Assembly (NCBI GenBank): GCA_039196715.1
Contig: JBCCUP010000027.1
Location: 1 to 58,976 of the forward strand
DNA length: 58,976 nucleotides
Reading direction: 5' to 3'
DNA from: Pseudomonadota bacterium
GTDB lineage: Bacteria; Pseudomonadota; Gammaproteobacteria; CALCKW01
Shown here: one piece after another, positions 1 through 58,976 of the stretch
Layout: every line of letters starts with the position of its first letter
How positions within the stretch are numbered: position 1 is the first letter of the stretch
Notes under the pieces: model-generated
What the model saw: the letters and a program-made list of their open reading frames with translations, nothing else
Told to the model about the DNA's origin: nothing
Database searches by the model: none
Program-made: the position numbers and the translations under genes

Positions 1-134
1 ACCCCACCCGGGCTTCCCCCCCCCCTCCCCCACCACCCCACAAAAAACCTGGTGTGTTTGTTCTTGGGGGGGGGGGGCCGCGGCTGTGTCCCCCCCCCCC
101 CCCGGGGCCGCCCCCCCACGCCGATGTGGCGTGC
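1..134. other. Low-complexity poly-C/poly-G contig end
   Basis: This stretch is dominated by homopolymer runs of C, G and A and has no codon structure continuous with glyA. Runs of 13 or more G and C this close together are not seen elsewhere in the window. It most likely reflects low-quality sequence or a collapsed assembly end rather than a biological element. Confidence 0.6.
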
Positions 135-170
135 GAGCCCGGGCGGCCCGACGGGGCCGCCAGCCGGTGA

Positions 171-1427
171 TCAGCCCGCGCGGTACACCGGGAAGCGCGT
201 GCAGAGTGCCACGACCTTCTCGGCCGTTGCGGCGATCACCTCCGCGTTGTCGAGGTCGTCGAGTACGTCGCACATCCACCCGGCGAGTTCGCGCACCTCG
301 GCTTCCTTGAAGCCGCGCGTGGTCGCCGCGGGCGTGCCGATGCGCAGGCCCGACGTCACGAACGGGGATTGCGGGTCGTTCGGCACGGTGTTCTTGTTGA
401 CCGTGATGTGGGCCTTGCCAAGGGCCGCGTCGGCAGCTTTGCCAGTGACACCCTTGGGGGACAGGTCGAGCAGGAAGAGGTGGTTCTCGGTGCCGCCCGA
501 GACGATCTTGTAGCCACGCTCGATGAACACCGCGGCCATCGCCGCCGCGTTGTCGACCACCTGCTGCTGGTAGGTGGTGAAGCCGGGATCCATGGCCTCT
601 TTGAATGCCACGGCCTTGCCTGCAATGACGTGCATGAGCGGGCCGCCCTGCATGCCCGGGAAGACCATCGAGTTGAGTCTCTTCTCAATCTCGGCGTTTT
701 CGCGCGCGAGGATCAGGCCACCGCGCGGGCCCCGCAGGGTCTTGTGCGTGGTGGTGGTGACCACATCGGCCACCGGCACCGGGTTCGGGTAGTGGCCGGT
801 TGCGACCAGGCCCGCGACGTGCGCCATGTCGGCCAGCAGGTACGCGCCAACCTCGTCGGCGATGTCACGGAAGCGTTGCCAGTCGAGGATTTGCGAGTAG
901 GCCGAGAAGCCCGCGACGATCAGCTTCGGCTTGTGCTCGCGCGCGAGCCGTTCGACCTCGTCGTAGTCGAGGATACCGTCGGCGTCGACCCCGTATTGCA
1001 CGGCGTTGTAGAACTTGCCGGAGAAATTCGGCGCCGCGCCGTGCGTGAGGTGGCCCCCGTCCGACAGCCGCATACCCAACACCGTGTCACCGGGCTGCAA
1101 CAGCGCGAAAAACACCGCGTTGTTGGCCGAGGAGCCCGAATGGGGCTGCACGTTCGCGTAGTTCGCGCCAAAAAGCGCCTTGGCGCGCTCGATCGCCAGC
1201 GCTTCGGCCACATCGACGTGCTCGCAGCCGCCGTAGTAGCGCTTCGAGGGGTAGCCCTCGGCGTACTTGTTGGTCAACACCGAGCCCTGTGCCTCGAGCA
1301 CACGCGGGCTGGTGTAGTTCTCCGAGGCGATGAGTTCGACGTGGTGCTCCTGGCGGGTCACTTCGGCGTCGATCGCAGCCTGGAGTTCGGCGTCGAGGTC
1401 GGCAATGCGGTCGTTGGCGCTGAACAT
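171..1427 (-). CDS. glyA: Serine hydroxymethyltransferase
   Basis: Cytosolic PLP enzyme that interconverts serine plus tetrahydrofolate with glycine plus 5,10-methylene-THF. The 418-residue length is normal for bacterial GlyA. Visible family signatures are the N-terminal [10 protein letters not shown] motif, the [18 protein letters not shown] stretch and the PLP-lysine segment [14 protein letters not shown]. The ATG at 1427 is preferred over an in-frame upstream codon at 1442 because homologues begin at this MFSANDRI-like position. A TATAAT box lies upstream at 1460-1465. The gene is monocistronic here, and only low-complexity sequence follows its stop. Identification is secure. Confidence 0.97.
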
Positions 1428-1459
1428 GGCGGGTTCCTGCAAGGGGATGAAATCCGCCC

Positions 1460-1465
1460 ATTATA
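1460..1465 (-). promoter_or_regulatory. Putative glyA -10 box
   Basis: A perfect TATAAT on the minus strand 33 bp upstream of the glyA ATG. No convincing -35 hexamer is seen at 16-18 bp spacing, so only the -10 element is claimed. Confidence 0.45.
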
Positions 1466-1615
1466 CGCACGCGATACGCCACCCCCGTGCTGCAACGCGC
1501 TCAACTGCGACACAAATCTCCTTCAATGGGCCGCACCCGACGCCACGGTGTCAAACGGCCCCGAATCGGGCGTTGCTACACTCAGCCCACCGCCACCACT
1601 CGCCCGGACCCCCGC

Positions 1616-2302
1616 ATGGCCACACCGACACTGCACGAGAGCATCGCTCGCCGCCACACGCAGAAGGTGCTGCGCAACACCGCGGTTCGAACCCCGCTGA
1701 CACCGGCGCAGCAGGACCGGCTCGACACCACGCTCGAGGCCATGCTCGCGGCCGCGCAGCACGCGCCCTACCACAAGCCGGCACACGCCCCGTTGCACTG
1801 CCAGGGCAGGCTCACCTCGCGGGTGCCGTGGCGGGTCTACGTGATTGCGCAGCCGACCTGCTGGCAGCTCATCGACCTGATCAGCGCCCGCGCGGCGGCC
1901 GAACCCACGTCCACCTGGGCACGCGCGCAGGGCTCGAAGATGCCGTCCCTGCTCGCCGCGGCGGCCGCGGTGGTCCAGGTCAACTGGTGCCCGACGCCCG
2001 ACGACGCTGCCGAGGTGCCGCTGAACACCGTCAATTGCGAACACATCGCCGCCACCGCTGCCGCCGTGCAGAACATGCTGCTCATTGCAGCAGACGCCGG
2101 CGTCGCCAACTACTGGTCCACCGGCGGCATCCTGCGAGAGCCGGCCTTGCAGGCACAGCTCGGCATGGAACCCGGCGGGCAGCCACTCGCCTCGGTGTTC
2201 CTGTCCTTCCCCGAAGCCGATGACACGGTCAAGCCCGGCGCGATGCGCGACGTCAAGGGTGAGATCAGCGATTGGGCGCGCACCGTCACGCTCGACCACT
2301 GA
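1616..2302 (+). CDS. Nitroreductase-family flavoprotein
   Basis: Predicted FMN-dependent NAD(P)H oxidoreductase of the nitroreductase fold, 228 residues. The N-terminus has the family's S-x-x-x-RR-x-T-x-K-x-L pattern and an AAQHAPYHKP segment like the 'aA..AP' FMN-binding region. The central QNMLLIAADAG and the YWSTGG segment are also typical. The ATG at 1616 is chosen because the upstream in-frame extension is rich in Arg and Pro and resembles translated non-coding DNA. No clear Shine-Dalgarno sequence is visible. The substrate cannot be predicted. It is followed by a small hairpin and then the DUF255 gene. Confidence 0.82.
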   Translation: MATPTLHESIARRHTQKVLRNTAVRTPLTPAQQDRLDTTLEAMLAAAQHAPYHKPAHAPLHCQGRLTSRVPWRVYVIAQPTCWQLIDLISARAAAEPTSTWARAQGSKMPSLLAAAAAVVQVNWCPTPDDAAEVPLNTVNCEHIAATAAAVQNMLLIAADAGVANYWSTGGILREPALQAQLGMEPGGQPLASVFLSFPEADDTVKPGAMRDVKGEISDWARTVTLDH

Positions 2303-2329
2303 CACCGGAACCCGCGGGCCCGCCGGCGA

Positions 2330-2346
2330 TCAGACGCCTGGTCTGA
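2330..2346 (+). terminator. Weak hairpin after nitroreductase gene
   Basis: TCAGAC / GTCTGA inverted repeat with a 5-nt loop (GCCTG) between the nitroreductase stop and the next start. No T-tract follows, so terminator function is only a suggestion. Confidence 0.25.
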
Positions 2347-2364
2347 CATCCACCGGATAACCAC

Positions 2365-4626
2365 ATGCCGGCGATCGGCCCCGCTGCCTCGACCCTGCTG
2401 TTGCTGACTGCGCTGATGGCTGCGCCCGCGCACGCCACCGGTGACGTTGCCGAAACCGAAACGCCGACGAACCGCCTTGCCGACAGCGCTTCCCCGTACC
2501 TGCGCCAACACGCGCACAACCCGATCGATTGGTACCCCTGGGGCGACGAGGCGTTCGAACGCGCCCGGCGCGAGAACAAGCCGATCTTTCTCTCGGTCGG
2601 CTACAGCACCTGCCACTGGTGCCACGTCATGGCGCGTGAGAGCTTCGAGGACCCGGTGGTCGGCGAGCTCATGAACCGCCACTTCATTGCCGTCAAGGTC
2701 GATCGGGAGCGGCGACCGGACGTCGACGAGCCCTACCTGCTCGCCACCCAGACCCTCACCGGTCGGGGCGGTTGGCCCAACAACGTGTTCCTGACGCCGG
2801 ACCTGGACCCGTTCTTCGCCACGATCTACGAACCCCGCGACGCCCTGCTCGCGCTGCTGCACCGCGGCAACGAACTGTGGCAAGACGCCGAAGTCGGCCT
2901 CCGCCGCGACGGCGAACGGGTCATGGCACACGTGCTCGAGCTCATGAACAGCCGGCACGCTGCCGAGGTACTCGACGCGGCGCTGCTGGACACCACCGTG
3001 GCCGAGCTGGTCTCACGCCACGACACGGTCGAGGGCGGCTTCGACATCGCGCCCAAGTTTCCGCGTGAATCGTGGCTGCTGCTGCTGCTGCACCACGCCG
3101 AACGCGACGGTGACAGCGCCGCACTGCAGGCGGTGAAGACAACCGTGGACAACATCCTCGACGGTGGCATTCACGATCAACTGCAGGGCGGCTTCCACCG
3201 CTACGCTGTCGACCCGTCGTGGCGTGTTCCGCACTTCGAGAAGATGCTGTACACCCAAGCGCAGATGGCACGCGTGCTGGTCGCGCTCTACCAACTGACA
3301 GGGGACCCACGCTACCGCGACGCCACGCGCCGCACCCTGGACTTCGTGCTGACCGACATGCGCGATACCGACGGCGGTTTCTACTCGGCCTTCGACGCGG
3401 AGGACGCCGCCGGCGAGGGACACTTCTACACCTGGACCGACGCCGACCTGGCTGCGGCCCTGCCGCGCGCCACCGACCGGGCGCTCGCGGCCGCGCACTT
3501 CGGGGTGATCGGCGACGGCCCGCACAACGGCCGGCACGTGCTGCACCGGGCCACGTCGATCGAAACGCTGGCCGCCGAACGCCAGGAGACCGTCGCCGAG
3601 ACCGGATTCGCGCTCCGCCAGGTCACGCTGCAGTTGCGCCGCGCGCGCGACCAGCGTCCCGCGCCGAAACGCGACACCAAGCGGGTGTTGGACTGGAACG
3701 CGCTCGTGGTGATCGCACTCGCCGAGGCCGCGCAGACGCTCGACATCCCGATTTACCTCGAGGCCGCGAAGGCGGCACTCGCGTTCGTCGACGCCGCCAT
3801 GGTCGACGCCGACGGCACGCTGCAGCGGGTCTTCTTTGACGGCCGTGCCGACTTGCCAGCACAACAGCGCGACTACGCGCTGCTCGCGCTCGCGCACCTC
3901 ACGCTGCACGACGCCACCGGCGATGCGCGCTGGTTGCGCTCAGCCGAGACGCTCGCGGCCGACATGCATCACCGTTTCCACGACGCCGGGGTCGGCGACT
4001 ACTTCATGAACCCGGCGGACAGCGCGATGCCCCGGTTCAAGTCCCGCGACGACTCGGCCTTCCCGTCGGGCAACGGCAGCGCCCTGGCGCTGTACGCCGC
4101 GCTGGCCAACCGCACGCTCGACCCCGAACACACAAACCGCGCAACGGCGTTGATGGAGGCACTGAGCGGCATCGTGGCCGAGCGCCCGGCGGTCGCCTCG
4201 GCCGCACTGGTCGCCGCCGACCGCCTGCAGCGCGGCCAATACGGCCCCCGGCAACACCTCTCGCAGGGCCGGGTGTTTGCCAGCGCCCGACACGTGGCGG
4301 GCGCGACGCGGCTGAGCTTGCGAATCGAGCCGGGCTGGCACATCAATGCGACCGAACCGTTGCAGGACTACCTCACGCCCACCCACGTCGAATTGCTCGG
4401 CAGCAACGGTGCCGTGCTTGCGCAACAACCGACCGTGTCGCTGCCGAGACCTGCACGAAAGCGGCTCGACTACAGCCCGACCGAGCTGCTGTTGCACGAG
4501 GGCGAGCTGCACATTGACGTACCGACCGCGGGCGCGCACGCCATCGGCCTGACCCTGCAGGCCTGTTCAAACGACGTGTGCCTGCCCCCCACCACCGCGC
4601 AGTTCAGGTTGCCGGGTCAGCTGTGA
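2365..4626 (+). CDS. Exported DUF255 thioredoxin-like protein (YyaL/SPATA20 family) with C-terminal DsbD-alpha-like domain
   Basis: Protein of 753 residues. An N-terminal Sec-type signal (hydrophobic core ending in APAHA, about residues 1-24) precedes the DUF255 thioredoxin-like domain, with its [17 protein letters not shown] hallmark and the redox motif C83-HW-C86. An alpha/alpha-barrel region with NGG-type repeats follows (residues ~200-620). The last ~110 residues ([17 protein letters not shown] through a C-x5-C near [12 protein letters not shown]) resemble the DsbD N-terminal alpha domain, which receives electrons in the periplasm. YyaL/SPATA20 proteins are usually described without a signal peptide, so this version is inferred to act in the periplasm in thiol redox control. 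The biochemical role of the family is not established. Confidence 0.85.
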
Positions 4627-4798
4627 GACAGCGCTGCCCAGCCTGTCCGCACTTGCATTTAGTTGGTCGATCACTCGCCGCTGCTTGGCGCTGAGCGCCG
4701 CTTGCCGCACCGGCGACTCTGCTGGCACACTCTGGCAGTGCCGCACAATTCTGCGATTGCGCCACCTGTCTCCCCACGGCACCGCCGTGTGTCGCCCG

Positions 4799-5935
4799 AT
4801 GAGTCCCCGTATGTCCCCTTCCACCCGACGCACACGACTTGAGTCACTCTGGTGGGACGCCGTTGATGCGGTGGGTGGGCACCGGTCCGTGGCCACTGCG
4901 CTCGAATCGGAACCGATCGCCCCGCCAACACGCATCCTCGCGGTCGGCAAGGCCGCCAGTGGCATGGCGGAGGGCGCACTTACCCACTTTCCCGACACCC
5001 CGACGCTGGTGGTGACCAAACACGGTCATGCCAGCGACACCCTGCGGTCCCTGCACGGCGTCACGGTCATCGAATCGGCCCACCCGGTGCCGGACGCAAA
5101 CTCGATCGCCGCCGGTCACGCCCTGCTCGAGGCCATGGCGGCAACGGCAGCCAATGACCACGTGCTGTTGCTGGTCTCCGGTGGCGCCTCGGCGCTCGCC
5201 GAAGCCCTGCCCGCTGGCTGGACACTCGCCGACCTGCAAGCCTTGAACGCCGAGATGCTCGCAGGCGGGCTCCCGATCGGCGAGATGAACCGGCGTCGCC
5301 GAGCGACGTCCCGCATCAAGGGCGGCAAGCTCGTGGCGGCGAGTCGCTGTCCGGTCACCGTACTCGCCCTCTCGGATGTCGAGGGCGATGGCATCGACAC
5401 CATCGGGTCCGGCATCGGCGACCCAACCGATCGGCCGGGCTGCAGCGCGCGCCTGGTTGCCAGCAACCGCATCGCCCGCGCCCGCGCTGCCGGGGCCGCG
5501 ACAGCGGCCGGGTTGACCGTGGTCGAGAACGCGGAAGCCTTGTACGACGACGTCTTCGCCCTGGCGGCACGCCTCGGCCCGTCGCTCGCAGACGCCACAC
5601 CCGGCGTCTACCTCTACGGCGGCGAACCCACGGTTGTGTTGCCGTCCGAACCGGGGCGCGGCGGCCGCAACCAGGCCCTGGCACTGGCGCTCGCCGAGCA
5701 CATTGCCGGGCTACCCCACATCAGCGTGTTGGTGGCCGGCACCGACGGCAGCGACGGCCCCACCGGCGACGCCGGTGGGGTGGTGGACGGTGGCACCTGG
5801 CGCGAGGGCGCCCGGGCGGCATTGGATGCGGCCGACGCCGGCACCTTCCTGTCGGCTTGCGGTGGGCTGTTCACCACCGGACCCACGCACACCAACGTGA
5901 TGGACCTCGCCATCGCGATCGTCGAACCGCGCTGA
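4799..5935 (+). CDS. Glycerate 2-kinase (GK-II, DUF4147/MOFRL family)
   Basis: Predicted to phosphorylate D-glycerate to 2-phosphoglycerate with ATP. The N-terminal DUF4147 part shows AVGKAASGMA, VSGGASAL and the RIKGGKLV segment that contains the family lysine. The C-terminal MOFRL part shows LYGGEPTVVLP, GRGGRNQALALA and GTDGSDGPTGDAGGVVD. Start codons at 4799 and 4811 are both possible and no Shine-Dalgarno sequence decides. Either gives about 375 residues, somewhat shorter than the usual 415-450. The HLS of the canonical N-x-V-R-K-H-L-S region reads differently here (RRRRATS), a minor oddity. It could serve glycerate or serine-cycle metabolism, but no partner enzymes other than glyA are nearby. 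Confidence 0.88.
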   Translation: MSPRMSPSTRRTRLESLWWDAVDAVGGHRSVATALESEPIAPPTRILAVGKAASGMAEGALTHFPDTPTLVVTKHGHASDTLRSLHGVTVIESAHPVPDANSIAAGHALLEAMAATAANDHVLLLVSGGASALAEALPAGWTLADLQALNAEMLAGGLPIGEMNRRRRATSRIKGGKLVAASRCPVTVLALSDVEGDGIDTIGSGIGDPTDRPGCSARLVASNRIARARAAGAATAAGLTVVENAEALYDDVFALAARLGPSLADATPGVYLYGGEPTVVLPSEPGRGGRNQALALALAEHIAGLPHISVLVAGTDGSDGPTGDAGGVVDGGTWREGARAALDAADAGTFLSACGGLFTTGPTHTNVMDLAIAIVEPR

Positions 5936-5966
5936 TCAAAGTGTCACGCTTGCACTATTTGGGGTA

Positions 5967-6425
5967 TCAGGAAAACGCCTGGGCGCATTCGCCCGGCAGG
6001 GCGTCATCCGGCACCTGGCGGCCACCCTGTGGGTGGTTGCTGCAGACCCACTGAATCATCGCCGGGTTGCTGAGGTCGGGTTTCATCATCACGATCTTGC
6101 CGCTCAACAACGACCCGGCCTCGTCGCCGTACCAGACCTCCAGCGAATCCCAGATCGGTTGCCAGATGATGCGTTCGACCTTGGCAGCGCGGCCCGCAGG
6201 GTCGACGAAATAGTCGATGCGAGCCGCAGGGAAACTGCCGTTGAGGTTGTATTCCTCCATGATTTGGGTTTTCACACCCTCCATCATGGACACGCCGCTG
6301 GCCACGTTGGCCTGCATGACGTAGCTGCGGTAACTCGGCAGGGCGATCGACGCGAGGATGCCGATGATCGCAATGACAATCATCAACTCGATGAGCGTGA
6401 ATCCCCGCTGGGTGCGACCGCGCAT
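5967..6425 (-). CDS. Type IV pilin (PilE/PilA-like major or minor pilin)
   Basis: Prepilin of 152 residues. A short basic leader ends RGF, and peptidase cleavage before F is followed by the classic [19 protein letters not shown] helix with Glu5, the N-methylphenylalanine signature. The C-terminal half has two cysteines (WVCSNHP and PGECAQAFS) expected to close the pilin D-region disulfide loop. It is exported and assembled into a pilus by machinery not encoded in this window. It is a single gene with a GAGA-rich ribosome site. Whether it is the main pilin or a minor pilin cannot be decided from sequence alone. Confidence 0.9.
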
Positions 6426-6542
6426 GTCTTATCTCTCTACTACAACTACACCCCCATCGGCCGACCACGGCAAATCTTTAACGGCAGGCGGACCTGCGGC
6501 AGGTGTCCCTTCGACGCCGCGCCGCGACCCATCGATCGCTCC

Positions 6543-7196
6543 TCAGGCCTTGCCCTCGAGCCCGTCCTCGGCCGCGCCGGAGGCCTCGGGGATGCGCATC
6601 TCGAAAACGTCCCGAACCACGGTGTAGTCGTAGTAACCCAGGCGAGCGATCGGTTCGATCGAGGCGATATCGAGTTTACCCGACGGCAGCAGCACGCGGT
6701 CGTCGACGTGAATCAGGGCGACACGGCCGAACACCACGTCGACCCAACCGACCGGGCTGTTGCCTGGTAGCCGCGTGGTCGACAGGTATTCACATTCGAA
6801 ATGGCAGGGGCTTTCGGCCACACGCGGACCGGGCGCCCGCGCGCTCGCCGTCGGTGTCACCCCCGCCTGCGCAAACTCATCGACGTCGGACGGCACCGCC
6901 ATCGCCGAGCGGTTGACTGCGTCGCGCAGCGCGCGGGTCGCCATGTTCCAGACGAACCAGCCCGTCTGCTCGGCGTTGCAGACGGTGTCCTTGCGGCGGC
7001 CGTCCGGGTACTGATTGGCCGCAAACATCACCATGGGTGGGTCGAAGCTCAGGTTCTGCCACTGGCTGTAGGGCGCGAGGTTCCGTACCCCGGCCGGGGA
7101 CACGGTTGGCAACCAGCCGATGGGCCGCGGCACCGTGCAGGCTTTGAAGGGACTGTACGGCAAGGGGCAGTCATCGATACCAGGTGCGTACTCCAC
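6543..7196 (-). CDS. Flavin reductase-like (FMN-binding split-barrel) protein
   Basis: Family of FMN-binding split-barrel reductases, 217 residues, with the FKACTVPRPIGWLPTVSPAG and NLAPYSQW segments characteristic of the domain and a DPPMVMFAAN strand. The start is taken as the GTG at 7196 because a GGAG ribosome site lies ~7 nt upstream. The in-frame extension to 7478 reads like non-coding sequence and would run across the promoter region of the divergent Hsp70 gene. The likely role is NAD(P)H-dependent flavin reduction or a related flavin-binding function, substrate unknown. Confidence 0.8.
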   Translation of the reverse strand: MEYAPGIDDCPLPYSPFKACTVPRPIGWLPTVSPAGVRNLAPYSQWQNLSFDPPMVMFAANQYPDGRRKDTVCNAEQTGWFVWNMATRALRDAVNRSAMAVPSDVDEFAQAGVTPTASARAPGPRVAESPCHFECEYLSTTRLPGNSPVGWVDVVFGRVALIHVDDRVLLPSGKLDIASIEPIARLGYYDYTVVRDVFEMRIPEASGAAEDGLEGKA

Positions 7197-7407
7197 GGCT
7201 GAACTCCATCGGGCCCGGCCCTCGACGGTAACAAAGCGATCTCGCGGTGTGTCAACAGCGGACCCAGTGTGTGTGAGCTGCGCGTGCGCTTTACCGTGCC
7301 GCAGGACTTCGGCTGCAGACGCATTGAGTGCTTGTGCCGTAGCTGTATTTACATGGAATGATACGGCAAACGAGGTGCATGCCAGCCCCGATGCGAGTAC
7401 ACTGCGC

Positions 7408-7424
7408 GGCCGCATTTCGCGGCC
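7408..7424 (+). other. Hairpin in Hsp70 leader
   Basis: GGCCGC - 5-nt loop - GCGGCC, a perfect 6-bp stem ending 23 nt before the Hsp70 ATG. It could affect mRNA folding near the start codon. It matches the stem of the terminator at 36716, so a short attenuator is also possible. No function is shown. Confidence 0.35.
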
Positions 7425-7447
7425 CCCTTTGATACCCCGGACCCGCC

Positions 7448-8737
7448 ATGGCCTTGTGTGGACTCGATTTCGGCACATCCAACTCCACGCTGGCGGTGCT
7501 CAGGGACGGCGCGCCGACCATGGTGCCGCTCGAAACCGACGCGCAGGGCGTCACTCATACCACCCTGCCCAGCGCGATCTTCTTCGGTTTCGAGGACACC
7601 GCAACCGACGTGGGTCGCCGCGCGGTGTCGCGCTACACCGCCGGTGAACCGGGCCGCCTGATGCGGTCGATGAAAAGCGTGCTCGGCACCGGTCTCATGG
7701 GCGAGCACACCCAGGTCCTCGGTCGGTCGTTGAGCTACGACGACATCATCGGCCTGTTCGTCACGCGGCTGCGCGCGGCCGGCAACCGCGTCTTCGACGG
7801 GCAGGCTGAACTCGACGCGGTCGTCATGGGGCGGCCGGTGTTTTTCAACGACAGCGACCCGGCCCGCGACCGGGCAGCCGAAGAGCACCTCGCGACGATC
7901 GCGCGCCTGGCGGGTTTCACCGACGTGTCGTTCCAGTACGAGCCGATCGCCGCCGCGCTCGACTACGAGTCGCGTGTGCAGGGTGAAGAGCTCGCCGTGA
8001 TCATCGACGTGGGCGGCGGCACCTCCGACTTCACGTTGATCCGGCTCTCGGCGGCCCGCCACACAGACGTCGACCGCAGCGCCGACGTGCTCGCCAATCA
8101 CGGCGTCCACATCGGCGGCACGGACTTCGACCGCAATCTTTCGGTCCACGGTGTCATGCCGACCTTCGGCCGCGGCGTGCCGCTCGCGCAACGGCCGAGC
8201 ATGGTGATGCCGAGCTACTACTACTTCGACCTCGCCACCTGGCACCGCATCCACCTGTTGTACGAGCGCCACATCGCACGGGAGCTCGTGCAGGTACAAC
8301 GCGACCTGTCGGACAAGCGGCCCGTGGACCGGTTGCTGGACGTCTTGAAACACCGCCGCGGACACCACCTGGCGGCGCTGGTCGAACAGGCCAAAATCGC
8401 CTTGTCCGAGCACGAGCAGGTCGCCGTGCCACTCGATACGCTGTTGCCGGCCGGCACAGAGCCGGTGCCGCCGTGTGATCTCACGCGGCCGATGTTGCAC
8501 GAAGCCATCGGCGACGCGGTCGCGTCGGTGTTCGCGGCCCTGGACGAAACGCTGACCCGGGCCGGCCTGACGCACGACCGTGTCGACACGGTGTTCACCA
8601 CCGGCGGCTCGACCGCCTTGCCGTTGATCGCCGACTGCTGCCAACGCGCCTTCCCGACGGCTCGGCACGTCGCTGGCGACCTCTACACCAGCGTCGGCAC
8701 CGGCCTGCTCGCCGAAGCGCGCAAACGCTACCGCTGA
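7448..8737 (+). CDS. Hsp70-family protein, YegD-like
   Basis: ATPase-domain protein of 429 residues. The phosphate-1 loop GLDFGTSNST opens the protein, the YEPIAAALDYE segment and IIDVGGGTSDFT (phosphate 2) lie near residues 165-200, and a TTGGSTALPLI adenosine motif is near the C-terminus. The substrate-binding domain of DnaK is absent, as in YegD and other short Hsp70 relatives. It is cytosolic. No DnaJ or GrpE partner is nearby. Its leader carries a GGCCGC hairpin. The cellular client is unknown. Confidence 0.88.
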   Translation: MALCGLDFGTSNSTLAVLRDGAPTMVPLETDAQGVTHTTLPSAIFFGFEDTATDVGRRAVSRYTAGEPGRLMRSMKSVLGTGLMGEHTQVLGRSLSYDDIIGLFVTRLRAAGNRVFDGQAELDAVVMGRPVFFNDSDPARDRAAEEHLATIARLAGFTDVSFQYEPIAAALDYESRVQGEELAVIIDVGGGTSDFTLIRLSAARHTDVDRSADVLANHGVHIGGTDFDRNLSVHGVMPTFGRGVPLAQRPSMVMPSYYYFDLATWHRIHLLYERHIARELVQVQRDLSDKRPVDRLLDVLKHRRGHHLAALVEQAKIALSEHEQVAVPLDTLLPAGTEPVPPCDLTRPMLHEAIGDAVASVFAALDETLTRAGLTHDRVDTVFTTGGSTALPLIADCCQRAFPTARHVAGDLYTSVGTGLLAEARKRYR

Positions 8738-8758
8738 CCTGCCGCGCCACGGGTGGAG

Positions 8759-8786
8759 TTGACGCGCCGCCGCGTCGCGGTCTACT
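8759..8786 (+). promoter_or_regulatory. Candidate promoter of hyuA operon
   Basis: TTGACG followed after 16 nt by TCTACT (5/6 and 4/6 matches to sigma-70 consensus) in the 227-bp gap between the Hsp70 gene and hyuA. It lies ~180 bp upstream of the hyuA start, leaving a long leader in which I see no other structure. Confidence 0.35.
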
Positions 8787-8964
8787 GTCGTGCCACCACC
8801 GCAGGCGTTTCAGCATGCACACCGCTGCCCCCCACCGCCACCCCTGCATTCGCCGCCACACCGGCTGCGACCTCGTCGGCCGCTGACGCCGGGCCGCCGC
8901 GCGCCCGTGAGTGACGCGGACGTCTCCCCTGGTATTCACCCCGGCTCGAACGGAGGGCGCTGCG

Positions 8965-11070
8965 GTGACCAACGCTTCCGGGCTTCGATTGGCCTCAGAC
9001 ATTGGCGGCACCTTCACCGACACGGTGTTGATGCACGACGGGGCTGTCCTCGCCACCACCAAAACACTGACCACCCACGCTGCGCCCGCCGAGGGCGCGC
9101 TGGTCGGCGCGACCCGCGTGTTGGGCGAAGCGGGCCTGCACTTTGACGCGGTCGACGGCATGGTGCATGGCACCACGCTCGCGACCAACGCGTTGATCGA
9201 ACGGCGCGGCGCCCGCGTCGCGACCGTCTGCACCGCGGGCTTTCGCGACATCCTCGAGATCGGCTACGAGCGGCGCTACAGCCAGTACGACATCAACCTC
9301 CGCAAACCGGATTTGTTGGTCCCCCGCCACCGCAGCCTGTCTGTCGACGAGCGCGTGTCGGTCCGCGGCGAGGTGCTGCGGCCGCTGACCGACGCGGCGA
9401 TCGACGCGGTCATCGTGCAACTGGACGCGCTCGAGGCCGAGGCGGTGGCGGTGTGTCTGCTGCACAGCTACGCCAACCCGCAACACGAGGAGAAGCTGGC
9501 TGACGCCGTGCAGCGGCGCCGGCCGGGGCTGCACGTGTCGCTCTCGAGTGCCGTGAGCCCGGAGGCGCGCGAGTTCGATCGGCTCTGCACCACGGTGGCC
9601 AACGCCTACATCCAGCCCCTGATGTCGGGCTACCTGCACGACTTCGACCGGCGCTTCAACGAGGCCGGTCTCGGTTGTGCGGTGCTGATGATGACCGCCG
9701 GGGGCGGCATGTGCACCCTCGACACCGCCGCCCGCTTTCCGATTCGCCTGGTGGAATCGGGGCCGGCCGGCGGGGCGCTGCTGGCCGAGCGCATTGCCCG
9801 CCAACTGCAGCTCCCGCACGCGCTGTCTTTCGACATGGGCGGCACCACCGCCAAGCTCTGCCTGATCGACGGTACGCCGCAACGCGCCCGGCAGTTCGAG
9901 ATCGCTCGCCAGGCCCGCTTCATCAAAGGCAGCGGCATGCCGGTTCGCATCCCGGTGATCGACATGATCGAGATCGGCGCCGGCGGCGGGTCGATCGCGT
10001 CGATCGACCGGCTCGGACGCCTGCAACTCGGCCCGGAGAGTGCCGGCAGCGAACCGGGCCCGGTGGCGTTCGACCGTGGCGGAGTGTCGCCGACGGTCAC
10101 CGACGCGGACCTGACGCTCGGCTACCTCGACCCGACCCGGTTCGCCGAGGGGCGCCTCACCCTGAACACCGACAAGGCGCGACGCGTGATTGCCGATCAG
10201 ATCGCGCCGAGCCTCGACCTCGCTGGCGCGGATGCCGCAGCCCGGGCCGCCTACGGCATCAGCCGTGTGGTTGACGAAAACATGGCGAGTGCGGCCCGTA
10301 TGCACGCCGTTGAATCCGGCAAACACCTCGGTGTCCGCACGATGATCGTGTTTGGCGGCAACGGCCCGTTGCACGCGACGCGTGTGGCCCGCGCAGCGGG
10401 TGTCGACCGCATCGTCGTCCCACCCGACCCGAGTGTCGGGTCGGCGTTGGGCTTTCTCCACGCACCGGTGTCGTTCGAGATCGTGCGCAGCCAGTACGGA
10501 CTGCTCGACACGCTCGACCTCGACACCGTCAACCACCTGTTTGACGAACTCATCGGCGACGCACGCACGGTGGTTGACGCCGGCGCGCCCGGTGCCGCGG
10601 TGGACGTCAGCCGCATCGCGTACCTGCGCTACCACGGTCAGGGGCACGAGATCGAAATCGCGCTGCCCGATCGGCCGCTGCGCGACACCGACCTGGGCGC
10701 CGTGCGCAACGCCTTCGACACAGCATACGCGGCGCAATACAGCCGCCCTGTGCCAGGCATGCAGATCGAGATACTCAATTGGTCGGTGACGGTGCGCACG
10801 CGCGCGCTCGACGAGGCGAGCGAGCGCCAGGCGGCGACTGACGCAGCAACCCACAGCACACCGAACGGTACCACCACCACACTCCGGTGCGACCTCAACG
10901 ACACCCCGGTCGAGGCGCTCGTGGTCAACCGTGACGCGCTGACGCCCGGCCACCGGATCACCGGACCGGCGCTGGTCGTCGAACCCCAAACCACCACCCT
11001 GGTCAGTGCCGACTTCGGCGCGGAGGTCGACGCGTTCGGCAACCTGGTGCTCACACGGGAGGCCCGTTGA
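8965..11070 (+). CDS. hyuA: Hydantoinase/oxoprolinase family protein, HyuA (ATP-grasp-like subunit A)
   Basis: Subunit A of an ATP-dependent hydantoinase/5-oxoprolinase-type enzyme, 701 residues. The N-terminal ASDIGGTFTDTV and HGTTLATNALIERRG motifs, a central LSFDMGGTTAKLCLI second phosphate loop and the GGGSIA segment are all family hallmarks. The GTG at 8965 is chosen because a GGAGG ribosome site sits 8 nt upstream. The next gene starts 2 bp after its stop. The enzyme hydrolyses a cyclic amide (hydantoin, oxoproline or related lactam) with ATP. The true substrate is open, because the downstream operon genes do not match a standard hydantoin pathway. Confidence 0.92.
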   Translation: MTNASGLRLASDIGGTFTDTVLMHDGAVLATTKTLTTHAAPAEGALVGATRVLGEAGLHFDAVDGMVHGTTLATNALIERRGARVATVCTAGFRDILEIGYERRYSQYDINLRKPDLLVPRHRSLSVDERVSVRGEVLRPLTDAAIDAVIVQLDALEAEAVAVCLLHSYANPQHEEKLADAVQRRRPGLHVSLSSAVSPEAREFDRLCTTVANAYIQPLMSGYLHDFDRRFNEAGLGCAVLMMTAGGGMCTLDTAARFPIRLVESGPAGGALLAERIARQLQLPHALSFDMGGTTAKLCLIDGTPQRARQFEIARQARFIKGSGMPVRIPVIDMIEIGAGGGSIASIDRLGRLQLGPESAGSEPGPVAFDRGGVSPTVTDADLTLGYLDPTRFAEGRLTLNTDKARRVIADQIAPSLDLAGADAAARAAYGISRVVDENMASAARMHAVESGKHLGVRTMIVFGGNGPLHATRVARAAGVDRIVVPPDPSVGSALGFLHAPVSFEIVRSQYGLLDTLDLDTVNHLFDELIGDARTVVDAGAPGAAVDVSRIAYLRYHGQGHEIEIALPDRPLRDTDLGAVRNAFDTAYAAQYSRPVPGMQIEILNWSVTVRTRALDEASERQAATDAATHSTPNGTTTTLRCDLNDTPVEALVVNRDALTPGHRITGPALVVEPQTTTLVSADFGAEVDAFGNLVLTREAR

Positions 11071-11071
11071 C

Positions 11072-12733
11072 ATGGCCGCTTCGACATCGTCTGCACTGCT
11101 GCAAGTGCAATGGAACCGCTTGCTCGCCCTGGTCGAGGAGCAGGCACAAACCCTGATCCGGGCCGCGTTCAGCCCCATCGTGCGCGAGTGCGGTGACATC
11201 TCGGCCGGCCTCTTCGACCGCTCGGGTCGCATGCTGGCACAGGCGGTCACAGGCACCCCTGGCCACATCAACACCATGGCGGAAGCCGTGCACGCGCTGA
11301 TGGCCCACTTTCCGACGACCACCATGCGACCGGGCGACATCTACCTCACCAACGACCCCTGGCTCGCCTCGGGCCACCTGAACGACTTTCTGCTGCTGAT
11401 GCCCGCCTTTCACAACGGCGAGGTGATCGGCTTCAGCAGCTGCACCTCGCACCTCGTGGACCTCGGCGGCAAAGGCATGGGCCCGGAGGGCAGCGACGTG
11501 TTCGACGAGGGCTTGCTGGTGCCACCGTGCAAACTGGTCGACCGCGGGCACTTGAACGCGTTGCTGATGGACATCGTACGCGCCAACTCGCGCGAACCGG
11601 TGGCCAACGAGGGCGACATCTACGCGTTGATTGCCTGTTGCGAAGCCGGCGTGGCCCGACTCGAATTGCTGTTGCGCGAATTCTACCTCGACACGCTCGA
11701 CCCGCTGGCCGAGCACATCATCAGCACTTCGCTCACCGGCACCGAGGCCGCTATTCGCGCGGTGCCGAACGGCACCTACCACCACGCGCTGCGCGTCGAC
11801 GGCTACGAGCGGCCTATCACGCTCGCCGCGAGTCTGACCGTGACCGACGCGGACATGACGCTGGACTTCGACGGCACCGACGGGTGCTCGGAGAGAGGCA
11901 TCAACGTGCCACTCAACTACGCCACCGCCTACGCCGTGTTCGCGTTGCGGTGCATCGTCGGCCCGGACATCCCGAACAACGCCGGCAGCCTCGCGCCGTT
12001 CCGCGTGGTCGGTCCCGCCGGGTGCATTCTGAACGCCCAGCGGCCGGCACCGGTCGCCATGCGCCACACCCTCGGGCAGATGATGCCGGACCTGGTGTAC
12101 GGCGCCTTGCACCAGGCGTTGCCGGATGCGGTGCCAGCCGAGGGCGCGTCGTGCATGTACGACCTGCCACTGCGCAGCGCACCCGAGGTGGCGCGCGACG
12201 GCGGGCACGCCTTCGCCGTCGAGTTGGTTCACAACGGCGGCACCGGCGCCCGGCCGCAGCTCGATGGCCTGTCGGCGACAGCGTTTCCGAGCGGGGTGTT
12301 CGGCAGCCAGGTGGAAATCACCGAGGCGGTCGCGCCGGTGCGCATCGAGCAACGCGAGTTGCGCCCCGACAGCGGCGGTGCGGGCCGCTTCCGCGGCGGC
12401 CTCGGCCAACGCATCCGCCTCACCCCGTCCGGCGGCGGCGCCGTGATCGCCTACCTCTCGGTCGAACGGGTGCAACACCCGGCCGCTGGCCGCGCCGGTG
12501 GCCTCGACGGTGAACCGGGCCGCATCCGACTCGATGGCGCCGACGCCGATTTCCCCGGCAAGGGCGAACTGCGCATCGAACCGGGCCAAACCCTGGTGTT
12601 CGACACGCCCGGTGGCGGCGGCTATGGCCCGCCGTCACAACGCAGCGCGGCCGACCTCGAGCGCGACCTCAGAAACGGCCTGGTCAACCCCGATACCGCC
12701 GCGGCCGTGTACGGCCGCACGGAGGCCCCGTGA
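11072..12733 (+). CDS. hyuB: Hydantoinase/oxoprolinase family protein, HyuB (subunit B)
   Basis: Subunit B partner of HyuA, 553 residues. Signatures are LIRAAFSPIVRECGDIS, the TPGHINTMAE segment, the DPWLASGHLND metal/active-site motif and the C-terminal FDTPGGGGYGPP. The start ATG is preceded by GGGAGG inside the end of hyuA. The stop overlaps the next gene by 4 bp (GTGA), so translation is probably coupled. It should form a heteromeric ATP-dependent cyclic-amide hydrolase with HyuA in the cytosol. Confidence 0.93.
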   Translation: MAASTSSALLQVQWNRLLALVEEQAQTLIRAAFSPIVRECGDISAGLFDRSGRMLAQAVTGTPGHINTMAEAVHALMAHFPTTTMRPGDIYLTNDPWLASGHLNDFLLLMPAFHNGEVIGFSSCTSHLVDLGGKGMGPEGSDVFDEGLLVPPCKLVDRGHLNALLMDIVRANSREPVANEGDIYALIACCEAGVARLELLLREFYLDTLDPLAEHIISTSLTGTEAAIRAVPNGTYHHALRVDGYERPITLAASLTVTDADMTLDFDGTDGCSERGINVPLNYATAYAVFALRCIVGPDIPNNAGSLAPFRVVGPAGCILNAQRPAPVAMRHTLGQMMPDLVYGALHQALPDAVPAEGASCMYDLPLRSAPEVARDGGHAFAVELVHNGGTGARPQLDGLSATAFPSGVFGSQVEITEAVAPVRIEQRELRPDSGGAGRFRGGLGQRIRLTPSGGGAVIAYLSVERVQHPAAGRAGGLDGEPGRIRLDGADADFPGKGELRIEPGQTLVFDTPGGGGYGPPSQRSAADLERDLRNGLVNPDTAAAVYGRTEAP

Positions 12734-13788
12734 TCCGTCCCACACCACAGGTCGCGGCGATGGCCGCCTACGCCCTCACCGACCTCGACAGCGACGCATT
12801 CTCGCTCGCCCAGAACGAGAGTTTCTGGCCGCCGAGCCCGGCTGCGCTCGCCGCGCTTGCCGACGGCCACACCGCGCACGCCCTCTACCCCGACCCGGAC
12901 TGGACGGCCTTGCGCGCCGCCATCGCCGGGGTGCACGGCCTGCCGCCCGACCACCTGCTGTGCGGCTCGGGGTCGATGGAGTTGCTTGGCGCCGTGATCC
13001 GGGCGTTCAGCGGCCCGGGCGACACCGTGCTGGCGAGCGACTACAGCTACGCCTACGTTGCCACCGCGTGCCGGCACGCCGGCAGCGAGCGCCTGTCGGT
13101 GCCGGAGCCGGACTACCGGGTGGACGTCGACGCGCTGCTCGACGCAGTGCGGGACACCACCCGCATCGTCTTCGTCGCCAACCCCGGCAACCCGACTGGC
13201 ACCCACGTGCCCCCACGTGAGCTGATCCGGCTGCGCTCGGCCCTGCCCGACCACGTGCTGCTCGTGGTGGACGAGGCCTACGGCGAATTCGCACCGGCCG
13301 ACGGCGGGGTGCTCTGGCCCCTGATCGAGCGTGGCGACACGGTCGTCACCCGCAGCTTCTCCAAGGCCTACGCCCTGGCCGGGGCACGCGTCGGCTGGTG
13401 CGCCTTGCACGCCTCGCTGGCGGCCGAGGTGCGCAAACTGCTCAACCCGAACAACGTGTCCCGCGCGAGCCAACGGGCAGCGGCGGCCGCAATACAAGAC
13501 GCGAACCACCTCGAGACCGTTGTCGCCGCAACGCGTGCGGCGCGCACCCAACTGTGCGACGGCGTGCGAGCGCTCGGCCTGGCCGCGCCCGAGAGCCACA
13601 CCAACTTCGTGCTGGTGCCGTTCGCCGACGCACAGACCTGCACGCGTGCCGACACCACCCTGCGGTCGTGTGGCGTGCAGGCGCGGTCCCTCGGCGGCTA
13701 CGGGCTCAGCCACTGCCTGCGCATCACGGTCGCCGACCCCCCGACCATCTCGACCGTACTCTCCGCCATCGAGGACAGCTTGTCATGA
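12730..13788 (+). CDS. PLP aminotransferase, HisC-like class I/II
   Basis: Fold type I aminotransferase of 352 residues. Visible motifs are NPGNPTGTH (~151-159), the PLP-contacting DEAYGEF (181-187) and the Schiff-base lysine K212 in SFSKAYALAGARVGW. It most resembles histidinol-phosphate aminotransferase/HisC-like enzymes (Y-P-D-P substrate loop near residue 53). No histidine-biosynthesis genes are nearby, and its placement between hyuB and an isomerase argues for a catabolic or specialised role. The GTG start overlaps the hyuB stop and its own stop overlaps the next ATG (ATGA). Confidence 0.87.
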   Translation: MIRPTPQVAAMAAYALTDLDSDAFSLAQNESFWPPSPAALAALADGHTAHALYPDPDWTALRAAIAGVHGLPPDHLLCGSGSMELLGAVIRAFSGPGDTVLASDYSYAYVATACRHAGSERLSVPEPDYRVDVDALLDAVRDTTRIVFVANPGNPTGTHVPPRELIRLRSALPDHVLLVVDEAYGEFAPADGGVLWPLIERGDTVVTRSFSKAYALAGARVGWCALHASLAAEVRKLLNPNNVSRASQRAAAAAIQDANHLETVVAATRAARTQLCDGVRALGLAAPESHTNFVLVPFADAQTCTRADTTLRSCGVQARSLGGYGLSHCLRITVADPPTISTVLSAIEDSLS

Positions 13789-14540
13789 CCGCACCAACCG
13801 ACATCGACTCGCGCGGGGGGCTGCGCATCGGCCTGTTGGTGCCGTTCACCAACACCAACTTCGAACCGGACATGGTGCGGCTGAAACCCCCGGGTGCGAC
13901 CTTGCACAGCGCGCGCCTGGGCGGCTACGACAGCGAGGCCATTCCGGGTGCCGACCAAATGGCCGGTCTCGGCGCCTCGCCCGTGGACGAACCGGTTCGG
14001 TTGATCGCGGGCGTGCGGCCCCACGCGGTGCTGTACGGCTGCACGTCGGCCACGCTGACGCACGGAAGGGCATTTGATCAGTCGTTGTCGGCCACCCTGG
14101 CCGAGCGCTGCGGCGCCGTGTCGATCACCGCGGCCGGCGCGCTGGTGGCGGCGCTGCACACCCTCGGGGTCCGACGCGTCGGCTTCGCCTCCCCCTACCT
14201 CGGTGAGATCAACACCCAGGCGACGGCGTTTCTCGCCGACGCAGGCGTGCAGACGGTGAGGTGCCACGACATCGGCCGCGCCCTCGACAACTACGGCCAG
14301 GGGGAGCTCACGCCAGCCGAGGTGTACGCGCTCGGGTGTGCGGCGGACCACCCCGAGGCCGAGGCCATTGTGCTCTCGTGCACCGACATGCGGTCGGTCG
14401 AAGCTGTCGAGGCGCTGGAGGCCACCCTTGGCAAACCTGTTGTGACATCCAATCAGGCGATGGTCCACACCCTGTGCACCGCCGTGGGCTGTCCGCCACC
14501 GCCGGACGCGTGTGGCACGCTGTTGCGCGACCACCTCTGA
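13785..14540 (+). CDS. Maleate isomerase / Asp-Glu racemase superfamily protein
   Basis: Protein of 251 residues with two catalytic-type cysteines, C86 in LYGCTSATL and C199 in LSCTDMRS, spaced as in maleate cis-trans isomerase and arylmalonate decarboxylase relatives. The N-terminal LVPFTNTNFEPD segment matches the substrate-binding loop of that group more than that of classic hydantoin racemase. It is translationally coupled to the aminotransferase (ATGA). A cofactor-free isomerisation or racemisation of an acid released by HyuAB is inferred. The exact substrate is unknown. Confidence 0.82.
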   Translation: MTAPTDIDSRGGLRIGLLVPFTNTNFEPDMVRLKPPGATLHSARLGGYDSEAIPGADQMAGLGASPVDEPVRLIAGVRPHAVLYGCTSATLTHGRAFDQSLSATLAERCGAVSITAAGALVAALHTLGVRRVGFASPYLGEINTQATAFLADAGVQTVRCHDIGRALDNYGQGELTPAEVYALGCAADHPEAEAIVLSCTDMRSVEAVEALEATLGKPVVTSNQAMVHTLCTAVGCPPPPDACGTLLRDHL

Positions 14541-14614
14541 CTAAACACACGGCACACGCGCCGCACGAGCGCTGTGCGACAATGGCAACTTTCCCGTTTC
14601 CGTGGCGGTGCGCC

Positions 14615-16447
14615 GTGCGTCGAGTGTTCGACTACTTCGAATCGCTGATCGAGCCGTTCCCCGAGGACGAGGCAGCGCAGCCGCCCAACCGGCTCTCGGC
14701 CTTCGTGCTGTATTTCATTCGCCCGCACTGGCGCGTGTTCGCCGCTGTGTCGGCGCTCGCCTGTGCCGCGGGTGCGATCGAAATCTGGTTGTTTGCCTTC
14801 CTCGGTCACCTCGTCGACGCGCTGGTTGAACACGACCCCGCGACCTTGCTCGAGGCCTACGGCCCGATGCTCGCGCTGGCAGCGGTAGCGGCCGTGTGCC
14901 TACCGATCGTGTCGGCGTTGTTCAACCTGACGATGTTCCAGGGCATCTACGGCAATTTCCCGGCGCGCCTGCGCTGGCATTTTCACCGCTACCTGCTGCG
15001 CCAGAGTGCGGCCTTCTATCAGGACGAATTCGCCGGGCGGATTTCCACCAAGCTCATGCAGACCGCGCTCTCGGTGCGCGACGTTGCGACCAAGCTGACC
15101 GACGTGTTTGTCTACGTGCTGACCTACGTGACCGGCATCTTCGTCGTGGTCGCGCAACTTGACTGGCGCCTCGCGCTGCCCTTCGGCGTCTGGTTGATCG
15201 CCTACGCCGCCGGCATGCGTTACTTCGTGCCGCGGTTCGCGCGCATCGCCGAGGCTCAGTCGGATGCACGCTCCAACATGACCGGCCGCGTCACCGACGC
15301 CTACACCAACATCACGACGGTCAAGCTGTTTTCCCACGCGGCGCGGGAGTCCGCGTTTGCCCGCGAGGGCATGGTCGAATTTCGCAAGCCGGTCGACGAG
15401 CAGATGCGCCTGTCCACGGTGTACGAGGTGGCGTTCAGCCTTCTCCACACGACCCTGCTGATCGCGTCCGGAGCGCTCGCACTGTGGCTGTGGCTGCGGG
15501 GCGATGTCGGCGCCGGTGCCGTGGCGGTGAGCATCGGGCTGGTGTTGCGCATCGAGGGCATGTCGCACTGGTTCGGCTGGGAGATCAACCACCTGTTCGA
15601 GAACATCGGCACCACGCTCGATGGCATGCAGATGTTGTCCAAGCCGCTGAACGTGACCAACGCGGCCGACGCCACGCCGCTCGCGTTGTCTGCGGGCTTG
15701 ATCGAGTTCGACGCGGTCGACTTCGCCTACCCCGGCCAGACCGGCGTGTTCGAGCGCTTCGACCTCAGGATCGCCGGCGGTGAGCGGATCGGCCTGGTCG
15801 GCACGAGCGGCGCCGGCAAGTCGACGTTGGTGAATCTGTTGCTGCGCCTGTTTGACGTGGACGCTGGCGCGATTCGGATCGACGGCCAGCGCATCGACCG
15901 CGTGAGCCAACGCAGCCTGCGCGCGGCGATCGGCGTGGTCACCCAGGACACCTCGCTGTTGCACCGCTCGGTCGCGGACAACATCGGCTACGGCAAACCG
16001 GACGCCAGCGCTGCCGCGATCGCGGCGGCGGCACACCAGGCCGAGGCGGTCGACTTCATCGACACCTTGCAGGACGCCAAGGGGCGCACCGGCTACCAGG
16101 CCCACGTGGGCGAGCGCGGCGTCAAGTTGTCCGGCGGACAACGCCAGCGCATCGCGATCGCCCGTGTCCTGCTCAAGGATGCACCGATACTCGTGCTCGA
16201 TGAGGCCACGTCGGCACTCGATTCCGAGGTCGAGGCCGCCATATCCGACAGCCTCGACGCGTTGATGCGCGGCAAGACCGTGATCGCCATCGCGCACCGC
16301 TTGTCGACCATCGCCCGCATGGACCGCCTCGTGGTCATCGACAACGGCCGGATCGTCGAAACCGGCACCCACGAGGAACTGGTGGCGCGCGGCGGACACT
16401 ACGCCGCGCTATGGCACCGGCAGTCCGGCGGTTTCATCGGCGGGTAG
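14615..16447 (+). CDS. ABC exporter, fused permease-ATPase (MsbA-like)
   Basis: Half-transporter of 610 residues with a type I exporter membrane domain (six predicted helices, residues ~30-320) followed by the ATPase. Motifs are Walker A GTSGAGKST, the signature LSGGQRQRIAIA, Walker B ILVLDEATSALDS and the H-loop IAHRLST. The GTG at 14615 is favoured because homologues begin right at this V/M-R-x-x-F-D-x-F segment. An ATG at 14582 would add 11 residues and overlap a possible GACAAT -10 box. It probably acts as a homodimer exporting a lipid or hydrophobic compound. It follows the hyu operon by ~75 bp and may be independently transcribed. Confidence 0.9.
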   Translation: MRRVFDYFESLIEPFPEDEAAQPPNRLSAFVLYFIRPHWRVFAAVSALACAAGAIEIWLFAFLGHLVDALVEHDPATLLEAYGPMLALAAVAAVCLPIVSALFNLTMFQGIYGNFPARLRWHFHRYLLRQSAAFYQDEFAGRISTKLMQTALSVRDVATKLTDVFVYVLTYVTGIFVVVAQLDWRLALPFGVWLIAYAAGMRYFVPRFARIAEAQSDARSNMTGRVTDAYTNITTVKLFSHAARESAFAREGMVEFRKPVDEQMRLSTVYEVAFSLLHTTLLIASGALALWLWLRGDVGAGAVAVSIGLVLRIEGMSHWFGWEINHLFENIGTTLDGMQMLSKPLNVTNAADATPLALSAGLIEFDAVDFAYPGQTGVFERFDLRIAGGERIGLVGTSGAGKSTLVNLLLRLFDVDAGAIRIDGQRIDRVSQRSLRAAIGVVTQDTSLLHRSVADNIGYGKPDASAAAIAAAAHQAEAVDFIDTLQDAKGRTGYQAHVGERGVKLSGGQRQRIAIARVLLKDAPILVLDEATSALDSEVEAAISDSLDALMRGKTVIAIAHRLSTIARMDRLVVIDNGRIVETGTHEELVARGGHYAALWHRQSGGFIGG

Positions 16448-16545
16448 GTAGAGACCCGCACGGTCGAGCAGACCGGAACCGAAGCCATGAAAACCGGTCT
16501 TTGTAAACAGGCGCAGCGTCGCGTCGGTCACGAGGACAGCCAGCC

Positions 16546-16851
16546 ATGCCCACTCCACTGCGATCCCTGCTCGCGGCCACGGTGTTGACGACCGGTGCGC
16601 TGCTACCCGTTGTCCACGCCGACACCCTGCACTCCCGCGACTACCGTTGCGCTAGCCTGATTGAGCGTGTCAAGGACGAGGGCAAACTCACCTTCAAGGT
16701 GCGGTTTGGACAGTTGACGGTACACGCGTCACGCGACGCCTGCGACAGTTTCACGCACGACGCGGTGCGCTCCACCTGGCGGGCGCAGGACACCCGCCAG
16801 TGCGTGCTCGGCTACACCTGCGACAAGCGCATCATCCACTTCGACGAGTGA
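16546..16851 (+). CDS. Small exported protein with four cysteines, unknown function
   Basis: Protein of 101 residues with a clear signal peptide (hydrophobic core residues 5-20, cleavage after VHA near 25). The mature part has four cysteines (RCASL, DACDS, QCVLGYTC) that could form two disulfides, and is otherwise basic and polar. I do not recognise a family. The codon pattern and signal peptide support a real gene even though it is short. It is presumably periplasmic or secreted. Neighbours give no functional clue. Confidence 0.65.
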   Translation: MPTPLRSLLAATVLTTGALLPVVHADTLHSRDYRCASLIERVKDEGKLTFKVRFGQLTVHASRDACDSFTHDAVRSTWRAQDTRQCVLGYTCDKRIIHFDE

Positions 16852-16980
16852 ACCCGTGACCCCGGCTGTCCGGGGCCGGTAGCCGGTCGACCCGACCCGG
16901 TTCCCAGGCCCATTCCGGTGTAGGATTTCGCTGACGCAACCGGTGCGCCTGTGCGCTGGTGCTCCAGGCCGCCGGTGCGC

Positions 16981-17004
16981 CGGACCGCCGGACCGCCGGA
17001 CCGC
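16981..17004 (+). repeat. 8-bp tandem repeat, three copies
   Basis: CGGACCGC repeated three times without mismatch just upstream of the SARP-like regulator gene. It is a short simple repeat that could vary by slippage. No regulatory role is shown. Confidence 0.5.
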
Positions 17005-17044
17005 AGCGACAACACACAGCCAACCCGGGTGGCAGCGGCAGCAG

Positions 17045-18646
17045 ATGGCTCAGGCGACACTTCAGCTCCACGGTACAATCGCACTGATCGACTCGGACGG
17101 CGTCGATCTGACGCCGAGTGGGAAACACGCCCGCGCGCTGATCGGCTTGCTGGCCCGCAACAGCGAGGCCCGCATGGCGCGGCGCGAGATCGAGTCCATG
17201 CTCTGGACGTCGGAACCGCATTCACGCCAGATGTCGCTGCGCTCCTGCCTCACGGCCATTCGCAAACACCTCGCACGCTCGCGGACACCCGCCCGACACC
17301 TGTTGCAAACCAGCCACAGTGAGGTCTGGCTGGACACCGCCCTGTTCGCGTTCGCCCGGGCCCCCGCAAACCGGGACCACGGCAGCTTGCTCGAGGGCAT
17401 CACCTTGCAGGCGCCAGCCTTCGGGCTCTGGCTCGAGGCCGAGCGCCAGCGCGACCGGGACCGCGCGCAACCCGACGCCGACCCCACACACCCAGGCGAT
17501 TCGGGCCGTCGCACACTCTGGGTGCAGGTTGACGAAGACATCGAACTCAACCGACACGTCGACCGACTTCAGACCCAGATTCTGAGTACGCTGGCTGCCC
17601 AGACACCGCTGCAGTGCATCGAATACCACGACGCCGGTGTGCAGCAACGCAGTCCGCACGACCTGCTGCTGCAAATCGTGCCCTACCGCGCGGACGACAC
17701 GCGCGCCTACGCACTGGCGCTCAAGCGCGCGGGCGGTCGGGAATTGCTCTGGCGCGGCAGTTTCGACGCAGCGGACGCGGCCGTGACCGCGGACGACACA
17801 CCGCTCTACGCGATCGCGCACGCGGCCTGCGATCACGTGCTCAAAGCCCTGTGGACTCCCGAGCGGTCCACCAACCTGCACGCCCGCGCGGACCACCTCG
17901 TCGGCGAGGCCGTGCGGCTGATGTTCAGTTTCGTGCCGGCGCACTTGATGGAGAGCCAACGGCTGCTGGACCAGGCACACGCCCTCCGGCCCCACCCCAC
18001 CCAGCAGGCCTGGCGCGCGCTTGTCTTGTTGTTCGTGCACCTCGAAGCGTCCCACCTGACCCAGGCCGACACGGTCGCGCGGTTCCGCGCCCTGGCCAAC
18101 GCCGCCTTGTCCGAAGCCCCTCGCAACCCGATGGTGTTGGCCCTGCTGAGTCAACCGACGCTGTTCCTCGAGCAGGACCTCGACGCCGCCTCGGCGATGG
18201 CCGAAGACGCGTTGGCCCTCAACCCCGGGCTCGCCATGGCAAACGTGTGTGCGTCGGTGTGTCGGTTGCACAGCGGCCGGATCACCGACGCGCTGCGCCT
18301 GGCGACACGCGGCGTGCAACTCGGCAGCCACACCCCGATGTACAACTGGTGCAGCCAATTTCTGTCGATTGCCCACCTCAGACAGGGTGACCACGCCGAG
18401 GCGATTCAGTGGGCACAGCGCGCGTTACTCGGTTCGCCGGATTTCAAGGCGCCGTTGCAACACCTCTACGCGTTGTACATCGCCACAGGGCAACCGGACC
18501 TGGCGCGCAAGACCTTGCGTCGACTGCACCGACTGGACCCGGACTTCTCACTGGCGTTTCTGCGGCAAACCCCGGACTACCCGATGCCGACCTTGCGGCA
18601 AACGCCGTTGATCGAGCTGACCGACGTCGCGCTTGACGACGGCTGA
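17045..18646 (+). CDS. SARP/winged-helix-like regulator with TPR-type C-terminus
   Basis: Protein of 533 residues. The first ~90 resemble an OmpR/SARP winged-helix domain (ARALIGLLARNSEARMARRE and LRSCLTAIRKHL, as in activators where the effector follows the DNA-binding domain). Residues ~300-500 contain helix-turn-helix repeats of TPR type, for example AMAEDALALNPGLAMANV and AIQWAQRALLGSPDFKAPL. There is no membrane segment, so it is cytosolic. The start ATG at 17045 is chosen because the upstream extension spans the 8-bp tandem repeat and looks non-coding. The target genes are unknown. The adjacent TSUP permease is convergent. Confidence 0.7.
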   Translation: MAQATLQLHGTIALIDSDGVDLTPSGKHARALIGLLARNSEARMARREIESMLWTSEPHSRQMSLRSCLTAIRKHLARSRTPARHLLQTSHSEVWLDTALFAFARAPANRDHGSLLEGITLQAPAFGLWLEAERQRDRDRAQPDADPTHPGDSGRRTLWVQVDEDIELNRHVDRLQTQILSTLAAQTPLQCIEYHDAGVQQRSPHDLLLQIVPYRADDTRAYALALKRAGGRELLWRGSFDAADAAVTADDTPLYAIAHAACDHVLKALWTPERSTNLHARADHLVGEAVRLMFSFVPAHLMESQRLLDQAHALRPHPTQQAWRALVLLFVHLEASHLTQADTVARFRALANAALSEAPRNPMVLALLSQPTLFLEQDLDAASAMAEDALALNPGLAMANVCASVCRLHSGRITDALRLATRGVQLGSHTPMYNWCSQFLSIAHLRQGDHAEAIQWAQRALLGSPDFKAPLQHLYALYIATGQPDLARKTLRRLHRLDPDFSLAFLRQTPDYPMPTLRQTPLIELTDVALDDG

Positions 18647-18664
18647 GCCGGACCCGGGAGGGAA

Positions 18665-19417
18665 TCAACCGACGCCCTCTCGCAACAGCAAGCCGAGACC
18701 GGACAACACCATCAACGAGACCAGCAAACGGCGGTACTGCGCGTCGCTGAGGCGATTGAACAGACCGATGCCGAGCTGGGCCGCGACCAAGGTGGCAGGC
18801 AGGCTGATTGCCAGTTTGACGAGGAACGCCGTGTCCAGGTGACCCAGTACACCGTAGTAGGCCACCGCGAGAATCAGCACGACGACGTTGAACGGCTGCA
18901 ACACGCCACGGGTTTCGGATTTGCTCCAGCCACGCAAGCTGCACCACAGCATCGGCAGTGCGCCCGACAGGCCGGCCATGCCGCCGAGCAACCCACCGAG
19001 GAATCCCACACCGCTGTCTGCCCACCGCGGCACGCCACGCCAGCGCGGCAGCGCCCGGATCGAAAACCACACGCCATAGCCAAGCAGCAACACGGCAATC
19101 AGGCGCCGCAGCGGGCCCGCGTCCAGGTGCTGGAGCAAGGCGACGCCCAACGGCAAGCCGAGCACCGCCGGCACGACGAAACGCGCCAGCCGCCGGTAGG
19201 CGATGCCGTGACGCACCACCCAGACGCCCTGCAGGCCGCTGAGCACGGAGAGGCTCGCAGCAAGGGCCACGGCCTCAATCGGCGGCAGCACGAGCAACCA
19301 GAATCCCAGCGCGAAAAGCGCTGTGCCGAAACCGGCAAGGCCATTGACGAAGCCGCCCGCCGCCGCGCCGGCGAGCAGCAGGCTCAGCGTCAGGGTGTCA
19401 GGCAAACACCACCCCAT
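18665..19417 (-). CDS. TSUP-family (TauE/SafE) membrane permease
   Basis: Integral membrane protein of 250 residues with about eight hydrophobic helices and the family's two glycine-rich repeats (GGFVNGLAGFGTALFALGF and GGLLGGMAGLSGALPMLW). TSUP proteins move sulfite, sulfonates or small organic anions across the inner membrane. It is divergent from the ectoine hydrolase-like gene with 67 bp between starts, so the two may share regulation. The substrate is not predictable. Confidence 0.88.
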   Translation of the reverse strand: MGWCLPDTLTLSLLLAGAAAGGFVNGLAGFGTALFALGFWLLVLPPIEAVALAASLSVLSGLQGVWVVRHGIAYRRLARFVVPAVLGLPLGVALLQHLDAGPLRRLIAVLLLGYGVWFSIRALPRWRGVPRWADSGVGFLGGLLGGMAGLSGALPMLWCSLRGWSKSETRGVLQPFNVVVLILAVAYYGVLGHLDTAFLVKLAISLPATLVAAQLGIGLFNRLSDAQYRRLLVSLMVLSGLGLLLREGVG

Positions 19418-19484
19418 GCCCCCGTCCGCACGGGTCGCGGTCAGCGCGATACACTGCGCACGGGCGCCCCCCGAAGAGACTCAG

Positions 19485-20675
19485 ATGACACACCAGCCGC
19501 ACCCCATTCCCGCGTTCACGCGCCGTGAATACGACGACAGGCTGACACGAACGCGCGCGGCAATGCAACGTCGGAACATCGACGTGCTGATCGTCAGCGA
19601 CCCGTCCAACATGGCCTGGTTGACCGGTTACGACGGCTGGAGTTTCTACACCCACCAGGCCGTGGTGATCGGCCAGGCGGGCGAGCCGATCTGGTGGGGC
19701 CGCGGCATGGACGCGCTCGGCGCCCGACGCACGGTCTGGATGAACACCGACAACATTCTTGGTTACGACGACACCTGTGTGCAGAACCCGGACAAACACC
19801 CGATGCGCGACCTCGCGTCCGTCCTCGAGCAGCGCGGCCTCGCGCGTGGCACGCTTGGGGTCGAGCTTGACAATTACTACTATTCCGCAGCGGCCGACCA
19901 GGCATTGCGCAGCGGCCTCGCGAACGCGACACTGGCCGATGCGACCGGCCTCGTCAATTGGCAGCGCGCCGTCAAGAGCGACACCGAAATCGCTTGCATG
20001 CGGGCGGCTGCGCGCATCGTCGAGCACATGCACCAACGCATTCTCGACACCGCCGAACCCGGCATGCCGAAACACCTGCTGGTTGCCGAGATCTACCGCA
20101 GCGCCATCGCCGGCACAGACGGCATCTGGGGCGACTATCCCGCGATCGTGCCGTTGACGCCTTCGGGCCTCGACGCGACCGCGCCCCACCTCACCTGGGA
20201 TGACAAACCGATCCAGGCAAACGAGTGCACCTTCTTCGAGATTGCCGGCGTGCACCGCCGGTACCACTGTCCGCAGTCCCGCACGCTGTTCTTCAACCGT
20301 GTACCCGACCGCTACCGCAGGGCCGAGGCGGCGGTGCTCGAGGCAATCGAAGCCGGTCTTGCCGAAGCCAGACCCGGAAACCGGTGCGAGGACATCGCCA
20401 ACGCCTTCAACCGTGCACTCAACCGGGCTGGATTCCACAAGGACAGCCGTGCCGGGTACGCCATCGGACTGTCCTACCCCCCTGATTGGGGCGAACGGAC
20501 GATGTCGTTTCGCGCGGGGGACAGCAGCGTGCTCGAGGTCGGGATGACGTTCCACTTCATGCCGGCGCTGTGGCTCGACGACGGCGGCCTGGAGATCACC
20601 GAATCAATCCTGATCACCGAGAGCGGCGCGGAGTGTCTGTGCAACACCCCGCGAGAAGTGTTCGTCAAGGACTGA
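19485..20675 (+). CDS. M24-family hydrolase, ectoine hydrolase (DoeA)-like
   Basis: Pita-bread-fold enzyme of 396 residues. The segments VLIVSDPSNMAWLTGYDGWS, FYTHQAVVIGQ, LGVELDNYYYSA and TGLVNWQRAVKS closely follow my memory of DoeA/EutD ectoine hydrolases, which open the ectoine ring to N-alpha-acetyl-diaminobutyrate. The standard aminopeptidase P metal ligands are not all conserved, as usual for DoeA. The rest of the doe cluster (DoeB deacetylase, transporter) is not in this window, so a different amide substrate is possible. The start ATG is assigned from the homologous N-terminus. Confidence 0.72.
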   Translation: MTHQPHPIPAFTRREYDDRLTRTRAAMQRRNIDVLIVSDPSNMAWLTGYDGWSFYTHQAVVIGQAGEPIWWGRGMDALGARRTVWMNTDNILGYDDTCVQNPDKHPMRDLASVLEQRGLARGTLGVELDNYYYSAAADQALRSGLANATLADATGLVNWQRAVKSDTEIACMRAAARIVEHMHQRILDTAEPGMPKHLLVAEIYRSAIAGTDGIWGDYPAIVPLTPSGLDATAPHLTWDDKPIQANECTFFEIAGVHRRYHCPQSRTLFFNRVPDRYRRAEAAVLEAIEAGLAEARPGNRCEDIANAFNRALNRAGFHKDSRAGYAIGLSYPPDWGERTMSFRAGDSSVLEVGMTFHFMPALWLDDGGLEITESILITESGAECLCNTPREVFVKD

Positions 20676-20721
20676 GCCACCCTGCCCGCGGGCACGCGCC
20701 CTCAGACCCACGCTGCACGCG

Positions 20722-23700
20722 TCACTGCGGGCCACGCGCCGCCGACCGGGCGGGCACAACGCTGGAGACGACGTACGCCGCCCCAACCGTACACGCGAGG
20801 CCGACGACCATCGCGCCCATCACCAGCACGGTCGCCGAGGCATCGGGCAGCGCACGGGCCAGGCCACCGAGTAGCCAGCCTTGCATCTCGCCGGTGGCCG
20901 CGAAGGTGCCAGCCGTCGCCGCGATGATCGCGAGCGACATGGCCACCGTTGCACCAAGGAGCGCTCGAACCCGCACGGGCACGCGGCTGCCTCGCAGCAT
21001 ACGCTGCCGTGCGCGTCCGAAAACATGAACGTCCTGCTGGATCCAGACCAACGCCGGCACCAGACACAACACCAGTACCATGCCGAAGCCGAGCCCGTAA
21101 ACGAGCGATATCACCGTGGGCTTGAGAAACTGCGCTTGCTGCGACGATTCGAACAACAGCGGCGTCAGGCCGAGCACGGTGGTCAGCGTGGTGAGCAGGA
21201 CCGGGCGGAATCTGTCCACAACGGCGTCGATGATCGCGGTGCGCCAGTCGCGGTCCTCGAGGTATTCGTCGATCGTGCTCACGAGGATGATCGAGTCGTT
21301 GATGATGATACCGGTCATGCCAATCAGGCCAATCACGGAAAACATCGACAGTGGCACACCCCAGTGCCAGTGGCCGAACAACGCACCGGTGAGACCGAAG
21401 GGAATCACCGACATCACCACGAGCGGTCGAGACCAGCTCGCGAAGATCCACGACAGCGTCAGGTAGATGCCGAGCAGGCACAACAGGAAGCCGGTACGCG
21501 CATCATCGAGAAAATTGCGCTCCTGCTCTGCCAGACCGCTGAGGCGCCAACGCACACCGAACTCGGATTCGAGCGCCGGCAGTATCCGCTCGCGCAGCCG
21601 CGTGTCGAAAGCCGACGCGGCCTCGGGTTCGTCCTCGCTGACATCGCCCGTCACGGTCACGACCCGTTCACCATTCTCGCGCAGCACCGACGCGAAGCCG
21701 TTCTGACTGCGCACCCGAACGATGTCACTCAGGGCCACGTAGTCGCCACCCGGCGAGCGCAACAACGTGGTGCCGATCACATCGCCGCCGGCTTCGGTGT
21801 CGGTCAACTGCACACGGATCTCACCGGTGCGTGGCCCGACCGGAAACTCCGCGGCCACCACGCCGTTGAGTCGCTGGAACAGCTCCCGCCCCACTGCCTC
21901 GGTGCTGAAGCCCAGCGCCTCGCCACGCGCGGTGAGCTCAAGCACGAACTCGACCTTGTCCCAGGCGAGGTTGTCCTCGACGGCCGAGACGATTGGCACG
22001 TCCGAGACCGCCGTCTTGAGCGCGTCCGCCGCGCGCTTGAGCGTGCGGCTGTCCGCCCCGATCAGGTCGACATCGAGCGCATCCCCCCCGGGCCCGGACC
22101 GAAAGCGGCGAAACGCCAGGGTCTCGAGCAGCGGGTGTGAGCCGACCTCCTCCTCGACGGCGTTGACAAACACCGCCGAGCTGTAGGGGCGATCGTCGGG
22201 GTCGATGAGCTCGATGGCGATGGAGCCGAGTTGTTCAGGCAGTTTGTTTTCCTGATTCGCGAGTCCGCGACCCGTCGTACCACCGACCTCTGCGACGACA
22301 AACGCAACCGGGTTCGTGCCGTGCTTGGCTTCGAGTTCCTTGCCAACGGTTTCGACAGCCCGCTGCGTCTCGCGCACCATTGCCAGGGTGTCCTCACGCG
22401 TCCCCCCGGGCAACATGGCGAGGTTGGCCGAGACCGAGGCGCGTTCCGGCGCATTGAAAAAACGCCACGGCACATCGCCGCGAATGAGCAACGCTACCGA
22501 CGCCGCCAGCAGAGCGAAGCAGGCCGCCACAACCGGGTAGCGCGCACGCATCAGCACAGCCATGGTGGGTTTGAACACGCGCAACCGGAACCGGTTGAAG
22601 ACGCGGTTGACGGCACGGCTCGGTGCGTCGTACCAGGCAGACTGATCCACCGCGGTGAGCGCGTGACGCATGTGGTTGGGCAGGATCAGAAAGCACTCGG
22701 CGAGCGATGCCAGCAAGACCACGATCACCGTGTACGGGATGTCGACAATCAGCGAGCCGAAGCGCCCGCCGATGGCCGTGAGACCGAAGAAGGCGATCAC
22801 CGTCGTGATCGTCGCGGACACCACCGGTGCAGACATGCGCCGGGCCGCGTTGACCGCAGCCAGTGTCGGGCTCTCCCCGAGCTGCCTCGCACGGAAATCC
22901 GCGTGTTCACCGACGACGATGGCGTCGTCGACAACAATACCGAGACAGATGATCAAACCGAACAGTGAGATCATGTTGAGTGTGATGCCCGAGAGGTGCA
23001 TCAGGGCGATCGCCGCCATCATTGCCACCGGTATGCCCGCGGCCACCCAAAACGCCGTGCGCGCAGACAGGAACAGGAACAAGAGGCCGACCACCAGTGC
23101 CAGGCCCAGCAGGCCGTTGTCGATCAGGAGACTCAGTCGCTGTGAAATTGCCTCGGCCCGGGTGCGGATCAGCTCGACACGCACGCCCTCCGGCAACAGC
23201 GCCTGGAAGGCCTGCGCCTCGTCCTCCACCACCGCCTGCATCTCGATCGCGTCACCCTGGTCGGCGCGGTCGACCCGCACTGACATGGCCGGGTTGTCGC
23301 CGACGAAGTACTCGCGACCGTCGGCTCCACGCACCAAACCCACCTCGGCAACATCGCGCAACAACAGGCTGTCGCCGTCACGCTGCGCCCGAACCACCAC
23401 ATCGCCGATGCTTGCGACCGAGCGTTTGGCCACCCCGCTGCGAATTCGGGCATCGCCGCTGCGCGTTTCGCCGGCCGGATCGGATTCCACCGACTCGCCG
23501 ATCACACGCGCGATATCCGCCAAACTGATGTCGTGCGTCATCAGGGTCGCCTGGCGCACCGTGACCTCGATATCGGGCGAGACGACGCCACGCACGGTCG
23601 TGCGTGTCACACCGAGGCGGAACAGCCGCTGCACGAATTCGTCGGCAAACTGGCCGAGCTGCTCGCGCGTCACCGGACCGTGCAGAACGATATCCGTCAC

Positions 23701-24129
23701 CCGATCCCGCCAGGCACCCCGTTTGACGATGGGGTCGTCGATGCCCTCGGGAAAGGTGGTCACGCCATCGACTGCGGTGGTGACGTCCTCAGCGGCACGT
23801 GACATGTCCCAGTCGGGCTCGAACTCGAGGTCGATCACCGCCCTGCCCTCGACCGACCGTGCGCTGCTGTTGGTCACACCCTCGACACCCTGCAACGCGG
23901 GCTCGAGTGCCTCGACCACGCCGAGGTCGAGGTCTTCCGGACCGGCGCCGTCCCAGCGCACCGTGACCGAGACGCCGTCCACCACCACGTCGGGGAAGAA
24001 CTGCGCCCGAATCTGGGTTGCCGCGTAGAAACCCGACACCAGCATGACGAGCAACAACAGGTTTGCGAGGGTGGCATGGCGCGTGAAATACGACAGCACG
24101 CCACCGGTTTCCTCGCGCATCGAGATCAC
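20722..24129 (-). CDS. RND-family efflux transporter permease
   Basis: AcrB/AcrD/AcrF superfamily inner-membrane pump of 1135 residues, slightly longer than the usual 1030-1050. The first helix follows FTRHATLANLLLLVMLVSGF, two large periplasmic loops follow, and helix 4 carries the proton-relay pair in VVDDAIVVGEH. The late GIIINDSIILVSTIDE region is typical. The GTG start overlaps the adaptor stop by 4 bp, so the two are coupled. No outer-membrane factor gene is nearby. The sequence is closer to the general hydrophobe/amphiphile or uncharacterised clades than to the heavy-metal (CusA) type. Confidence 0.93.
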   Translation of the reverse strand: MISMREETGGVLSYFTRHATLANLLLLVMLVSGFYAATQIRAQFFPDVVVDGVSVTVRWDGAGPEDLDLGVVEALEPALQGVEGVTNSSARSVEGRAVIDLEFEPDWDMSRAAEDVTTAVDGVTTFPEGIDDPIVKRGAWRDRVTDIVLHGPVTREQLGQFADEFVQRLFRLGVTRTTVRGVVSPDIEVTVRQATLMTHDISLADIARVIGESVESDPAGETRSGDARIRSGVAKRSVASIGDVVVRAQRDGDSLLLRDVAEVGLVRGADGREYFVGDNPAMSVRVDRADQGDAIEMQAVVEDEAQAFQALLPEGVRVELIRTRAEAISQRLSLLIDNGLLGLALVVGLLFLFLSARTAFWVAAGIPVAMMAAIALMHLSGITLNMISLFGLIICLGIVVDDAIVVGEHADFRARQLGESPTLAAVNAARRMSAPVVSATITTVIAFFGLTAIGGRFGSLIVDIPYTVIVVLLASLAECFLILPNHMRHALTAVDQSAWYDAPSRAVNRVFNRFRLRVFKPTMAVLMRARYPVVAACFALLAASVALLIRGDVPWRFFNAPERASVSANLAMLPGGTREDTLAMVRETQRAVETVGKELEAKHGTNPVAFVVAEVGGTTGRGLANQENKLPEQLGSIAIELIDPDDRPYSSAVFVNAVEEEVGSHPLLETLAFRRFRSGPGGDALDVDLIGADSRTLKRAADALKTAVSDVPIVSAVEDNLAWDKVEFVLELTARGEALGFSTEAVGRELFQRLNGVVAAEFPVGPRTGEIRVQLTDTEAGGDVIGTTLLRSPGGDYVALSDIVRVRSQNGFASVLRENGERVVTVTGDVSEDEPEAASAFDTRLRERILPALESEFGVRWRLSGLAEQERNFLDDARTGFLLCLLGIYLTLSWIFASWSRPLVVMSVIPFGLTGALFGHWHWGVPLSMFSVIGLIGMTGIIINDSIILVSTIDEYLEDRDWRTAIIDAVVDRFRPVLLTTLTTVLGLTPLLFESSQQAQFLKPTVISLVYGLGFGMVLVLCLVPALVWIQQDVHVFGRARQRMLRGSRVPVRVRALLGATVAMSLAIIAATAGTFAATGEMQGWLLGGLARALPDASATVLVMGAMVVGLACTVGAAYVVSSVVPARSAARGPQ

Positions 24130-25778
24130 GAGGACTGCCCCAGCCGCGATTCGATGCGTTCGACCATGGCCGCCGGCACACGCGGTTGTTCCAAGGCCTC
24201 GAGCAGGCGGTCGCGTGCCGACTCGGGCAGATCGGTGTTGGCGTTGACCGCGTCGCGCAAGCGGGCGCGACGGGCGTCGTCGAGGGCGATGGTGTCGCCG
24301 TCACCGCTGCCGGCTGCAGACCCTGCCCCGCCGCCCATGCGGTTCTGGAAACGCTGCCACATCGCCGCACTGATTTCGCCGCTGTCGATGCGCTCGAGCA
24401 GCCGCGCCTTGACGTCGGCCGGCATACGGGTGTTGTTGCCGATGGCAGCCCGCAACCGGGCCTGCTGTGCCTCGGTCAGTTTGACGGTTTCGCGTTGTTC
24501 GATCTGCCGGTCGGGCCCGACTGTCTTGACACGCACACCAGGACCAAGCTGCGCGGTCCGGGCCAACACCAACCGCGCGTCCGCGGGCAAACCGGAGACG
24601 ATCAGGCTGTCACCCTGTCGGCGTTCAACCCTCGAGCGCAGCTCGACCAGCCGGTCTTCGTCGTCAACCACCAGCACACGACCGTCGTCGGTCGCGGCGG
24701 CACGCGGGATCAGCGCGACGCCGCTCAGCGCCGGTTCCTCGATGGCCACCGTGACAAAGTCGCCCACGGTGAGGGCGCCGGGCAACGGTGGCTGCAGTTC
24801 GGCGTAGACCAGCCGGCCGGACTGACCGTCGCCCACCTCGGCACTGATTCGCGAGATGCGCGCCTGCAACTGGATGTCGCGTGCACCCATCTCGAATTCC
24901 ACCGTCAACGGTTGCCTGAGCACCTCGCCTCGCGCGTCGACCAGGTGTGCGAAGGCTTCCACCGAGACGCGGAACGCCACCTCGAGCGCAGTCGGGTCGA
25001 TCAAGGTCGCCAGGCGCTCGTTGGCGCCGACGCGCCGACCGACCACCGCGTCGACCTCACTGAGCACCCCCTCGAACGGCGCGAGGATGCGCGTGTCCTC
25101 GAGGTCGCGCAGCGCAGCATCGCGTGCCAACACGCGACGTTCGATGCCGATTTCGGCGCGCGCCACGCGTGCCTCCGCCTGGGCAATCGCCTGCTTGCGG
25201 GTGACCAGCGACTGTGACGAACTGGCCAGGGCCAGTTCGGCGGCTTCGACGCCCGCGTCGGTGTCGAAGCCGCGCCGCTTCAGGTCGCGCGCCCGCGCCA
25301 GCGCCCGCTCGCGCAACCGGTGCTGCAACTCTGCAGCCGTCAGCTCCTCGACGCTGAGCTCGAGTGCGCGTTGCGCGTCGGTGAGTTCGGTTCGCGCCTC
25401 GGCGACGTCGGTTTCGCGGCTCGCCAGGGTGTTCTCGGCAATCACCGGGTCGATCTCGAACAACAGGTCTCCGCGGGCCACGCGCCCTCCATCGCGCACC
25501 GCGTCGCCGATGGCCGTGACCGTGCCCGCGCTGGCGGACCGCACGTCGGCGGTTTGCCAACTCTGCAACCGACCGAAAGCCCGGGACACCGGGGCGAGCG
25601 TCGTCGGTTCCACTGGCGTCACTGACACGGTGTAGACGCGTTCCTGTGCCGGCCGGCCATCGCGGCGACCGTCGCTGTCCGCGTCCGCCTGGATGAGCAC
25701 ACCCACCCCGAGCACCAACAGGCCCAGGGTCAGCGCGAGCAGGAACACGCCAGAGAGCGCGCGCAATAGAAATCGCAT
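24126..25778 (-). CDS. HlyD-family periplasmic adaptor with C-terminal tandem repeat
   Basis: Membrane-fusion protein of 550 residues. An N-terminal anchor (residues 3-28) is followed by a lipoyl half-motif (SAGTVTAIGDAVRDGGRVARGD), a long alpha-helical hairpin (~105-200) and a second lipoyl half with LAPFEGVLSEVDAVVGRRVGANE, then beta-barrel and membrane-proximal parts to ~430. Residues 434-481 and 499-546 are two copies of a 48-residue helical unit, 19 of 48 positions identical, joined by a Gly/Ala/Ser linker. Typical adaptors end before this. The ATG at 25778 begins the anchor. It works with the RND permease encoded immediately downstream. Confidence 0.92.
   Translation of the reverse strand: MRFLLRALSGVFLLALTLGLLVLGVGVLIQADADSDGRRDGRPAQERVYTVSVTPVEPTTLAPVSRAFGRLQSWQTADVRSASAGTVTAIGDAVRDGGRVARGDLLFEIDPVIAENTLASRETDVAEARTELTDAQRALELSVEELTAAELQHRLRERALARARDLKRRGFDTDAGVEAAELALASSSQSLVTRKQAIAQAEARVARAEIGIERRVLARDAALRDLEDTRILAPFEGVLSEVDAVVGRRVGANERLATLIDPTALEVAFRVSVEAFAHLVDARGEVLRQPLTVEFEMGARDIQLQARISRISAEVGDGQSGRLVYAELQPPLPGALTVGDFVTVAIEEPALSGVALIPRAAATDDGRVLVVDDEDRLVELRSRVERRQGDSLIVSGLPADARLVLARTAQLGPGVRVKTVGPDRQIEQRETVKLTEAQQARLRAAIGNNTRMPADVKARLLERIDSGEISAAMWQRFQNRMGGGAGSAAGSGDGDTIALDDARRARLRDAVNANTDLPESARDRLLEALEQPRVPAAMVERIESRLGQSS
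24141..24479 (-). repeat. Coding tandem repeat at adaptor C-terminus
   Basis: Two ungapped 48-codon units encode L-x2-A-x2-ARLR-x-A-x3-NT-x2-P-x5-RLLE-x8-AAM-x2-R-x3-R. They are separated by 17 codons for a Gly-rich linker. The repeat is seen at protein level and the DNA copies have diverged. Confidence 0.8.
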
Positions 25779-25956
25779 GAGTTCGATGAGTCTCCCAGTC
25801 CCGTGCCCGCCGGCGCACCGGGGGCTTGGACGCCCGGACACGCGGTCGCGTTCACTGGAAGTCTACTCAAGTTGCGCGCCGGCGCCGCGGTCTTGACAAA
25901 GGTTTACACCGGATGGGTGCGCCCCAATGCCGTGCATTGGTCGGCGCTGGCGCGGC

Positions 25957-26847
25957 TCAGAGGCTGTTGCGCCAGATCCGCCAGGCCCGCGGTGAATCGC
26001 CAACGGCTTTCTTGAAGAAGCGGTTGAAGTAGGCAGGGTCGTCGAAGCCGAGCGCAGCACCGATGTCGGCCACGCTGACGTGCGTGAACCGCAACAGCCG
26101 TTTGGCCTCGACCACCGTTCGCGCGTGGATCATCTGCAAGGGCGTCTGACCGTGCACACGGTGGGTGGCACGGCGCAGTGCGCGCTCGGTGACACCGAGC
26201 AGATCGCAGTAGGCCGTCAGCGGTTGCTGCGACCGGTAGTGCTGCTCGATCAGCGAAACGAACAGCGTGGCGACTCGCTCCGCCGCGTCGCCGGCATCGG
26301 TCGTCCCGCCGGGCAGCGCCTGCATCGCGCGCGCGACGTCATCGAGCACGGCGTAGAGCGCGGAGTAGACCGCGAGGTCGGAGGCACGCGCGATGACCCG
26401 CGTGGCCGTGCGCAAGGTGTCGAAGGCGCGTGCCGTCGCGACCGTGTCGGCCGGCGCAAGCCACAGCGCGTCGTGCGCACTCAGGCAGGTGTGCACCGCC
26501 GCAGACGTCGTCGCCGAGCGCCGCAGGATGTCGACCGGCACAGCCACCACCGTCCCCCGCGCGGCGCTGCCGCCGCTCAGAGCAAATTGAAGATCCGGGG
26601 GCAGGATCACCACCTGGCCGGTTTCGATCGTGTTGCTGCCGCCCGCCGTGGACAGCGTCACCGCACCGTGGCTGACAAACACCAGGTGGACGAGGTCGTC
26701 GCGTTGGACTGCTCGCGTGGTGCTGCTGTGCAGCGCAAGATAGGCATCGAGCGCGTCGGCAAACACGATATCCGCAGCCGCGTTCGCACCCCAGACAAGG
26801 GCGCTTTCAGCGGGTGGCGCGAGCGTGGTGTCTACGTCGATACTCAT
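25957..26847 (-). CDS. AraC-family transcriptional regulator
   Basis: Regulator of 296 residues with an N-terminal cupin-like sensing domain (TIETGQVVILPPDLQFAL) and a C-terminal double HTH (YCDLLGVTERALRRATHRVHG and VSVADIGAALGFDDPAYFNRFFKKAVG). The upper part resembles regulators with an AraC-binding-like domain followed by an all-helical linker. It lies upstream of and in the same direction as the RND adaptor with a 178-bp gap, so it may control the pump or be independent. Confidence 0.9.
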   Translation of the reverse strand: MSIDVDTTLAPPAESALVWGANAAADIVFADALDAYLALHSSTTRAVQRDDLVHLVFVSHGAVTLSTAGGSNTIETGQVVILPPDLQFALSGGSAARGTVVAVPVDILRRSATTSAAVHTCLSAHDALWLAPADTVATARAFDTLRTATRVIARASDLAVYSALYAVLDDVARAMQALPGGTTDAGDAAERVATLFVSLIEQHYRSQQPLTAYCDLLGVTERALRRATHRVHGQTPLQMIHARTVVEAKRLLRFTHVSVADIGAALGFDDPAYFNRFFKKAVGDSPRAWRIWRNSL

Positions 26848-26930
26848 GCTGACATAGCATACGGCCGCGCTCTCCGCGGCGAATGCGGTACATCACAAAA
26901 ACGCGACGCCTCGCGCGGGCTGCGTCACAT

Positions 26931-29057
26931 TCAGCCGGTTTTCGCGAGCGTTGCGTCGCCGTGACCGGCGAGAAAATCCGAAATCGATTCGGGCTTGTGA
27001 AAGAAATACCCCTGAATCGCAGGCGCGCCGAGCGACGCGACGTGATCCAGTTCTCGCTGCGATTCGACGCCCTCGGCGACCACATTGATGCCCAGCGCTT
27101 CGCCGAGACGAATCACGGTTTCGGTGATCGTGGCGTTCGACGGGTTCAGATGCAGGTTTGTGACGAAGGTCCGGTCGATCTTGATTCGGTCGATCATCAG
27201 GTCGCGCAGGTACCCGAGCGACGATGCCCCGGTACCAAAATCGTCAATCGCGATGCGGATGCCCATCTCGCGCAGTTCGGCGATGACTTTGCCCCCGAGT
27301 CCCGCGGCAGCGAGGATGCCGGTCTCGGTCACTTCGAGGTAGATCTGCCGCGGCTCCACGCGGTGTTTGACGATCACACGCCGAAGGATACGGGCAAAGC
27401 CCGGTGCGACAATCTCGCGCGGGTCGGCGTTCAGGCTGACAGTGCAATTCGGGTTTTCGGCGAGCCACGGCGCCAGCTGCTCCAGCGCCGAGTCGTACAC
27501 GTGTTCACCGAGTTTGGTCAGCAGACCGAGCTGACGCGCCACGTCGAGAAAATGGCCGGGGCTCAGCATCTTGCCGCTGACCGACCGGACGCGCACGAGC
27601 ACTTCCACACCGCGCAGCGTGCCGTCGACCGAGTGGATGCCCTGTACGTACGGCACGATGCCGTTGTTGCTGATCGCGTGTTGAAGCTCGACTTCGATCG
27701 CCGCCTGCTCGCGCAGGGCGCTGTCGAGTTGCTGGTCGAACAGGATCCACCGATTGCGGCCGAGGCGTTTGGCTTCGTAAGCGGCCGCGTCGGCCTCGTA
27801 GAACAACCGCTCGGCGTCGTGTGAACCGCCCTGGCCCATCGCCGCGCCGATCGAGGTGGTCACGTGGATCTTGCGCCCGCCGATCATGCACGGCAGCGAC
27901 AACGCGAGTCGGATCTTTTCGGCGATGCGTTCGACGTCGGTCGGCGACGCTATGTCGCGCAGCAGAATCAGAAATTCATCGCCCCCGAACCGCGCCACCA
28001 GGTCACTCTGACGCACGACGTTGACGATGCGGTGCCCCGTGATCGCCAGCAGTTCGTCGCCGACGCTGTGGCCGAGGCTGTCGTTGACGCGTTTGAAATC
28101 GTCGAGGTCCAGCATGATCATCGCGAGCGGCTCGGCCTCGGCCACCGCGCGCTCGAGTTCGGCGTTGAAGGCCTCCCGGTTGGCGAGACGCGTGAGCTGG
28201 TCTCGCGTGGCACGGTCGACCAGCTGCTCGTTGAGACGGTGCTCCTCGGTGACGTCGTGTGCGGCCAGGAAGACCTCGCTCGCACCCGGCTCTGAACGCA
28301 GGCGCACCGAGAGCACGTGGACACCGCTTTCGCGCGTCACACGGACGGACATCTTCTCCGCACCGTCGGACTGGCTCAGTCGCCGGACGGCCTGTTCCAG
28401 GGTCTCCGCGTCCTGCATCTGCAACGCAGAGCGCACCGGCGTGCCGGTGATCCGATCGGCAGGGAGGATCGAGGCTTTCACGAAGGACGGGTTGGCCAAC
28501 ACGATGTTGGCGTCGGCATCCAGCACCCCGAGCAGGTGCTCGGACATGTGGAAAAACTGCTGGCTGAGTTCGGCGGACGACGAGGGCGTGGTGGCCACGC
28601 TAGCCACGCCACCCGGGTCGGACCCCGGCGTTGGCGCCTCGGCGACGGACGTGCCGCGCTCGGGTGCCTCAAGTGGGGTCACGCTGATGTACAGCCGATC
28701 CCCGTCGGCGTTCAGGGCGGCGCGAAAGGCGTGGGGTGGTGTGACACGGTCGCCCTGCCGAAAGGCACCCACCCAACCGGCGCCCGCGGTCGAGTCGGCG
28801 CCACTTGCGGCCGAGCTCAGGGAATCAGGCTGTTCGACATCAAGCAATTCATCCCAGCGTTGTCCGATCAGCGCATCGAGTGGCTGATCGAGCATGCGCG
28901 CGAGGTCCTCGGCCACGTCGACCACGCGCCCGCTTGCCCCATCGAGCACAAAAAAGAGATGACTGGCGTCGTCGCCGCTCACTGATTGCCAAACCCTGCT
29001 CACCGTCTTGACAGTGGATCGGCCAAAACGCGCCGCGCTTGACGGTTCGAGGTGCAA
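26931..29057 (-). CDS. PAS/GGDEF/EAL (EVL variant) cyclic-di-GMP signalling protein
   Basis: Two PAS-like regions (about residues 25-130 and 165-270) precede a GGDEF domain with an intact RFGGDEF active site and an RQSD inhibitory site five residues upstream. The C-terminal phosphodiesterase domain has EVL in place of EAL, but the other expected metal and catalytic positions (SLNADPRE, LEVTET, IDDFGTGASSLGYL, IKIDRTFV, AEGVE, IQGYFFHKP) are present. Both activities are therefore possible. There are no membrane helices. The listed first codon is TTG with no good ribosome site; GTG codons a little downstream are alternatives, so the N-terminus is uncertain. Confidence 0.9.
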   Translation of the reverse strand: MHLEPSSAARFGRSTVKTVSRVWQSVSGDDASHLFFVLDGASGRVVDVAEDLARMLDQPLDALIGQRWDELLDVEQPDSLSSAASGADSTAGAGWVGAFRQGDRVTPPHAFRAALNADGDRLYISVTPLEAPERGTSVAEAPTPGSDPGGVASVATTPSSSAELSQQFFHMSEHLLGVLDADANIVLANPSFVKASILPADRITGTPVRSALQMQDAETLEQAVRRLSQSDGAEKMSVRVTRESGVHVLSVRLRSEPGASEVFLAAHDVTEEHRLNEQLVDRATRDQLTRLANREAFNAELERAVAEAEPLAMIMLDLDDFKRVNDSLGHSVGDELLAITGHRIVNVVRQSDLVARFGGDEFLILLRDIASPTDVERIAEKIRLALSLPCMIGGRKIHVTTSIGAAMGQGGSHDAERLFYEADAAAYEAKRLGRNRWILFDQQLDSALREQAAIEVELQHAISNNGIVPYVQGIHSVDGTLRGVEVLVRVRSVSGKMLSPGHFLDVARQLGLLTKLGEHVYDSALEQLAPWLAENPNCTVSLNADPREIVAPGFARILRRVIVKHRVEPRQIYLEVTETGILAAAGLGGKVIAELREMGIRIAIDDFGTGASSLGYLRDLMIDRIKIDRTFVTNLHLNPSNATITETVIRLGEALGINVVAEGVESQRELDHVASLGAPAIQGYFFHKPESISDFLAGHGDATLAKTG

Positions 29058-29173
29058 AACAGCGCCACGCGGCCACCGATGCCGCGCACCCGTTCAGTCA
29101 ACCGGCTCCGTTCCGCCCGTGGCGCCACACCAAAGCAGACTGCGCAGACCGCGACACCGCCTGCGGAACCGCG

Positions 29174-30856
29174 TCAGAGGGCCCGCGCGCGCTCCCGCAA
29201 CACGAACTTCTGGACCTTGCCGGTCGAGGTCTTGGGAATCTCGCTGAACACGTACGCCCGTGGCCGTTTGAACCGGGCCAGCACCGACAAACAGTGTGTA
29301 TCGAGGGCCTCGGCGTCCGCGTTGGCCCCCGGCAACAACTCGATGAAGGCGCAGGGGACCTCGCCCCAGGTGTCGTCCGGTTTGGCCACCACCGCTGCCA
29401 GGGCAACCGCCGGGTGACGCCGCAACGCGTCCTCGACCTCGATGGACGAGATGTTCTCACCGCCGGAAATGATGATGTCCTTGCTGCGGTCCTTGAGCTG
29501 CACGTAGCCGTCCGCGTGCCAGACACCGAGGTCTCCGGTGCGGAACCACCCGCCGGCGAAGGCGGCCTCGGTCGCCTCGGGGTTGGCGAGGTAGCCTTTC
29601 ATGGTGGCATTCCCGCGGGTCATGACCTCGCCGAGGGTCTCGCCGTCGCGCGGCACCGGTACGCCGCTGTCCGGGTCGGCGACCTTGAGCGCCGCCTGGA
29701 CGTGGTACGCGACGCCCTGCCGCGATTTGAGCTCCGCGCGCTCCTCGCCCGACAACGCGGACCAGCGATCCTGCCAGGCGTTCAGCACGGCCGGACCGTA
29801 GACCTCCGTGAGGCCGTAGACGTGGGTGACGTCGAAGCCTGCCGCCTCGACAGCCGCGAGGGTGGCCGCGGGCGGCGGCGCTGCCGCCGTCATCACCGCG
29901 ATACGCCGGTCGGTCGGCGGCGACGCACCGTCGGCCACCGCGCGTGCAAGGGTATCGAGCACGATCGGCGCCCCACAGAGGTGCGTGACGCGCTCGTGTT
30001 CGATCGCGTCGAAGACCCGGTCCGCACGCACTTCGCGCAGGCAGACGCTGGTGCCGGCCACCGCGGCGAGTGTCCACGGGAAACACCAGCCGTTGCAGTG
30101 GAACATCGGCAAGGTCCAGAGGTAGACCGGGTGGTGCGGCAGGTCCCAGGCGAGCACGTTGCCCAGCGCCAGCTGCTGCGCACCGCGGTGACTGTACAGC
30201 ACCCCCTTGGGTCGGCCGGTCGTGCCGGAGGTGTAATTCAGTGAAAGCGACTGCCACTCGTCCGCCGGCAGATAACCGCGAAACCCCGGGTCCGCGTCGG
30301 CCAGCCAATGTTCGTAGTCCAGCGCACCCGCAACGGGGTCGGCAGCCGGCGGGGCGACCTGCTCGTCGATCACTTCGACCAGGACAGGCGGGTTCGCAAG
30401 ACCGGCCACCACCTGCCGCACCGTCTCACGAAACTCAGCGTCATACAGGCACAGTTTCGACTCGGCGTGGTCGAGGATCCAGGCGACCGTGTCCGCATCC
30501 AGGCGTGTGTTGATGGCGTTGAGCACGGCACCGGCCAGCGGCACACCGAAATGGGCTTCGTACAACTCGGGTGTGTTGAAAGCCAAGACCGACACGACGT
30601 CGCCAGGCTGAACACCACCGCGCTGCAGCTGCCCCGCCATGGCGTGTGCCCGGCGGTGCACGTCGGCCCACGACAACCGGCGCGCGCCGTAGACCACGGC
30701 GGTGTGCGCCGGGTACACCTCAGCGCTGCGGTCGAGCCAGTTCAGCGGCGACAGCGGCTCGAAATTCGCTGCGCACTGCGGTACCCGATGGTTGACGCGG
30801 GCTGACGGTGGGTGCGCCACGCGTCGGGGTTGTGCATCCTCGCCGGCCTCGCCCAT
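29174..30856 (-). CDS. AMP-dependent acyl-CoA ligase
   Basis: ANL-superfamily adenylating enzyme of 560 residues. Motifs are the P-loop YTSGTTGRPKGVLYSHRG, VYGLTEVYGP, GWFRTGDLGVWHADGY, the hinge KDRSKDIIISGGENISS and the C-terminal catalytic lysine in PKTSTGKVQKF. It is close in feel to medium-chain or methylmercaptopropionate (DmdB-type) ligases, which make CoA thioesters of short organic acids. The ATG at 30856 is taken over a GTG at 30868. It is the last gene of a same-strand group after the NicX-like gene (77-bp gap), so it probably activates the acid product of that pathway. Confidence 0.9.
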   Translation of the reverse strand: MGEAGEDAQPRRVAHPPSARVNHRVPQCAANFEPLSPLNWLDRSAEVYPAHTAVVYGARRLSWADVHRRAHAMAGQLQRGGVQPGDVVSVLAFNTPELYEAHFGVPLAGAVLNAINTRLDADTVAWILDHAESKLCLYDAEFRETVRQVVAGLANPPVLVEVIDEQVAPPAADPVAGALDYEHWLADADPGFRGYLPADEWQSLSLNYTSGTTGRPKGVLYSHRGAQQLALGNVLAWDLPHHPVYLWTLPMFHCNGWCFPWTLAAVAGTSVCLREVRADRVFDAIEHERVTHLCGAPIVLDTLARAVADGASPPTDRRIAVMTAAAPPPAATLAAVEAAGFDVTHVYGLTEVYGPAVLNAWQDRWSALSGEERAELKSRQGVAYHVQAALKVADPDSGVPVPRDGETLGEVMTRGNATMKGYLANPEATEAAFAGGWFRTGDLGVWHADGYVQLKDRSKDIIISGGENISSIEVEDALRRHPAVALAAVVAKPDDTWGEVPCAFIELLPGANADAEALDTHCLSVLARFKRPRAYVFSEIPKTSTGKVQKFVLRERARAL

Positions 30857-30932
30857 GGGGCACTCCACACGTGTCTGGACATTCGCGCGGGAGTGTATCG
30901 CATGTCACCGCGGCACAGGCGCACGCACGCGC

Positions 30933-32018
30933 CTAGCCGAGGCCCACCGACGCGACAGGTTTCGACCACAACTCCGACAGCAGCGGCCAGCGCTCGAGTA
31001 CGTGCTGCGTCTGCTCGAACGCCTCCACCTGCAGCCTGCCCTCACACCACAACGCGCGCCCGTCGAGCGAAATCGTCGGGTCGGTTACCGCCCAACTCAC
31101 TTCGCCCGGAGCGCTCTCGCCAACGCTGTGGAAGTGCAACAGCCGCGGGTTGCAGAACACGGTGTTGGCCCACCGGTCCGGGTCCATGCCCCGCGCGTGC
31201 GCGCTGCCGCAGCCTGGGTGGATGCCGGCGTGCCAGGAATGCACCCGCTGCCAGTCCAGGCCGCCCAATTCCGCAACCCGCCGCAGGTGGAGTTCGGCCA
31301 TCTCACACGCCGACGCCGGCCCATCGAAACCCTGGATACGGCCCTCGTCGATGCACGCGACAACGGTGTCGGGCAGCCGTTGCACGGTCCAGGCGTCGAT
31401 GCGCGTGCCGGTGCTGACCAGGTGGTGCGCAACCGCCACCCGGCCACTGAAGTGCTGTGCCAACGTGGGCTGGGGCACACCGAGCGGAAAACGGCGCACG
31501 CTGACGTCACGGTGCGCGGTACGAGCGACCGTGTCGAGGCGACCGCGGTAATCGGTGCCGAGACCGCACTGCACGTGGATGTCGTCAGCGGCGAGCATCA
31601 GCCGGTCGATTGCGAGTTTGAGCTCGCGCATCGCGGCGTGTGGCGTGGTACCGAACTCGGACCCGAGCATGGCGTGATCGCGTGTGTAGGCCATCACCCG
31701 CACGGTGTGTTCAGGTCGTTCGGCAAACCGGTCAAGGTCGCCAAGCCGGGCGAAGAACACCGTGACATCGTAGGCCTGAACGTGCGCATCGACCGAAGAG
31801 AGCGTCTCGGTGTCCGGCGCGCCGACGTGCAGGCAATCGACCGTCAGGCCGAGTGCCTCGGCCTCGGCGATGACCGCGTCAGCGGCGTAGCCGTCGTACC
31901 ACCCGAGGGCCGGGTCCTCGCGCACCACCAGCACGCGCGCCCCGCGCATGAGGTCGATACCGGCGCAGCCCATCAGCAGGTTTCGGGCGCCGGCACGTGC
32001 AAACGGGCAGGTGCTCAC
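30933..32018 (-). CDS. NicX / aminopeptidase T-like protein, function unknown
   Basis: Protein of 361 residues that I place tentatively in the aminopeptidase T / 2,5-dihydroxypyridine 5,6-dioxygenase fold. The layout of an N-terminal alpha/beta region, then a GRLDTVAR strand, an ACIDEGRIQGFDG segment and a late Gly-rich HSWHAGIHPGC loop is similar. The second metal-ligand cluster of NicX (C-H-L-D) is not seen, so catalytic assignment is unsafe. The GTG start overlaps the stop of the XRE-cupin gene by 4 bp. There is no signal peptide. Its operon partners suggest catabolism of a small ring or amide compound. Confidence 0.5.
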   Translation of the reverse strand: MSTCPFARAGARNLLMGCAGIDLMRGARVLVVREDPALGWYDGYAADAVIAEAEALGLTVDCLHVGAPDTETLSSVDAHVQAYDVTVFFARLGDLDRFAERPEHTVRVMAYTRDHAMLGSEFGTTPHAAMRELKLAIDRLMLAADDIHVQCGLGTDYRGRLDTVARTAHRDVSVRRFPLGVPQPTLAQHFSGRVAVAHHLVSTGTRIDAWTVQRLPDTVVACIDEGRIQGFDGPASACEMAELHLRRVAELGGLDWQRVHSWHAGIHPGCGSAHARGMDPDRWANTVFCNPRLLHFHSVGESAPGEVSWAVTDPTISLDGRALWCEGRLQVEAFEQTQHVLERWPLLSELWSKPVASVGLG

Positions 32019-32611
32019 CGCCGGCGCTCCGACTGGACCGTGAGGAACACCAGCGTGTCACTGAGCACCGCCTGGAAGCCGTGTCGCATCTCGGCGTCGA
32101 GTGTCACGCTGTCGCCAACACCGAGGGTCACGGTGTCCTCACCGCACGCATAGACCGCTTCGCCTGCCAGGATGTGGACGAACACCACACCCTGGCCGAC
32201 GTACTGGGGTGGCGACGAGGCCTGGCGGGTCACCGTCACGATGCGTGCCTCGAATTGCAAGTCGCGTCGCACGTGCACTGCGAGGTTCTCGAAGTCGTGT
32301 ACGTGGGATTCGACCAACCGCCGCGAGCGGATCCCCTCGCCCGCACGAACCACCGTGTAGTCGCCTCGACGCCCGTCGGTGTCGCGGAAAAAGCGCACCA
32401 GGGGCACGTCCAGCGCGGCGCTCAGCGCGGTCAGGGTGCTGATCGACGCTGACACCTGGGCGCTCTCGATGCGGCTGATCATGGCAGTGGACACGCCCGA
32501 ACGCGCGGCCAGCTCCCGCGCCGTCAGATCGGCAGCCGTGCGCAGGGTGCGCAGGGTTTCACCGATCGCCTGTTCGACGCTCGACTGGGTCGGGGCATCG
32601 CTCTGTTGCAT
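32015..32611 (-). CDS. XRE-family regulator with C-terminal cupin
   Basis: Regulator of 198 residues with an N-terminal HTH_3 domain (LRTAADLTARELAARSGVSTAMISRIE) and a C-terminal small-molecule-binding cupin (residues ~110-185). This is the PuuR/SutR type that usually represses a nearby catabolic operon until a ligand binds. It starts 3 bp after the oxygenase gene and overlaps the NicX-like gene. A candidate operator overlapping the operon promoter lies at 33624-33638, consistent with autoregulation. Confidence 0.9.
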   Translation of the reverse strand: MQQSDAPTQSSVEQAIGETLRTLRTAADLTARELAARSGVSTAMISRIESAQVSASISTLTALSAALDVPLVRFFRDTDGRRGDYTVVRAGEGIRSRRLVESHVHDFENLAVHVRRDLQFEARIVTVTRQASSPPQYVGQGVVFVHILAGEAVYACGEDTVTLGVGDSVTLDAEMRHGFQAVLSDTLVFLTVQSERRR

Positions 32612-32614
32612 GGC

Positions 32615-33592
32615 TCACTTCCGGTGCGCGAAGGCCTGAGCAAACCGCCAGACCAGGTAGTCACCGCAGGTGATGGGCGGTTGACTCGGCGTGTGTGCCT
32701 CACCGAACACAGCGCGGCTGTCGATCGGCGTGTCGGGGTCCGGGTCCCAGGCCAACACCAGTGAGAGGCGCTCGCGGCCGGAGCGGTTCACAACCCGGTG
32801 CGGGGTTGAGGTGTAGTAGCCGTCGGTCCACCGCGACAGCAGGTCTGCCACGTTCACCACCAGGGTGCCTTCGATGGGTGGGGCCGCGAGCCAGCGCCCG
32901 CCGGTGTCCTGCACCTCGAGGCCCCCCACGTCGTCCTGGCACAGCACGGTCAGCACGCCGAAATCCGTGTGCGGGCCGACCCCGAACTGGCGGTGATCCA
33001 CGACGGCCTGGGGCGGGTAGTACACATAGCTCGCCCGGCTCAGCGGCTGCGCGCACCGCCGGAGGAAGAAATCGTCGGGCAGAGAAAGCCCGAGCGCAAA
33101 CCCGCGCATCAGGTGCCGTGCGACCCGGTCCGCCGCCGCAAAGTAGGCAAGGCTCGCCGCCCGAAATGCCGCGGGGCTATCCGGCCATTGGTTCGGGCCC
33201 CGCAGCGGGTGGCCGTCGTCGGCGGCGGGCTCGATGCCCCAGACGAAACTCTCTTTCAAGTCGGGTTTGACGCCGTCGGCCATCACCGCGCCGCCGGTGG
33301 CGATCCAACCGCGGTGGTGTTGCGACACGGCCACGCGCGAGCGGTTGGCCGCGTCGCTGCGGAAAAAGCCGTACGCGGCCGCACGCGCCTGCTCGATCAC
33401 GTCGCACGGGATACCGTGGCCGGACACGTAGATGAAGCCGAGATCGCGGCTCGCCGCGTGCAGTGCGCGGGCGACGCCGATCGGGTTGCTGTCGTCGCGC
33501 AACGCGGTGATGTCGACGACCGGGATGCGGTCTGCGGACACGGCGTCCGCGCGCGGCGCAGTGGACCGGTGTTCCGGGGCGACGTCGGGCAT
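32615..33592 (-). CDS. 2-oxoglutarate/Fe(II) oxygenase, isopenicillin N synthase family
   Basis: Oxygenase of 325 residues with the N-terminal DIOX_N region (IPVVDITALRD and DLGFIYVSGHGIP) and a double-stranded beta-helix core. The iron ligands are H and D of GPHTDFG and H of STPHRVVN. The R-x-S co-substrate motif appears as GRERLSLVLA. It is the first gene of the operon with the XRE-cupin regulator, NicX-like protein and acyl-CoA ligase. Family members hydroxylate, desaturate or cyclise small molecules. The substrate is unknown. Confidence 0.9.
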   Translation of the reverse strand: MPDVAPEHRSTAPRADAVSADRIPVVDITALRDDSNPIGVARALHAASRDLGFIYVSGHGIPCDVIEQARAAAYGFFRSDAANRSRVAVSQHHRGWIATGGAVMADGVKPDLKESFVWGIEPAADDGHPLRGPNQWPDSPAAFRAASLAYFAAADRVARHLMRGFALGLSLPDDFFLRRCAQPLSRASYVYYPPQAVVDHRQFGVGPHTDFGVLTVLCQDDVGGLEVQDTGGRWLAAPPIEGTLVVNVADLLSRWTDGYYTSTPHRVVNRSGRERLSLVLAWDPDPDTPIDSRAVFGEAHTPSQPPITCGDYLVWRFAQAFAHRK

Positions 33593-33623
33593 GGCGGCGG
33601 CCTCAACAGTGACGAAGTGTTGC

Positions 33624-33638
33624 GTATTCTACAAATAC
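33624..33638. promoter_or_regulatory. Candidate XRE-cupin operator (GTATT-N5-AATAC)
   Basis: Perfect 5-bp inverted repeat with a 5-nt centre, located between the oxygenase gene and the CMD-like gene. It overlaps the -10 box and spacer of the predicted promoter, the usual position for a repressor site. Confidence 0.45.
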
Positions 33639-33653
33639 TTTATTCTGAAGCAA
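33626..33653 (-). promoter_or_regulatory. Promoter of the oxygenase/XRE-cupin operon
   Basis: On the minus strand TTGCTT (-35), 16-nt spacer, TAGAAT (-10, 5/6 match), about 34 bp upstream of the oxygenase ATG, in an AT-rich patch that stands out from the GC-rich surroundings. Confidence 0.5.
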
Positions 33654-33675
33654 CACGCCGCGGGCCTGGGCGGAG

Positions 33676-34257
33676 TCAGTCCGCGTTGGCGTAGTAGCCC
33701 ACCACATCGCCGTCGGTCGTCACGCCAAGGCCGTTGAGGCAGCGGTTGACGTAGTTGAAGTAGCCAATGATCTGGTTGGCCTCGAGGATCTGGCCGTCGT
33801 CGAGGCCTGCGTCGCGCAAGTCGGCAACGTCACGTTCGACCATGGCACCGGGGTCACGCGTGAGCTTGTCGGCGTAACGCAACAGCGCCAACTCGGCCCC
33901 GTCGAACACCGACTCCGGCGCACGCGCGTGCAGCGCCTGCTCGATTCGGTCCGCACGCGTGGCGTCGCCGATCAGGTGCCGTGCGTTGGCCCAGTGGTTG
34001 GCCAGCGAATACGGACACGCGTTGAGGATCGACACGTAGCTTGCGATCGTCTCCTGCAACCACATCGGCAGGGTGTTGTCGTCGTCGTGCAGCGCGGCGC
34101 GGTAGAGCATCACGTGTCCGCGCAAGGTGCTCGGCCGCAGTGAGTGCACGCGCATGACGTTGTCCACCGTGCCGTGCGGCGTGCGCGACAGCGCGAGCGC
34201 GTCGAGCAGGTTCGCGTCCGCCTCGTCGTCGCTCAGCATCCGAATCCAGGCACTCAT
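33676..34257 (-). CDS. AhpD/CMD-fold peroxidase-related protein lacking the second cysteine
   Basis: Protein of 193 residues of the 'peroxidase-related' carboxymuconolactone decarboxylase group. The motif region reads S-I-L-N-A-C81-P-Y-S84-L-A-N-H88: the first cysteine, the Glu (ETIASYVS) and the His of the AhpD motif are kept, but the second cysteine of C-x-x-C is Ser. In Mycobacterium AhpD that second cysteine is peroxidatic, so classical peroxidase activity is doubtful. It lies 35 bp from the ABC permease on the same strand and may be co-transcribed with the transporter. Confidence 0.82.
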   Translation of the reverse strand: MSAWIRMLSDDEADANLLDALALSRTPHGTVDNVMRVHSLRPSTLRGHVMLYRAALHDDDNTLPMWLQETIASYVSILNACPYSLANHWANARHLIGDATRADRIEQALHARAPESVFDGAELALLRYADKLTRDPGAMVERDVADLRDAGLDDGQILEANQIIGYFNYVNRCLNGLGVTTDGDVVGYYANAD

Positions 34258-34292
34258 GTCACCGCCTCCCCGTGGCGCACCGCCCGCCGCGC

Positions 34293-35033
34293 TCAGGCGC
34301 GTTCATCACTTTGCAATCGCCGCTCGAGCCACCGCACCCCGGCCGAGACCAGCAGAATCAGGACGAGGTACTCCAGCACCAGCACCGTGTAGATCTCCAG
34401 CGGCCGGTACTCGCTCACGACCAGTTCGTTGGCCTTGCGCGTCAGTTCACCCATGCCGATGACCGACACCAACGACGACATCTTCAGCATGTAGACCAAC
34501 TGGTTGCCCAGCGCGGGCAGGATCCGCCGGATGGCCTGCGGCAAGATGATGTAGCGCATGGTGTCGCGGTAGTTGAGCGAGATCGAGTGCGCCGCTTCGT
34601 ACTGGCCCCGACTGATCGACTGGATACCGGCGCGGAAGATTTCCGCCTGAAAGGCACTGTCGGACAGGGCGAGCGCAATCACACCCGCCCAAAACACGTT
34701 TATTGACAAGCCCGTCACCTGGGGCAGACCGTAGTAGACCCAGAGGATCAGCACCAGGATCGGCACCGCGCGCACGAGCTCCACGTACACGCGGTTGAAC
34801 CGTCGAAGCCAGGCGCGTTCGGAGAGCCCCGGCAAGGCCACCAGCAAACCGACGACGATGGAGATGCTGATCGCGGTGAGCGACAACAGCACCGTGTTCC
34901 ACAGGCCGCTGAGCAGGAATCGGATGTTGTTGGCGCCGGTGGTCGTGGTCGGGTCGACGACGTACCAGCCCCAGTTGGCCGATGCACACCCGCTCAGGAC
35001 CGCGACACTCAGAAGAACGACAAGGATACGCAT
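34293..35033 (-). CDS. Polar amino-acid ABC transporter permease with lipobox-like N-terminus
   Basis: Inner-membrane permease of 246 residues (HisM/GlnP type) with about five helices and the EAA loop (QYEAAHSISLNYRDTMRYIILPQAIR). Unusually, residues 1-16 form a lipoprotein-like signal ending L-S-G-C, followed by a ~30-residue extension before the first conserved transmembrane helix. It is 4 bp from the ATPase gene. It forms an importer with the ATPase and the divergently encoded binding protein. Confidence 0.9.
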   Translation of the reverse strand: MRILVVLLSVAVLSGCASANWGWYVVDPTTTTGANNIRFLLSGLWNTVLLSLTAISISIVVGLLVALPGLSERAWLRRFNRVYVELVRAVPILVLILWVYYGLPQVTGLSINVFWAGVIALALSDSAFQAEIFRAGIQSISRGQYEAAHSISLNYRDTMRYIILPQAIRRILPALGNQLVYMLKMSSLVSVIGMGELTRKANELVVSEYRPLEIYTVLVLEYLVLILLVSAGVRWLERRLQSDERA

Positions 35034-35037
35034 CGGA

Positions 35038-35793
35038 TCAGTGGCTCAGAATCTGTTTCAGGAAGTCACGACACCGTTCACTCTCGGGCGCACTGAAGAA
35101 GGTGTCGGGCGGCGCGGTTTCGACCACGCGACCGTGGTCCATGAACACCATGGTGTCGGCGACCCGGCGCGCGAACCCCATCTCGTGGGTCACACACACC
35201 ATGGTCATGCCGCTGTCGGCCAACTCGACCATGACATCGAGCACTTCGCTGATCATCTCCGGGTCGAGTGCCGATGTCGGCTCGTCGAACAGCATGATGT
35301 CGGGCTCCATGCAGAGGGAGCGCGCGATCGCCACGCGCTGCTGTTGGCCGCCCGAGAGGTGACGCGGAAACTTCTCGGCCTGCTCGGGGATGCGCACGCG
35401 CTCGAGGTAGTGCATGGCCAGCGCGTCGGCATCGGCGTCGGACAGGCCCCGCACCCGACGTGGTCCGATCGTGAGGTTTTCGCGCACGCTCAGGTGAGGA
35501 AAGAGGTTGAACTGCTGAAACACCATCCCGACTTTCGCGCGGATCGCGTCAAGCGCCTCACGGCTGTCGTTCAACTCGACACCCTCAACCCGAATCACGC
35601 CACTCTGGTGTTTCTCCAGGCGATTCACGCAGCGGATCAGCGTCGACTTGCCCGAACCCGAGGGCCCACAGACCACCACCTTCTCGCCCCGATCGACGTG
35701 CAGTGAGACGTCTTTGAGCGCGTGAAAGTCATCAAAAAACTTGTTCACACCGACGACATCAATCGCCCGTGTGGCCGCGTTGTCCTTTTGCAT
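35038..35793 (-). CDS. Polar amino-acid ABC transporter ATPase
   Basis: ATP-binding subunit of 251 residues (GlnQ/HisP type). Walker A is CGPSGSGKST, the Q-loop VFQQFNLFPH, the signature LSGGQQQRVAIARSL, Walker B IMLFDEPTSALDPE and the H-loop VTHEMGFA. The ATG at 35793 is preceded by GGGGGAA. The upstream in-frame extension lies in the divergent promoter region. It is followed immediately by the permease gene. Confidence 0.96.
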   Translation of the reverse strand: MQKDNAATRAIDVVGVNKFFDDFHALKDVSLHVDRGEKVVVCGPSGSGKSTLIRCVNRLEKHQSGVIRVEGVELNDSREALDAIRAKVGMVFQQFNLFPHLSVRENLTIGPRRVRGLSDADADALAMHYLERVRIPEQAEKFPRHLSGGQQQRVAIARSLCMEPDIMLFDEPTSALDPEMISEVLDVMVELADSGMTMVCVTHEMGFARRVADTMVFMDHGRVVETAPPDTFFSAPESERCRDFLKQILSH

Positions 35794-35920
35794 AGTTCCC
35801 CCGCATGGCGCAGAATGATTGTGCACGTGGAAACGCCGCGCATGCAAAGACTGCACTGCGAACAAGGCCATGCCTGATGGCCGGCTGCCACACACTCAAC
35901 CAGGTTGACCGGAGACAACT

Positions 35921-36697
35921 GTGAAAATTTTCAAACACCTGATCGCCGCTGCGAGCCTCTCGTTGATGGCTGCGCCCGCCCTGTCGGCATCGGCGTTGAA
36001 CGACATCCTCAATGGCGGCGTACTCAAGGTGGGCACGACCGGCGATTGGAACCCGATGACAATGAAGGATCCCGCCACCGACAGCTACACCGGCTACGAC
36101 ATCGACGTCATGACCGAGCTGGCCAAGGACCTCGGCGTGGAGCTCGAGCTCGTGCCGACCGATTGGAAAACCCTGGTCAGCGGCGTCACCGCCGGCAAGT
36201 ATCACATGACCGGCTCGGCCAGCGTGTCACCCGCGCGCGCCAAGGCCGCCGGCTACTCGATCAGCTACTTCTCGCTGGCCACCGTGCCCTTGACCCTGGC
36301 GGAAAACGCCGATCGCTTCACCGACTGGGCCGACCTGGACAAGCCAGACGTCAAGGTCGCCGCCACGCTCGGCACCACGCAGGAAAAGCAGGTCAAGGAC
36401 TTCTTCCCCAACGCCGAACACACCATTGTCGAAGCACCCGCACGGGATTTTCAGGAAGTGCTCGCCGGACGCGCCGATGCCCACATCACGTCCAACGTCG
36501 AGGCGTTCAAACTCGTCGAGAAGTACCCGCAGATGATGATCGTGCCGGTCAGCGCCCCCAAGGCACCGACCCCCATCGCGATGCTGCTGCCGCAAGCCGA
36601 CCAGGTGTGGATCAATTACGTCAACACCTGGATCAAGCTCAAGGAAGAACGCGGTTTCTTCACCGAGCTTGGACGCAAGTGGAAACTCAACAACTGA
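35921..36697 (+). CDS. Periplasmic amino-acid-binding protein (ABC transporter)
   Basis: Family 3 solute-binding protein of 258 residues. The signal peptide (MAAPALSASA, cleavage ~22-24) is followed by LKVGTTGDWNPMTM, YTGYDIDVMTELAKDLG and VAATLGTTQEKQVKDFFPN, all typical of the fold. GTG start with GGAG 8 nt upstream. It is divergent from the ATPase/permease pair with 127 bp between starts. A strong terminator follows. The sequence resembles cyclohexadienyl dehydratase-like binding proteins as well as amino-acid binders, so the ligand is open. Confidence 0.92.
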   Translation: MKIFKHLIAAASLSLMAAPALSASALNDILNGGVLKVGTTGDWNPMTMKDPATDSYTGYDIDVMTELAKDLGVELELVPTDWKTLVSGVTAGKYHMTGSASVSPARAKAAGYSISYFSLATVPLTLAENADRFTDWADLDKPDVKVAATLGTTQEKQVKDFFPNAEHTIVEAPARDFQEVLAGRADAHITSNVEAFKLVEKYPQMMIVPVSAPKAPTPIAMLLPQADQVWINYVNTWIKLKEERGFFTELGRKWKLNN

Positions 36698-36715
36698 ATC
36701 CGCGTGACGCACGGG

Positions 36716-36740
36716 AAAAGGCCGCTTTACGCGGCCTTTT
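36716..36740 (+). terminator. Rho-independent terminator after binding-protein gene
   Basis: AAAAGGCCGC - TTTAC - GCGGCCTTTT followed by TCTTT. A 10-bp stem with a T-rich tail, and the flanking A-run also makes it usable from the convergent strand. Confidence 0.85.
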
Positions 36741-36766
36741 TCTTTGCCTGAGTATCGATCGGGGCC

Positions 36767-37276
36767 TCAGGCCGGCGTGTGATTGATGTGGTTGAACCAG
36801 TTCGTGAAACCGATCGTCGCCATCGCCAGAGCGAGCTCGACCAGACCCGCCTGATCGATGCCCGCGTCGTCGAGTGCCCGGCGCTCCACCGTCCCCAACT
36901 CCGTGCCGCAGAGGAGCTGCACGCACGCGACCCGGATGGCCTCGAGCCGCGCATCCGACATCGCACCGCCGGCGAGCGCAGCCTCGATGTCATCCGGCGC
37001 CAGGCCGGCAGCCTCGGCTTTTGCCCGGTGGGTCTTGAGGCAGAACGCACAGCGGTTGTGCCCGCTGACGACCAGCTTCACGGTCTCGATGTCGAGCGTG
37101 CTCAACACCCCGTCCTTGAGCACCTGCTCGGCGCCGAGGTAGGCTGCGAGCGCGCCCGGGCTGTTGCCGATCTGTCGGTACAGCGGCGGCATACGCTGTT
37201 GGCCCGTCAAGGCGGTGAAGGCGTCTACGACAGACTCGGGAATGGCCTCAGGTGCCGGCGTGTCGAGCAGCGTCAT
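36767..37276 (-). CDS. AhpD/CMD-fold peroxidase-related protein
   Basis: Protein of 169 residues with the complete AhpD-type motif C76-A-F-C79-L-K-T-H83 preceded by ETVKLVVSGHNR, as in peroxidase-related carboxymuconolactone decarboxylase-like proteins. The ATG at 37276 begins the homologous region. The long upstream extension runs into the creatinase gene's strand-mate sequence and is not coding. It is the second such gene in 4 kb; unlike the one at 33676 it keeps both cysteines. Same strand as creatinase (44-bp gap), so probably co-transcribed. Confidence 0.85.
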   Translation of the reverse strand: MTLLDTPAPEAIPESVVDAFTALTGQQRMPPLYRQIGNSPGALAAYLGAEQVLKDGVLSTLDIETVKLVVSGHNRCAFCLKTHRAKAEAAGLAPDDIEAALAGGAMSDARLEAIRVACVQLLCGTELGTVERRALDDAGIDQAGLVELALAMATIGFTNWFNHINHTPA

Positions 37277-37320
37277 GGCGGTTCCACGTCGTGGTGTGGC
37301 GACGATTGTGTCGCGCAGCG

Positions 37321-38553
37321 CTACGGCGCACAAGCCGACTCGGCCAGGGAGACGATGTTGTGCTCGGGTCCGTACGGAAACGCCGTGAGGTTGCGCGCAC
37401 CGGACTCCGTGACCGCCAGAATGTCGTGCTCCCGGTACCCGCCCGCGCCGGGCAGGCCCTCGGGCAACATCACCATCGGTTCCATCGAGACCACCATGCC
37501 GGGCTCGAGTACCGTCTCCACGTCTTCGCGCAACTCCAGGCCGGCCTCCCGGCCGTAGTAGTGGCTCAAGACACCAAAACTGTGTCCGTAGCCAAAGGTC
37601 CGGTATTGCAATAATCCGTGTGCCTCGTATACCCCGTTCAACTCGGCTGCAATCTCGCTGCAGCGTGCGCCAGGCCGAATCAAGGCGAGCCCCGCCTCGT
37701 GCACAGCGACGTTGGCTTGCCAGATACGCAGTGAATCGTCGTCGCAGTGATCGAGGAACAGCGTGCGCTCCAGCGCGGTGTAATAGCCCGCAATCATCGG
37801 AAAACAATTGAGACTCAGGATGTCGCCGCGGGCAACGGGCCGTGACGTGACCGGGTTGTGGGCGCCGTCGGTGTTGATGCCCGATTGGAACCAGGTCCAG
37901 GTGTCCATCAGTTCCGCGTCCGGGAAGCGCCGCGCGATCTCACGCACCATCGCCTGCGTCGAAGCCAGCGCGACCTCGTGTTCAGGCACGCCTTCGGCCA
38001 ACGCAGCCACCGCGGCGGCACCGCCGATGTCGGCCACGGCCGCACCTGCGGCGATGTGGGCAATCTCCTCCGCGGATTTCAGCATGCGCGCCGACATGCA
38101 CAGCGGTGCGACATCGACCAACACCGTGTCGGCCAGGGCGGTCTGCAGCGCGCGGTGGCGGTCGACAGTGAGGTGGTCGTGCTCGACGCCGAGCCGCCGC
38201 ACCCGACCCAGCGCGTGTTGCACCGCGCAGAGGAAGTTGTCGCGTTGCCAATCGGTGTAGACGAGGTTGTCACCGTCCGCCGTGCGGCGCCACGGCTGGC
38301 CACCGTCGATGTTGGCCGAGAGGGACACGACCCGGTCGGCGGTCACCACCAACGCGTAGGGCCGACCGAAGGCGCAGTAGAGAAAGTCTCCGTAGTAGTT
38401 GACGTTGTGAATCGACGTCAGCAGCACGGCGTCGAGATCACCAGCCGCCATGGCGGACCGCAAACCGGCGCGACGGCGCGCGAACTCGGCCTCGCTGAAG
38501 GTGCTCCGGGCTTTCTCGCCGTTTTCAAGGGTGGTCAGCGCGGCGCGTGTCAT
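37321..38553 (-). CDS. Creatinase (creatine amidinohydrolase)
   Basis: Pita-bread-fold enzyme of 410 residues that hydrolyses creatine to sarcosine and urea. The match to remembered Pseudomonas creatinase is very close over long stretches, including HNVNYYGDFLYCAFGRPYAL, SANIDGGQPWRRT, the catalytic-His segment SGINTDGAHNPVT, LSLNCFPMIAGYYTALERT and the C-terminal GLPGAGGYREHDIL. The start ATG at 38553 has AGGAG 8 nt upstream; a much longer open frame upstream is antisense to the LysR gene and is rejected. It is probably controlled by the divergent LysR regulator. No sarcosine oxidase is in the window. Confidence 0.95.
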   Translation of the reverse strand: MTRAALTTLENGEKARSTFSEAEFARRRAGLRSAMAAGDLDAVLLTSIHNVNYYGDFLYCAFGRPYALVVTADRVVSLSANIDGGQPWRRTADGDNLVYTDWQRDNFLCAVQHALGRVRRLGVEHDHLTVDRHRALQTALADTVLVDVAPLCMSARMLKSAEEIAHIAAGAAVADIGGAAAVAALAEGVPEHEVALASTQAMVREIARRFPDAELMDTWTWFQSGINTDGAHNPVTSRPVARGDILSLNCFPMIAGYYTALERTLFLDHCDDDSLRIWQANVAVHEAGLALIRPGARCSEIAAELNGVYEAHGLLQYRTFGYGHSFGVLSHYYGREAGLELREDVETVLEPGMVVSMEPMVMLPEGLPGAGGYREHDILAVTESGARNLTAFPYGPEHNIVSLAESACAP

Positions 38554-38593
38554 GTCTGTCTCCTGCGGTGTGGGGCGGAGTATTGACCTCCCT

Positions 38594-38621
38594 GATATAT
38601 CTGTAAAATGAAATTTATCAA
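38594..38621 (-). promoter_or_regulatory. Creatinase promoter
   Basis: On the minus strand TTGATA, 16-nt spacer, TATATC, in the AT-rich 93-bp gap between creatinase and the LysR gene. The rest of the window is so GC-rich that this patch stands out. Confidence 0.5.
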
Positions 38622-38628
38622 TAATTGA
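38618..38628. promoter_or_regulatory. Candidate LysR-binding palindrome TCAATAATTGA
   Basis: Perfect 11-bp inverted repeat that overlaps the creatinase -35 box and lies 19 bp before the LysR start. A second short palindrome, GATATATC, is at 38594-38601. The position suits a LysR regulator acting on both genes. Confidence 0.4.
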
Positions 38629-38646
38629 ATTCACGAATATCGATAC

Positions 38647-39459
38647 ATGGACATCGACCTGGCACGCACCTACCTCGCCGTGATGACGCACGGCAGCTTC
38701 AAACACGCAGCGTCCGAGCTGCACTGCACGCAATCGACCGTGACGGCGCGCATCAAGCAGCTCGAACAGCTGCTCGGGCGGGCGCTGTTCGTGCGCAGCC
38801 GCGCCGGCGCCGCGCCAACCCCCGAGGGACGCCGCTTCAGGCCCTACGCAGACCGCCTGCTGTTGGCCTGGCGCGAGGCTCAGCAGGCGCTCGGGTTGCC
38901 GAGTCGCCTGAAAGGCACCGTGCGGGTCGAACTCGATCGACGGCTCGCGCCGCAGGTGGGCCTGGCCGTGAGCGCGGGCCTGCTCAACGCCCTGCCCGAC
39001 TGGTCCGTGGAGGTGCTCGAGGCCCCGCAAACCGACGCCGACCTCGCGATCGGCTACGGTATGACGCCGCTCCCGGGTCGCGCGCCGCTCGCCCGCGTCG
39101 CGGATGAGCTGGTGCTGGTGGCCACATCCGCGCGAACCGCCGTCGACTGGGACCCGGACTACCGGGCAATCGATTGGGGACACCCGTTCCGCGAGGCCTA
39201 CGCGCGCCACTACCCGGTCGACCGCGTCCCGCAACTCCAGCTGCCCGCCGAACGCTGGTCGCTCGACTGTCTGATCGCCGTCGGCGGATCGGCCTACGTG
39301 CCGCTGAGCTGGTGCACCGAGGCGCTGGCGAGCCACACGCTGCACCGGGTCACCAACGCCGCGACCTTTCCGATCGACCTGAACGCTGTCGAACGCACGC
39401 CGGATGCCGCCTGGGCGCAGCCGGCAGGCGAGGCCATCCGGGCCGCACTGGGTGCCTGA
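38647..39459 (+). CDS. LysR-family regulator, probable creatinase regulator
   Basis: Regulator of 270 residues with a clear N-terminal LysR HTH (RTYLAVMTHGSFKHAASELHCTQSTVTARIKQLEQ) and a somewhat short effector-binding domain. It is transcribed away from creatinase from a 93-bp shared gap with AT-rich palindromes, the usual LysR arrangement, so control of creatine breakdown is inferred. The effector domain of usual members is longer (about 290-310 residues in total). Confidence 0.9.
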   Translation: MDIDLARTYLAVMTHGSFKHAASELHCTQSTVTARIKQLEQLLGRALFVRSRAGAAPTPEGRRFRPYADRLLLAWREAQQALGLPSRLKGTVRVELDRRLAPQVGLAVSAGLLNALPDWSVEVLEAPQTDADLAIGYGMTPLPGRAPLARVADELVLVATSARTAVDWDPDYRAIDWGHPFREAYARHYPVDRVPQLQLPAERWSLDCLIAVGGSAYVPLSWCTEALASHTLHRVTNAATFPIDLNAVERTPDAAWAQPAGEAIRAALGA

Positions 39460-39573
39460 TTCGGACCGACGGCTCACACGCACCACCGACCGGAGTGTCC
39501 GATTCACGACACCCCGCTGCCCCCTGCCCCGCTGAACTGCTACACCTGACGCACCGTCGGCGAGGAGAAGGTC

Positions 39574-40833
39574 ATGTGGCAGGCGTTGCGGTCACTGTGG
39601 GTGTTGTATTTCGGCTTGATCCTGCTGTGGTTCGGCACCGGTGTGGTGCACACGCTGCTGGTCTTCCGCGCTGACGCCGAGGGGTTCAGTACCGTTCAGA
39701 TCGGCCTGTTGCAGTCGGCCTACCAACTCGGTTGGCTGGTCGCGGCCTTGATCGCACCGACGCTGATCCGCCGCGTGGGCCATGTGCGCGTGTTCAGCGC
39801 CATGGCGGCAGCGAGTTCGGCAGTCATCATCGCCCACCTGTTGGTCATCGAACCCACGATCTGGCTCGCCGAACGCTTCGCCATGGGCATCTGCACGGCC
39901 GTGTTGATGGTGGTGTGCGAGAGTTGGCTCAACGACATGTCGGCCAACACGGTGCGCGGCAAGGTGCTGGCGCTCTACACGATCATCTCCTGGGGTACCC
40001 CGATGATCGGTGTGTGGCTGTTGCGTTTTGCCAGCACCGAATCGGCGTTTTTCTTCATTGTCGCGTCGATCTGCATCTCGCTCGCCGTGGTGCCCATGCT
40101 GCTGTCGGCCTCGAGGACCCCACGCTTTCTCGACACCCAGCGACTCGGCTTCCGGACCCTGTACCGCCGCACGCCGCTCGGGGTCATCGGCGCGCTGCTC
40201 TCGGGGGCCTGCCACGGCGCCTTCTTCGCCACGGTCGCGCTGTTCGGTACCGTGTCGGGGTTCAGTGTCGCCGAGATCTCCACACTGATCACCATCGCCC
40301 TCGGCGGCGGCGTGATCACCCAGTGGCCGATCGCCCTGCTGTCCGACCGCTACGACCGGCGCGCCGTGTTGGCTTCGGTGTCGGCCCTCGGCGCCGTGAC
40401 TGGGCTGTATTTTGGCGTCACGGAGACCGACACCTTCCTGCGTGCCTGCGTTGCAGCATTCTTGCTCAGCGCCTGTGTGCTGAGCCTTTACAGCCAGTGC
40501 ATCGCCCACACCAACGACCACATTGCCACGCAGGAAGTCGTGCCCGCCGCGAGCACACTGATCCTCCTCTACGGTCTGGGCTTCGCAATCACCCCCGCCG
40601 TGACGGCGCCCTTGCTGGACCACTCTCCCGCGTACTTCTTCCACGTCAACGCACTCTTGATGGCGGTGCTTGCCACGCTCGTGTGCCTGCGTATGCTCCG
40701 CCGCGAGGCCCGGCAACCCCAGACCGACATGGTCGCGATCCCGACGGTGTCACCCTACGCCTCGGTGGTGACGGCGGCGGAACACTGGGTGGACGAGACC
40801 CCGAGAGACCCGCCCGAGGACAGTGCGCGCTGA
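39574..40833 (+). CDS. MFS transporter, YcaD-like
   Basis: Twelve-helix major facilitator of 419 residues. The loop 2-3 region (RRVGHVRVF) and the ERFAMGICTAVLMVVCESWLND stretch are typical of the YcaD/YfkF group of small-molecule transporters. The C-terminal ~40 residues are hydrophilic. It starts ATG with GGAG upstream and follows the LysR gene by 114 bp. The substrate is unknown. Creatine or its products are possible only from position. Confidence 0.9.
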   Translation: MWQALRSLWVLYFGLILLWFGTGVVHTLLVFRADAEGFSTVQIGLLQSAYQLGWLVAALIAPTLIRRVGHVRVFSAMAAASSAVIIAHLLVIEPTIWLAERFAMGICTAVLMVVCESWLNDMSANTVRGKVLALYTIISWGTPMIGVWLLRFASTESAFFFIVASICISLAVVPMLLSASRTPRFLDTQRLGFRTLYRRTPLGVIGALLSGACHGAFFATVALFGTVSGFSVAEISTLITIALGGGVITQWPIALLSDRYDRRAVLASVSALGAVTGLYFGVTETDTFLRACVAAFLLSACVLSLYSQCIAHTNDHIATQEVVPAASTLILLYGLGFAITPAVTAPLLDHSPAYFFHVNALLMAVLATLVCLRMLRREARQPQTDMVAIPTVSPYASVVTAAEHWVDETPRDPPEDSAR

Positions 40834-40837
40834 GCGC

Positions 40838-41677
40838 TCAGTCGCCGAGCGCTTCGAACCGATACCCCTGCAACCCGCGCACAAGGTACCCGAGCGGGTG
40901 GCGCTCGAAATGGCTGCCGCTGAACAGCACTCGCTCGCTTGCGAGCTGATCGAGCAACCGAGCGCGCGTGGCGGCAGCGCGGTCCCGATCGACGTCGAAC
41001 ACCGTGCCCCACTCCGGCCGCCCGAGCTGCAGCAGTTGGCAGTGAACGATGTCGGCGACCAGCAGCACCGCGTCGCCACCGCTGTCGAGGCGCAGCCCGG
41101 CGTGCCCGGGCGTGTGGCCTGGCAAGGGCATGGCGAAGACGCCGTGGCCGAAATCCGTGTTGTCGGTGTAGGTGGTGTAGCGCGCCCCGTAGGCGTCGAT
41201 CACCTGCCGCGCGAGGTCGAAGCCACGCCGGCTGGCATCGGGCGCCCGCGCCCGGTTGATGTCGCTGGTGTAGTGGTCGTGGTCCGCCTGGTGTACGCAC
41301 AACTCGGCGTTGCCGAAGACGGCGTCACCCGACGCATCCACTGCGCCGGCAATGTGGTCACCGTGCAGGTGCGTGATGACAATCCGGTCGATGTCCGCTG
41401 CCGCCACCCCGCACTCGGCCAGCGCCGTGTGCAGGCGTCCGGCCCCGGGCCCGAACAGGTCGCGCGGGCCGCAATCCACAAGCGTGGTGCGACCGGCCAC
41501 CTGTATCAGGTAGGCGTTGATGGCGCTCGGCAAGCTCGACACACCAGCTTGCAACATCAGGCCGTCAACTTCGTCCGGCGGCGCGTCGGGAAACTGCGAC
41601 GGCACGAAGCTCAGTTCACCGTCGCGCAGTGCGCTCAGCCTGATGTCGCCGATCGCCAGGGTTTGAGTCAGAGTCAT
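40838..41677 (-). CDS. Metallo-beta-lactamase-fold hydrolase
   Basis: Protein of 279 residues with the metal-binding HLHGDHIAGA motif, an upstream LVDCGPRDL strand and a later PLPGHTPGH and LLVADIVH pattern (third and fourth ligand regions). This is the quorum-quenching/lactonase-like or general MBL hydrolase type. No signal peptide. It is convergent with the MFS gene (4-bp gap). The substrate is not predictable. Confidence 0.9.
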   Translation of the reverse strand: MTLTQTLAIGDIRLSALRDGELSFVPSQFPDAPPDEVDGLMLQAGVSSLPSAINAYLIQVAGRTTLVDCGPRDLFGPGAGRLHTALAECGVAAADIDRIVITHLHGDHIAGAVDASGDAVFGNAELCVHQADHDHYTSDINRARAPDASRRGFDLARQVIDAYGARYTTYTDNTDFGHGVFAMPLPGHTPGHAGLRLDSGGDAVLLVADIVHCQLLQLGRPEWGTVFDVDRDRAAATRARLLDQLASERVLFSGSHFERHPLGYLVRGLQGYRFEALGD

Positions 41678-41764
41678 GGTGCATCCGTGCGCTGAACGCG
41701 GTGGGCCGAGCCTGGCGTTGAGACGCTGACACAGTCACTGGCGAATCACAAGCCCGAGCGGGCC

Positions 41765-42664
41765 TCAGCGCGCCCCGCGTTTTTTTTCCAGCTCGTCGAG
41801 TGTCCTGGGCCAGTCCTGTTTCAGCAGGCGAGAGAGCGAGCGGTCCGCGAGCAACTTCCCGTCCGTCTGGCACCGGGGGCAGTAGTTGGTTTCGTTGCTG
41901 GCGTAGCGGATGCGCTGCACGGGCGAGCCGCACACCGGGCACGGCTCGCCGTAGCGTCCATGGACAGCCATGCCGTCGCGAAACGCCGTCACCTTGCGCG
42001 GAAAGCCACCGCCAGCTTCAGCGAGCAACGTGTTTGTCCACTGGCGCAGCACAGCCTGACACGCGTGGTACAAGGACGCGATGTCCGCCTCACCGAGCGT
42101 CTGGCTGAGTTTGACCGGTGACAGGCCTGCGGTGTGTAGGATCTCGTCCGAATAGGCGTTGCCAATGCCACTGAAGACGTTCGGGTCGGTCAGAGCCCGC
42201 TTGAGAGTGTGGTTCTTGCGTGTCAGCCGCGCCGAGAACGCATCCAGATCGATCTCGAGCGGCTCGAGCCCGTCACGGCGGTGATCGTCGAGTTCGTCGG
42301 CAGTGCACAGGTGCAGGGAAGCGCGCTTCCTGCTGCCCGCCTCGGTCAACCAGAGCACGCCGGTGTCGAACGCCATCCACATCAACGCCGACGTGCCGGG
42401 GCGGTGGGACGGCGTGTCACGCCAGTGCAGCCGACCGGCAATCATCAGGTGGAATACGCTCCACACATCGCCCTCCCACTCGAGCGCGACACGCTTGCCG
42501 AGCCGCTCGCAACCGACCACGCGCTGCCCGATAAGGCCGTCGGGCGACACACCGACGCTGCGCAACAAAAACGGGCTGTTGAGCTGGATGGCCTGCAAGC
42601 GCTTGCCGCACACCCGCTGTTCCAATGCACGGATGTACACCGTGATATCGGGCAGTTCGGGCAT
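41765..42664 (-). CDS. Fpg/Nei-family DNA glycosylase-like protein
   Basis: Protein of 299 residues of the formamidopyrimidine/endonuclease VIII fold. It begins MPELPDITVY, with Pro and Glu after Met positioned as the catalytic pair. It has a helix-two-turn-helix (NVFSGIGNAYSDEIL) and a C-terminal zinc finger (CPVC ... CPRC). The Arg that usually precedes the second Cys pair is replaced by Asn in SNETNYC. I recall the same ETNYCPRCQ in a distinct PELPD-starting subgroup, so this may be family-typical. Probable base-excision repair of oxidised bases. Confidence 0.88.
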   Translation of the reverse strand: MPELPDITVYIRALEQRVCGKRLQAIQLNSPFLLRSVGVSPDGLIGQRVVGCERLGKRVALEWEGDVWSVFHLMIAGRLHWRDTPSHRPGTSALMWMAFDTGVLWLTEAGSRKRASLHLCTADELDDHRRDGLEPLEIDLDAFSARLTRKNHTLKRALTDPNVFSGIGNAYSDEILHTAGLSPVKLSQTLGEADIASLYHACQAVLRQWTNTLLAEAGGGFPRKVTAFRDGMAVHGRYGEPCPVCGSPVQRIRYASNETNYCPRCQTDGKLLADRSLSRLLKQDWPRTLDELEKKRGAR

Positions 42665-42786
42665 GCGATCGCCTCGGCTGACAGCGTGGTGCCAGCATAC
42701 ACAACCGCCGAGGTCGAACCCACCGACGCAGAGGTGTCGCCAGACGCGCGCAGCGACTATGCTGCTCTTTTTGCGGTGAGGTCAGC

Positions 42787-43593
42787 GTGCGCGACATCCT
42801 CGATTTGGACACCTACCCGATCGACGCACCGAGCACACCGGCGGCCGCGGCCCTGGTGGCGACGTGCAAGGCGTCGCTGGCCTCGCGCGGCCTGTTCAAC
42901 CTCGACGCGCTGGTGCGGCCCGAGGTCACAGCGGACCTCGCTGCCGACCTCGGTGCCCGGGTTTTCGCCGAGGGTTTCGAGCACCGTCGACGGCACAACA
43001 TCTACTTCGACGACAGTGTGGCTCTGGACCCGTCACACCCCGCTCGTCAGCAGGTCGAAACCTGCAATCACACCTTGTGCGCGGACCAGCTGGACCGGTC
43101 TGCGCTCGACCGCATCTACCGCTACCCCGCGTTGATCGATTTCGTCGCCGCCACCCTCGAGAAGCCGGCGCTCTACCCGATGGCCGACCCGTTGGCTGCG
43201 GTCAACGTGATGGGGTACCGCGAAGGCGAGGCGCTCAACTGGCACTTCGACCGGTCCGAATTCACCATCACCTTGCTGCTGCAGGCGCCCGACAGTGGCG
43301 GTGAGTTCGAATACCGACAGCACGCGCGCAGCGACACGGACCCGAACTACGACGGGGTTGCACGGCTGCTGCGCGGTGAGGACATGGCTGTGGAGCGCGT
43401 GCGCCTGACACCGGGCACCCTGAATGTGTTCAAGGGCCGCAATACCGCCCACCGCGTGACGCCTGTCGGCGGGGCGACACCGCGGCTGATCGCCGTGTTT
43501 TCGTATTTCGATCGGCCAGGTGTGCACTTCAGCCCGTCAGAGCAACGCGGTTTCTACGGTCGCGCCACGTCCACTGCCCCCGGCACCCGCTGA
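42787..43593 (+). CDS. 2OG-Fe(II) oxygenase, ArpA-like
   Basis: Protein of 268 residues with a late double-stranded beta-helix. The iron triad is H and D of NWHFDRSEF and H of NTAHRVTPV, and a C-terminal R (TPRLIAVF) is positioned to bind 2-oxoglutarate. The first ~100 residues are helical and specific to the group. The GTG start has a GAGGT site just upstream. The free-amino-acid halogenase/hydroxylase group is a structural possibility, but the substrate is not known. It is divergent from the Fpg-like gene. Confidence 0.85.
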   Translation: MRDILDLDTYPIDAPSTPAAAALVATCKASLASRGLFNLDALVRPEVTADLAADLGARVFAEGFEHRRRHNIYFDDSVALDPSHPARQQVETCNHTLCADQLDRSALDRIYRYPALIDFVAATLEKPALYPMADPLAAVNVMGYREGEALNWHFDRSEFTITLLLQAPDSGGEFEYRQHARSDTDPNYDGVARLLRGEDMAVERVRLTPGTLNVFKGRNTAHRVTPVGGATPRLIAVFSYFDRPGVHFSPSEQRGFYGRATSTAPGTR

Positions 43594-43618
43594 CACCCCA
43601 GGCCCGCAGACGCCGCGC

Positions 43619-43855
43619 TCAGAACGCCTTGAAGGTCAGCGTTGTGAGCGAATCCTTGATGCCGTCCAGCGTCAGGATGCGCTCGTTGATGAACCGCCCC
43701 ACGTCTACACCGTCGTCGATGTAGACCTTCATGAGCAGGTCCCACTCCCCGCTCGTGGAATAGAGTTCCGACGCAATCTCCTGCGCGTACAGCTCGTCGG
43801 CAACCGTGTAGGTCTTGCCCGGAAAACAGCGAAGTTGAACGAAAACGCAGGTCAT
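43619..43855 (-). CDS. Stand-alone Lrp/AsnC-type RAM (ligand-binding) domain
   Basis: Protein of 78 residues consisting only of the Lrp/AsnC regulation-of-amino-acid-metabolism domain (ferredoxin-like alpha/beta), for example SGEWDLLMKVYIDD and the NERILTLDGIKDSLT region. There is no DNA-binding domain. Such stand-alone domains assemble into rings and bind amino acids. It lies downstream of the kynU/kynA remnant, separated by 70 bp, a context that suggests a link to tryptophan metabolism. Confidence 0.85.
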   Translation of the reverse strand: MTCVFVQLRCFPGKTYTVADELYAQEIASELYSTSGEWDLLMKVYIDDGVDVGRFINERILTLDGIKDSLTTLTFKAF

Positions 43856-43925
43856 GGTGCAACAGCCCGATCGGTGGGAACGCTCCGCGACAGTGTACCG
43901 CGCCGTGCGGCTTTCTGCTCTCGGC

Positions 43926-44139
43926 TCACATCGCCGTGCCCATGTGCCGAAGTTCCGGGAAGTCTTCCACCTCGAGCATCAGCTCGAGGCACGAGACACC
44001 GCACGTACCGCGACGGAAGTCACAGCATGTCGTCGTGCGCGTCGAGCACCGGGTCAAGGCACAGGTCGTCGCCGTAGGGCATCCGTGCCCGGAAATCGGT
44101 TTCGGCGCCGTCACGCGACGGCGCGCGGGGGCCGCTCAT
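43926..44139 (-). pseudogene. kynA (tryptophan 2,3-dioxygenase) remnant
   Basis: An ATG at 44139 overlaps the kynU stop (ATGA) and opens a reading frame that looks like the start of tryptophan 2,3-dioxygenase: ...TDFRARMPYGDDLCLDPVLDAHDDML, matching the family's M-x-YG-x-Y-L-x-LD-x-x-L-x-A-Q ... HDEML. It ends at a TGA at 44020. In another frame, the last ~31 codons to the TGA at 43926 (FRRGTCGVSCLELMLEVEDFPELRHMGTAM) match the enzyme's C-terminus (K-x-GTGG-x-x-GV-x-YL ... FFPELW). About 200 residues of the middle are missing, with a frame change and several substitutions. Protein function is lost. Confidence 0.8.
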
Positions 44140-45329
44140 GTGACCGTCGCACGCCGTTGGTAGACCGCTTGATCCCAGGCCCGGCTCGCCATCACCTCGG
44201 CCAGCACATCGCAGGCGCGGTCGACATCCGCCAAACCGAGGTAGAGCGGTGTGAAGCCAAACCGCAGCAGATCGGGCGCGCGGAAATCCCCGATCACGCC
44301 CCGATCGATCAGGGCCTGCATCACGGCGTACCCGTCGGCAAAGGCAAAGGACACCTGTGAGCCCCGCTCGCTGGCGGCCCGGGGAGACGCGAGCGTCAGC
44401 ATCGGGCACTCGGCTTCGACCCGCGCGATTAAATGCTCGGAGAGCGCAATCGACTGCGCGCGCACATCCTCGAGATCCACGCCTTCCCACACATCAAGCG
44501 CCGCATTCAAGGCCGCCATCGCGAGCACCGGTGGCGTGCCGACCCGCATGCGTTCGACGCCGGCAGCCGGGCGGTAACCGGGCTCGAAGGCAAAGGGCGC
44601 GTCGTGCCCGAGCCACCCGGGCAGGGCCGGGTCCAACGCGTCGGACAGGCTTCTCTCGACGTAGATGAACGCCGGCGCGCCCGGCCCGGCGTTGAGGTAC
44701 TTGTAGGTGCAGCCCACCGCGAAGTCGACACCCAGGTCACCGACGGATAACGGCAACGCGCCAGCCGAGTGCGCGAGGTCCCAGACCACCAGCGCACCGG
44801 CGTCGTGCGCGCGCTGTGTGATCGAGGCCATGTCGTGCACGCGTCCGGTGCGGTAGTCGACGTGCGTCAGCATCACCACCGCCACCGACTCGTCGATGGC
44901 ATCCGACACCGCGTCGGGCGCAACCGTCTTCAGCGTGTGACCTCGGTCGATGGTGTTGATCAACCCGTCGACCATGTAGAGGTCGGTGGGGAAGTTTCCG
45001 GTGTCGGACAGCACGGTCTTGCGCGACGGGCGCAGCTGCAACGCCGCCGCCACCGCCTGGTGGACCTTGATTGACAGGGTGTCGCCGACGGTCGTCTGCC
45101 CGGGGGGCGCCCCGATCAGGCGTGCGATGCGGTCGCCGACCGCGGCCGGCTGCGCCATCCAACCCGCTCGGTTCCAGGCCGTGATCAGCATGTCACCCCA
45201 CTCGTTGCGCACGGTCTGCTCGAGGGCGCTCAGCACGCCGTTCGGCAACGGCCCGAGTGAATTTCCATCGAGGTACACCGTCCCACCTGGCAGGTCGAAA
45301 CAGGCGCGGGTTCGCGCGAAATCGGTCAT
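44136..45329 (-). CDS. kynU: Kynureninase
   Basis: PLP-dependent enzyme of 397 residues that cleaves kynurenine to anthranilate and alanine. The N-terminal YLDGNSLGPLP, the DTGNFPTDLYMVDG region, VVWDLAHSAGALPL and the PLP-lysine segment FAVGCTYKYLNAGPGAPAF are all typical. The ATG at 45329 begins the homologous N-terminus. It appears intact. Its stop overlaps the start of the kynA remnant, indicating an original kynU-kynA operon that lost kynA. Confidence 0.95.
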   Translation of the reverse strand: MTDFARTRACFDLPGGTVYLDGNSLGPLPNGVLSALEQTVRNEWGDMLITAWNRAGWMAQPAAVGDRIARLIGAPPGQTTVGDTLSIKVHQAVAAALQLRPSRKTVLSDTGNFPTDLYMVDGLINTIDRGHTLKTVAPDAVSDAIDESVAVVMLTHVDYRTGRVHDMASITQRAHDAGALVVWDLAHSAGALPLSVGDLGVDFAVGCTYKYLNAGPGAPAFIYVERSLSDALDPALPGWLGHDAPFAFEPGYRPAAGVERMRVGTPPVLAMAALNAALDVWEGVDLEDVRAQSIALSEHLIARVEAECPMLTLASPRAASERGSQVSFAFADGYAVMQALIDRGVIGDFRAPDLLRFGFTPLYLGLADVDRACDVLAEVMASRAWDQAVYQRRATVT

Positions 45330-45393
45330 GGGACTCTCCGGTCGGACACCGCCGTATGGTAGTGGATTCGCTCCGGCGGGCGGCAGGTCAGCA

Positions 45394-46332
45394 TCAGAAT
45401 CGGAGGTTGGCCACCGCCGCGGCCAACGCGGGCTGTCGCGCCAGCGCACCGCGCTCGGCGAGCCCGCGCCAACCCTGCACACCCCCGGTGTGCACCAGGT
45501 GCAGCTGCGCGCGGCCAGCGCGAGCGCACCAATGCGCCGCCTTGCCGGTGTACAGCGGGTCGAACAGCACGCCGGTCTCAGCGTAGGTGCGGGCCAGGAA
45601 ATCGAGCAGCGGTGCGTCGACCTTGCCATAACCACCACGCGCCGCGTCGACCGTCTCGACCACGCCATCGCCGAGCTTCGCAGCACGGGTCTCCCCCATC
45701 GCGCCGACAACATTCGCCGCAATCAGGGCCACCGCTGCCGACAGACCGCCGCGAAGGCCGGTCACGGTGGCCCCGGTGCCCATCGGCACGACCAGGGTCC
45801 GGCAATCGGCAAGCTGCAGCCCCGCAGCCAGGCGGCGACACGCGGCGACACCGACCGGGTCGTTCCCCCCTTCGGGAATCAGCACGTGGTCGGGGTACGT
45901 GCGCGCAAGCCAGTTGGCAAAGGCCGCCGACTCACGGCGTGCGTAGGTGGCGCGGTCGACGCGCTGAATCCGCATGCTCCAGCGCGCCGCATCGCGCAGC
46001 GTTGGGTTGTCGAGGTCGGCGTGCAGACCACGCACGATACCCACCGTGCGCAGACCGAGGCGCTGGCCGGCCGCCGCGAGGGCGTGCAGGTGATTCGAGT
46101 AGGCGCCGCCGAGGGACACAACCGCGTCCGCGCCGGTTGCCATCACCGCAGCCAGACGGGCTTGCAGTTTGGGCCCCTTGTTGCCCGATTGACCGGAATA
46201 GCAGCGGTCAAGGCGGTGGACCGTGAGGCAGGCGCCGCCGGGCAGCACGATACGCTCACGGGGCACCGTGGGCGGTCGATCGGGCCGCACCGGACTGCTA
46301 AGCTCCGGTGACTTTGTCCTGTCTGGTGCCAT
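45394..46332 (-). CDS. PLP-dependent ACC deaminase / D-cysteine desulfhydrase-like protein
   Basis: Fold type II PLP enzyme of 312 residues. The Schiff-base region reads SGNKGPKLQARL, followed by the LGGAYSNHLHALAAAGQRLGLRTVGIVRG stretch, LIPEGGNDPVG and the Gly-rich PMGTGATVTGL PLP-phosphate loop. It belongs to the 1-aminocyclopropane-1-carboxylate deaminase/D-cysteine desulfhydrase group, but the actual substrate is unknown. The chosen ATG at 46332 overlaps the divergent lptE ATG by 2 bases, which is unusual; a GTG a little downstream is an alternative start. Confidence 0.82.
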   Translation of the reverse strand: MAPDRTKSPELSSPVRPDRPPTVPRERIVLPGGACLTVHRLDRCYSGQSGNKGPKLQARLAAVMATGADAVVSLGGAYSNHLHALAAAGQRLGLRTVGIVRGLHADLDNPTLRDAARWSMRIQRVDRATYARRESAAFANWLARTYPDHVLIPEGGNDPVGVAACRRLAAGLQLADCRTLVVPMGTGATVTGLRGGLSAAVALIAANVVGAMGETRAAKLGDGVVETVDAARGGYGKVDAPLLDFLARTYAETGVLFDPLYTGKAAHWCARAGRAQLHLVHTGGVQGWRGLAERGALARQPALAAAVANLRF

Positions 46333-46831
46333 GAAAGCGACTGTCATTCTGCTGTTCTGCCTGCTGTTGGGCGGCTGCGGGTACCACCTGCTGGTGCCCA
46401 CCGCGACGCCCGAGCCGATTCACGTGACGGTGCGTGACAGCGGTGCGCCGCGGCTCGCGGCGACCTTGCGGCAGCGTCTGCAGCTCCACGGCCTGATGCG
46501 CGCCGACGCCACGGCGCGGCGCACGGTCACGGTGCGCGCCGAATCCACCGACCAGCGCCTGTTGGCCATCGACAGTGCCGGCCGCGCCGCAGAATACCGC
46601 GAGGAACACGCGGTGCAAGCCCGCGCGCACTGGACGGGCGAGCAGCCGGGCGACTGGCGGGACTACAGCGCGATCCGGGACTACGCCTACGACGCGTCTG
46701 TGGTGCTCGGCAAGGACCAGGAGAGGCAACTGATACTCGAGGAGATGCGGGTCGAACTCGCCGACCGCATCATCGAAAACCTCGTGTACGACGCCGTGCA
46801 CGCCGTGCAGCGCTCGGCCGAGGACGGCTGA
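46331..46831 (+). CDS. lptE: LptE-like LPS-assembly lipoprotein
   Basis: Lipoprotein of 166 residues with signal and lipobox LLLGGC (Cys at 18), followed by GYHL as in LptE/RlpB. The C-terminal helix pattern SAIRDYAYDASVVLGKDQERQLILEEMRVELADRI follows the LptE family closely. It would plug the LptD barrel in the outer membrane during LPS insertion. Normally lptE sits between leuS and holA, neither of which is here, so it is an orphan copy or relocated. Other Gly-Cys lipoproteins could mimic this, but the helix pattern is strong. Confidence 0.78.
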   Translation: MKATVILLFCLLLGGCGYHLLVPTATPEPIHVTVRDSGAPRLAATLRQRLQLHGLMRADATARRTVTVRAESTDQRLLAIDSAGRAAEYREEHAVQARAHWTGEQPGDWRDYSAIRDYAYDASVVLGKDQERQLILEEMRVELADRIIENLVYDAVHAVQRSAEDG

Positions 46832-46860
46832 CCCACGCGTCGGCGAGCGCAGTTGCGTCG

Positions 46861-48120
46861 CTAGGCGTCAACCTGGATGCGGTAGTGCTCCGGGAACGGA
46901 CCACCGGCCTGGTCAATCTCACCGACCGGCCGCGCGTTGTGCAAGCGCAAAACGGCTCGTACCATCTCGGGCCATTGCACCGTGCTGATGTGGTCACCCA
47001 GACAACGGTGGTGGCCGTAGCCCAGGTGCAGGTAGTGGTGGTCGGGCCGGTCGGAGATGAACGCCGAGGGCAACTCGAGTTGCCGGCCATCGCGCATCGC
47101 TGAACGCGTGCACACCAACACAGTGGCGCCCCGCTTGACGCGCCGCCGCCGCAGGCTGCCCCGCGCAATGACGACGTCGCTGTCGCACACGCGCACCACC
47201 AACGGGTTGATCGGGTCGAAGCGCAGCGCCTCACGGCAAAGCTGGTACAGCCGTTGGTGGTCCGCCTCGGAGTCACCGTCGCCGTTGGCCACCTCGCGCG
47301 CCATCGCCAACGGCCGCGGTTGGCGAAAGAGCTGGTTGAGTGTCTGAACGACGGCCGCCGATGTGGTCTCGATGCCGCCGACCAGCGTGCCCATGAGGTT
47401 GGACAGGATCCGCCCTTCGTCGAACTCGACGGCGTCGTCGAACTGGATGCGCAGCAGGCGCGCGAGGATGTGATCGGGCGTGTCGCCGCGCGCCAGTGCC
47501 GCTCGGCACTCGGGAATCAGAACACGCTCGAGCCGTTCACGCATTTCCTTGCCGGCCTGCAGATTGCGCTCGTGCACCGCGCGTTTGGTGTCCAGGTTTT
47601 TCTCGAAGCCGTTGTGAAACATGTCGTGTTGCGTTGCGCGCGACCAGCGAAGGATGTCGTCGAGCGACTCGGCGCGCAGCCCGAAATAGTCCTGCGTCAG
47701 CATCGCCGGCACACGCCGCGAAAGTTGCGGTACGAGGTCGATCTGACCGTGTTGCATCGACGCAAGCGCCGCTTCGGCGTTCTGGCGTGTGGCGCTGCGG
47801 ATGCCGGCGAGGTCCGAACGCCGTATGACAGCGCGCATGATGCCTTTGTCGCGTTCGTTCAACTCCGTGCCATCACGCGCGAGCATGAAGGGGCCGACCG
47901 AGTCGTCCATCATCGGTGCATAACCCACCCGGAACACGGTAGGGTTGTCCAACACCTCCTTGACGTCACGGTACCGCGTGACCACGGTGATCGCGCGCCC
48001 CGGTATCGGCAGGTTCGGGATGGTGTTGCGCAGGAGGAAGAACACCGTGTCTGCGTGCTTGCGCAGGAAATTGGCCAGGCGGTTCGCGTCTGCAGGTGCG
48101 TGGGCTGCTGCGTGTGTCAT
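46861..48120 (-). CDS. Cytochrome P450
   Basis: P450 of 419 residues without membrane anchor. The I-helix reads LVGGIETTSAAV, the ExxR motif is EALR, and the haem-binding loop is LHLGYGHHRCLGDH (Cys thiolate; the usual Phe before G is Leu). It is followed 18 bp later by the di-haem cytochrome gene, so they form one unit. The redox partner and substrate are unknown. Co-occurrence of a P450 with a di-haem cytochrome of this type suggests lipid or alkane/terpenoid oxidation. Confidence 0.92.
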   Translation of the reverse strand: MTHAAAHAPADANRLANFLRKHADTVFFLLRNTIPNLPIPGRAITVVTRYRDVKEVLDNPTVFRVGYAPMMDDSVGPFMLARDGTELNERDKGIMRAVIRRSDLAGIRSATRQNAEAALASMQHGQIDLVPQLSRRVPAMLTQDYFGLRAESLDDILRWSRATQHDMFHNGFEKNLDTKRAVHERNLQAGKEMRERLERVLIPECRAALARGDTPDHILARLLRIQFDDAVEFDEGRILSNLMGTLVGGIETTSAAVVQTLNQLFRQPRPLAMAREVANGDGDSEADHQRLYQLCREALRFDPINPLVVRVCDSDVVIARGSLRRRRVKRGATVLVCTRSAMRDGRQLELPSAFISDRPDHHYLHLGYGHHRCLGDHISTVQWPEMVRAVLRLHNARPVGEIDQAGGPFPEHYRIQVDA

Positions 48121-48138
48121 GTCCCTGTACCCCGCGTC

Positions 48139-50346
48139 TCACAGTGTCTTCAGATACGCGATCAGGGCCCGCCGATCTGCTTCCGACAACGCCGGCCCGA
48201 TCACACCGCCCTGCGGCGCGTAGGGGTTGTCCGCGTCGAAGGTATCCGAAAATTCGTGCCCCCGGTTGCTGTTGCCGGGCAAGCTCGTGTCGAGCACGAA
48301 ACGCCCGTCTCGGTCGTAGTGGCGTTCTGTGTCCGGCAGCCTGGCAGGTTGCCGGATGCCCAGTTTTTCCGTGTCCAGTTCGGGTGACCCGAGCACCACG
48401 CGGGTCGGTCGAGCCTCCGCCGGTCCCAGCAGGTGTTCGATGGTGGGCACCGACCCGTTGTGCAGAAAGGGCGCCGTGGCCCAGACGCCGTTCAAGGGCC
48501 GCGCCTTGTATCCTGCGCCCACCTGGTAGCAGTTGGGTCGGTCTGTCCACGCAGCCAGCCGTTGATCTTCGGAGGCCAGTGTGGCTTCAAACGTCGCCTC
48601 GATCGCTGCTGTGGTGGCAGCACCGAGTGCGACACCGAACGCGGTCGACGGCGAGTCGCCGATCGCCACGGTTTCGAATCGTGTGCGGTACGGCGGGATG
48701 CCGGACAGCTTGTCGTAGGGCCCCGCGCGGTCGTACTTCACCGCGACGCACAGTGACGCGTCCATCCCGAGCGCCGGTTGCGCCGGTCGCGCCCCGCGGG
48801 CCAGCTGATCAGCCGTGTTCAGCATGCGCCCCTCGAGCAGGGACGATTGCAGGGGATCGGTGCCGACTTGGGCGAGCGAGATGGTCTTGAGCCTGAGCAA
48901 CGTGTTCTCGTAGGTCTGCCGCTCACCGTCGGCGTCGGTCCACTTGAACGGACGCCACTGGTAGGGCGTCTTGCCCTTGTCGTTGGTCGCGGCCCAGAAC
49001 GCGTCGGTGTTCATCGCCGGGTGGTGGCAGGACGCACAGCGTTGCTCGTACAGCAGCCGTCCCGCTTCGACATCGTCCGGATCGGGCGCGCCGAATTGCG
49101 CATTGCGCCACTTTGGCGCCCACAGACCACCGGGTTCCTCACGCGTGAAGCGCTCGCCTTTGAGCGCGTTTTCGATCCAGGCGAGTTTGTCCATCGGGAT
49201 GCCGGTCGCGAGGCGATGATCACCGGGAGCCGCATCGACATCCATGGCTGCACCGACACCCAGCGCTTCACCGGCGTTGCGCACCAGCGGGTTCATGATC
49301 GAGCCGTCGTACTGCACCCAATCAAACCAGCTCGCCGTCCAGATGTGCGGGTAGCTGACGGGTGCGTTGATCGGTGCGTAGTTCTCCGCACGTTGCATGT
49401 TGCGCGCGAAGACCCGGTTACCGATGCGCGAGAGCGCATCGAGGCGCCCGGCGCCCTCGACCACGTCAAAACGGTGTTGAAACTGCTTGAGCACCTTCAC
49501 GGCACTGACCATATCCGCGCGCAAGGCCTCGCGCGTGCCAGGTGAGTCCTGTTCGCCAAGCACGTTGCTCGCAAAGGTGTCGAACCGTCCGTTGAACACC
49601 GGCAGCTTCGAGGACAGCACGGTTTGCCCGATCGCCGCAGCCAAGGTCTTGGAGAACACACCGAAATCGGCGTTGCCCGGCCCGCCGTCGATGATGAACT
49701 GACTGCCCTCGTGCATCACCGCACCGGTGTGGCAGGCCGCACAGGTCAACCCGATCGCCGTGCGTCGCCCTGGCAGGCCATCCAGCGGTTGGTCCTTCGA
49801 CAAACTGAAGCCGATTGGCACCGGCGGGTCCAACACGCGACGGGGGGTGCCGTCGAGCGCGACTGCGCGGTACGACGGCATCGTGTCGGGGTCACAGTTG
49901 GCGGCCTCGGGCAGCGGCTCGCCGTTGTGACGACGCCAATTGGCGTAGCTGCCAGCGCTGCAATCGGTGTGATCGACGAGGAAGCCGAAGCGCTGCAGGT
50001 AGTCGGGGTCGGCAAACAGGTCGTCAGATGACGTCAGCGTGCCCAACGCCCAGGCAGACGGTTGCTCGAGTGCTGCAAACCACCGGTAGGGGATTGGCAA
50101 GGTGCGGCTGCCCTGGGACACATGGTGGAATTGGTCACGCGTCTCGGCGTCCCAGCCCTGCTCGAGGTACTGCTGAGACTCGACGCGAGGGGCCTTGGGC
50201 AGGTTGGGCGCGCGCAGGGCATCGAGCAACGCGTGGGTCGAGTCGGCCAGCAGCTTGCCGACGACCCACAGCACCACGAGCAGCAGCACCAGGTTGCGCA
50301 ACCGCGTCCAGCGCGCCTCCCACCGGGCCTCTTGAAACGTGGTCAT
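48139..50346 (-). CDS. Membrane-anchored di-haem cytochrome c, RoxA / di-haem peroxidase-like
   Basis: Protein of 735 residues with an N-terminal anchor (residues ~18-35) and two haem-c motifs, CAACH near 202 and CASCH near 437. Typical segments include the WTASWFDWVQYDGSIM region and the C-terminal KARPLNGVWATAPFLHNGSVP, shared by RoxA rubber oxygenase-like and related di-haem proteins. It is exposed to the periplasm. The ATG at 50346 has AAGGAG 5 nt upstream; a GTG two codons earlier is less likely. Paired with P450. It may oxidise an unsaturated lipid or polymer, or act as electron carrier. Confidence 0.85.
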   Translation of the reverse strand: MTTFQEARWEARWTRLRNLVLLLVVLWVVGKLLADSTHALLDALRAPNLPKAPRVESQQYLEQGWDAETRDQFHHVSQGSRTLPIPYRWFAALEQPSAWALGTLTSSDDLFADPDYLQRFGFLVDHTDCSAGSYANWRRHNGEPLPEAANCDPDTMPSYRAVALDGTPRRVLDPPVPIGFSLSKDQPLDGLPGRRTAIGLTCAACHTGAVMHEGSQFIIDGGPGNADFGVFSKTLAAAIGQTVLSSKLPVFNGRFDTFASNVLGEQDSPGTREALRADMVSAVKVLKQFQHRFDVVEGAGRLDALSRIGNRVFARNMQRAENYAPINAPVSYPHIWTASWFDWVQYDGSIMNPLVRNAGEALGVGAAMDVDAAPGDHRLATGIPMDKLAWIENALKGERFTREEPGGLWAPKWRNAQFGAPDPDDVEAGRLLYEQRCASCHHPAMNTDAFWAATNDKGKTPYQWRPFKWTDADGERQTYENTLLRLKTISLAQVGTDPLQSSLLEGRMLNTADQLARGARPAQPALGMDASLCVAVKYDRAGPYDKLSGIPPYRTRFETVAIGDSPSTAFGVALGAATTAAIEATFEATLASEDQRLAAWTDRPNCYQVGAGYKARPLNGVWATAPFLHNGSVPTIEHLLGPAEARPTRVVLGSPELDTEKLGIRQPARLPDTERHYDRDGRFVLDTSLPGNSNRGHEFSDTFDADNPYAPQGGVIGPALSEADRRALIAYLKTL

Positions 50347-50539
50347 GCGCACTCCTTGTCGTATCCGCCAGCGTGTCGAAACAGCTGAGGGATCGATAGC
50401 CTACTTACAAAAAGCCCATCAGCTGGCAACTCAAGCATATCCGCCGGACCGGCGGATCGGAATGCTTAAAGTGAATCAATTACAGGCCCCACCCGCCGCA
50501 CGCAGACCCGTGTACAGCAGACGACACGCCCCGAACGGG
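50347..50539. other. Intergenic gap between di-haem gene and oadB
   Basis: This 193-bp region upstream of the di-haem gene contains AT-rich patches (AAAAAGCCC, TTAAAGTGAATCAATTACA) and probably its promoter. Minus-strand transcription of oadGAB also ends here. No repeat or RNA gene is visible. Confidence 0.4.
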
Positions 50540-51676
50540 TCAGCCGCCGAGCACGGCGAGCAGGATACCGGCGGCCACCGCCGACCCGATCACGCCTGCG
50601 ACGTTGGGACCCATGGCGTGCATCAACAGGAAGTTCTGTGAGTTGGCTTCGAGGCCCACTTTGTTGGCGACCCGCGCGGCCATCGGCACCGCCGAGACTC
50701 CCGCCGCACCGATCAGCGGATTGACAGGATCGGCACTGAGGCGGTTCATCAGTTTGGCCATCAAGACTCCGGCGGCCGTGCCCACCGAAAAAGCCACGGC
50801 GCCGAGCGCCAGGATACCGAGCGTTTCAACGCTCAGGAATTGGTCAGCCGAGAGCTTGGACCCGACAGCCAGCCCGAGAAAGATGGTCACGATGTTGATG
50901 ATTTCATTTTGCGCGGCCTTGTTCAGCCGGTCGACCACCCCACAGACCCGCAGGAGGTTGCCGAAGCAGAGCATGCCGATCAGCGGTGTCGCGTCCGGCA
51001 GCAGCAGGGCCGAAAGCGCGAGCACCAACAGTGGGAACGCGACCTGTTCACGCACACTGACCTGACGGAGCTGCGTCATCGGCAAGGCGCGTTCGCGCTC
51101 GGTCGTCAACGCCCGCATGATCGGCGGCTGGATGATCGGCACAAGGGCCATGTACGAATAGGCCGCCACCGCAATCGCGCCGAGCAGCTCGGGCGCGAGC
51201 CGCGCGCTGACGAAGATGGCCGTGGGCCCGTCTGCGCCACCGATGATCGCTATTGCCGCGGCCTGCTCGATCGTGAAATCAAAGCCCGGCACCGCGTTGA
51301 GCGCGACGGCACCGAGCAGGGTCGCGAAAATCCCGAACTGCGCCGCAGCACCGAGAATCAGCATGCTCGGTCGTGCAATCAAGGCGGAGAAATCGGTCAA
51401 GGCACCGACCCCCATGAAGATGAGCAAGGGAAACACGCCGGTCTCGAGGCCCGCGTTGTAGAGCATGCCGAGCAGACCGTCCGGGCCGCCGATGCCCGCG
51501 ACCGGGATGTTGCTCAGCACGCAGCCGAAGCCGATCGGCACCAGCAGCAGCGGCTCGAACTGCCGCGCTATGGCCAGGTAGAGCAGCCCGCCGCCCACGG
51601 CGATCATCGCCAGTTGCGCGACGTCGAAGTTGGCCAAGCCGGTGGATTCCCACAGCAGGATCAGGGCGTCATTCAT
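50540..51676 (-). CDS. oadB: Na+-translocating oxaloacetate decarboxylase beta subunit
   Basis: Integral membrane subunit of 378 residues with about nine to eleven helices. It decarboxylates carboxybiotin and pumps Na+ outward. Signature segments are [55 protein letters not shown] and the late [30 protein letters not shown]. Its start overlaps the oadA stop by 4 bp (ATGA). It forms the pump with OadA and OadG. Confidence 0.97.
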
Positions 51677-53481
51677 TCGCGGATTGACACCAGCGCCTGG
51701 CCCTGTGCGACTGCGTCGCCCTCGCGCACGGCCACCTGGGTGACAGTGCCGGCCTTGAGCGAGCGGATTTCGGTTTCCATCTTCATCGCTTCGAGCACCA
51801 CCAGCACGTCGTCCACCGCGACGTGTTGCCCTTCGGCGACCAGCACCTTGAACACGTTGCCGGCCAGCGGCGAGGGCATCACCTCACCCGCCCCACCGGA
51901 CGGCGCTGCGGTCGCGCTTGCCGCCGGTGTCGGCTGAGACGAAGCCTCGATCGGCGCGATGTAGTGGACGTCGCCACCGCTGCTGACTGACACCTCGTAG
52001 GTGTTGCCGTTGACGTTGACGCGGTACATCTCAGGCACATAGTTGCCGTCACTCTGCGTCGGCGTCTCGCTCGGCAACTCGAGCTCCTTGCCAGTCGGCT
52101 CGGGCTCGAAGGCATCGGGGTTGCCCCGGTTTTCGAGAAACTTGATGCCGACCTGCGGAAACAGCAAGTGGATCAACGCTTCCTCGTCGATGTGTTCGCC
52201 GAGCGCAATACCCTTGACCTGTGCAATGCCCTGCAATTCGCCCGTCAATCGGTCCATTTCGTTCGGCAGCAGGTCCGCCGGGCGCTGCTCGATGACTTCG
52301 TGGTCGGCTCCCTCGAGTACCCGGGCCTGCAATGCCGCGTCGACCGGTGCCGGGGTGGCGCCGTACTCGCCGAGCAACACGCCGAGGGTCTCCTTGGTGA
52401 TCGTCTTGTAGCGCTCGCCGGTCATGACGTTGAGCACCGCCTGCGTGCCGACGATCTGCGACGTTGGCGTCACCAGGGGGACGAATCCGAGGTCCTCGCG
52501 CACCCGTGGCACCTCTTCGAGCACTTCGTCCATGCGCTCGCTCATGCCCTGCTCGCGCAGTTGGTTCTCCATGTTGGTCAACATCCCTCCCGGCACCTGC
52601 GCCGCGAGGATGCGGGCGTCGACCCCGCGCAATTCGCCCTCGAACTTGGCGTACTTCTTCCGCACCGCACGGAAGTGCTCGGCGATCGGCGCGAGCGAGG
52701 CCTGACTGAAACCGGTGTCGTGTTCGGTGCCCTCGAAAATGGCGACAAGCGACTCGGTTGGCGAGTTGCCGTAGGTCATGCTCATCGAGGAGATCGCGCC
52801 GTCCGCCATGTCGAGGCCGGCTTCGACGGCCTTGACGATGGCGCTGGTCGACAAGCCGGTGGTGGCGTGCGTGTGCAACGCGATCGGCACCGACACGGTC
52901 TCCTTCAGCCGTGACACCAGCTCGTAGGCCACATACGGCGTGATCAGCCCGCTCATGTCCTTGATGCAGATCGAGTGGCAGCCGAGGTCCTCGAGCCGCT
53001 TGCCCATGTCGATCCAGGTTTCGATCGTGTGCACCGGGCTGAGGGTGTAGCTCATCGCCCCCTGCGCGTGGGCGCCGTTGGCAATTGCAGCTCGGATCGC
53101 CGTTTCGAGGTTGCGCACGTCGTTCAGCGCGTCGAAGATCCGAAACACGTCCATGCCGTTGGCCACGGCCCGCGCCACGAAGCGCTCGACAACGTCGTCG
53201 GCGTAGTGCCGGTAGCCCAGCAGGTTCTGCCCGCGCAGCAACATCTGCTGGCGGGTGTTCGGCATCGCGGCCTTGAGCGTGCGCAGCCGTGCCCACGGGT
53301 CCTCGCCGAGGTAGCGGATGCAGGCGTCGAAGGTGGCGCCTCCCCAACTCTCAACCGACCAGTAGCCCGCGCGGTCGATGGCCTCGCACACCGGCAACAT
53401 GTCGGCGATCCGCAATCGGGTTGCAAAAAGGGATTGGTGAGCATCGCGCAACACCAATTCAGTGAGTTTCAAACCAGCCAT
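51673..53481 (-). CDS. oadA: Oxaloacetate decarboxylase alpha subunit (biotin carrier)
   Basis: Peripheral alpha subunit of 602 residues: an N-terminal carboxyltransferase TIM barrel ([25 protein letters not shown] and [15 protein letters not shown]), a PYC_OADA region and a C-terminal biotinyl domain with biotin lysine K567 in [11 protein letters not shown]. It transfers the carboxyl group from oxaloacetate to biotin. Between OadG and OadB in the usual G-A-B order. Confidence 0.97.
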
Positions 53482-53511
53482 GGCCGTGTCCGGGAAGCGT
53501 GTGTAAAGACG

Positions 53512-53769
53512 TTAGCGCTTGTCACCGCGGTAGCGGTGCACTGCTGCGATGATGGCCGAGATCAATTCGGGGTCGTCGCTCTCGACCGATTGCGACACCG
53601 CCGGGCGCGCGGGGTCCGCGCCGCCTGCCTCGGTGGCTTCGACGGCCGGCGCGGTGGCCAGCAGCCGGCTCATGAGCGAGACCGCGCCAACAAGCAGCCC
53701 GAGGAAACCGAACACCGTCCCCATGCCCAGCGCCATCAACAACAGCCCCTGGTCCAGTGTTTCACCCAT
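53512..53769 (-). CDS. oadG: Oxaloacetate decarboxylase gamma subunit
   Basis: Small anchor subunit of 85 residues with a single N-terminal transmembrane helix (LLLMALGMGTVFGFLGLLVGAV), a variable linker and the C-terminal ISAIIAAVHRYRGDKR tail typical of OadG. The ATG at 53769 is favoured over an upstream in-frame codon. It is 30 bp before oadA and leads the operon. Confidence 0.9.
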   Translation of the reverse strand: MGETLDQGLLLMALGMGTVFGFLGLLVGAVSLMSRLLATAPAVEATEAGGADPARPAVSQSVESDDPELISAIIAAVHRYRGDKR

Positions 53770-54078
53770 CCGTTTACACCTCTGGTACCGCAATCCAGCA
53801 TAATAACGCAAAAATCAGACAAATTCATACGCCACTGGAGCCTCAAAATGCACACTTGAGACTGTTTCACCTGAAATATTTGCGCGCGATTTGCAAATGC
53901 GGCAATGCCGCATCCGTCACACCGCCGGCATGCAACGGCGTAGACCGCACCGCGGCCCCACCATCAGCGCAGGGATCACATACACTGAAGGCGCCGCCTG
54001 CCCAACCGACCGCAGCGCGTATCAAAACCGTCAGGTCGGCGGGTTAAAGGCAGGCCATCTGCCGGTCGATTTCGGGTC
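53770..54078. other. Divergent promoter region between oadG and the CelD-like gene
   Basis: This 309-bp non-coding gap is AT-richer than its surroundings next to oadG (ATAATAACGCAAAAATCAGA) and contains a perfect palindrome at 53897-53913. It presumably holds promoters for both directions. No small ORF or RNA gene is recognised. Confidence 0.5.
53897..53913. repeat. Perfect 17-bp palindrome ATGCGGC-AAT-GCCGCAT
   Basis: Inverted repeat with 7-bp arms and a 3-nt centre in the oadG/CelD-like divergent gap, followed by no T-run. A regulator-binding site or a hairpin is possible. No regulator gene is nearby. Confidence 0.5.
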
Positions 54079-55284
54079 ATGAGCTCAGAAAACCCCACCG
54101 ACATCCGCGTCGAGGTGTGCCGCGCCCACGACGCCTCGCCCGATACCCTGGCCCGGTGGGAGGCGTTGCTGCCGCTGGCGGCCGAAGACAACCTCAATTT
54201 CGCGCCGACACCGTTCTACGCGTTGCTCGAGGCCAACGGCGACGACGCGGCGTCGCTCGCACTGCTGTGGCAGGGCGACACGCTGGTGGGCGTCTGGCCC
54301 TTCCGGGTCCGCAAGGCCTTCAACCTGCCGGTGCGGCAACTGGCGACCTACTACGATTCCTCGCACATGATGTCGAGCGTGCCGTTGCTCCACGCCGACC
54401 ACGTCGACGGGGCCGTCGAGGCTTTCCTGAGCTGGGTTCACCGGGATGCCGACGTCGACCTGTTCGGGTTCGACGAGGTCACCGGCAAATCCGGGATCGC
54501 CGAGGCCATCGACGCCAGCGCCGCGCGGCTGGGCTACTCGGTCGAACGCTACGCCGCCTACGAGCGCGCCGTGCTGGAGCGCAGCACGGTGTCGTTCGAG
54601 ACGTACCTGCAGCAAAGCACCAGCGGCAAGCGCCGCAACACGCTCAAACGCAAGCGCAAGAAGATTCAGGCTTTTGGCACCTGGACGGTGCGGTGCTTCA
54701 GCCCGTCGTCCACTGCCGTTGACGCGGGCACCACCTCTGTGACCGCGACCGCGGACTGGCAGACGTTGCTTCAGGACCTGATCGACGTGGAAGCGCGCAG
54801 CTGGAAAGCGGGGCACGGCTCGGCGATCGCCTGCAACCCGGGCGTAAAGGCGTTCGTCACGGCGCTCTGCGACTACGCAGCGTCGACCGGCCGACTCTAC
54901 CTGATTGCAGCCTACCTCGATGACAAGCCGGTTGCCGCGCAACTCGGGTTGATCAACGACAACGAAGTCATGATTTACAAGCTCGGCTATGACGATCAGT
55001 TCAAGGCGCACTCGCCGGGCCTGCTGCTCACCTACGACATGATCTGCCACGCCATGCAGTGCGAGCCACGGCTCGGCATCGATTCCTGTGGCGACCCCGC
55101 CGTCCGGCTGTACGCCGAGACCCTGCAACAGCGGCGCGCGATCTGGAAAGCGCGCTACGGCACCCCGGCCCTGCGCGCGCGCCTCGTGCACGGTGGTATT
55201 CGCCTGGCTCGCCTGGGCCTGCACACCGCACGCAACTGGATCGACCGCGACGACGGTGGCCCGCAGCGGCGCGACGCGGCGTGA
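54079..55284 (+). CDS. CelD/BcsL-like (FemAB/GNAT) acetyltransferase
   Basis: Protein of 401 residues with a GNAT-like fold split in two. The basic segment TSGKRRNTLKRKRKKIQ around residue 180 and the late AAQLGLINDNEVMIYKLGYDDQFKAHSPGLLLTYDMI are typical of the acetyltransferases found in exopolysaccharide and cellulose loci. Probably acylates a sugar or aminoacyl group. It is followed by a Wzx-type flippase 48 bp later. No glycosyltransferases are in the window. Confidence 0.83.
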   Translation: MSSENPTDIRVEVCRAHDASPDTLARWEALLPLAAEDNLNFAPTPFYALLEANGDDAASLALLWQGDTLVGVWPFRVRKAFNLPVRQLATYYDSSHMMSSVPLLHADHVDGAVEAFLSWVHRDADVDLFGFDEVTGKSGIAEAIDASAARLGYSVERYAAYERAVLERSTVSFETYLQQSTSGKRRNTLKRKRKKIQAFGTWTVRCFSPSSTAVDAGTTSVTATADWQTLLQDLIDVEARSWKAGHGSAIACNPGVKAFVTALCDYAASTGRLYLIAAYLDDKPVAAQLGLINDNEVMIYKLGYDDQFKAHSPGLLLTYDMICHAMQCEPRLGIDSCGDPAVRLYAETLQQRRAIWKARYGTPALRARLVHGGIRLARLGLHTARNWIDRDDGGPQRRDAA

Positions 55285-55332
55285 CGGGTTCGGTGCCGCT
55301 GCCATGACACAGCCGCCCGGGACGCCAAGGGC

Positions 55333-56826
55333 ATGAGCCCGTTTGTCCGGCACTTTCGCAACTACTTCTCCGCCGGTCTGATCGGCAGTCTGATCGGGAT
55401 CATCAGCTTCCCGTTGCTGACCCGTTCCCTGACCGTCGAAGAGTACGGCTGGATCGGGCTGGTGACCGCGACGCTCACCGTGTTCATCAGCGTCGGCAAG
55501 CTCGGCCTGTCGTCGTCGGTGATCCGCTATTTCAGCGAAGCGCAAGCCGCTGGCGAACGCGCCCTGAGCGATCTGATCAGCAACATCGTCGGCGCGACGC
55601 TGGTGTTGTCCGCGCTGTCGCTCGGCCTCTGGCTGCTCTACACGCAATTTGCCGTGCCGCTGCTCAAGGACGGCGAGCACACGGTGCCGCTGTTCACGAT
55701 CGCCGCAGCGCTCTTGCCGATCGGCGTGGTGTTCAGCATCGCCACCAGCGTGCTCAAGGCCGACCAACGCAGTGCGCGTGTGAGTTCGCTCACGGTGCTC
55801 GACAAGCTCGGCCGACTCGCCTTGATTCTCGCCGTGGTCTTCACCCTGGGCGCCACTGCGTCGCGCATCCTCTGGGTTGCCGTGGTGGTCGAGATCACCG
55901 TGCTGTGCGTCGCACTCTACTGGTGCCGGCAGTACCTCGTGAACACGCGCCCCACCCTGTCATCACCGACCTTGCGCCCGATGGTGCTCTTCGGTGTGCC
56001 GCTGATGGCCAAGGAGCTGGTTGGCGTGCTGCTCGAGACGGGCGACAAGTACATCATCCAGGGCTACCTCGGCGGCGAGGCGCTCGGCCACTACTCCGCG
56101 GCGGTCAACGTCACCATGTACCTCGAGTGGGTGCTGCTGCTGGCGTTGGACAACACCATCGTGCCGCAGTACGTGAAGCTCTTCGAAGAGCGTGGCCGGG
56201 CGGCGACCCAGCGTTTCCTGAACGCGGCGGCCGAAATCTATTTCATTGTCGGTCTGGGCGTGTTCGCGGTGTTCGGTGCCGCCGCCCCGGCGCTCGTGCT
56301 GTTACTGGCCGGGGAACGCTACGCACCGGGCCTGGTGGTGATTCCCTGGCTGACCATCGGCCTGGTGCATTTCGGTGCCCTGACGATCACCGGCGCCGGC
56401 GCCTTCGTACTGAAACGGCCCCAACCGCTGCTGGCCTGGACCTGCGTCGCCCTGGTGTTCAACTTCTGCTTCAACCTGCTGACCGTGCCAATCTGGGGTC
56501 TGCAGGCCGCGGCGGTCGTGACCTGTCTCGCGTCGATGCTCCAGTTCTTCGGCGTGCAGTGGTCGTTCAGAACCGTGTTTCCCGTGGCGCTGCCATGGGC
56601 CGTGATGGCCACCGGGGCGACCGTCGGTGCGGTCATCGTGGTGATCACAGGCGCGATCCACACTGCCCACCCCTTCCTCGACCTGGTCGCGCGCGGCACG
56701 GTGGCGTTGCTGAGCTACGTCGCCGCCATGCTCGTGCTCAGTGCACGCACGCGCGCCTGGGTCTCGGTGGCACTCAAACGCCAGGCCTGGGATGACATCC
56801 AGCCCGGCGAATCACCCCGCGGCTGA
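55333..56826 (+). CDS. Polysaccharide flippase, Wzx/MATE-like (MOP superfamily)
   Basis: Integral membrane protein of 497 residues with about 12-14 helices and the N-terminal AGLIGSLIGIISFPLLTRSLTVEEYGWIGLV region of Wzx-type oligosaccharide flippases. It moves lipid-linked oligosaccharide across the inner membrane. Paired with the acetyltransferase. The rest of the polysaccharide locus is not adjacent on this side. Confidence 0.9.
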   Translation: MSPFVRHFRNYFSAGLIGSLIGIISFPLLTRSLTVEEYGWIGLVTATLTVFISVGKLGLSSSVIRYFSEAQAAGERALSDLISNIVGATLVLSALSLGLWLLYTQFAVPLLKDGEHTVPLFTIAAALLPIGVVFSIATSVLKADQRSARVSSLTVLDKLGRLALILAVVFTLGATASRILWVAVVVEITVLCVALYWCRQYLVNTRPTLSSPTLRPMVLFGVPLMAKELVGVLLETGDKYIIQGYLGGEALGHYSAAVNVTMYLEWVLLLALDNTIVPQYVKLFEERGRAATQRFLNAAAEIYFIVGLGVFAVFGAAAPALVLLLAGERYAPGLVVIPWLTIGLVHFGALTITGAGAFVLKRPQPLLAWTCVALVFNFCFNLLTVPIWGLQAAAVVTCLASMLQFFGVQWSFRTVFPVALPWAVMATGATVGAVIVVITGAIHTAHPFLDLVARGTVALLSYVAAMLVLSARTRAWVSVALKRQAWDDIQPGESPRG

Positions 56827-56854
56827 CACCGCTCGGCGCAGTGTGGCCACCGCC

Positions 56855-57823
56855 TCAGGCGGCGCGCGAGAAGGAGGCTGGCCGCATCTTCCCGGTGTTG
56901 CGGTAGCCCAGCGGCGCATCGGGGTCGATGGCGAGGTCGGTCACGTAGCTTGCGGCGCGGTCGCGCCGGGCAAACGGACGGACCTTGTTGATCAGGCGGT
57001 AGGACACGCGCTTGAGCGACGGGATCACCCCGGTCTCTGCCATGCTGCGGTTCCGGACGCCGAGGTTGCGCAGCAGGAACCGGTTGGCCAGCTGCACGTA
57101 CTGCCGGCGGTAGATCGCCGGTGCGTAGTAGCTTGTTGTCAGCGACACGTTCATGTCGTCGTTCTCGACGCGGTGTGGCGCGTTGTGCGGCCAGGAGATC
57201 ACGTCACCGGGCGACAGCGGGTAGGCCTGTCCGATCTCGTCGAAGGCCGGGTCGAACGGCAGATCCTCGTCGATCTCGCCGGCGTAGATGTCTTCGAGCA
57301 GCGTCTGCGGCGTCAGCCGGGAGTCGAGCGCCGGGTACACCCAGACCCGCTTGGTGCCCCGCAGGTGCCAGAGCATGTTTGGCTGCGAATCCACGTGGAA
57401 GTACACCTGGGCACGCGGCGAACTGATCAGCAGCGTGCTGTAGCCGGGCGAGTGCTCGTGCAGGGACGGACACTGGCTGCCGAGGTGGGCGTACATACCG
57501 CCGATCAGACTGGCACACGCCGCGCTGACATCCTCGACGTGGGTCAGGTTGACCCACAGTCGGCCATTGGCAACGGCACGCCAGATCTCGGCACCCGACA
57601 TCCCGTCGGGGATGTCGACACTCTTCCAGTCTTGTGCCCTGCAGGGGTCCGTCCCCATGGTGAAGGCCTGCAACCAACCCCGCGGGTAGGTGTCGATCAG
57701 GTCGGTCAACGCATCGGTGTCGAACGCCGGGTCCTCGTGGTATCGGTGACGACACACGATCGGCTCCGAACCGAAGGCCCGGTATTCATCAGCAGACCAC
57801 TGGAAGGGACTGTTCTCGCTCAT
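56855..57823 (-). CDS. Cupin/JmjC-like 2OG-Fe(II) oxygenase
   Basis: Protein of 322 residues. The iron-binding pattern is YFHVDSQPNMLWHLRGTKRVWVYP (H-x-D) with a later H in PHNAPHRVENDD, and the intervening SPGDVISWPHN strand is typical of JmjC/cupin_8 domains. The ATG at 57823 has AAAGG upstream. It is convergent with the flippase gene and lies 174 bp after the PhyH gene on the same strand. These enzymes hydroxylate proteins or small molecules. The substrate is unknown. Confidence 0.8.
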   Translation of the reverse strand: MSENSPFQWSADEYRAFGSEPIVCRHRYHEDPAFDTDALTDLIDTYPRGWLQAFTMGTDPCRAQDWKSVDIPDGMSGAEIWRAVANGRLWVNLTHVEDVSAACASLIGGMYAHLGSQCPSLHEHSPGYSTLLISSPRAQVYFHVDSQPNMLWHLRGTKRVWVYPALDSRLTPQTLLEDIYAGEIDEDLPFDPAFDEIGQAYPLSPGDVISWPHNAPHRVENDDMNVSLTTSYYAPAIYRRQYVQLANRFLLRNLGVRNRSMAETGVIPSLKRVSYRLINKVRPFARRDRAASYVTDLAIDPDAPLGYRNTGKMRPASFSRAA

Positions 57824-57997
57824 CAGGTGCCTTTCGTTCGGCGCTACAGGGATCGCCCTACAGCTCGAATCGACAGCTTCCCCGATTTCTTGAGGGTGAA
57901 TCTGCGACCCGCTGCCGACTGCCGTGCCGACGAATGAGACGCCTGCCCCATCTCGGCCCGCTGAGGCCGGCAAGGTGTGCGGCAGTTCAAGAACCGA

Positions 57998-58753
57998 TCA
58001 GTCGACCCGAATGCTCGGAAACCGGGACGAGCGCGTGCCCGGTATCGGGTGGTTGTCAGCGCCGTGGTAGGTGAACACGCAGGCCAACTTGGGCGCGTCG
58101 GTGGTGTTGCGACCCGCCGCGTGGAAGGTCCGACAATGAAACAGAACGACGTCGCCCGCGGCGAGCTCGCAATCCACTGCCGACTCGATCAACGCGCGGT
58201 TTTCCGCCAGGTCCTGGCGCAGAAAGAGTTTCGCGTCGAGGCGCCCCGGGTCAAAAGCCGTCCGGTGGCTGCCGGGGATCATGCGCAGCGCACCGTTGGC
58301 AACACGTTCGTCGCCAAGTGCCACCCAGACGCTGATCAACTCCGGCCGGTCGAAGCGCCAGTAGCGGATGTCCTGGTGCCACTGGGTCTCGCTCGAGAAA
58401 CCCGGCATCTTGGTCATCACGCAGTTGTGGTGGTTCTGCGAAACGAACACGCCGTCGCCTCCGAGCAGCTGCCCGAGCACCGAGACGATGGCGGGGTCGC
58501 GTGCCAGTGCGCGGAACACCGCGTCGCGCCCGTAGGCGTGCAACAGCCGACGCGGCGTCTGGCCGCCGACCGCCAGCTGGCTCTCTGGCGAGCCCGGGTA
58601 CGCGACGTCGGCTTCGAACTCGATCGGCGCGAGCGGCGGGTCGACGCTGTCCTGCACGGTCGCGCGCAGTCTGCCAAGTTGCTCGGCGGACAACACCTGC
58701 GGCAGGACCGCAAAACCGTCTCGCTCAAAGGCGTCGCTGAAGTGTTTGTCCAT
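57998..58753 (-). CDS. Phytanoyl-CoA dioxygenase (PhyH) family oxygenase
   Basis: Protein of 251 residues with the PhyH pattern: FERDGFAVLPQVLSAEQLG at the N-terminus, iron ligands H and D in TQWHQDIRYW and late H in FHCRTFHAAGRNTT, plus NGALRMIPGSHRT. Probable 2OG-dependent hydroxylase of a small molecule or lipid. The ATG at 58753 begins homology; an in-frame extension to 58870 is IS sequence and is rejected. Its start is 22 bp from the IS481 end, so its native promoter is probably displaced. Confidence 0.9.
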   Translation of the reverse strand: MDKHFSDAFERDGFAVLPQVLSAEQLGRLRATVQDSVDPPLAPIEFEADVAYPGSPESQLAVGGQTPRRLLHAYGRDAVFRALARDPAIVSVLGQLLGGDGVFVSQNHHNCVMTKMPGFSSETQWHQDIRYWRFDRPELISVWVALGDERVANGALRMIPGSHRTAFDPGRLDAKLFLRQDLAENRALIESAVDCELAAGDVVLFHCRTFHAAGRNTTDAPKLACVFTYHGADNHPIPGTRSSRFPSIRVD

Positions 58754-58775
58754 GGCCCTTTCCCTCTCGCCTAGG

Positions 58776-58976
58776 TGTGATCTTTCAGTAGGTTGTTCAT
58801 CCGAGCCCCTTGCTCGATGCTGTTGGGTGTCTAGCTCCAACACACCAAAGAGGCCCGGATGAACACCCACAAGAATGCCCGATTGACACCCTTCGGTCGA
58901 CGGGTTCTGGTCGAGCGCATCCTCTTTCAGGGGATGTCTGTCAAAGACGCTGCAGACGCCTCTGCTGTCTCCACCC
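58776..58976 (+). mobile_element. IS481-family insertion sequence, left end (truncated by window edge)
   Basis: The element appears to begin at TGTGATCTTTCAG, matching my memory of IS481-family ends (TGTGAA...TTCAATAGGTTGT...). Its transposase begins at 58859. A short inverted repeat TGTTGG/CCAACA at 58820-58841 lies within the leader. The right end and any target duplication are outside the window. Confidence 0.75.
58859..58976 (+). CDS. IS481-family transposase, N-terminus only
   Basis: The first 39 codons begin MNTHKNARLTPFGRRVLVER, a hallmark of IS481-family transposases, continuing into a HTH-type segment (SVKDAADASAVST). The DDE catalytic domain is beyond the window edge, so intactness cannot be judged. 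Confidence 0.85.
   Translation, partial: MNTHKNARLTPFGRRVLVERILFQGMSVKDAADASAVST

Follow-up and report, generated by a model that had tools for sequence, protein, structure and literature searches.

HyuAB-type proteins are widespread and, to our knowledge, few of them have known substrates. ATP-dependent hydantoin operons comprise hyuA, hyuB, a carbamoylase and a racemase. The four-gene operon analyzed here shares HyuAB and a protein of the Asp/Glu racemase superfamily with them, but no carbamoylase is linked, a maleate-isomerase-type protein takes the racemase's place and an aminotransferase is added.

Another related system is the caprolactam cluster of Pseudomonas jessenii, which, according to the accessible parts of its descriptions, combines the caprolactamase CapAB with an ω-aminotransferase and a 6-oxohexanoate dehydrogenase (PMC6061476, PMC8453981). 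In the pathway proposed here a HyuAB-type enzyme would likewise open a lactam with ATP before an aminotransferase and a dehydrogenase act. The operon differs from the caprolactam cluster in that its HyuA and HyuB score far below the CapA and CapB cut-offs and lack the vicinal cysteine pair, its aminotransferase is a HisC-like class I/II rather than a class III enzyme, and its system adds a maleate-isomerase-type protein and a PrpD protein. The initial view set the partnering of these genes apart from the standard hydantoin set; for an aminotransferase gene after hyuAB the caprolactam cluster offers a precedent (PMC6061476, accessible part).

The last gene product resembles the maleate cis-trans isomerases of Nocardia farcinica (2xec/2xed) and Pseudomonas putida S16 (Iso, 4fq5) in predicted fold (Z 33), both catalytic cysteines and an aligned Asn and Tyr, but is only 22-29% identical to them and has another gene neighbourhood. 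Finally, marine bacteria demethylate glycine betaine via MttB-superfamily enzymes, MtgBCD, as far as the available text of PMC12478193 describes it. Genes for MttB-type methyltransferases and FAD/folate demethylases likewise turn up repeatedly next to some related operons; unlike MtgBCD, the linked MttB is one paralogue among many and sits with HyuAB and PrpD.

Organization and conservation of the operon

The window, i.e. the whole stretch of 58,976 nucleotides that was analyzed, carries the operon on its plus strand at positions 8965-14540. It starts with hyuA (8965..11070, GTG start, 701 aa), encoding the predicted ATP-binding subunit of a HyuAB-type ATP-dependent ring hydrolase of the lactamase/hydantoinase family, and hyuB (11072..12733, ATG start, 553 aa), encoding the predicted metal-binding hydrolytic subunit. 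These are followed by the genes for a putative HisC-like fold-type I PLP aminotransferase (12730..13788, GTG start, 352 aa) and a two-cysteine protein of the Asp/Glu racemase superfamily, modelled as a maleate-isomerase-type enzyme (13785..14540, ATG start, 251 aa) and called the isomerase below. Across the operon the Pfam domains are Hydant_A_N/Hydantoinase_A/Hydant_A_C, Hydantoinase_B, Aminotran_1_2 and Amdase. A single base separates hyuA from hyuB (TGA-C-ATG), hyuB overlaps the aminotransferase gene by GTGA and the latter overlaps the isomerase gene by ATGA, so that the ORF coordinates and junction sequences bear out the gene set, gap and overlaps given in the preliminary description. A GGAGG-type stretch precedes each of the first three genes and GAGG the fourth. 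Position 8965 is the likely, though unproven, start of hyuA, because its frame stays open up to a GTG at 8911. An ABC exporter gene lies downstream at about 14582 and an Hsp70-like gene upstream, both on the strand of the operon, and the list of recurrent neighbours compiled for the 68 loci described below contains neither family; an ectoine-hydrolase-like gene is located 5 kb downstream.

Operons often show four-base overlaps; the feature that exceeds chance is the conservation of the operon. The complete set is present in the same order at 54 of 68 non-redundant loci holding an isomerase relative, a count conditional on the isomerase, via which the loci were chosen. Most of these 54 loci belong to Rhodobacteraceae/Roseobacteraceae and several are plasmid-borne. 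In the relatives an overlapping start is available at 48/59, 52/54 and 51/56 of the three junctions, and all 14 dN/dS ratios between the window and its relatives lie within 0.10-0.36. The arrangement thus extends beyond one genome, the outcome that the preliminary description had sought from neighbourhood conservation, and the four proteins do not fall into unrelated known pathways either. An aminotransferase gene beside hyuB is absent from 5 of 59 loci, two of which (L027 and L119) have a gene of the FAD/folate demethylase type in line with the operon. As the sequence from the window is poorly placed in the hyuB tree (support 84/81) and sits on a long branch, horizontal transfer of the operon from Rhodobacterales is possible.

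Active sites of the four proteins

HyuA and HyuB score above the Pfam gathering scores for Hydantoinase_A (247.2 bits, 2.7e-73) and Hydantoinase_B (477 bits, 8.5e-143), respectively. HyuA contains the motifs D12-I-GGTFTD, D290-MGGT and GSEPGP (361-366), five checked positions of which are invariant in 58/58 aligned sequences; they correspond to the ATP motifs DxGGT..., DxGGT and GxxPGP, whose roles and definitions in HyuA-type subunits we took from the accessible part of PMC8453981. In HyuB D42, H102, D105 and H127 align with the metal tetrad D41/H99/D102/H124 of CapB and are invariant in 59/59 sequences. By domains, ATP motifs and metal tetrad the pair belongs to the hydantoinase/oxoprolinase (HyuAB) family, and the ATP and metal motifs, being those of an ATP-dependent ring hydrolase, support the early suggestion that it hydrolyses a cyclic amide. 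On the CapAB equivalog models (NCBIfam), whose cut-off is 1000 bits, HyuA reaches only 422.7 and HyuB 184.2, and the stretch of HyuB aligned with the vicinal Cys410-Cys411 of CapB contains no CC. HyuAB matched no curated 5-oxoprolinase model.

The aminotransferase matches Aminotran_1_2 (8.3e-57, Pfam) and remains below the curated cut-off of the HisC model TIGR01141 (221.5 vs 276.55 bits). K212, D181, Y184, N154, R220, R319 and R331 are invariant in 53/53 sequences and N151 is found in 52/53. With K212 presumably the PLP lysine and R319 and R331 presumably the substrate arginines, roles that we carry over from HisC, its sequence identifies it as a fold-type I aminotransferase. Amine-removing enzymes recur directly after hyuB, either aminotransferases or a SoxB-like FAD oxidase; the latter occupies this position in a second hyuAB locus of the same genome, and in Rhizobium hyuB is followed by a different aminotransferase, 30% identical to the HisC-like one.

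For the isomerase a structure was predicted (pLDDT 92), the top PDB matches of which are maleate isomerases (Z 33.1, rmsd 1.7, 235 aligned residues), as compared with Z values of 16.4 for hydantoin racemase, 18.0 for allantoin racemase and about 12-15 for amino acid racemases. C86 is conserved in 67/68 sequences, C199, N23 and Y138 each in 68/68 and N169 in 63/68, giving two cysteines and aligned Asn, Tyr and Asn residues, a pentad that we take to be one maleate isomerase active-site set. The second catalytic cysteine of maleate isomerase is named in the PDB titles of 2xed and 4fq5. In its model the protein is hence built like a maleate isomerase and unlike arylmalonate decarboxylase or hydantoin racemase. 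Arylmalonate decarboxylase is marked by Gly74, Gly189 and the motifs LMGTSLSF and ILLSCGGL, as given in the accessible part of PMC4996985; because the key glycines are replaced in the isomerase, which has Cys86, Thr200, LYGCTSAT and IVLSCTDM instead, we dropped this half of the initial "maleate isomerase/AMDase-type" assignment and kept the other, which fold and residues support. The best-scoring curated model is EutA (TIGR02990) with 88 bits. A link to ectoine, with which the ectoine-hydrolase-like gene downstream would agree, was nevertheless discarded, as the score is far under the cut-off of 318 and ectoine genes do not appear in the list of recurrent neighbours for the 68 loci.

Genes that accompany the operon

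The four genes form a real unit, but they are half of a larger system with an MmgE/PrpD protein and a D-2-hydroxyacid dehydrogenase, and in a subset of relatives with N-demethylation enzymes, partners that the preliminary description did not include. Among 59 loci with hyuA, hyuB and the isomerase gene, the fetched flanks contain MmgE/PrpD in 30 and the dehydrogenase in 26; in 12 loci PrpD is immediately 3' of the operon on the same strand. Of 295 genomes from a single family, representing 294 genera, 25 have the isomerase and 32 have PrpD; the two are found together in 21, where 2.7 would be expected. Without the 13 linked cases 8 co-occurrences remain versus 0.8 expected (p 3.6e-8), these statistics being hypergeometric and ignoring phylogeny. 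PrpD lacks the isomerase in 11 of its 32 genomes, and the isomerase lacks PrpD in 4 of 25. In the genome of the window orthologues of both genes are adjacent on another contig (C71), PrpD being 74% and the dehydrogenase 61% identical to the Ruegeria proteins. Near this pair, on the other strand, are genes for two enolase-superfamily proteins whose top model is cis-3-hydroxyproline dehydratase (380 and 340 bits vs a cut-off of 500).

MttB-type methyltransferases and FAD/folate N-demethylases are encoded inside or beside the operon in a subset of relatives (17 of 59 loci); in this window the surroundings of the operon showed no such gene. The genome has 10 MttB genes, and since such genes are abundant in genomes of this kind, part of the linkage may be chance. 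Two side observations concern single groups of loci: malonate, TRAP and MatB genes lie upstream of the operon at one locus (L053), and xanthine/urate genes adjoin it on two closely related Ruegeria plasmids. Neither was taken as part of the system, the former being confined to one locus and the urate/xanthine link to two related plasmids.

Proposed pathway and alternative readings

We propose, with a probability of about 0.6, that the operon encodes the module for ring opening and deamination in a catabolic pathway whose main carriers are marine Rhodobacterales, along with some gammaproteobacteria. We infer the order of the reactions, the ring chemistry and the roles of the accessory enzymes as follows. 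HyuA would activate the substrate, a lactam, cyclic imide or hydantoin-like ring, with ATP, and HyuB would hydrolyse its C-N bond; the amino group released in this way would be passed to a 2-oxo acid by the HisC-like aminotransferase. The isomerase may then convert a cis-ene dicarboxylate to the trans form or invert a stereocentre, and the MmgE/PrpD enzyme and the D-2-hydroxyacid dehydrogenase would act on the resulting acid. Both the maleate-isomerase active site and the pair of conserved arginines in the aminotransferase are in keeping with a dicarboxylic intermediate, and nothing favours the other end product considered initially, a D-amino acid. In the subset of relatives the methyltransferases and demethylases would remove N-methyl groups from the starting compound, which, as they share the gene set there, is plausibly N-methylated, e.g. 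a betaine-type heterocycle. More tentatively, the genes may represent a previously undescribed two-module marine pathway for an N-methylated N-heterocycle (betaine-type lactam, imide or hydantoin), in which corrinoid and FAD/folate enzymes might demethylate the compound, a new clade of HyuAB might open its ring at the expense of ATP and transamination might follow, before maleate-type isomerisation and a PrpD/D-2-hydroxyacid finish, and which might have spread between lineages partly on plasmids. The open-licence literature searched yielded no description of this operon or pathway and no tie of homarine, ergothioneine or proline betaine, as substrates, to HyuAB. A distinct HyuAB clade with fixed partners narrows the chemistry and names testable strains (Ruegeria, Leisingera, Defluviimonas). 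If the N-methyl link is true, marine bacteria would have a further route for the turnover of methylated nitrogen compounds; PMC13390433 (accessible part) counts methylated amines among the important components of marine dissolved organic nitrogen.

Several other readings share part of this evidence. The ring opened by HyuAB might be a pyrrolidine-type lactam, either 5-oxoproline-like or obtained from the betaine of proline or hydroxyproline, giving a glutamate-like acid that the aminotransferase, isomerase and dehydrogenase would handle. This suits dicarboxylate-binding enzymes, the enolase-superfamily proteins near the PrpD/dehydrogenase pair score best, though below cut-off, on a hydroxyproline enzyme, and an MttB-superfamily enzyme of a gut acetogen demethylates proline betaine, according to the accessible part of its report; yet the enolase genes are on the strand opposite to the pair and do not figure in the list of recurrent neighbours for the 68 loci, and no family score identifies a 5-oxoprolinase, so we consider it unlikely. 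Hydantoin utilisation, in which HyuAB would open a 5-substituted hydantoin, with the isomerase serving as its racemase, a carbamoylase encoded elsewhere would finish the reaction and the aminotransferase would use the amino acid, appears quite unlikely: the family membership of HyuAB, two genes elsewhere in this genome that exceed the cut-off of TIGR01879 (carbamoylase/amidase) and the xanthine/urate genes would agree with it, but neither the operon nor the list of genes recurring at the 68 loci includes a carbamoylase, the isomerase is far nearer to maleate isomerase than to hydantoin or allantoin racemase, and the purine genes are limited to two related plasmids. Because of the lacking recurrent carbamoylase and the type of the isomerase we rejected the hydantoin set as main reading, in line with the early view that the operon is not a standard one; the pairing itself is real and conserved.

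A role of the isomerase as amino acid racemase, with a D-amino acid, which the preliminary description considered, as the product of the operon, is decidedly unlikely, since fold and residues best match maleate isomerase and the partner dehydrogenase, by family, acts on D-2-hydroxyacids, even if racemases of the superfamily carry two active-site cysteines as well (PMC4996985, accessible part). An ATP-dependent carboxylase similar to acetone or acetophenone carboxylase is very improbable: the superfamily is shared, but the 236.9 bits on the acetophenone carboxylase models are far under the cut-off of 1500, carboxylase chains score 212.7 bits or less as compared to 334.7 for hydantoinase and 283.5 for caprolactamase, and no third subunit figures in the list of genes recurring near the 68 loci. 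Compatible with our proposed ring-opening module, finally, is an incidental association of the MttB and demethylase genes, the Hyu-PrpD pathway being real and its substrate free of N-methyl groups. The small number of loci with such genes nearby makes this a serious possibility; against it, of the 13 genomes that have the linked MttB type, 8 also have the isomerase (1.1 expected) and 10 have PrpD (1.4 expected), and at L119 hyuAB, the isomerase and the dehydrogenase genes are followed on the same strand by those for an FAD/folate protein and MttB.

Layout and distribution of the operon

The hyuA (8965-11070), hyuB (11072-12733), aminotransferase (12730-13788) and isomerase-type (13785-14540) genes all lie on the + strand at 8965-14540. 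One base separates hyuA from hyuB, which shares a GTGA overlap with the aminotransferase gene, and an ATGA overlap leads from there into the isomerase-type gene, the last of the four; arrangement, spacing and overlaps all agree with the preliminary description. Using the isomerase as query in a single scan over genome_contigs (84,980 species) we obtained 38 loci, and further loci were drawn from plasmid records, one class sample and one family sample. The resulting pool of 75 loci (L015-L056, L078-L080, L094-L122 and the window) was reduced to 68 by clustering the isomerase genes at 97% DNA identity. The pool excludes copies in the window's own genome, paralogues, distantly related hyuAB loci, PrpD loci and short duplicates of its members (L001-L014, L057-L077, L081-L093, L123-L150, L152-L158), along with L151, another Leisingera plasmid examined later.

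The four genes occur in the same order and on a single strand in 54 of the 68 non-redundant loci, so the arrangement is not peculiar to this genome. The aminotransferase is absent in five loci, contig ends interrupt two, and the set is missing by the criterion used in seven, namely four with more distant isomerase genes (~49% identity), L079, which has an aminotransferase gene after the isomerase gene but no hyuAB, L080 (43% identity) and L102, where the aminotransferase match is weak and partial only. Among the plasmid records, 11 encode a HyuB with more than 70% identity, and eight of these were pooled. The isomerase was found in 6/369 genomes of the class sample (E 1e-30), 2/398 of the phylum sample (E 1e-45) and 25/295 of the family sample around genome G439 (E 1e-45). 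Of four genomes compared from the window's own family, only the source genome and a single other (71% identity) carry a close copy; the closest named relative in the genome_contigs isomerase scan is a MAG labelled Granulosicoccaceae. Ruegeria rows are split between two places in the hyuB tree and some operon copies are plasmid-borne, which fits exchange between lineages.

On a Leisingera methylohalidivorans plasmid (L096, 11989-14181) an in-frame fusion of 730 aa joins the N-terminal part of HyuB to the aminotransferase, and HyuA is not annotated; this locus looks like a decaying operon copy. A Ruegeria plasmid (L095, 18585-20816) carries an NHLP-clan RiPP precursor and a radical SAM C-methyltransferase downstream of the operon.

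Protein families and catalytic residues

Families were named with Pfam and NCBIfam, equivalog cut-offs serving as membership tests. HyuA scored 422.7 bits against caprolactamase alpha and HyuB 184.2 bits against the caprolactamase model (cut-off 1000 each), the aminotransferase 221.5 bits against HisC (cut-off 276.55), and the isomerase 88 bits against EutA (cut-off 318) and 76.8 bits against AMDase (cut-off 225). As families could be named but no curated equivalog was reached, all four proteins are uncharacterised members of known families. Membership among caprolactamases, AMDases, EutA, HisC and carboxylases was excluded, each by a tested feature, as was a standard hydantoin set.

The AlphaFold2 model of the isomerase (pLDDT 92) matched maleate isomerases best (4fq5, Z 33.1, rmsd 1.7, 235 aligned; 2xed, Z 32.8), followed by AMDase (Z 30.7), allantoin racemase (Z 18.0), hydantoin racemase (Z 16.4) and amino acid racemases (Z ~12-15). 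AMDases have Gly where the isomerase has Cys86, and also after the second cysteine (PMC4996985). Cys86 and Thr200 in place of both glycines reject an AMDase. By its predicted fold the isomerase is a two-cysteine, maleate-isomerase-type enzyme, a fold that does not name the substrate.

Cys86 is retained in 67/68 and Cys199 in 68/68 sequences, and the PLP lysine and two C-terminal arginines of the aminotransferase in 53/53; judging from HisC, these arginines presumably bind both ends of a dicarboxylic substrate. The HyuA ATP motifs (58/58 aligned sequences) and the HyuB Asp-His-Asp-His metal set (59/59) are likewise retained, both as defined for caprolactamase and relatives in PMC8453981. The 14 dN/dS ratios (window versus three or four relatives per gene) ranged from 0.10 to 0.36.

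A second module and its neighbours

Within the fetched flanks of 59 loci holding hyuA, hyuB and the isomerase, an MmgE/PrpD gene was present at 30 and a D-2-hydroxyacid dehydrogenase gene at 26. In 12 of these loci PrpD comes immediately after the operon in the same orientation; in 17 it is encoded on the opposite strand. In a linkage-independent co-occurrence test over 295 genomes (294 genera) the isomerase was found in 25, PrpD of the operon-linked type in 32 and both in 21, with 2.7 expected if phylogeny is ignored. The two are on separate contigs or at least about 200 kb apart in 8 of the 21, and dropping the 13 linked genomes left 8 co-occurrences versus 0.8 expected (p 3.6e-8, phylogeny ignored). 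The window's own genome encodes orthologues of PrpD (74% identity to Ruegeria) and of the dehydrogenase (61%), which are adjacent on contig C71; two enolase-superfamily genes and one for a class III aminotransferase are close by. Linkage and genome-wide co-occurrence therefore indicate that the preliminary description had covered one of two modules: the operon is real and conserved, and forms half of a larger system. It is probably catabolic.

MttB-type methyltransferase genes stand beside 16/59 loci, and MttB, DMGDH-type or sarcosine-oxidase-type genes combined beside 17/59 (at least 40% identity); under looser clustering an FAD/folate protein is found at 15/68. L119 encodes hyuA-hyuB-isomerase-dehydrogenase-FAD/folate protein-MttB on a single strand and L027 has the FAD/folate gene immediately upstream of hyuA, both without the aminotransferase. 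The operon-linked MttB type occurs in 13/295 genomes, together with the isomerase in 8 (1.1 expected) and with PrpD in 10 (1.4 expected). These neighbours hint at N-methyl chemistry, against which count the ten MttB-family (PF06253) genes in the window's own gammaproteobacterial genome and the finding that no MttB gene was seen near the operon in the window. At L140 and L147, in genomes without the isomerase, a PrpD-MttB-demethylase group with a LysR regulator is a module in its own right.

Proposed pathway and further genes

By analogy with characterised relatives, HyuAB would activate and hydrolyse a ring C-N bond in an ATP-driven reaction. In caprolactam breakdown, as described in PMC6061476, an aminotransferase takes the freed amine after ring opening. 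We infer the kind of substrate as well as the step order, which would run from ring opening through amine removal and dicarboxylate isomerisation to the PrpD and dehydrogenase steps. The working logic resembles that of the cap cluster, whereas the aminotransferase chemistry differs and isomerase and PrpD steps are added. In three related hyuAB lineages the gene directly after hyuB codes for an amine-removing enzyme. In the operon this is the HisC-like aminotransferase, in Rhizobium a different aminotransferase with 30% identity to it, and where the window's own genome carries its second hyuAB pair, a SoxB-like FAD oxidase. Culturable Ruegeria and Leisingera make the operon testable.

That second hyuAB pair (L075, contig C55; HyuA 48%) has an in-frame TAG in hyuA, and the oxidase is accompanied by a sugar-epimerase-like protein and a peptide-type binding protein, the latter 63% identical to that beside the Ruegeria operon L053. 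In the window, an ectoine hydrolase (DoeA/EutD)-like M24 protein (19323-20675, +; 611.9 versus a cut-off of 613) adjoins a divergent TauE-type transporter. Judged from translations, the later part of an ORF at 37321-39507 (-) appears to hold a second creatinase/M24-type protein, and kynureninase-like and PLP deaminase-like ORFs overlap in frames at 44136-45722 and 45394-46401 (-), where the start of the long kynureninase-like ORF is probably placed too far upstream.

Follow-up and report, generated by a model that had tools for sequence, protein, structure and literature searches.

A kynA pseudogene lies directly behind an intact kynU in the window, the whole stretch of 58,976 nucleotides that was analysed and that represents one entire contig (C27) of a 4.95-Mb draft genome (G000; 169 contigs, 96% complete). 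The function of tryptophan 2,3-dioxygenase (TDO) has very probably been lost from a kynU-kynA operon, and kynU was retained most likely for kynurenine from outside, a reading to which we give a probability of about 0.85. With kynA broken and kynU intact, this bacterium probably draws on kynurenine that other organisms produce.

Identification of the kynA relic

The features of the locus are listed in Table 1. The 5' remnant opens with an ATG at 44139 and reads MSGPRAPSRDGAETDFRARMPYGDDLCLDPVLDAHDDML, up to a TGA at 44022-44020, and the 3' remnant, (CD)FRRGTCGVSCLELMLEVEDFPELRHMGTAM, runs in a different frame from about position 44018 to a TGA at 43928-43926. The initial annotation had described both ends of a TDO in two frames, with a start overlapping the kynU stop, as a decayed kynA coupled to an intact kynU, and the sequence was found to be as described. 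The alignment that it proposed for both frames was successful in part only: neither remnant matched Pfam, which is too insensitive for such short kynA ends, so that a clade-specific profile of 275 positions, based on 33 intact TDOs encoded beside kynU in other genomes, was required. This profile matched the 5' remnant with 22.4 bits and the 3' remnant with 19.8 bits, versus 7.1 and 7.3 bits, respectively, for the best of 20,000 shuffles. The matches covered model positions 3-33 and 249-274, in the correct order and at the correct ends, and assigned both the N and the C end of the relic to TDO. Pairwise BLOSUM comparisons of the two remnants with the TDO of a relative from the same genus (G002) lay 13.6 and 14 SD over shuffles. 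An alignment with the kynA of G002 at the DNA level was uninformative, and a search of relatives with the relic DNA retrieved nothing beyond a single match of 22 bases and the window. Homology combined with operon context, disabling lesions and relaxed constraint, which together characterize a pseudogene, were all found in the kynA relic.

Table 1. Features of the kynU-kynA locus (window coordinates)
Feature	Position	Strand	Remarks
kynA 3' remnant	43926..44018	(-)	other frame, ends with TGA; GTGG loop 3 residues shorter
Deletion junction	44018..44024	(-)	about 593 bp of TDO core gone and frame shifted, relative to the intact G002 TDO
kynA 5' remnant	44020..44139	(-)	codons 1-39, closed by TGA; 7 residues missing in frame ahead of HDDML
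ATGA overlap of kynU stop and kynA start	44136..44139	(-)	read directly from the sequence
kynU, kynureninase, 397 aa, intact	44136..45329	(-)	TIGR01814, PDB 1qz9, conserved positions
PLP-dependent ACC-deaminase / D-cysteine-desulfhydrase-like gene	45394..46401	(-)	TIGR01275, 68.9 bits, below cut-off

Lesions and loss of constraint

Relative to the 279-residue TDO of G002, the relic lacks 199 residues between ...HDEML and FKHG..., close to the estimate of about 200 made in the initial annotation. The deletion of about 593 bp left four bases and a shifted frame, and the dioxygenase gene is shortened by about 70%, catalytic core included. Segments FIIQHQ and WRFNH, which by X. campestris TDO we take to hold the active-site and haem-ligand histidines, were both part of the lost core. 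No continuous frame runs through this histidine-bearing region, and with its loss TDO activity is not expected from the relic. Two further in-frame deletions, of the 7 residues before HDDML and of 3 residues in the GTGG loop, had not been mentioned in the initial annotation. The replacement of conserved Gly and Tyr residues noted there was recovered in the alignment columns (Y26D, G248D, Y261C, and deletion of G252 and G254), as were two other changes (W275R and R278G).

Altogether, 15 of 35 near-invariant TDO positions were lost from the relic (4/13 in the N part, 11/22 in the C part), whereas the highest losses in any intact TDO were 2/15 and 1/22, respectively. Set against the 0 of 111 lost from kynU, this indicates that the relic has for some time drifted free of constraint, an outcome not to be had from a mis-join, and it points to real decay beyond an assembly gap alone. 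It is therefore very improbable that a full kynA exists whose core was collapsed or mis-joined by the assembler. The genome is admittedly a draft in 169 contigs, but a deletion due to assembly alone would have left normal ends, unlike those of the relic with their losses and two small deletions, which resemble no intact TDO; moreover, no TDO core fragment was found on any other contig by Pfam or tblastn. Still less credible is the recruitment of the short frames as a new functional miniprotein made from TDO ends: the 39-codon frame does retain its start in the overlap with kynU, but the premature TGA, the use of two frames and the conserved residues missing from either part all speak against it, and the same short form was seen in no relative among the kynU loci scanned.

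Search for other pathway genes in the genome

According to the initial annotation, kynurenine would have to enter from elsewhere, and this agreed with the gene content within the limits of a draft genome. A second TDO was found in G000 neither with the Pfam model nor by tblastn, whose matches were the two relic pieces only. The IDO model (PF01231) gave no match either, which is weak evidence because this model was silent in all control genomes as well. The draft state and 96% completeness of the genome count against the preferred reading to the extent that another kynA could sit in the gaps. It also counts against this reading that the 3-hydroxyanthranilate dioxygenase family gave no match in G000 and that neither a kynurenine transporter nor an anthranilate route was identified. 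Two Cyclase-family genes of G000 represent candidates for kynB.

Retention of kynU

The product of kynU scored 282 bits with the NCBI kynureninase equivalog TIGR01814 (cut-off 246) and aligned with the kynureninase of PDB 1qz9 (E 1e-120) through the conserved PLP-lysine region, motif GCTYKYLN including K210. Comparison with its orthologue in G001 yielded a dN of about 0.2 and a dS of about 1.8, near saturation, over 118 codons. Purifying selection is the best reading of these values, which represent an average over time and are blind to a very recent release from constraint.

The initial annotation had also considered kynU to be possibly on the way to being lost, a view that found no support. 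A kynU without present use would be in line with its dead operon partner and with the lack of an identified dedicated importer, but we regard it as unlikely, given the complete set of near-invariant positions, the score above the equivalog cut-off, the dN and dS values (which only a very recent release would escape) and the frequency of orphan kynU in other genomes. Retention, probably for the use of external kynurenine, is the better reading for this gene. On this preferred reading, KynU would most likely act on L-kynurenine (or 3-hydroxykynurenine) imported from outside, with anthranilate (or 3-hydroxyanthranilate) and alanine as predicted products. A precedent is found in Chlamydia caviae, C. 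felis and C. pecorum, which carry kynU without kynA and whose kynureninase is fed by intercepted host kynurenine (PMC3937554). These are host-dependent pathogens in which kynU belongs to a trp operon, unlike in the window, and the part of that report drawn on here mentions no TDO relic.

Orphan kynU and other kynA stubs

A survey was performed on 80 kynU loci from named genomes. A full TDO was present on the fetched stretch for 32 of these loci, and a stub for a single one, from Phaeobacter sp. HF9A. Among 46 genomes searched that lack a full kynA beside kynU, 19 (HF9A included) encode a TDO elsewhere and 27 have none, the latter number being an upper bound because the completeness of the surveyed genomes is not given; 12 of these 27 are named isolates and not MAGs. 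A kynU without a neighbouring kynA, or without any, is a common state.

The HF9A stub (L085:4838-4978; 37.5 bits) is comparable to the relic in the window, as a truncated TDO beside an intact kynU. It differs in gene order, since it lies directly upstream of kynU, in consisting of the last 49 or so residues of kynA, and in the presence of an intact TDO elsewhere in the genome. A C-terminal TDO fragment of 27 residues (25 bits) was also observed in a Hyphomicrobiales MAG, the genome of L038, on contig 150 of G080 (25425-25505), besides two full TDOs. No paper on the loss of kynU or kynA in this group was found in a literature search.

The initial annotation regarded the relic as a snapshot of pathway decay. 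The snapshot is real, well described and clear, with the entry enzyme of the pathway lost and the downstream enzyme kept, yet it is ordinary in kind: a single kynA pseudogene is by itself a fresh instance of an already known type of relic. Together with the many orphan kynU genomes, it makes kynurenine cross-feeding among free-living bacteria a testable idea.

Relatives and origin of the locus

The relic resembles tryptophan 2,3-dioxygenase (TIGR03036 / PF03301; PDB 2nox, 2nw7) in its N- and C-terminal sequence, its position beside kynU and its translational overlap; the absent 199-residue core and the frameshift set it apart, and it is presumably non-functional. Operons with kynU followed by kynA and an ATGA-type overlap were found in G002 (contig 16; L028:7653), Oricola nitratireducens (L036) and Sulfitobacter algicola (L062), the overlap being judged from match coordinates in the last two; in contrast to the window, kynA is intact in all three. 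G002 also carries a second kynU without adjoining kynA, and in another member of the genus, G003 (99% complete), kynU is present but a TDO is absent. The gene order of the window (P450 / LptE / ACC-deaminase-like / kynU) is shared by G001, including the adjacency of the ACC-deaminase-like gene, which lies 64 bp upstream of kynU in the window. As the contig of G001, the sole syntenic relative, stops inside kynU, no intact forerunner of the relic was observed at this locus, which counts against the preferred reading.

A tree of 87 kynU proteins, built by a quick method and with several modest support values, paired the kynU of the window with that of G001 (support 97), the kynA-linked kynU of G002 with Anderseniella, and grouped the kynU of G003 with Phaeobacter and Shimia; nearly all the remaining proteins were alphaproteobacterial. 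The kynU genes of this one genus (window, L025, L026 and L028) thus occupied several separate places in the tree, a scatter that suggests repeated lateral transfer. Because no 16S was found in G000, its placement among Gammaproteobacteria was based on serine hydroxymethyltransferase, which matched a gammaproteobacterial MAG at 74% versus 61-62% for four alphaproteobacteria. Taken together, tree and marker indicate that kynU was probably acquired several times within the genus, a view that we hold loosely. With the same caution, the G002 operon, whose kynU sits elsewhere in the tree, looks like a parallel acquisition and not a direct ancestor. An alpha/beta hydrolase near the kynA of G002 was considered as a formamidase and rejected, as NCBIfam names it a hormone-sensitive lipase.

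As regards the order of events, we infer that an ancestral kynU-kynA operon, probably acquired laterally, would have suffered the large deletion, with removal of the haem-binding and catalytic core of kynA, and that the remaining ends would have gathered substitutions and small deletions. Kynurenine uptake and a physiological role of the orphan enzyme would follow from the same reading. A wider proposal, namely that the genus repeatedly acquires kynU from alphaproteobacteria and sheds kynA, the orphan kynureninase being a trait selected for the salvage of kynurenine that other organisms release and not a remnant, is tentative and in our opinion rather less probable than not.

Other genes in the window

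A HalD-family gene (PF23169, 47 bits) at 42787-43593 converges on the kynU region and reads WHFDRSEF, i.e. an H-x-D motif. This motif is that of Fe/2-oxoglutarate hydroxylases, H-x-G/A being that of halogenases. Just downstream of the kynA relic, positions 43619-43855 encode a stand-alone Lrp/AsnC ligand-binding domain protein of 78 aa without DNA-binding part, which was found near kynU in no fetched relative. The alpha and beta subunits of a Na+-translocating oxaloacetate decarboxylase are encoded at 50540-53481, and this block is common to G001, in the same order towards kynU.
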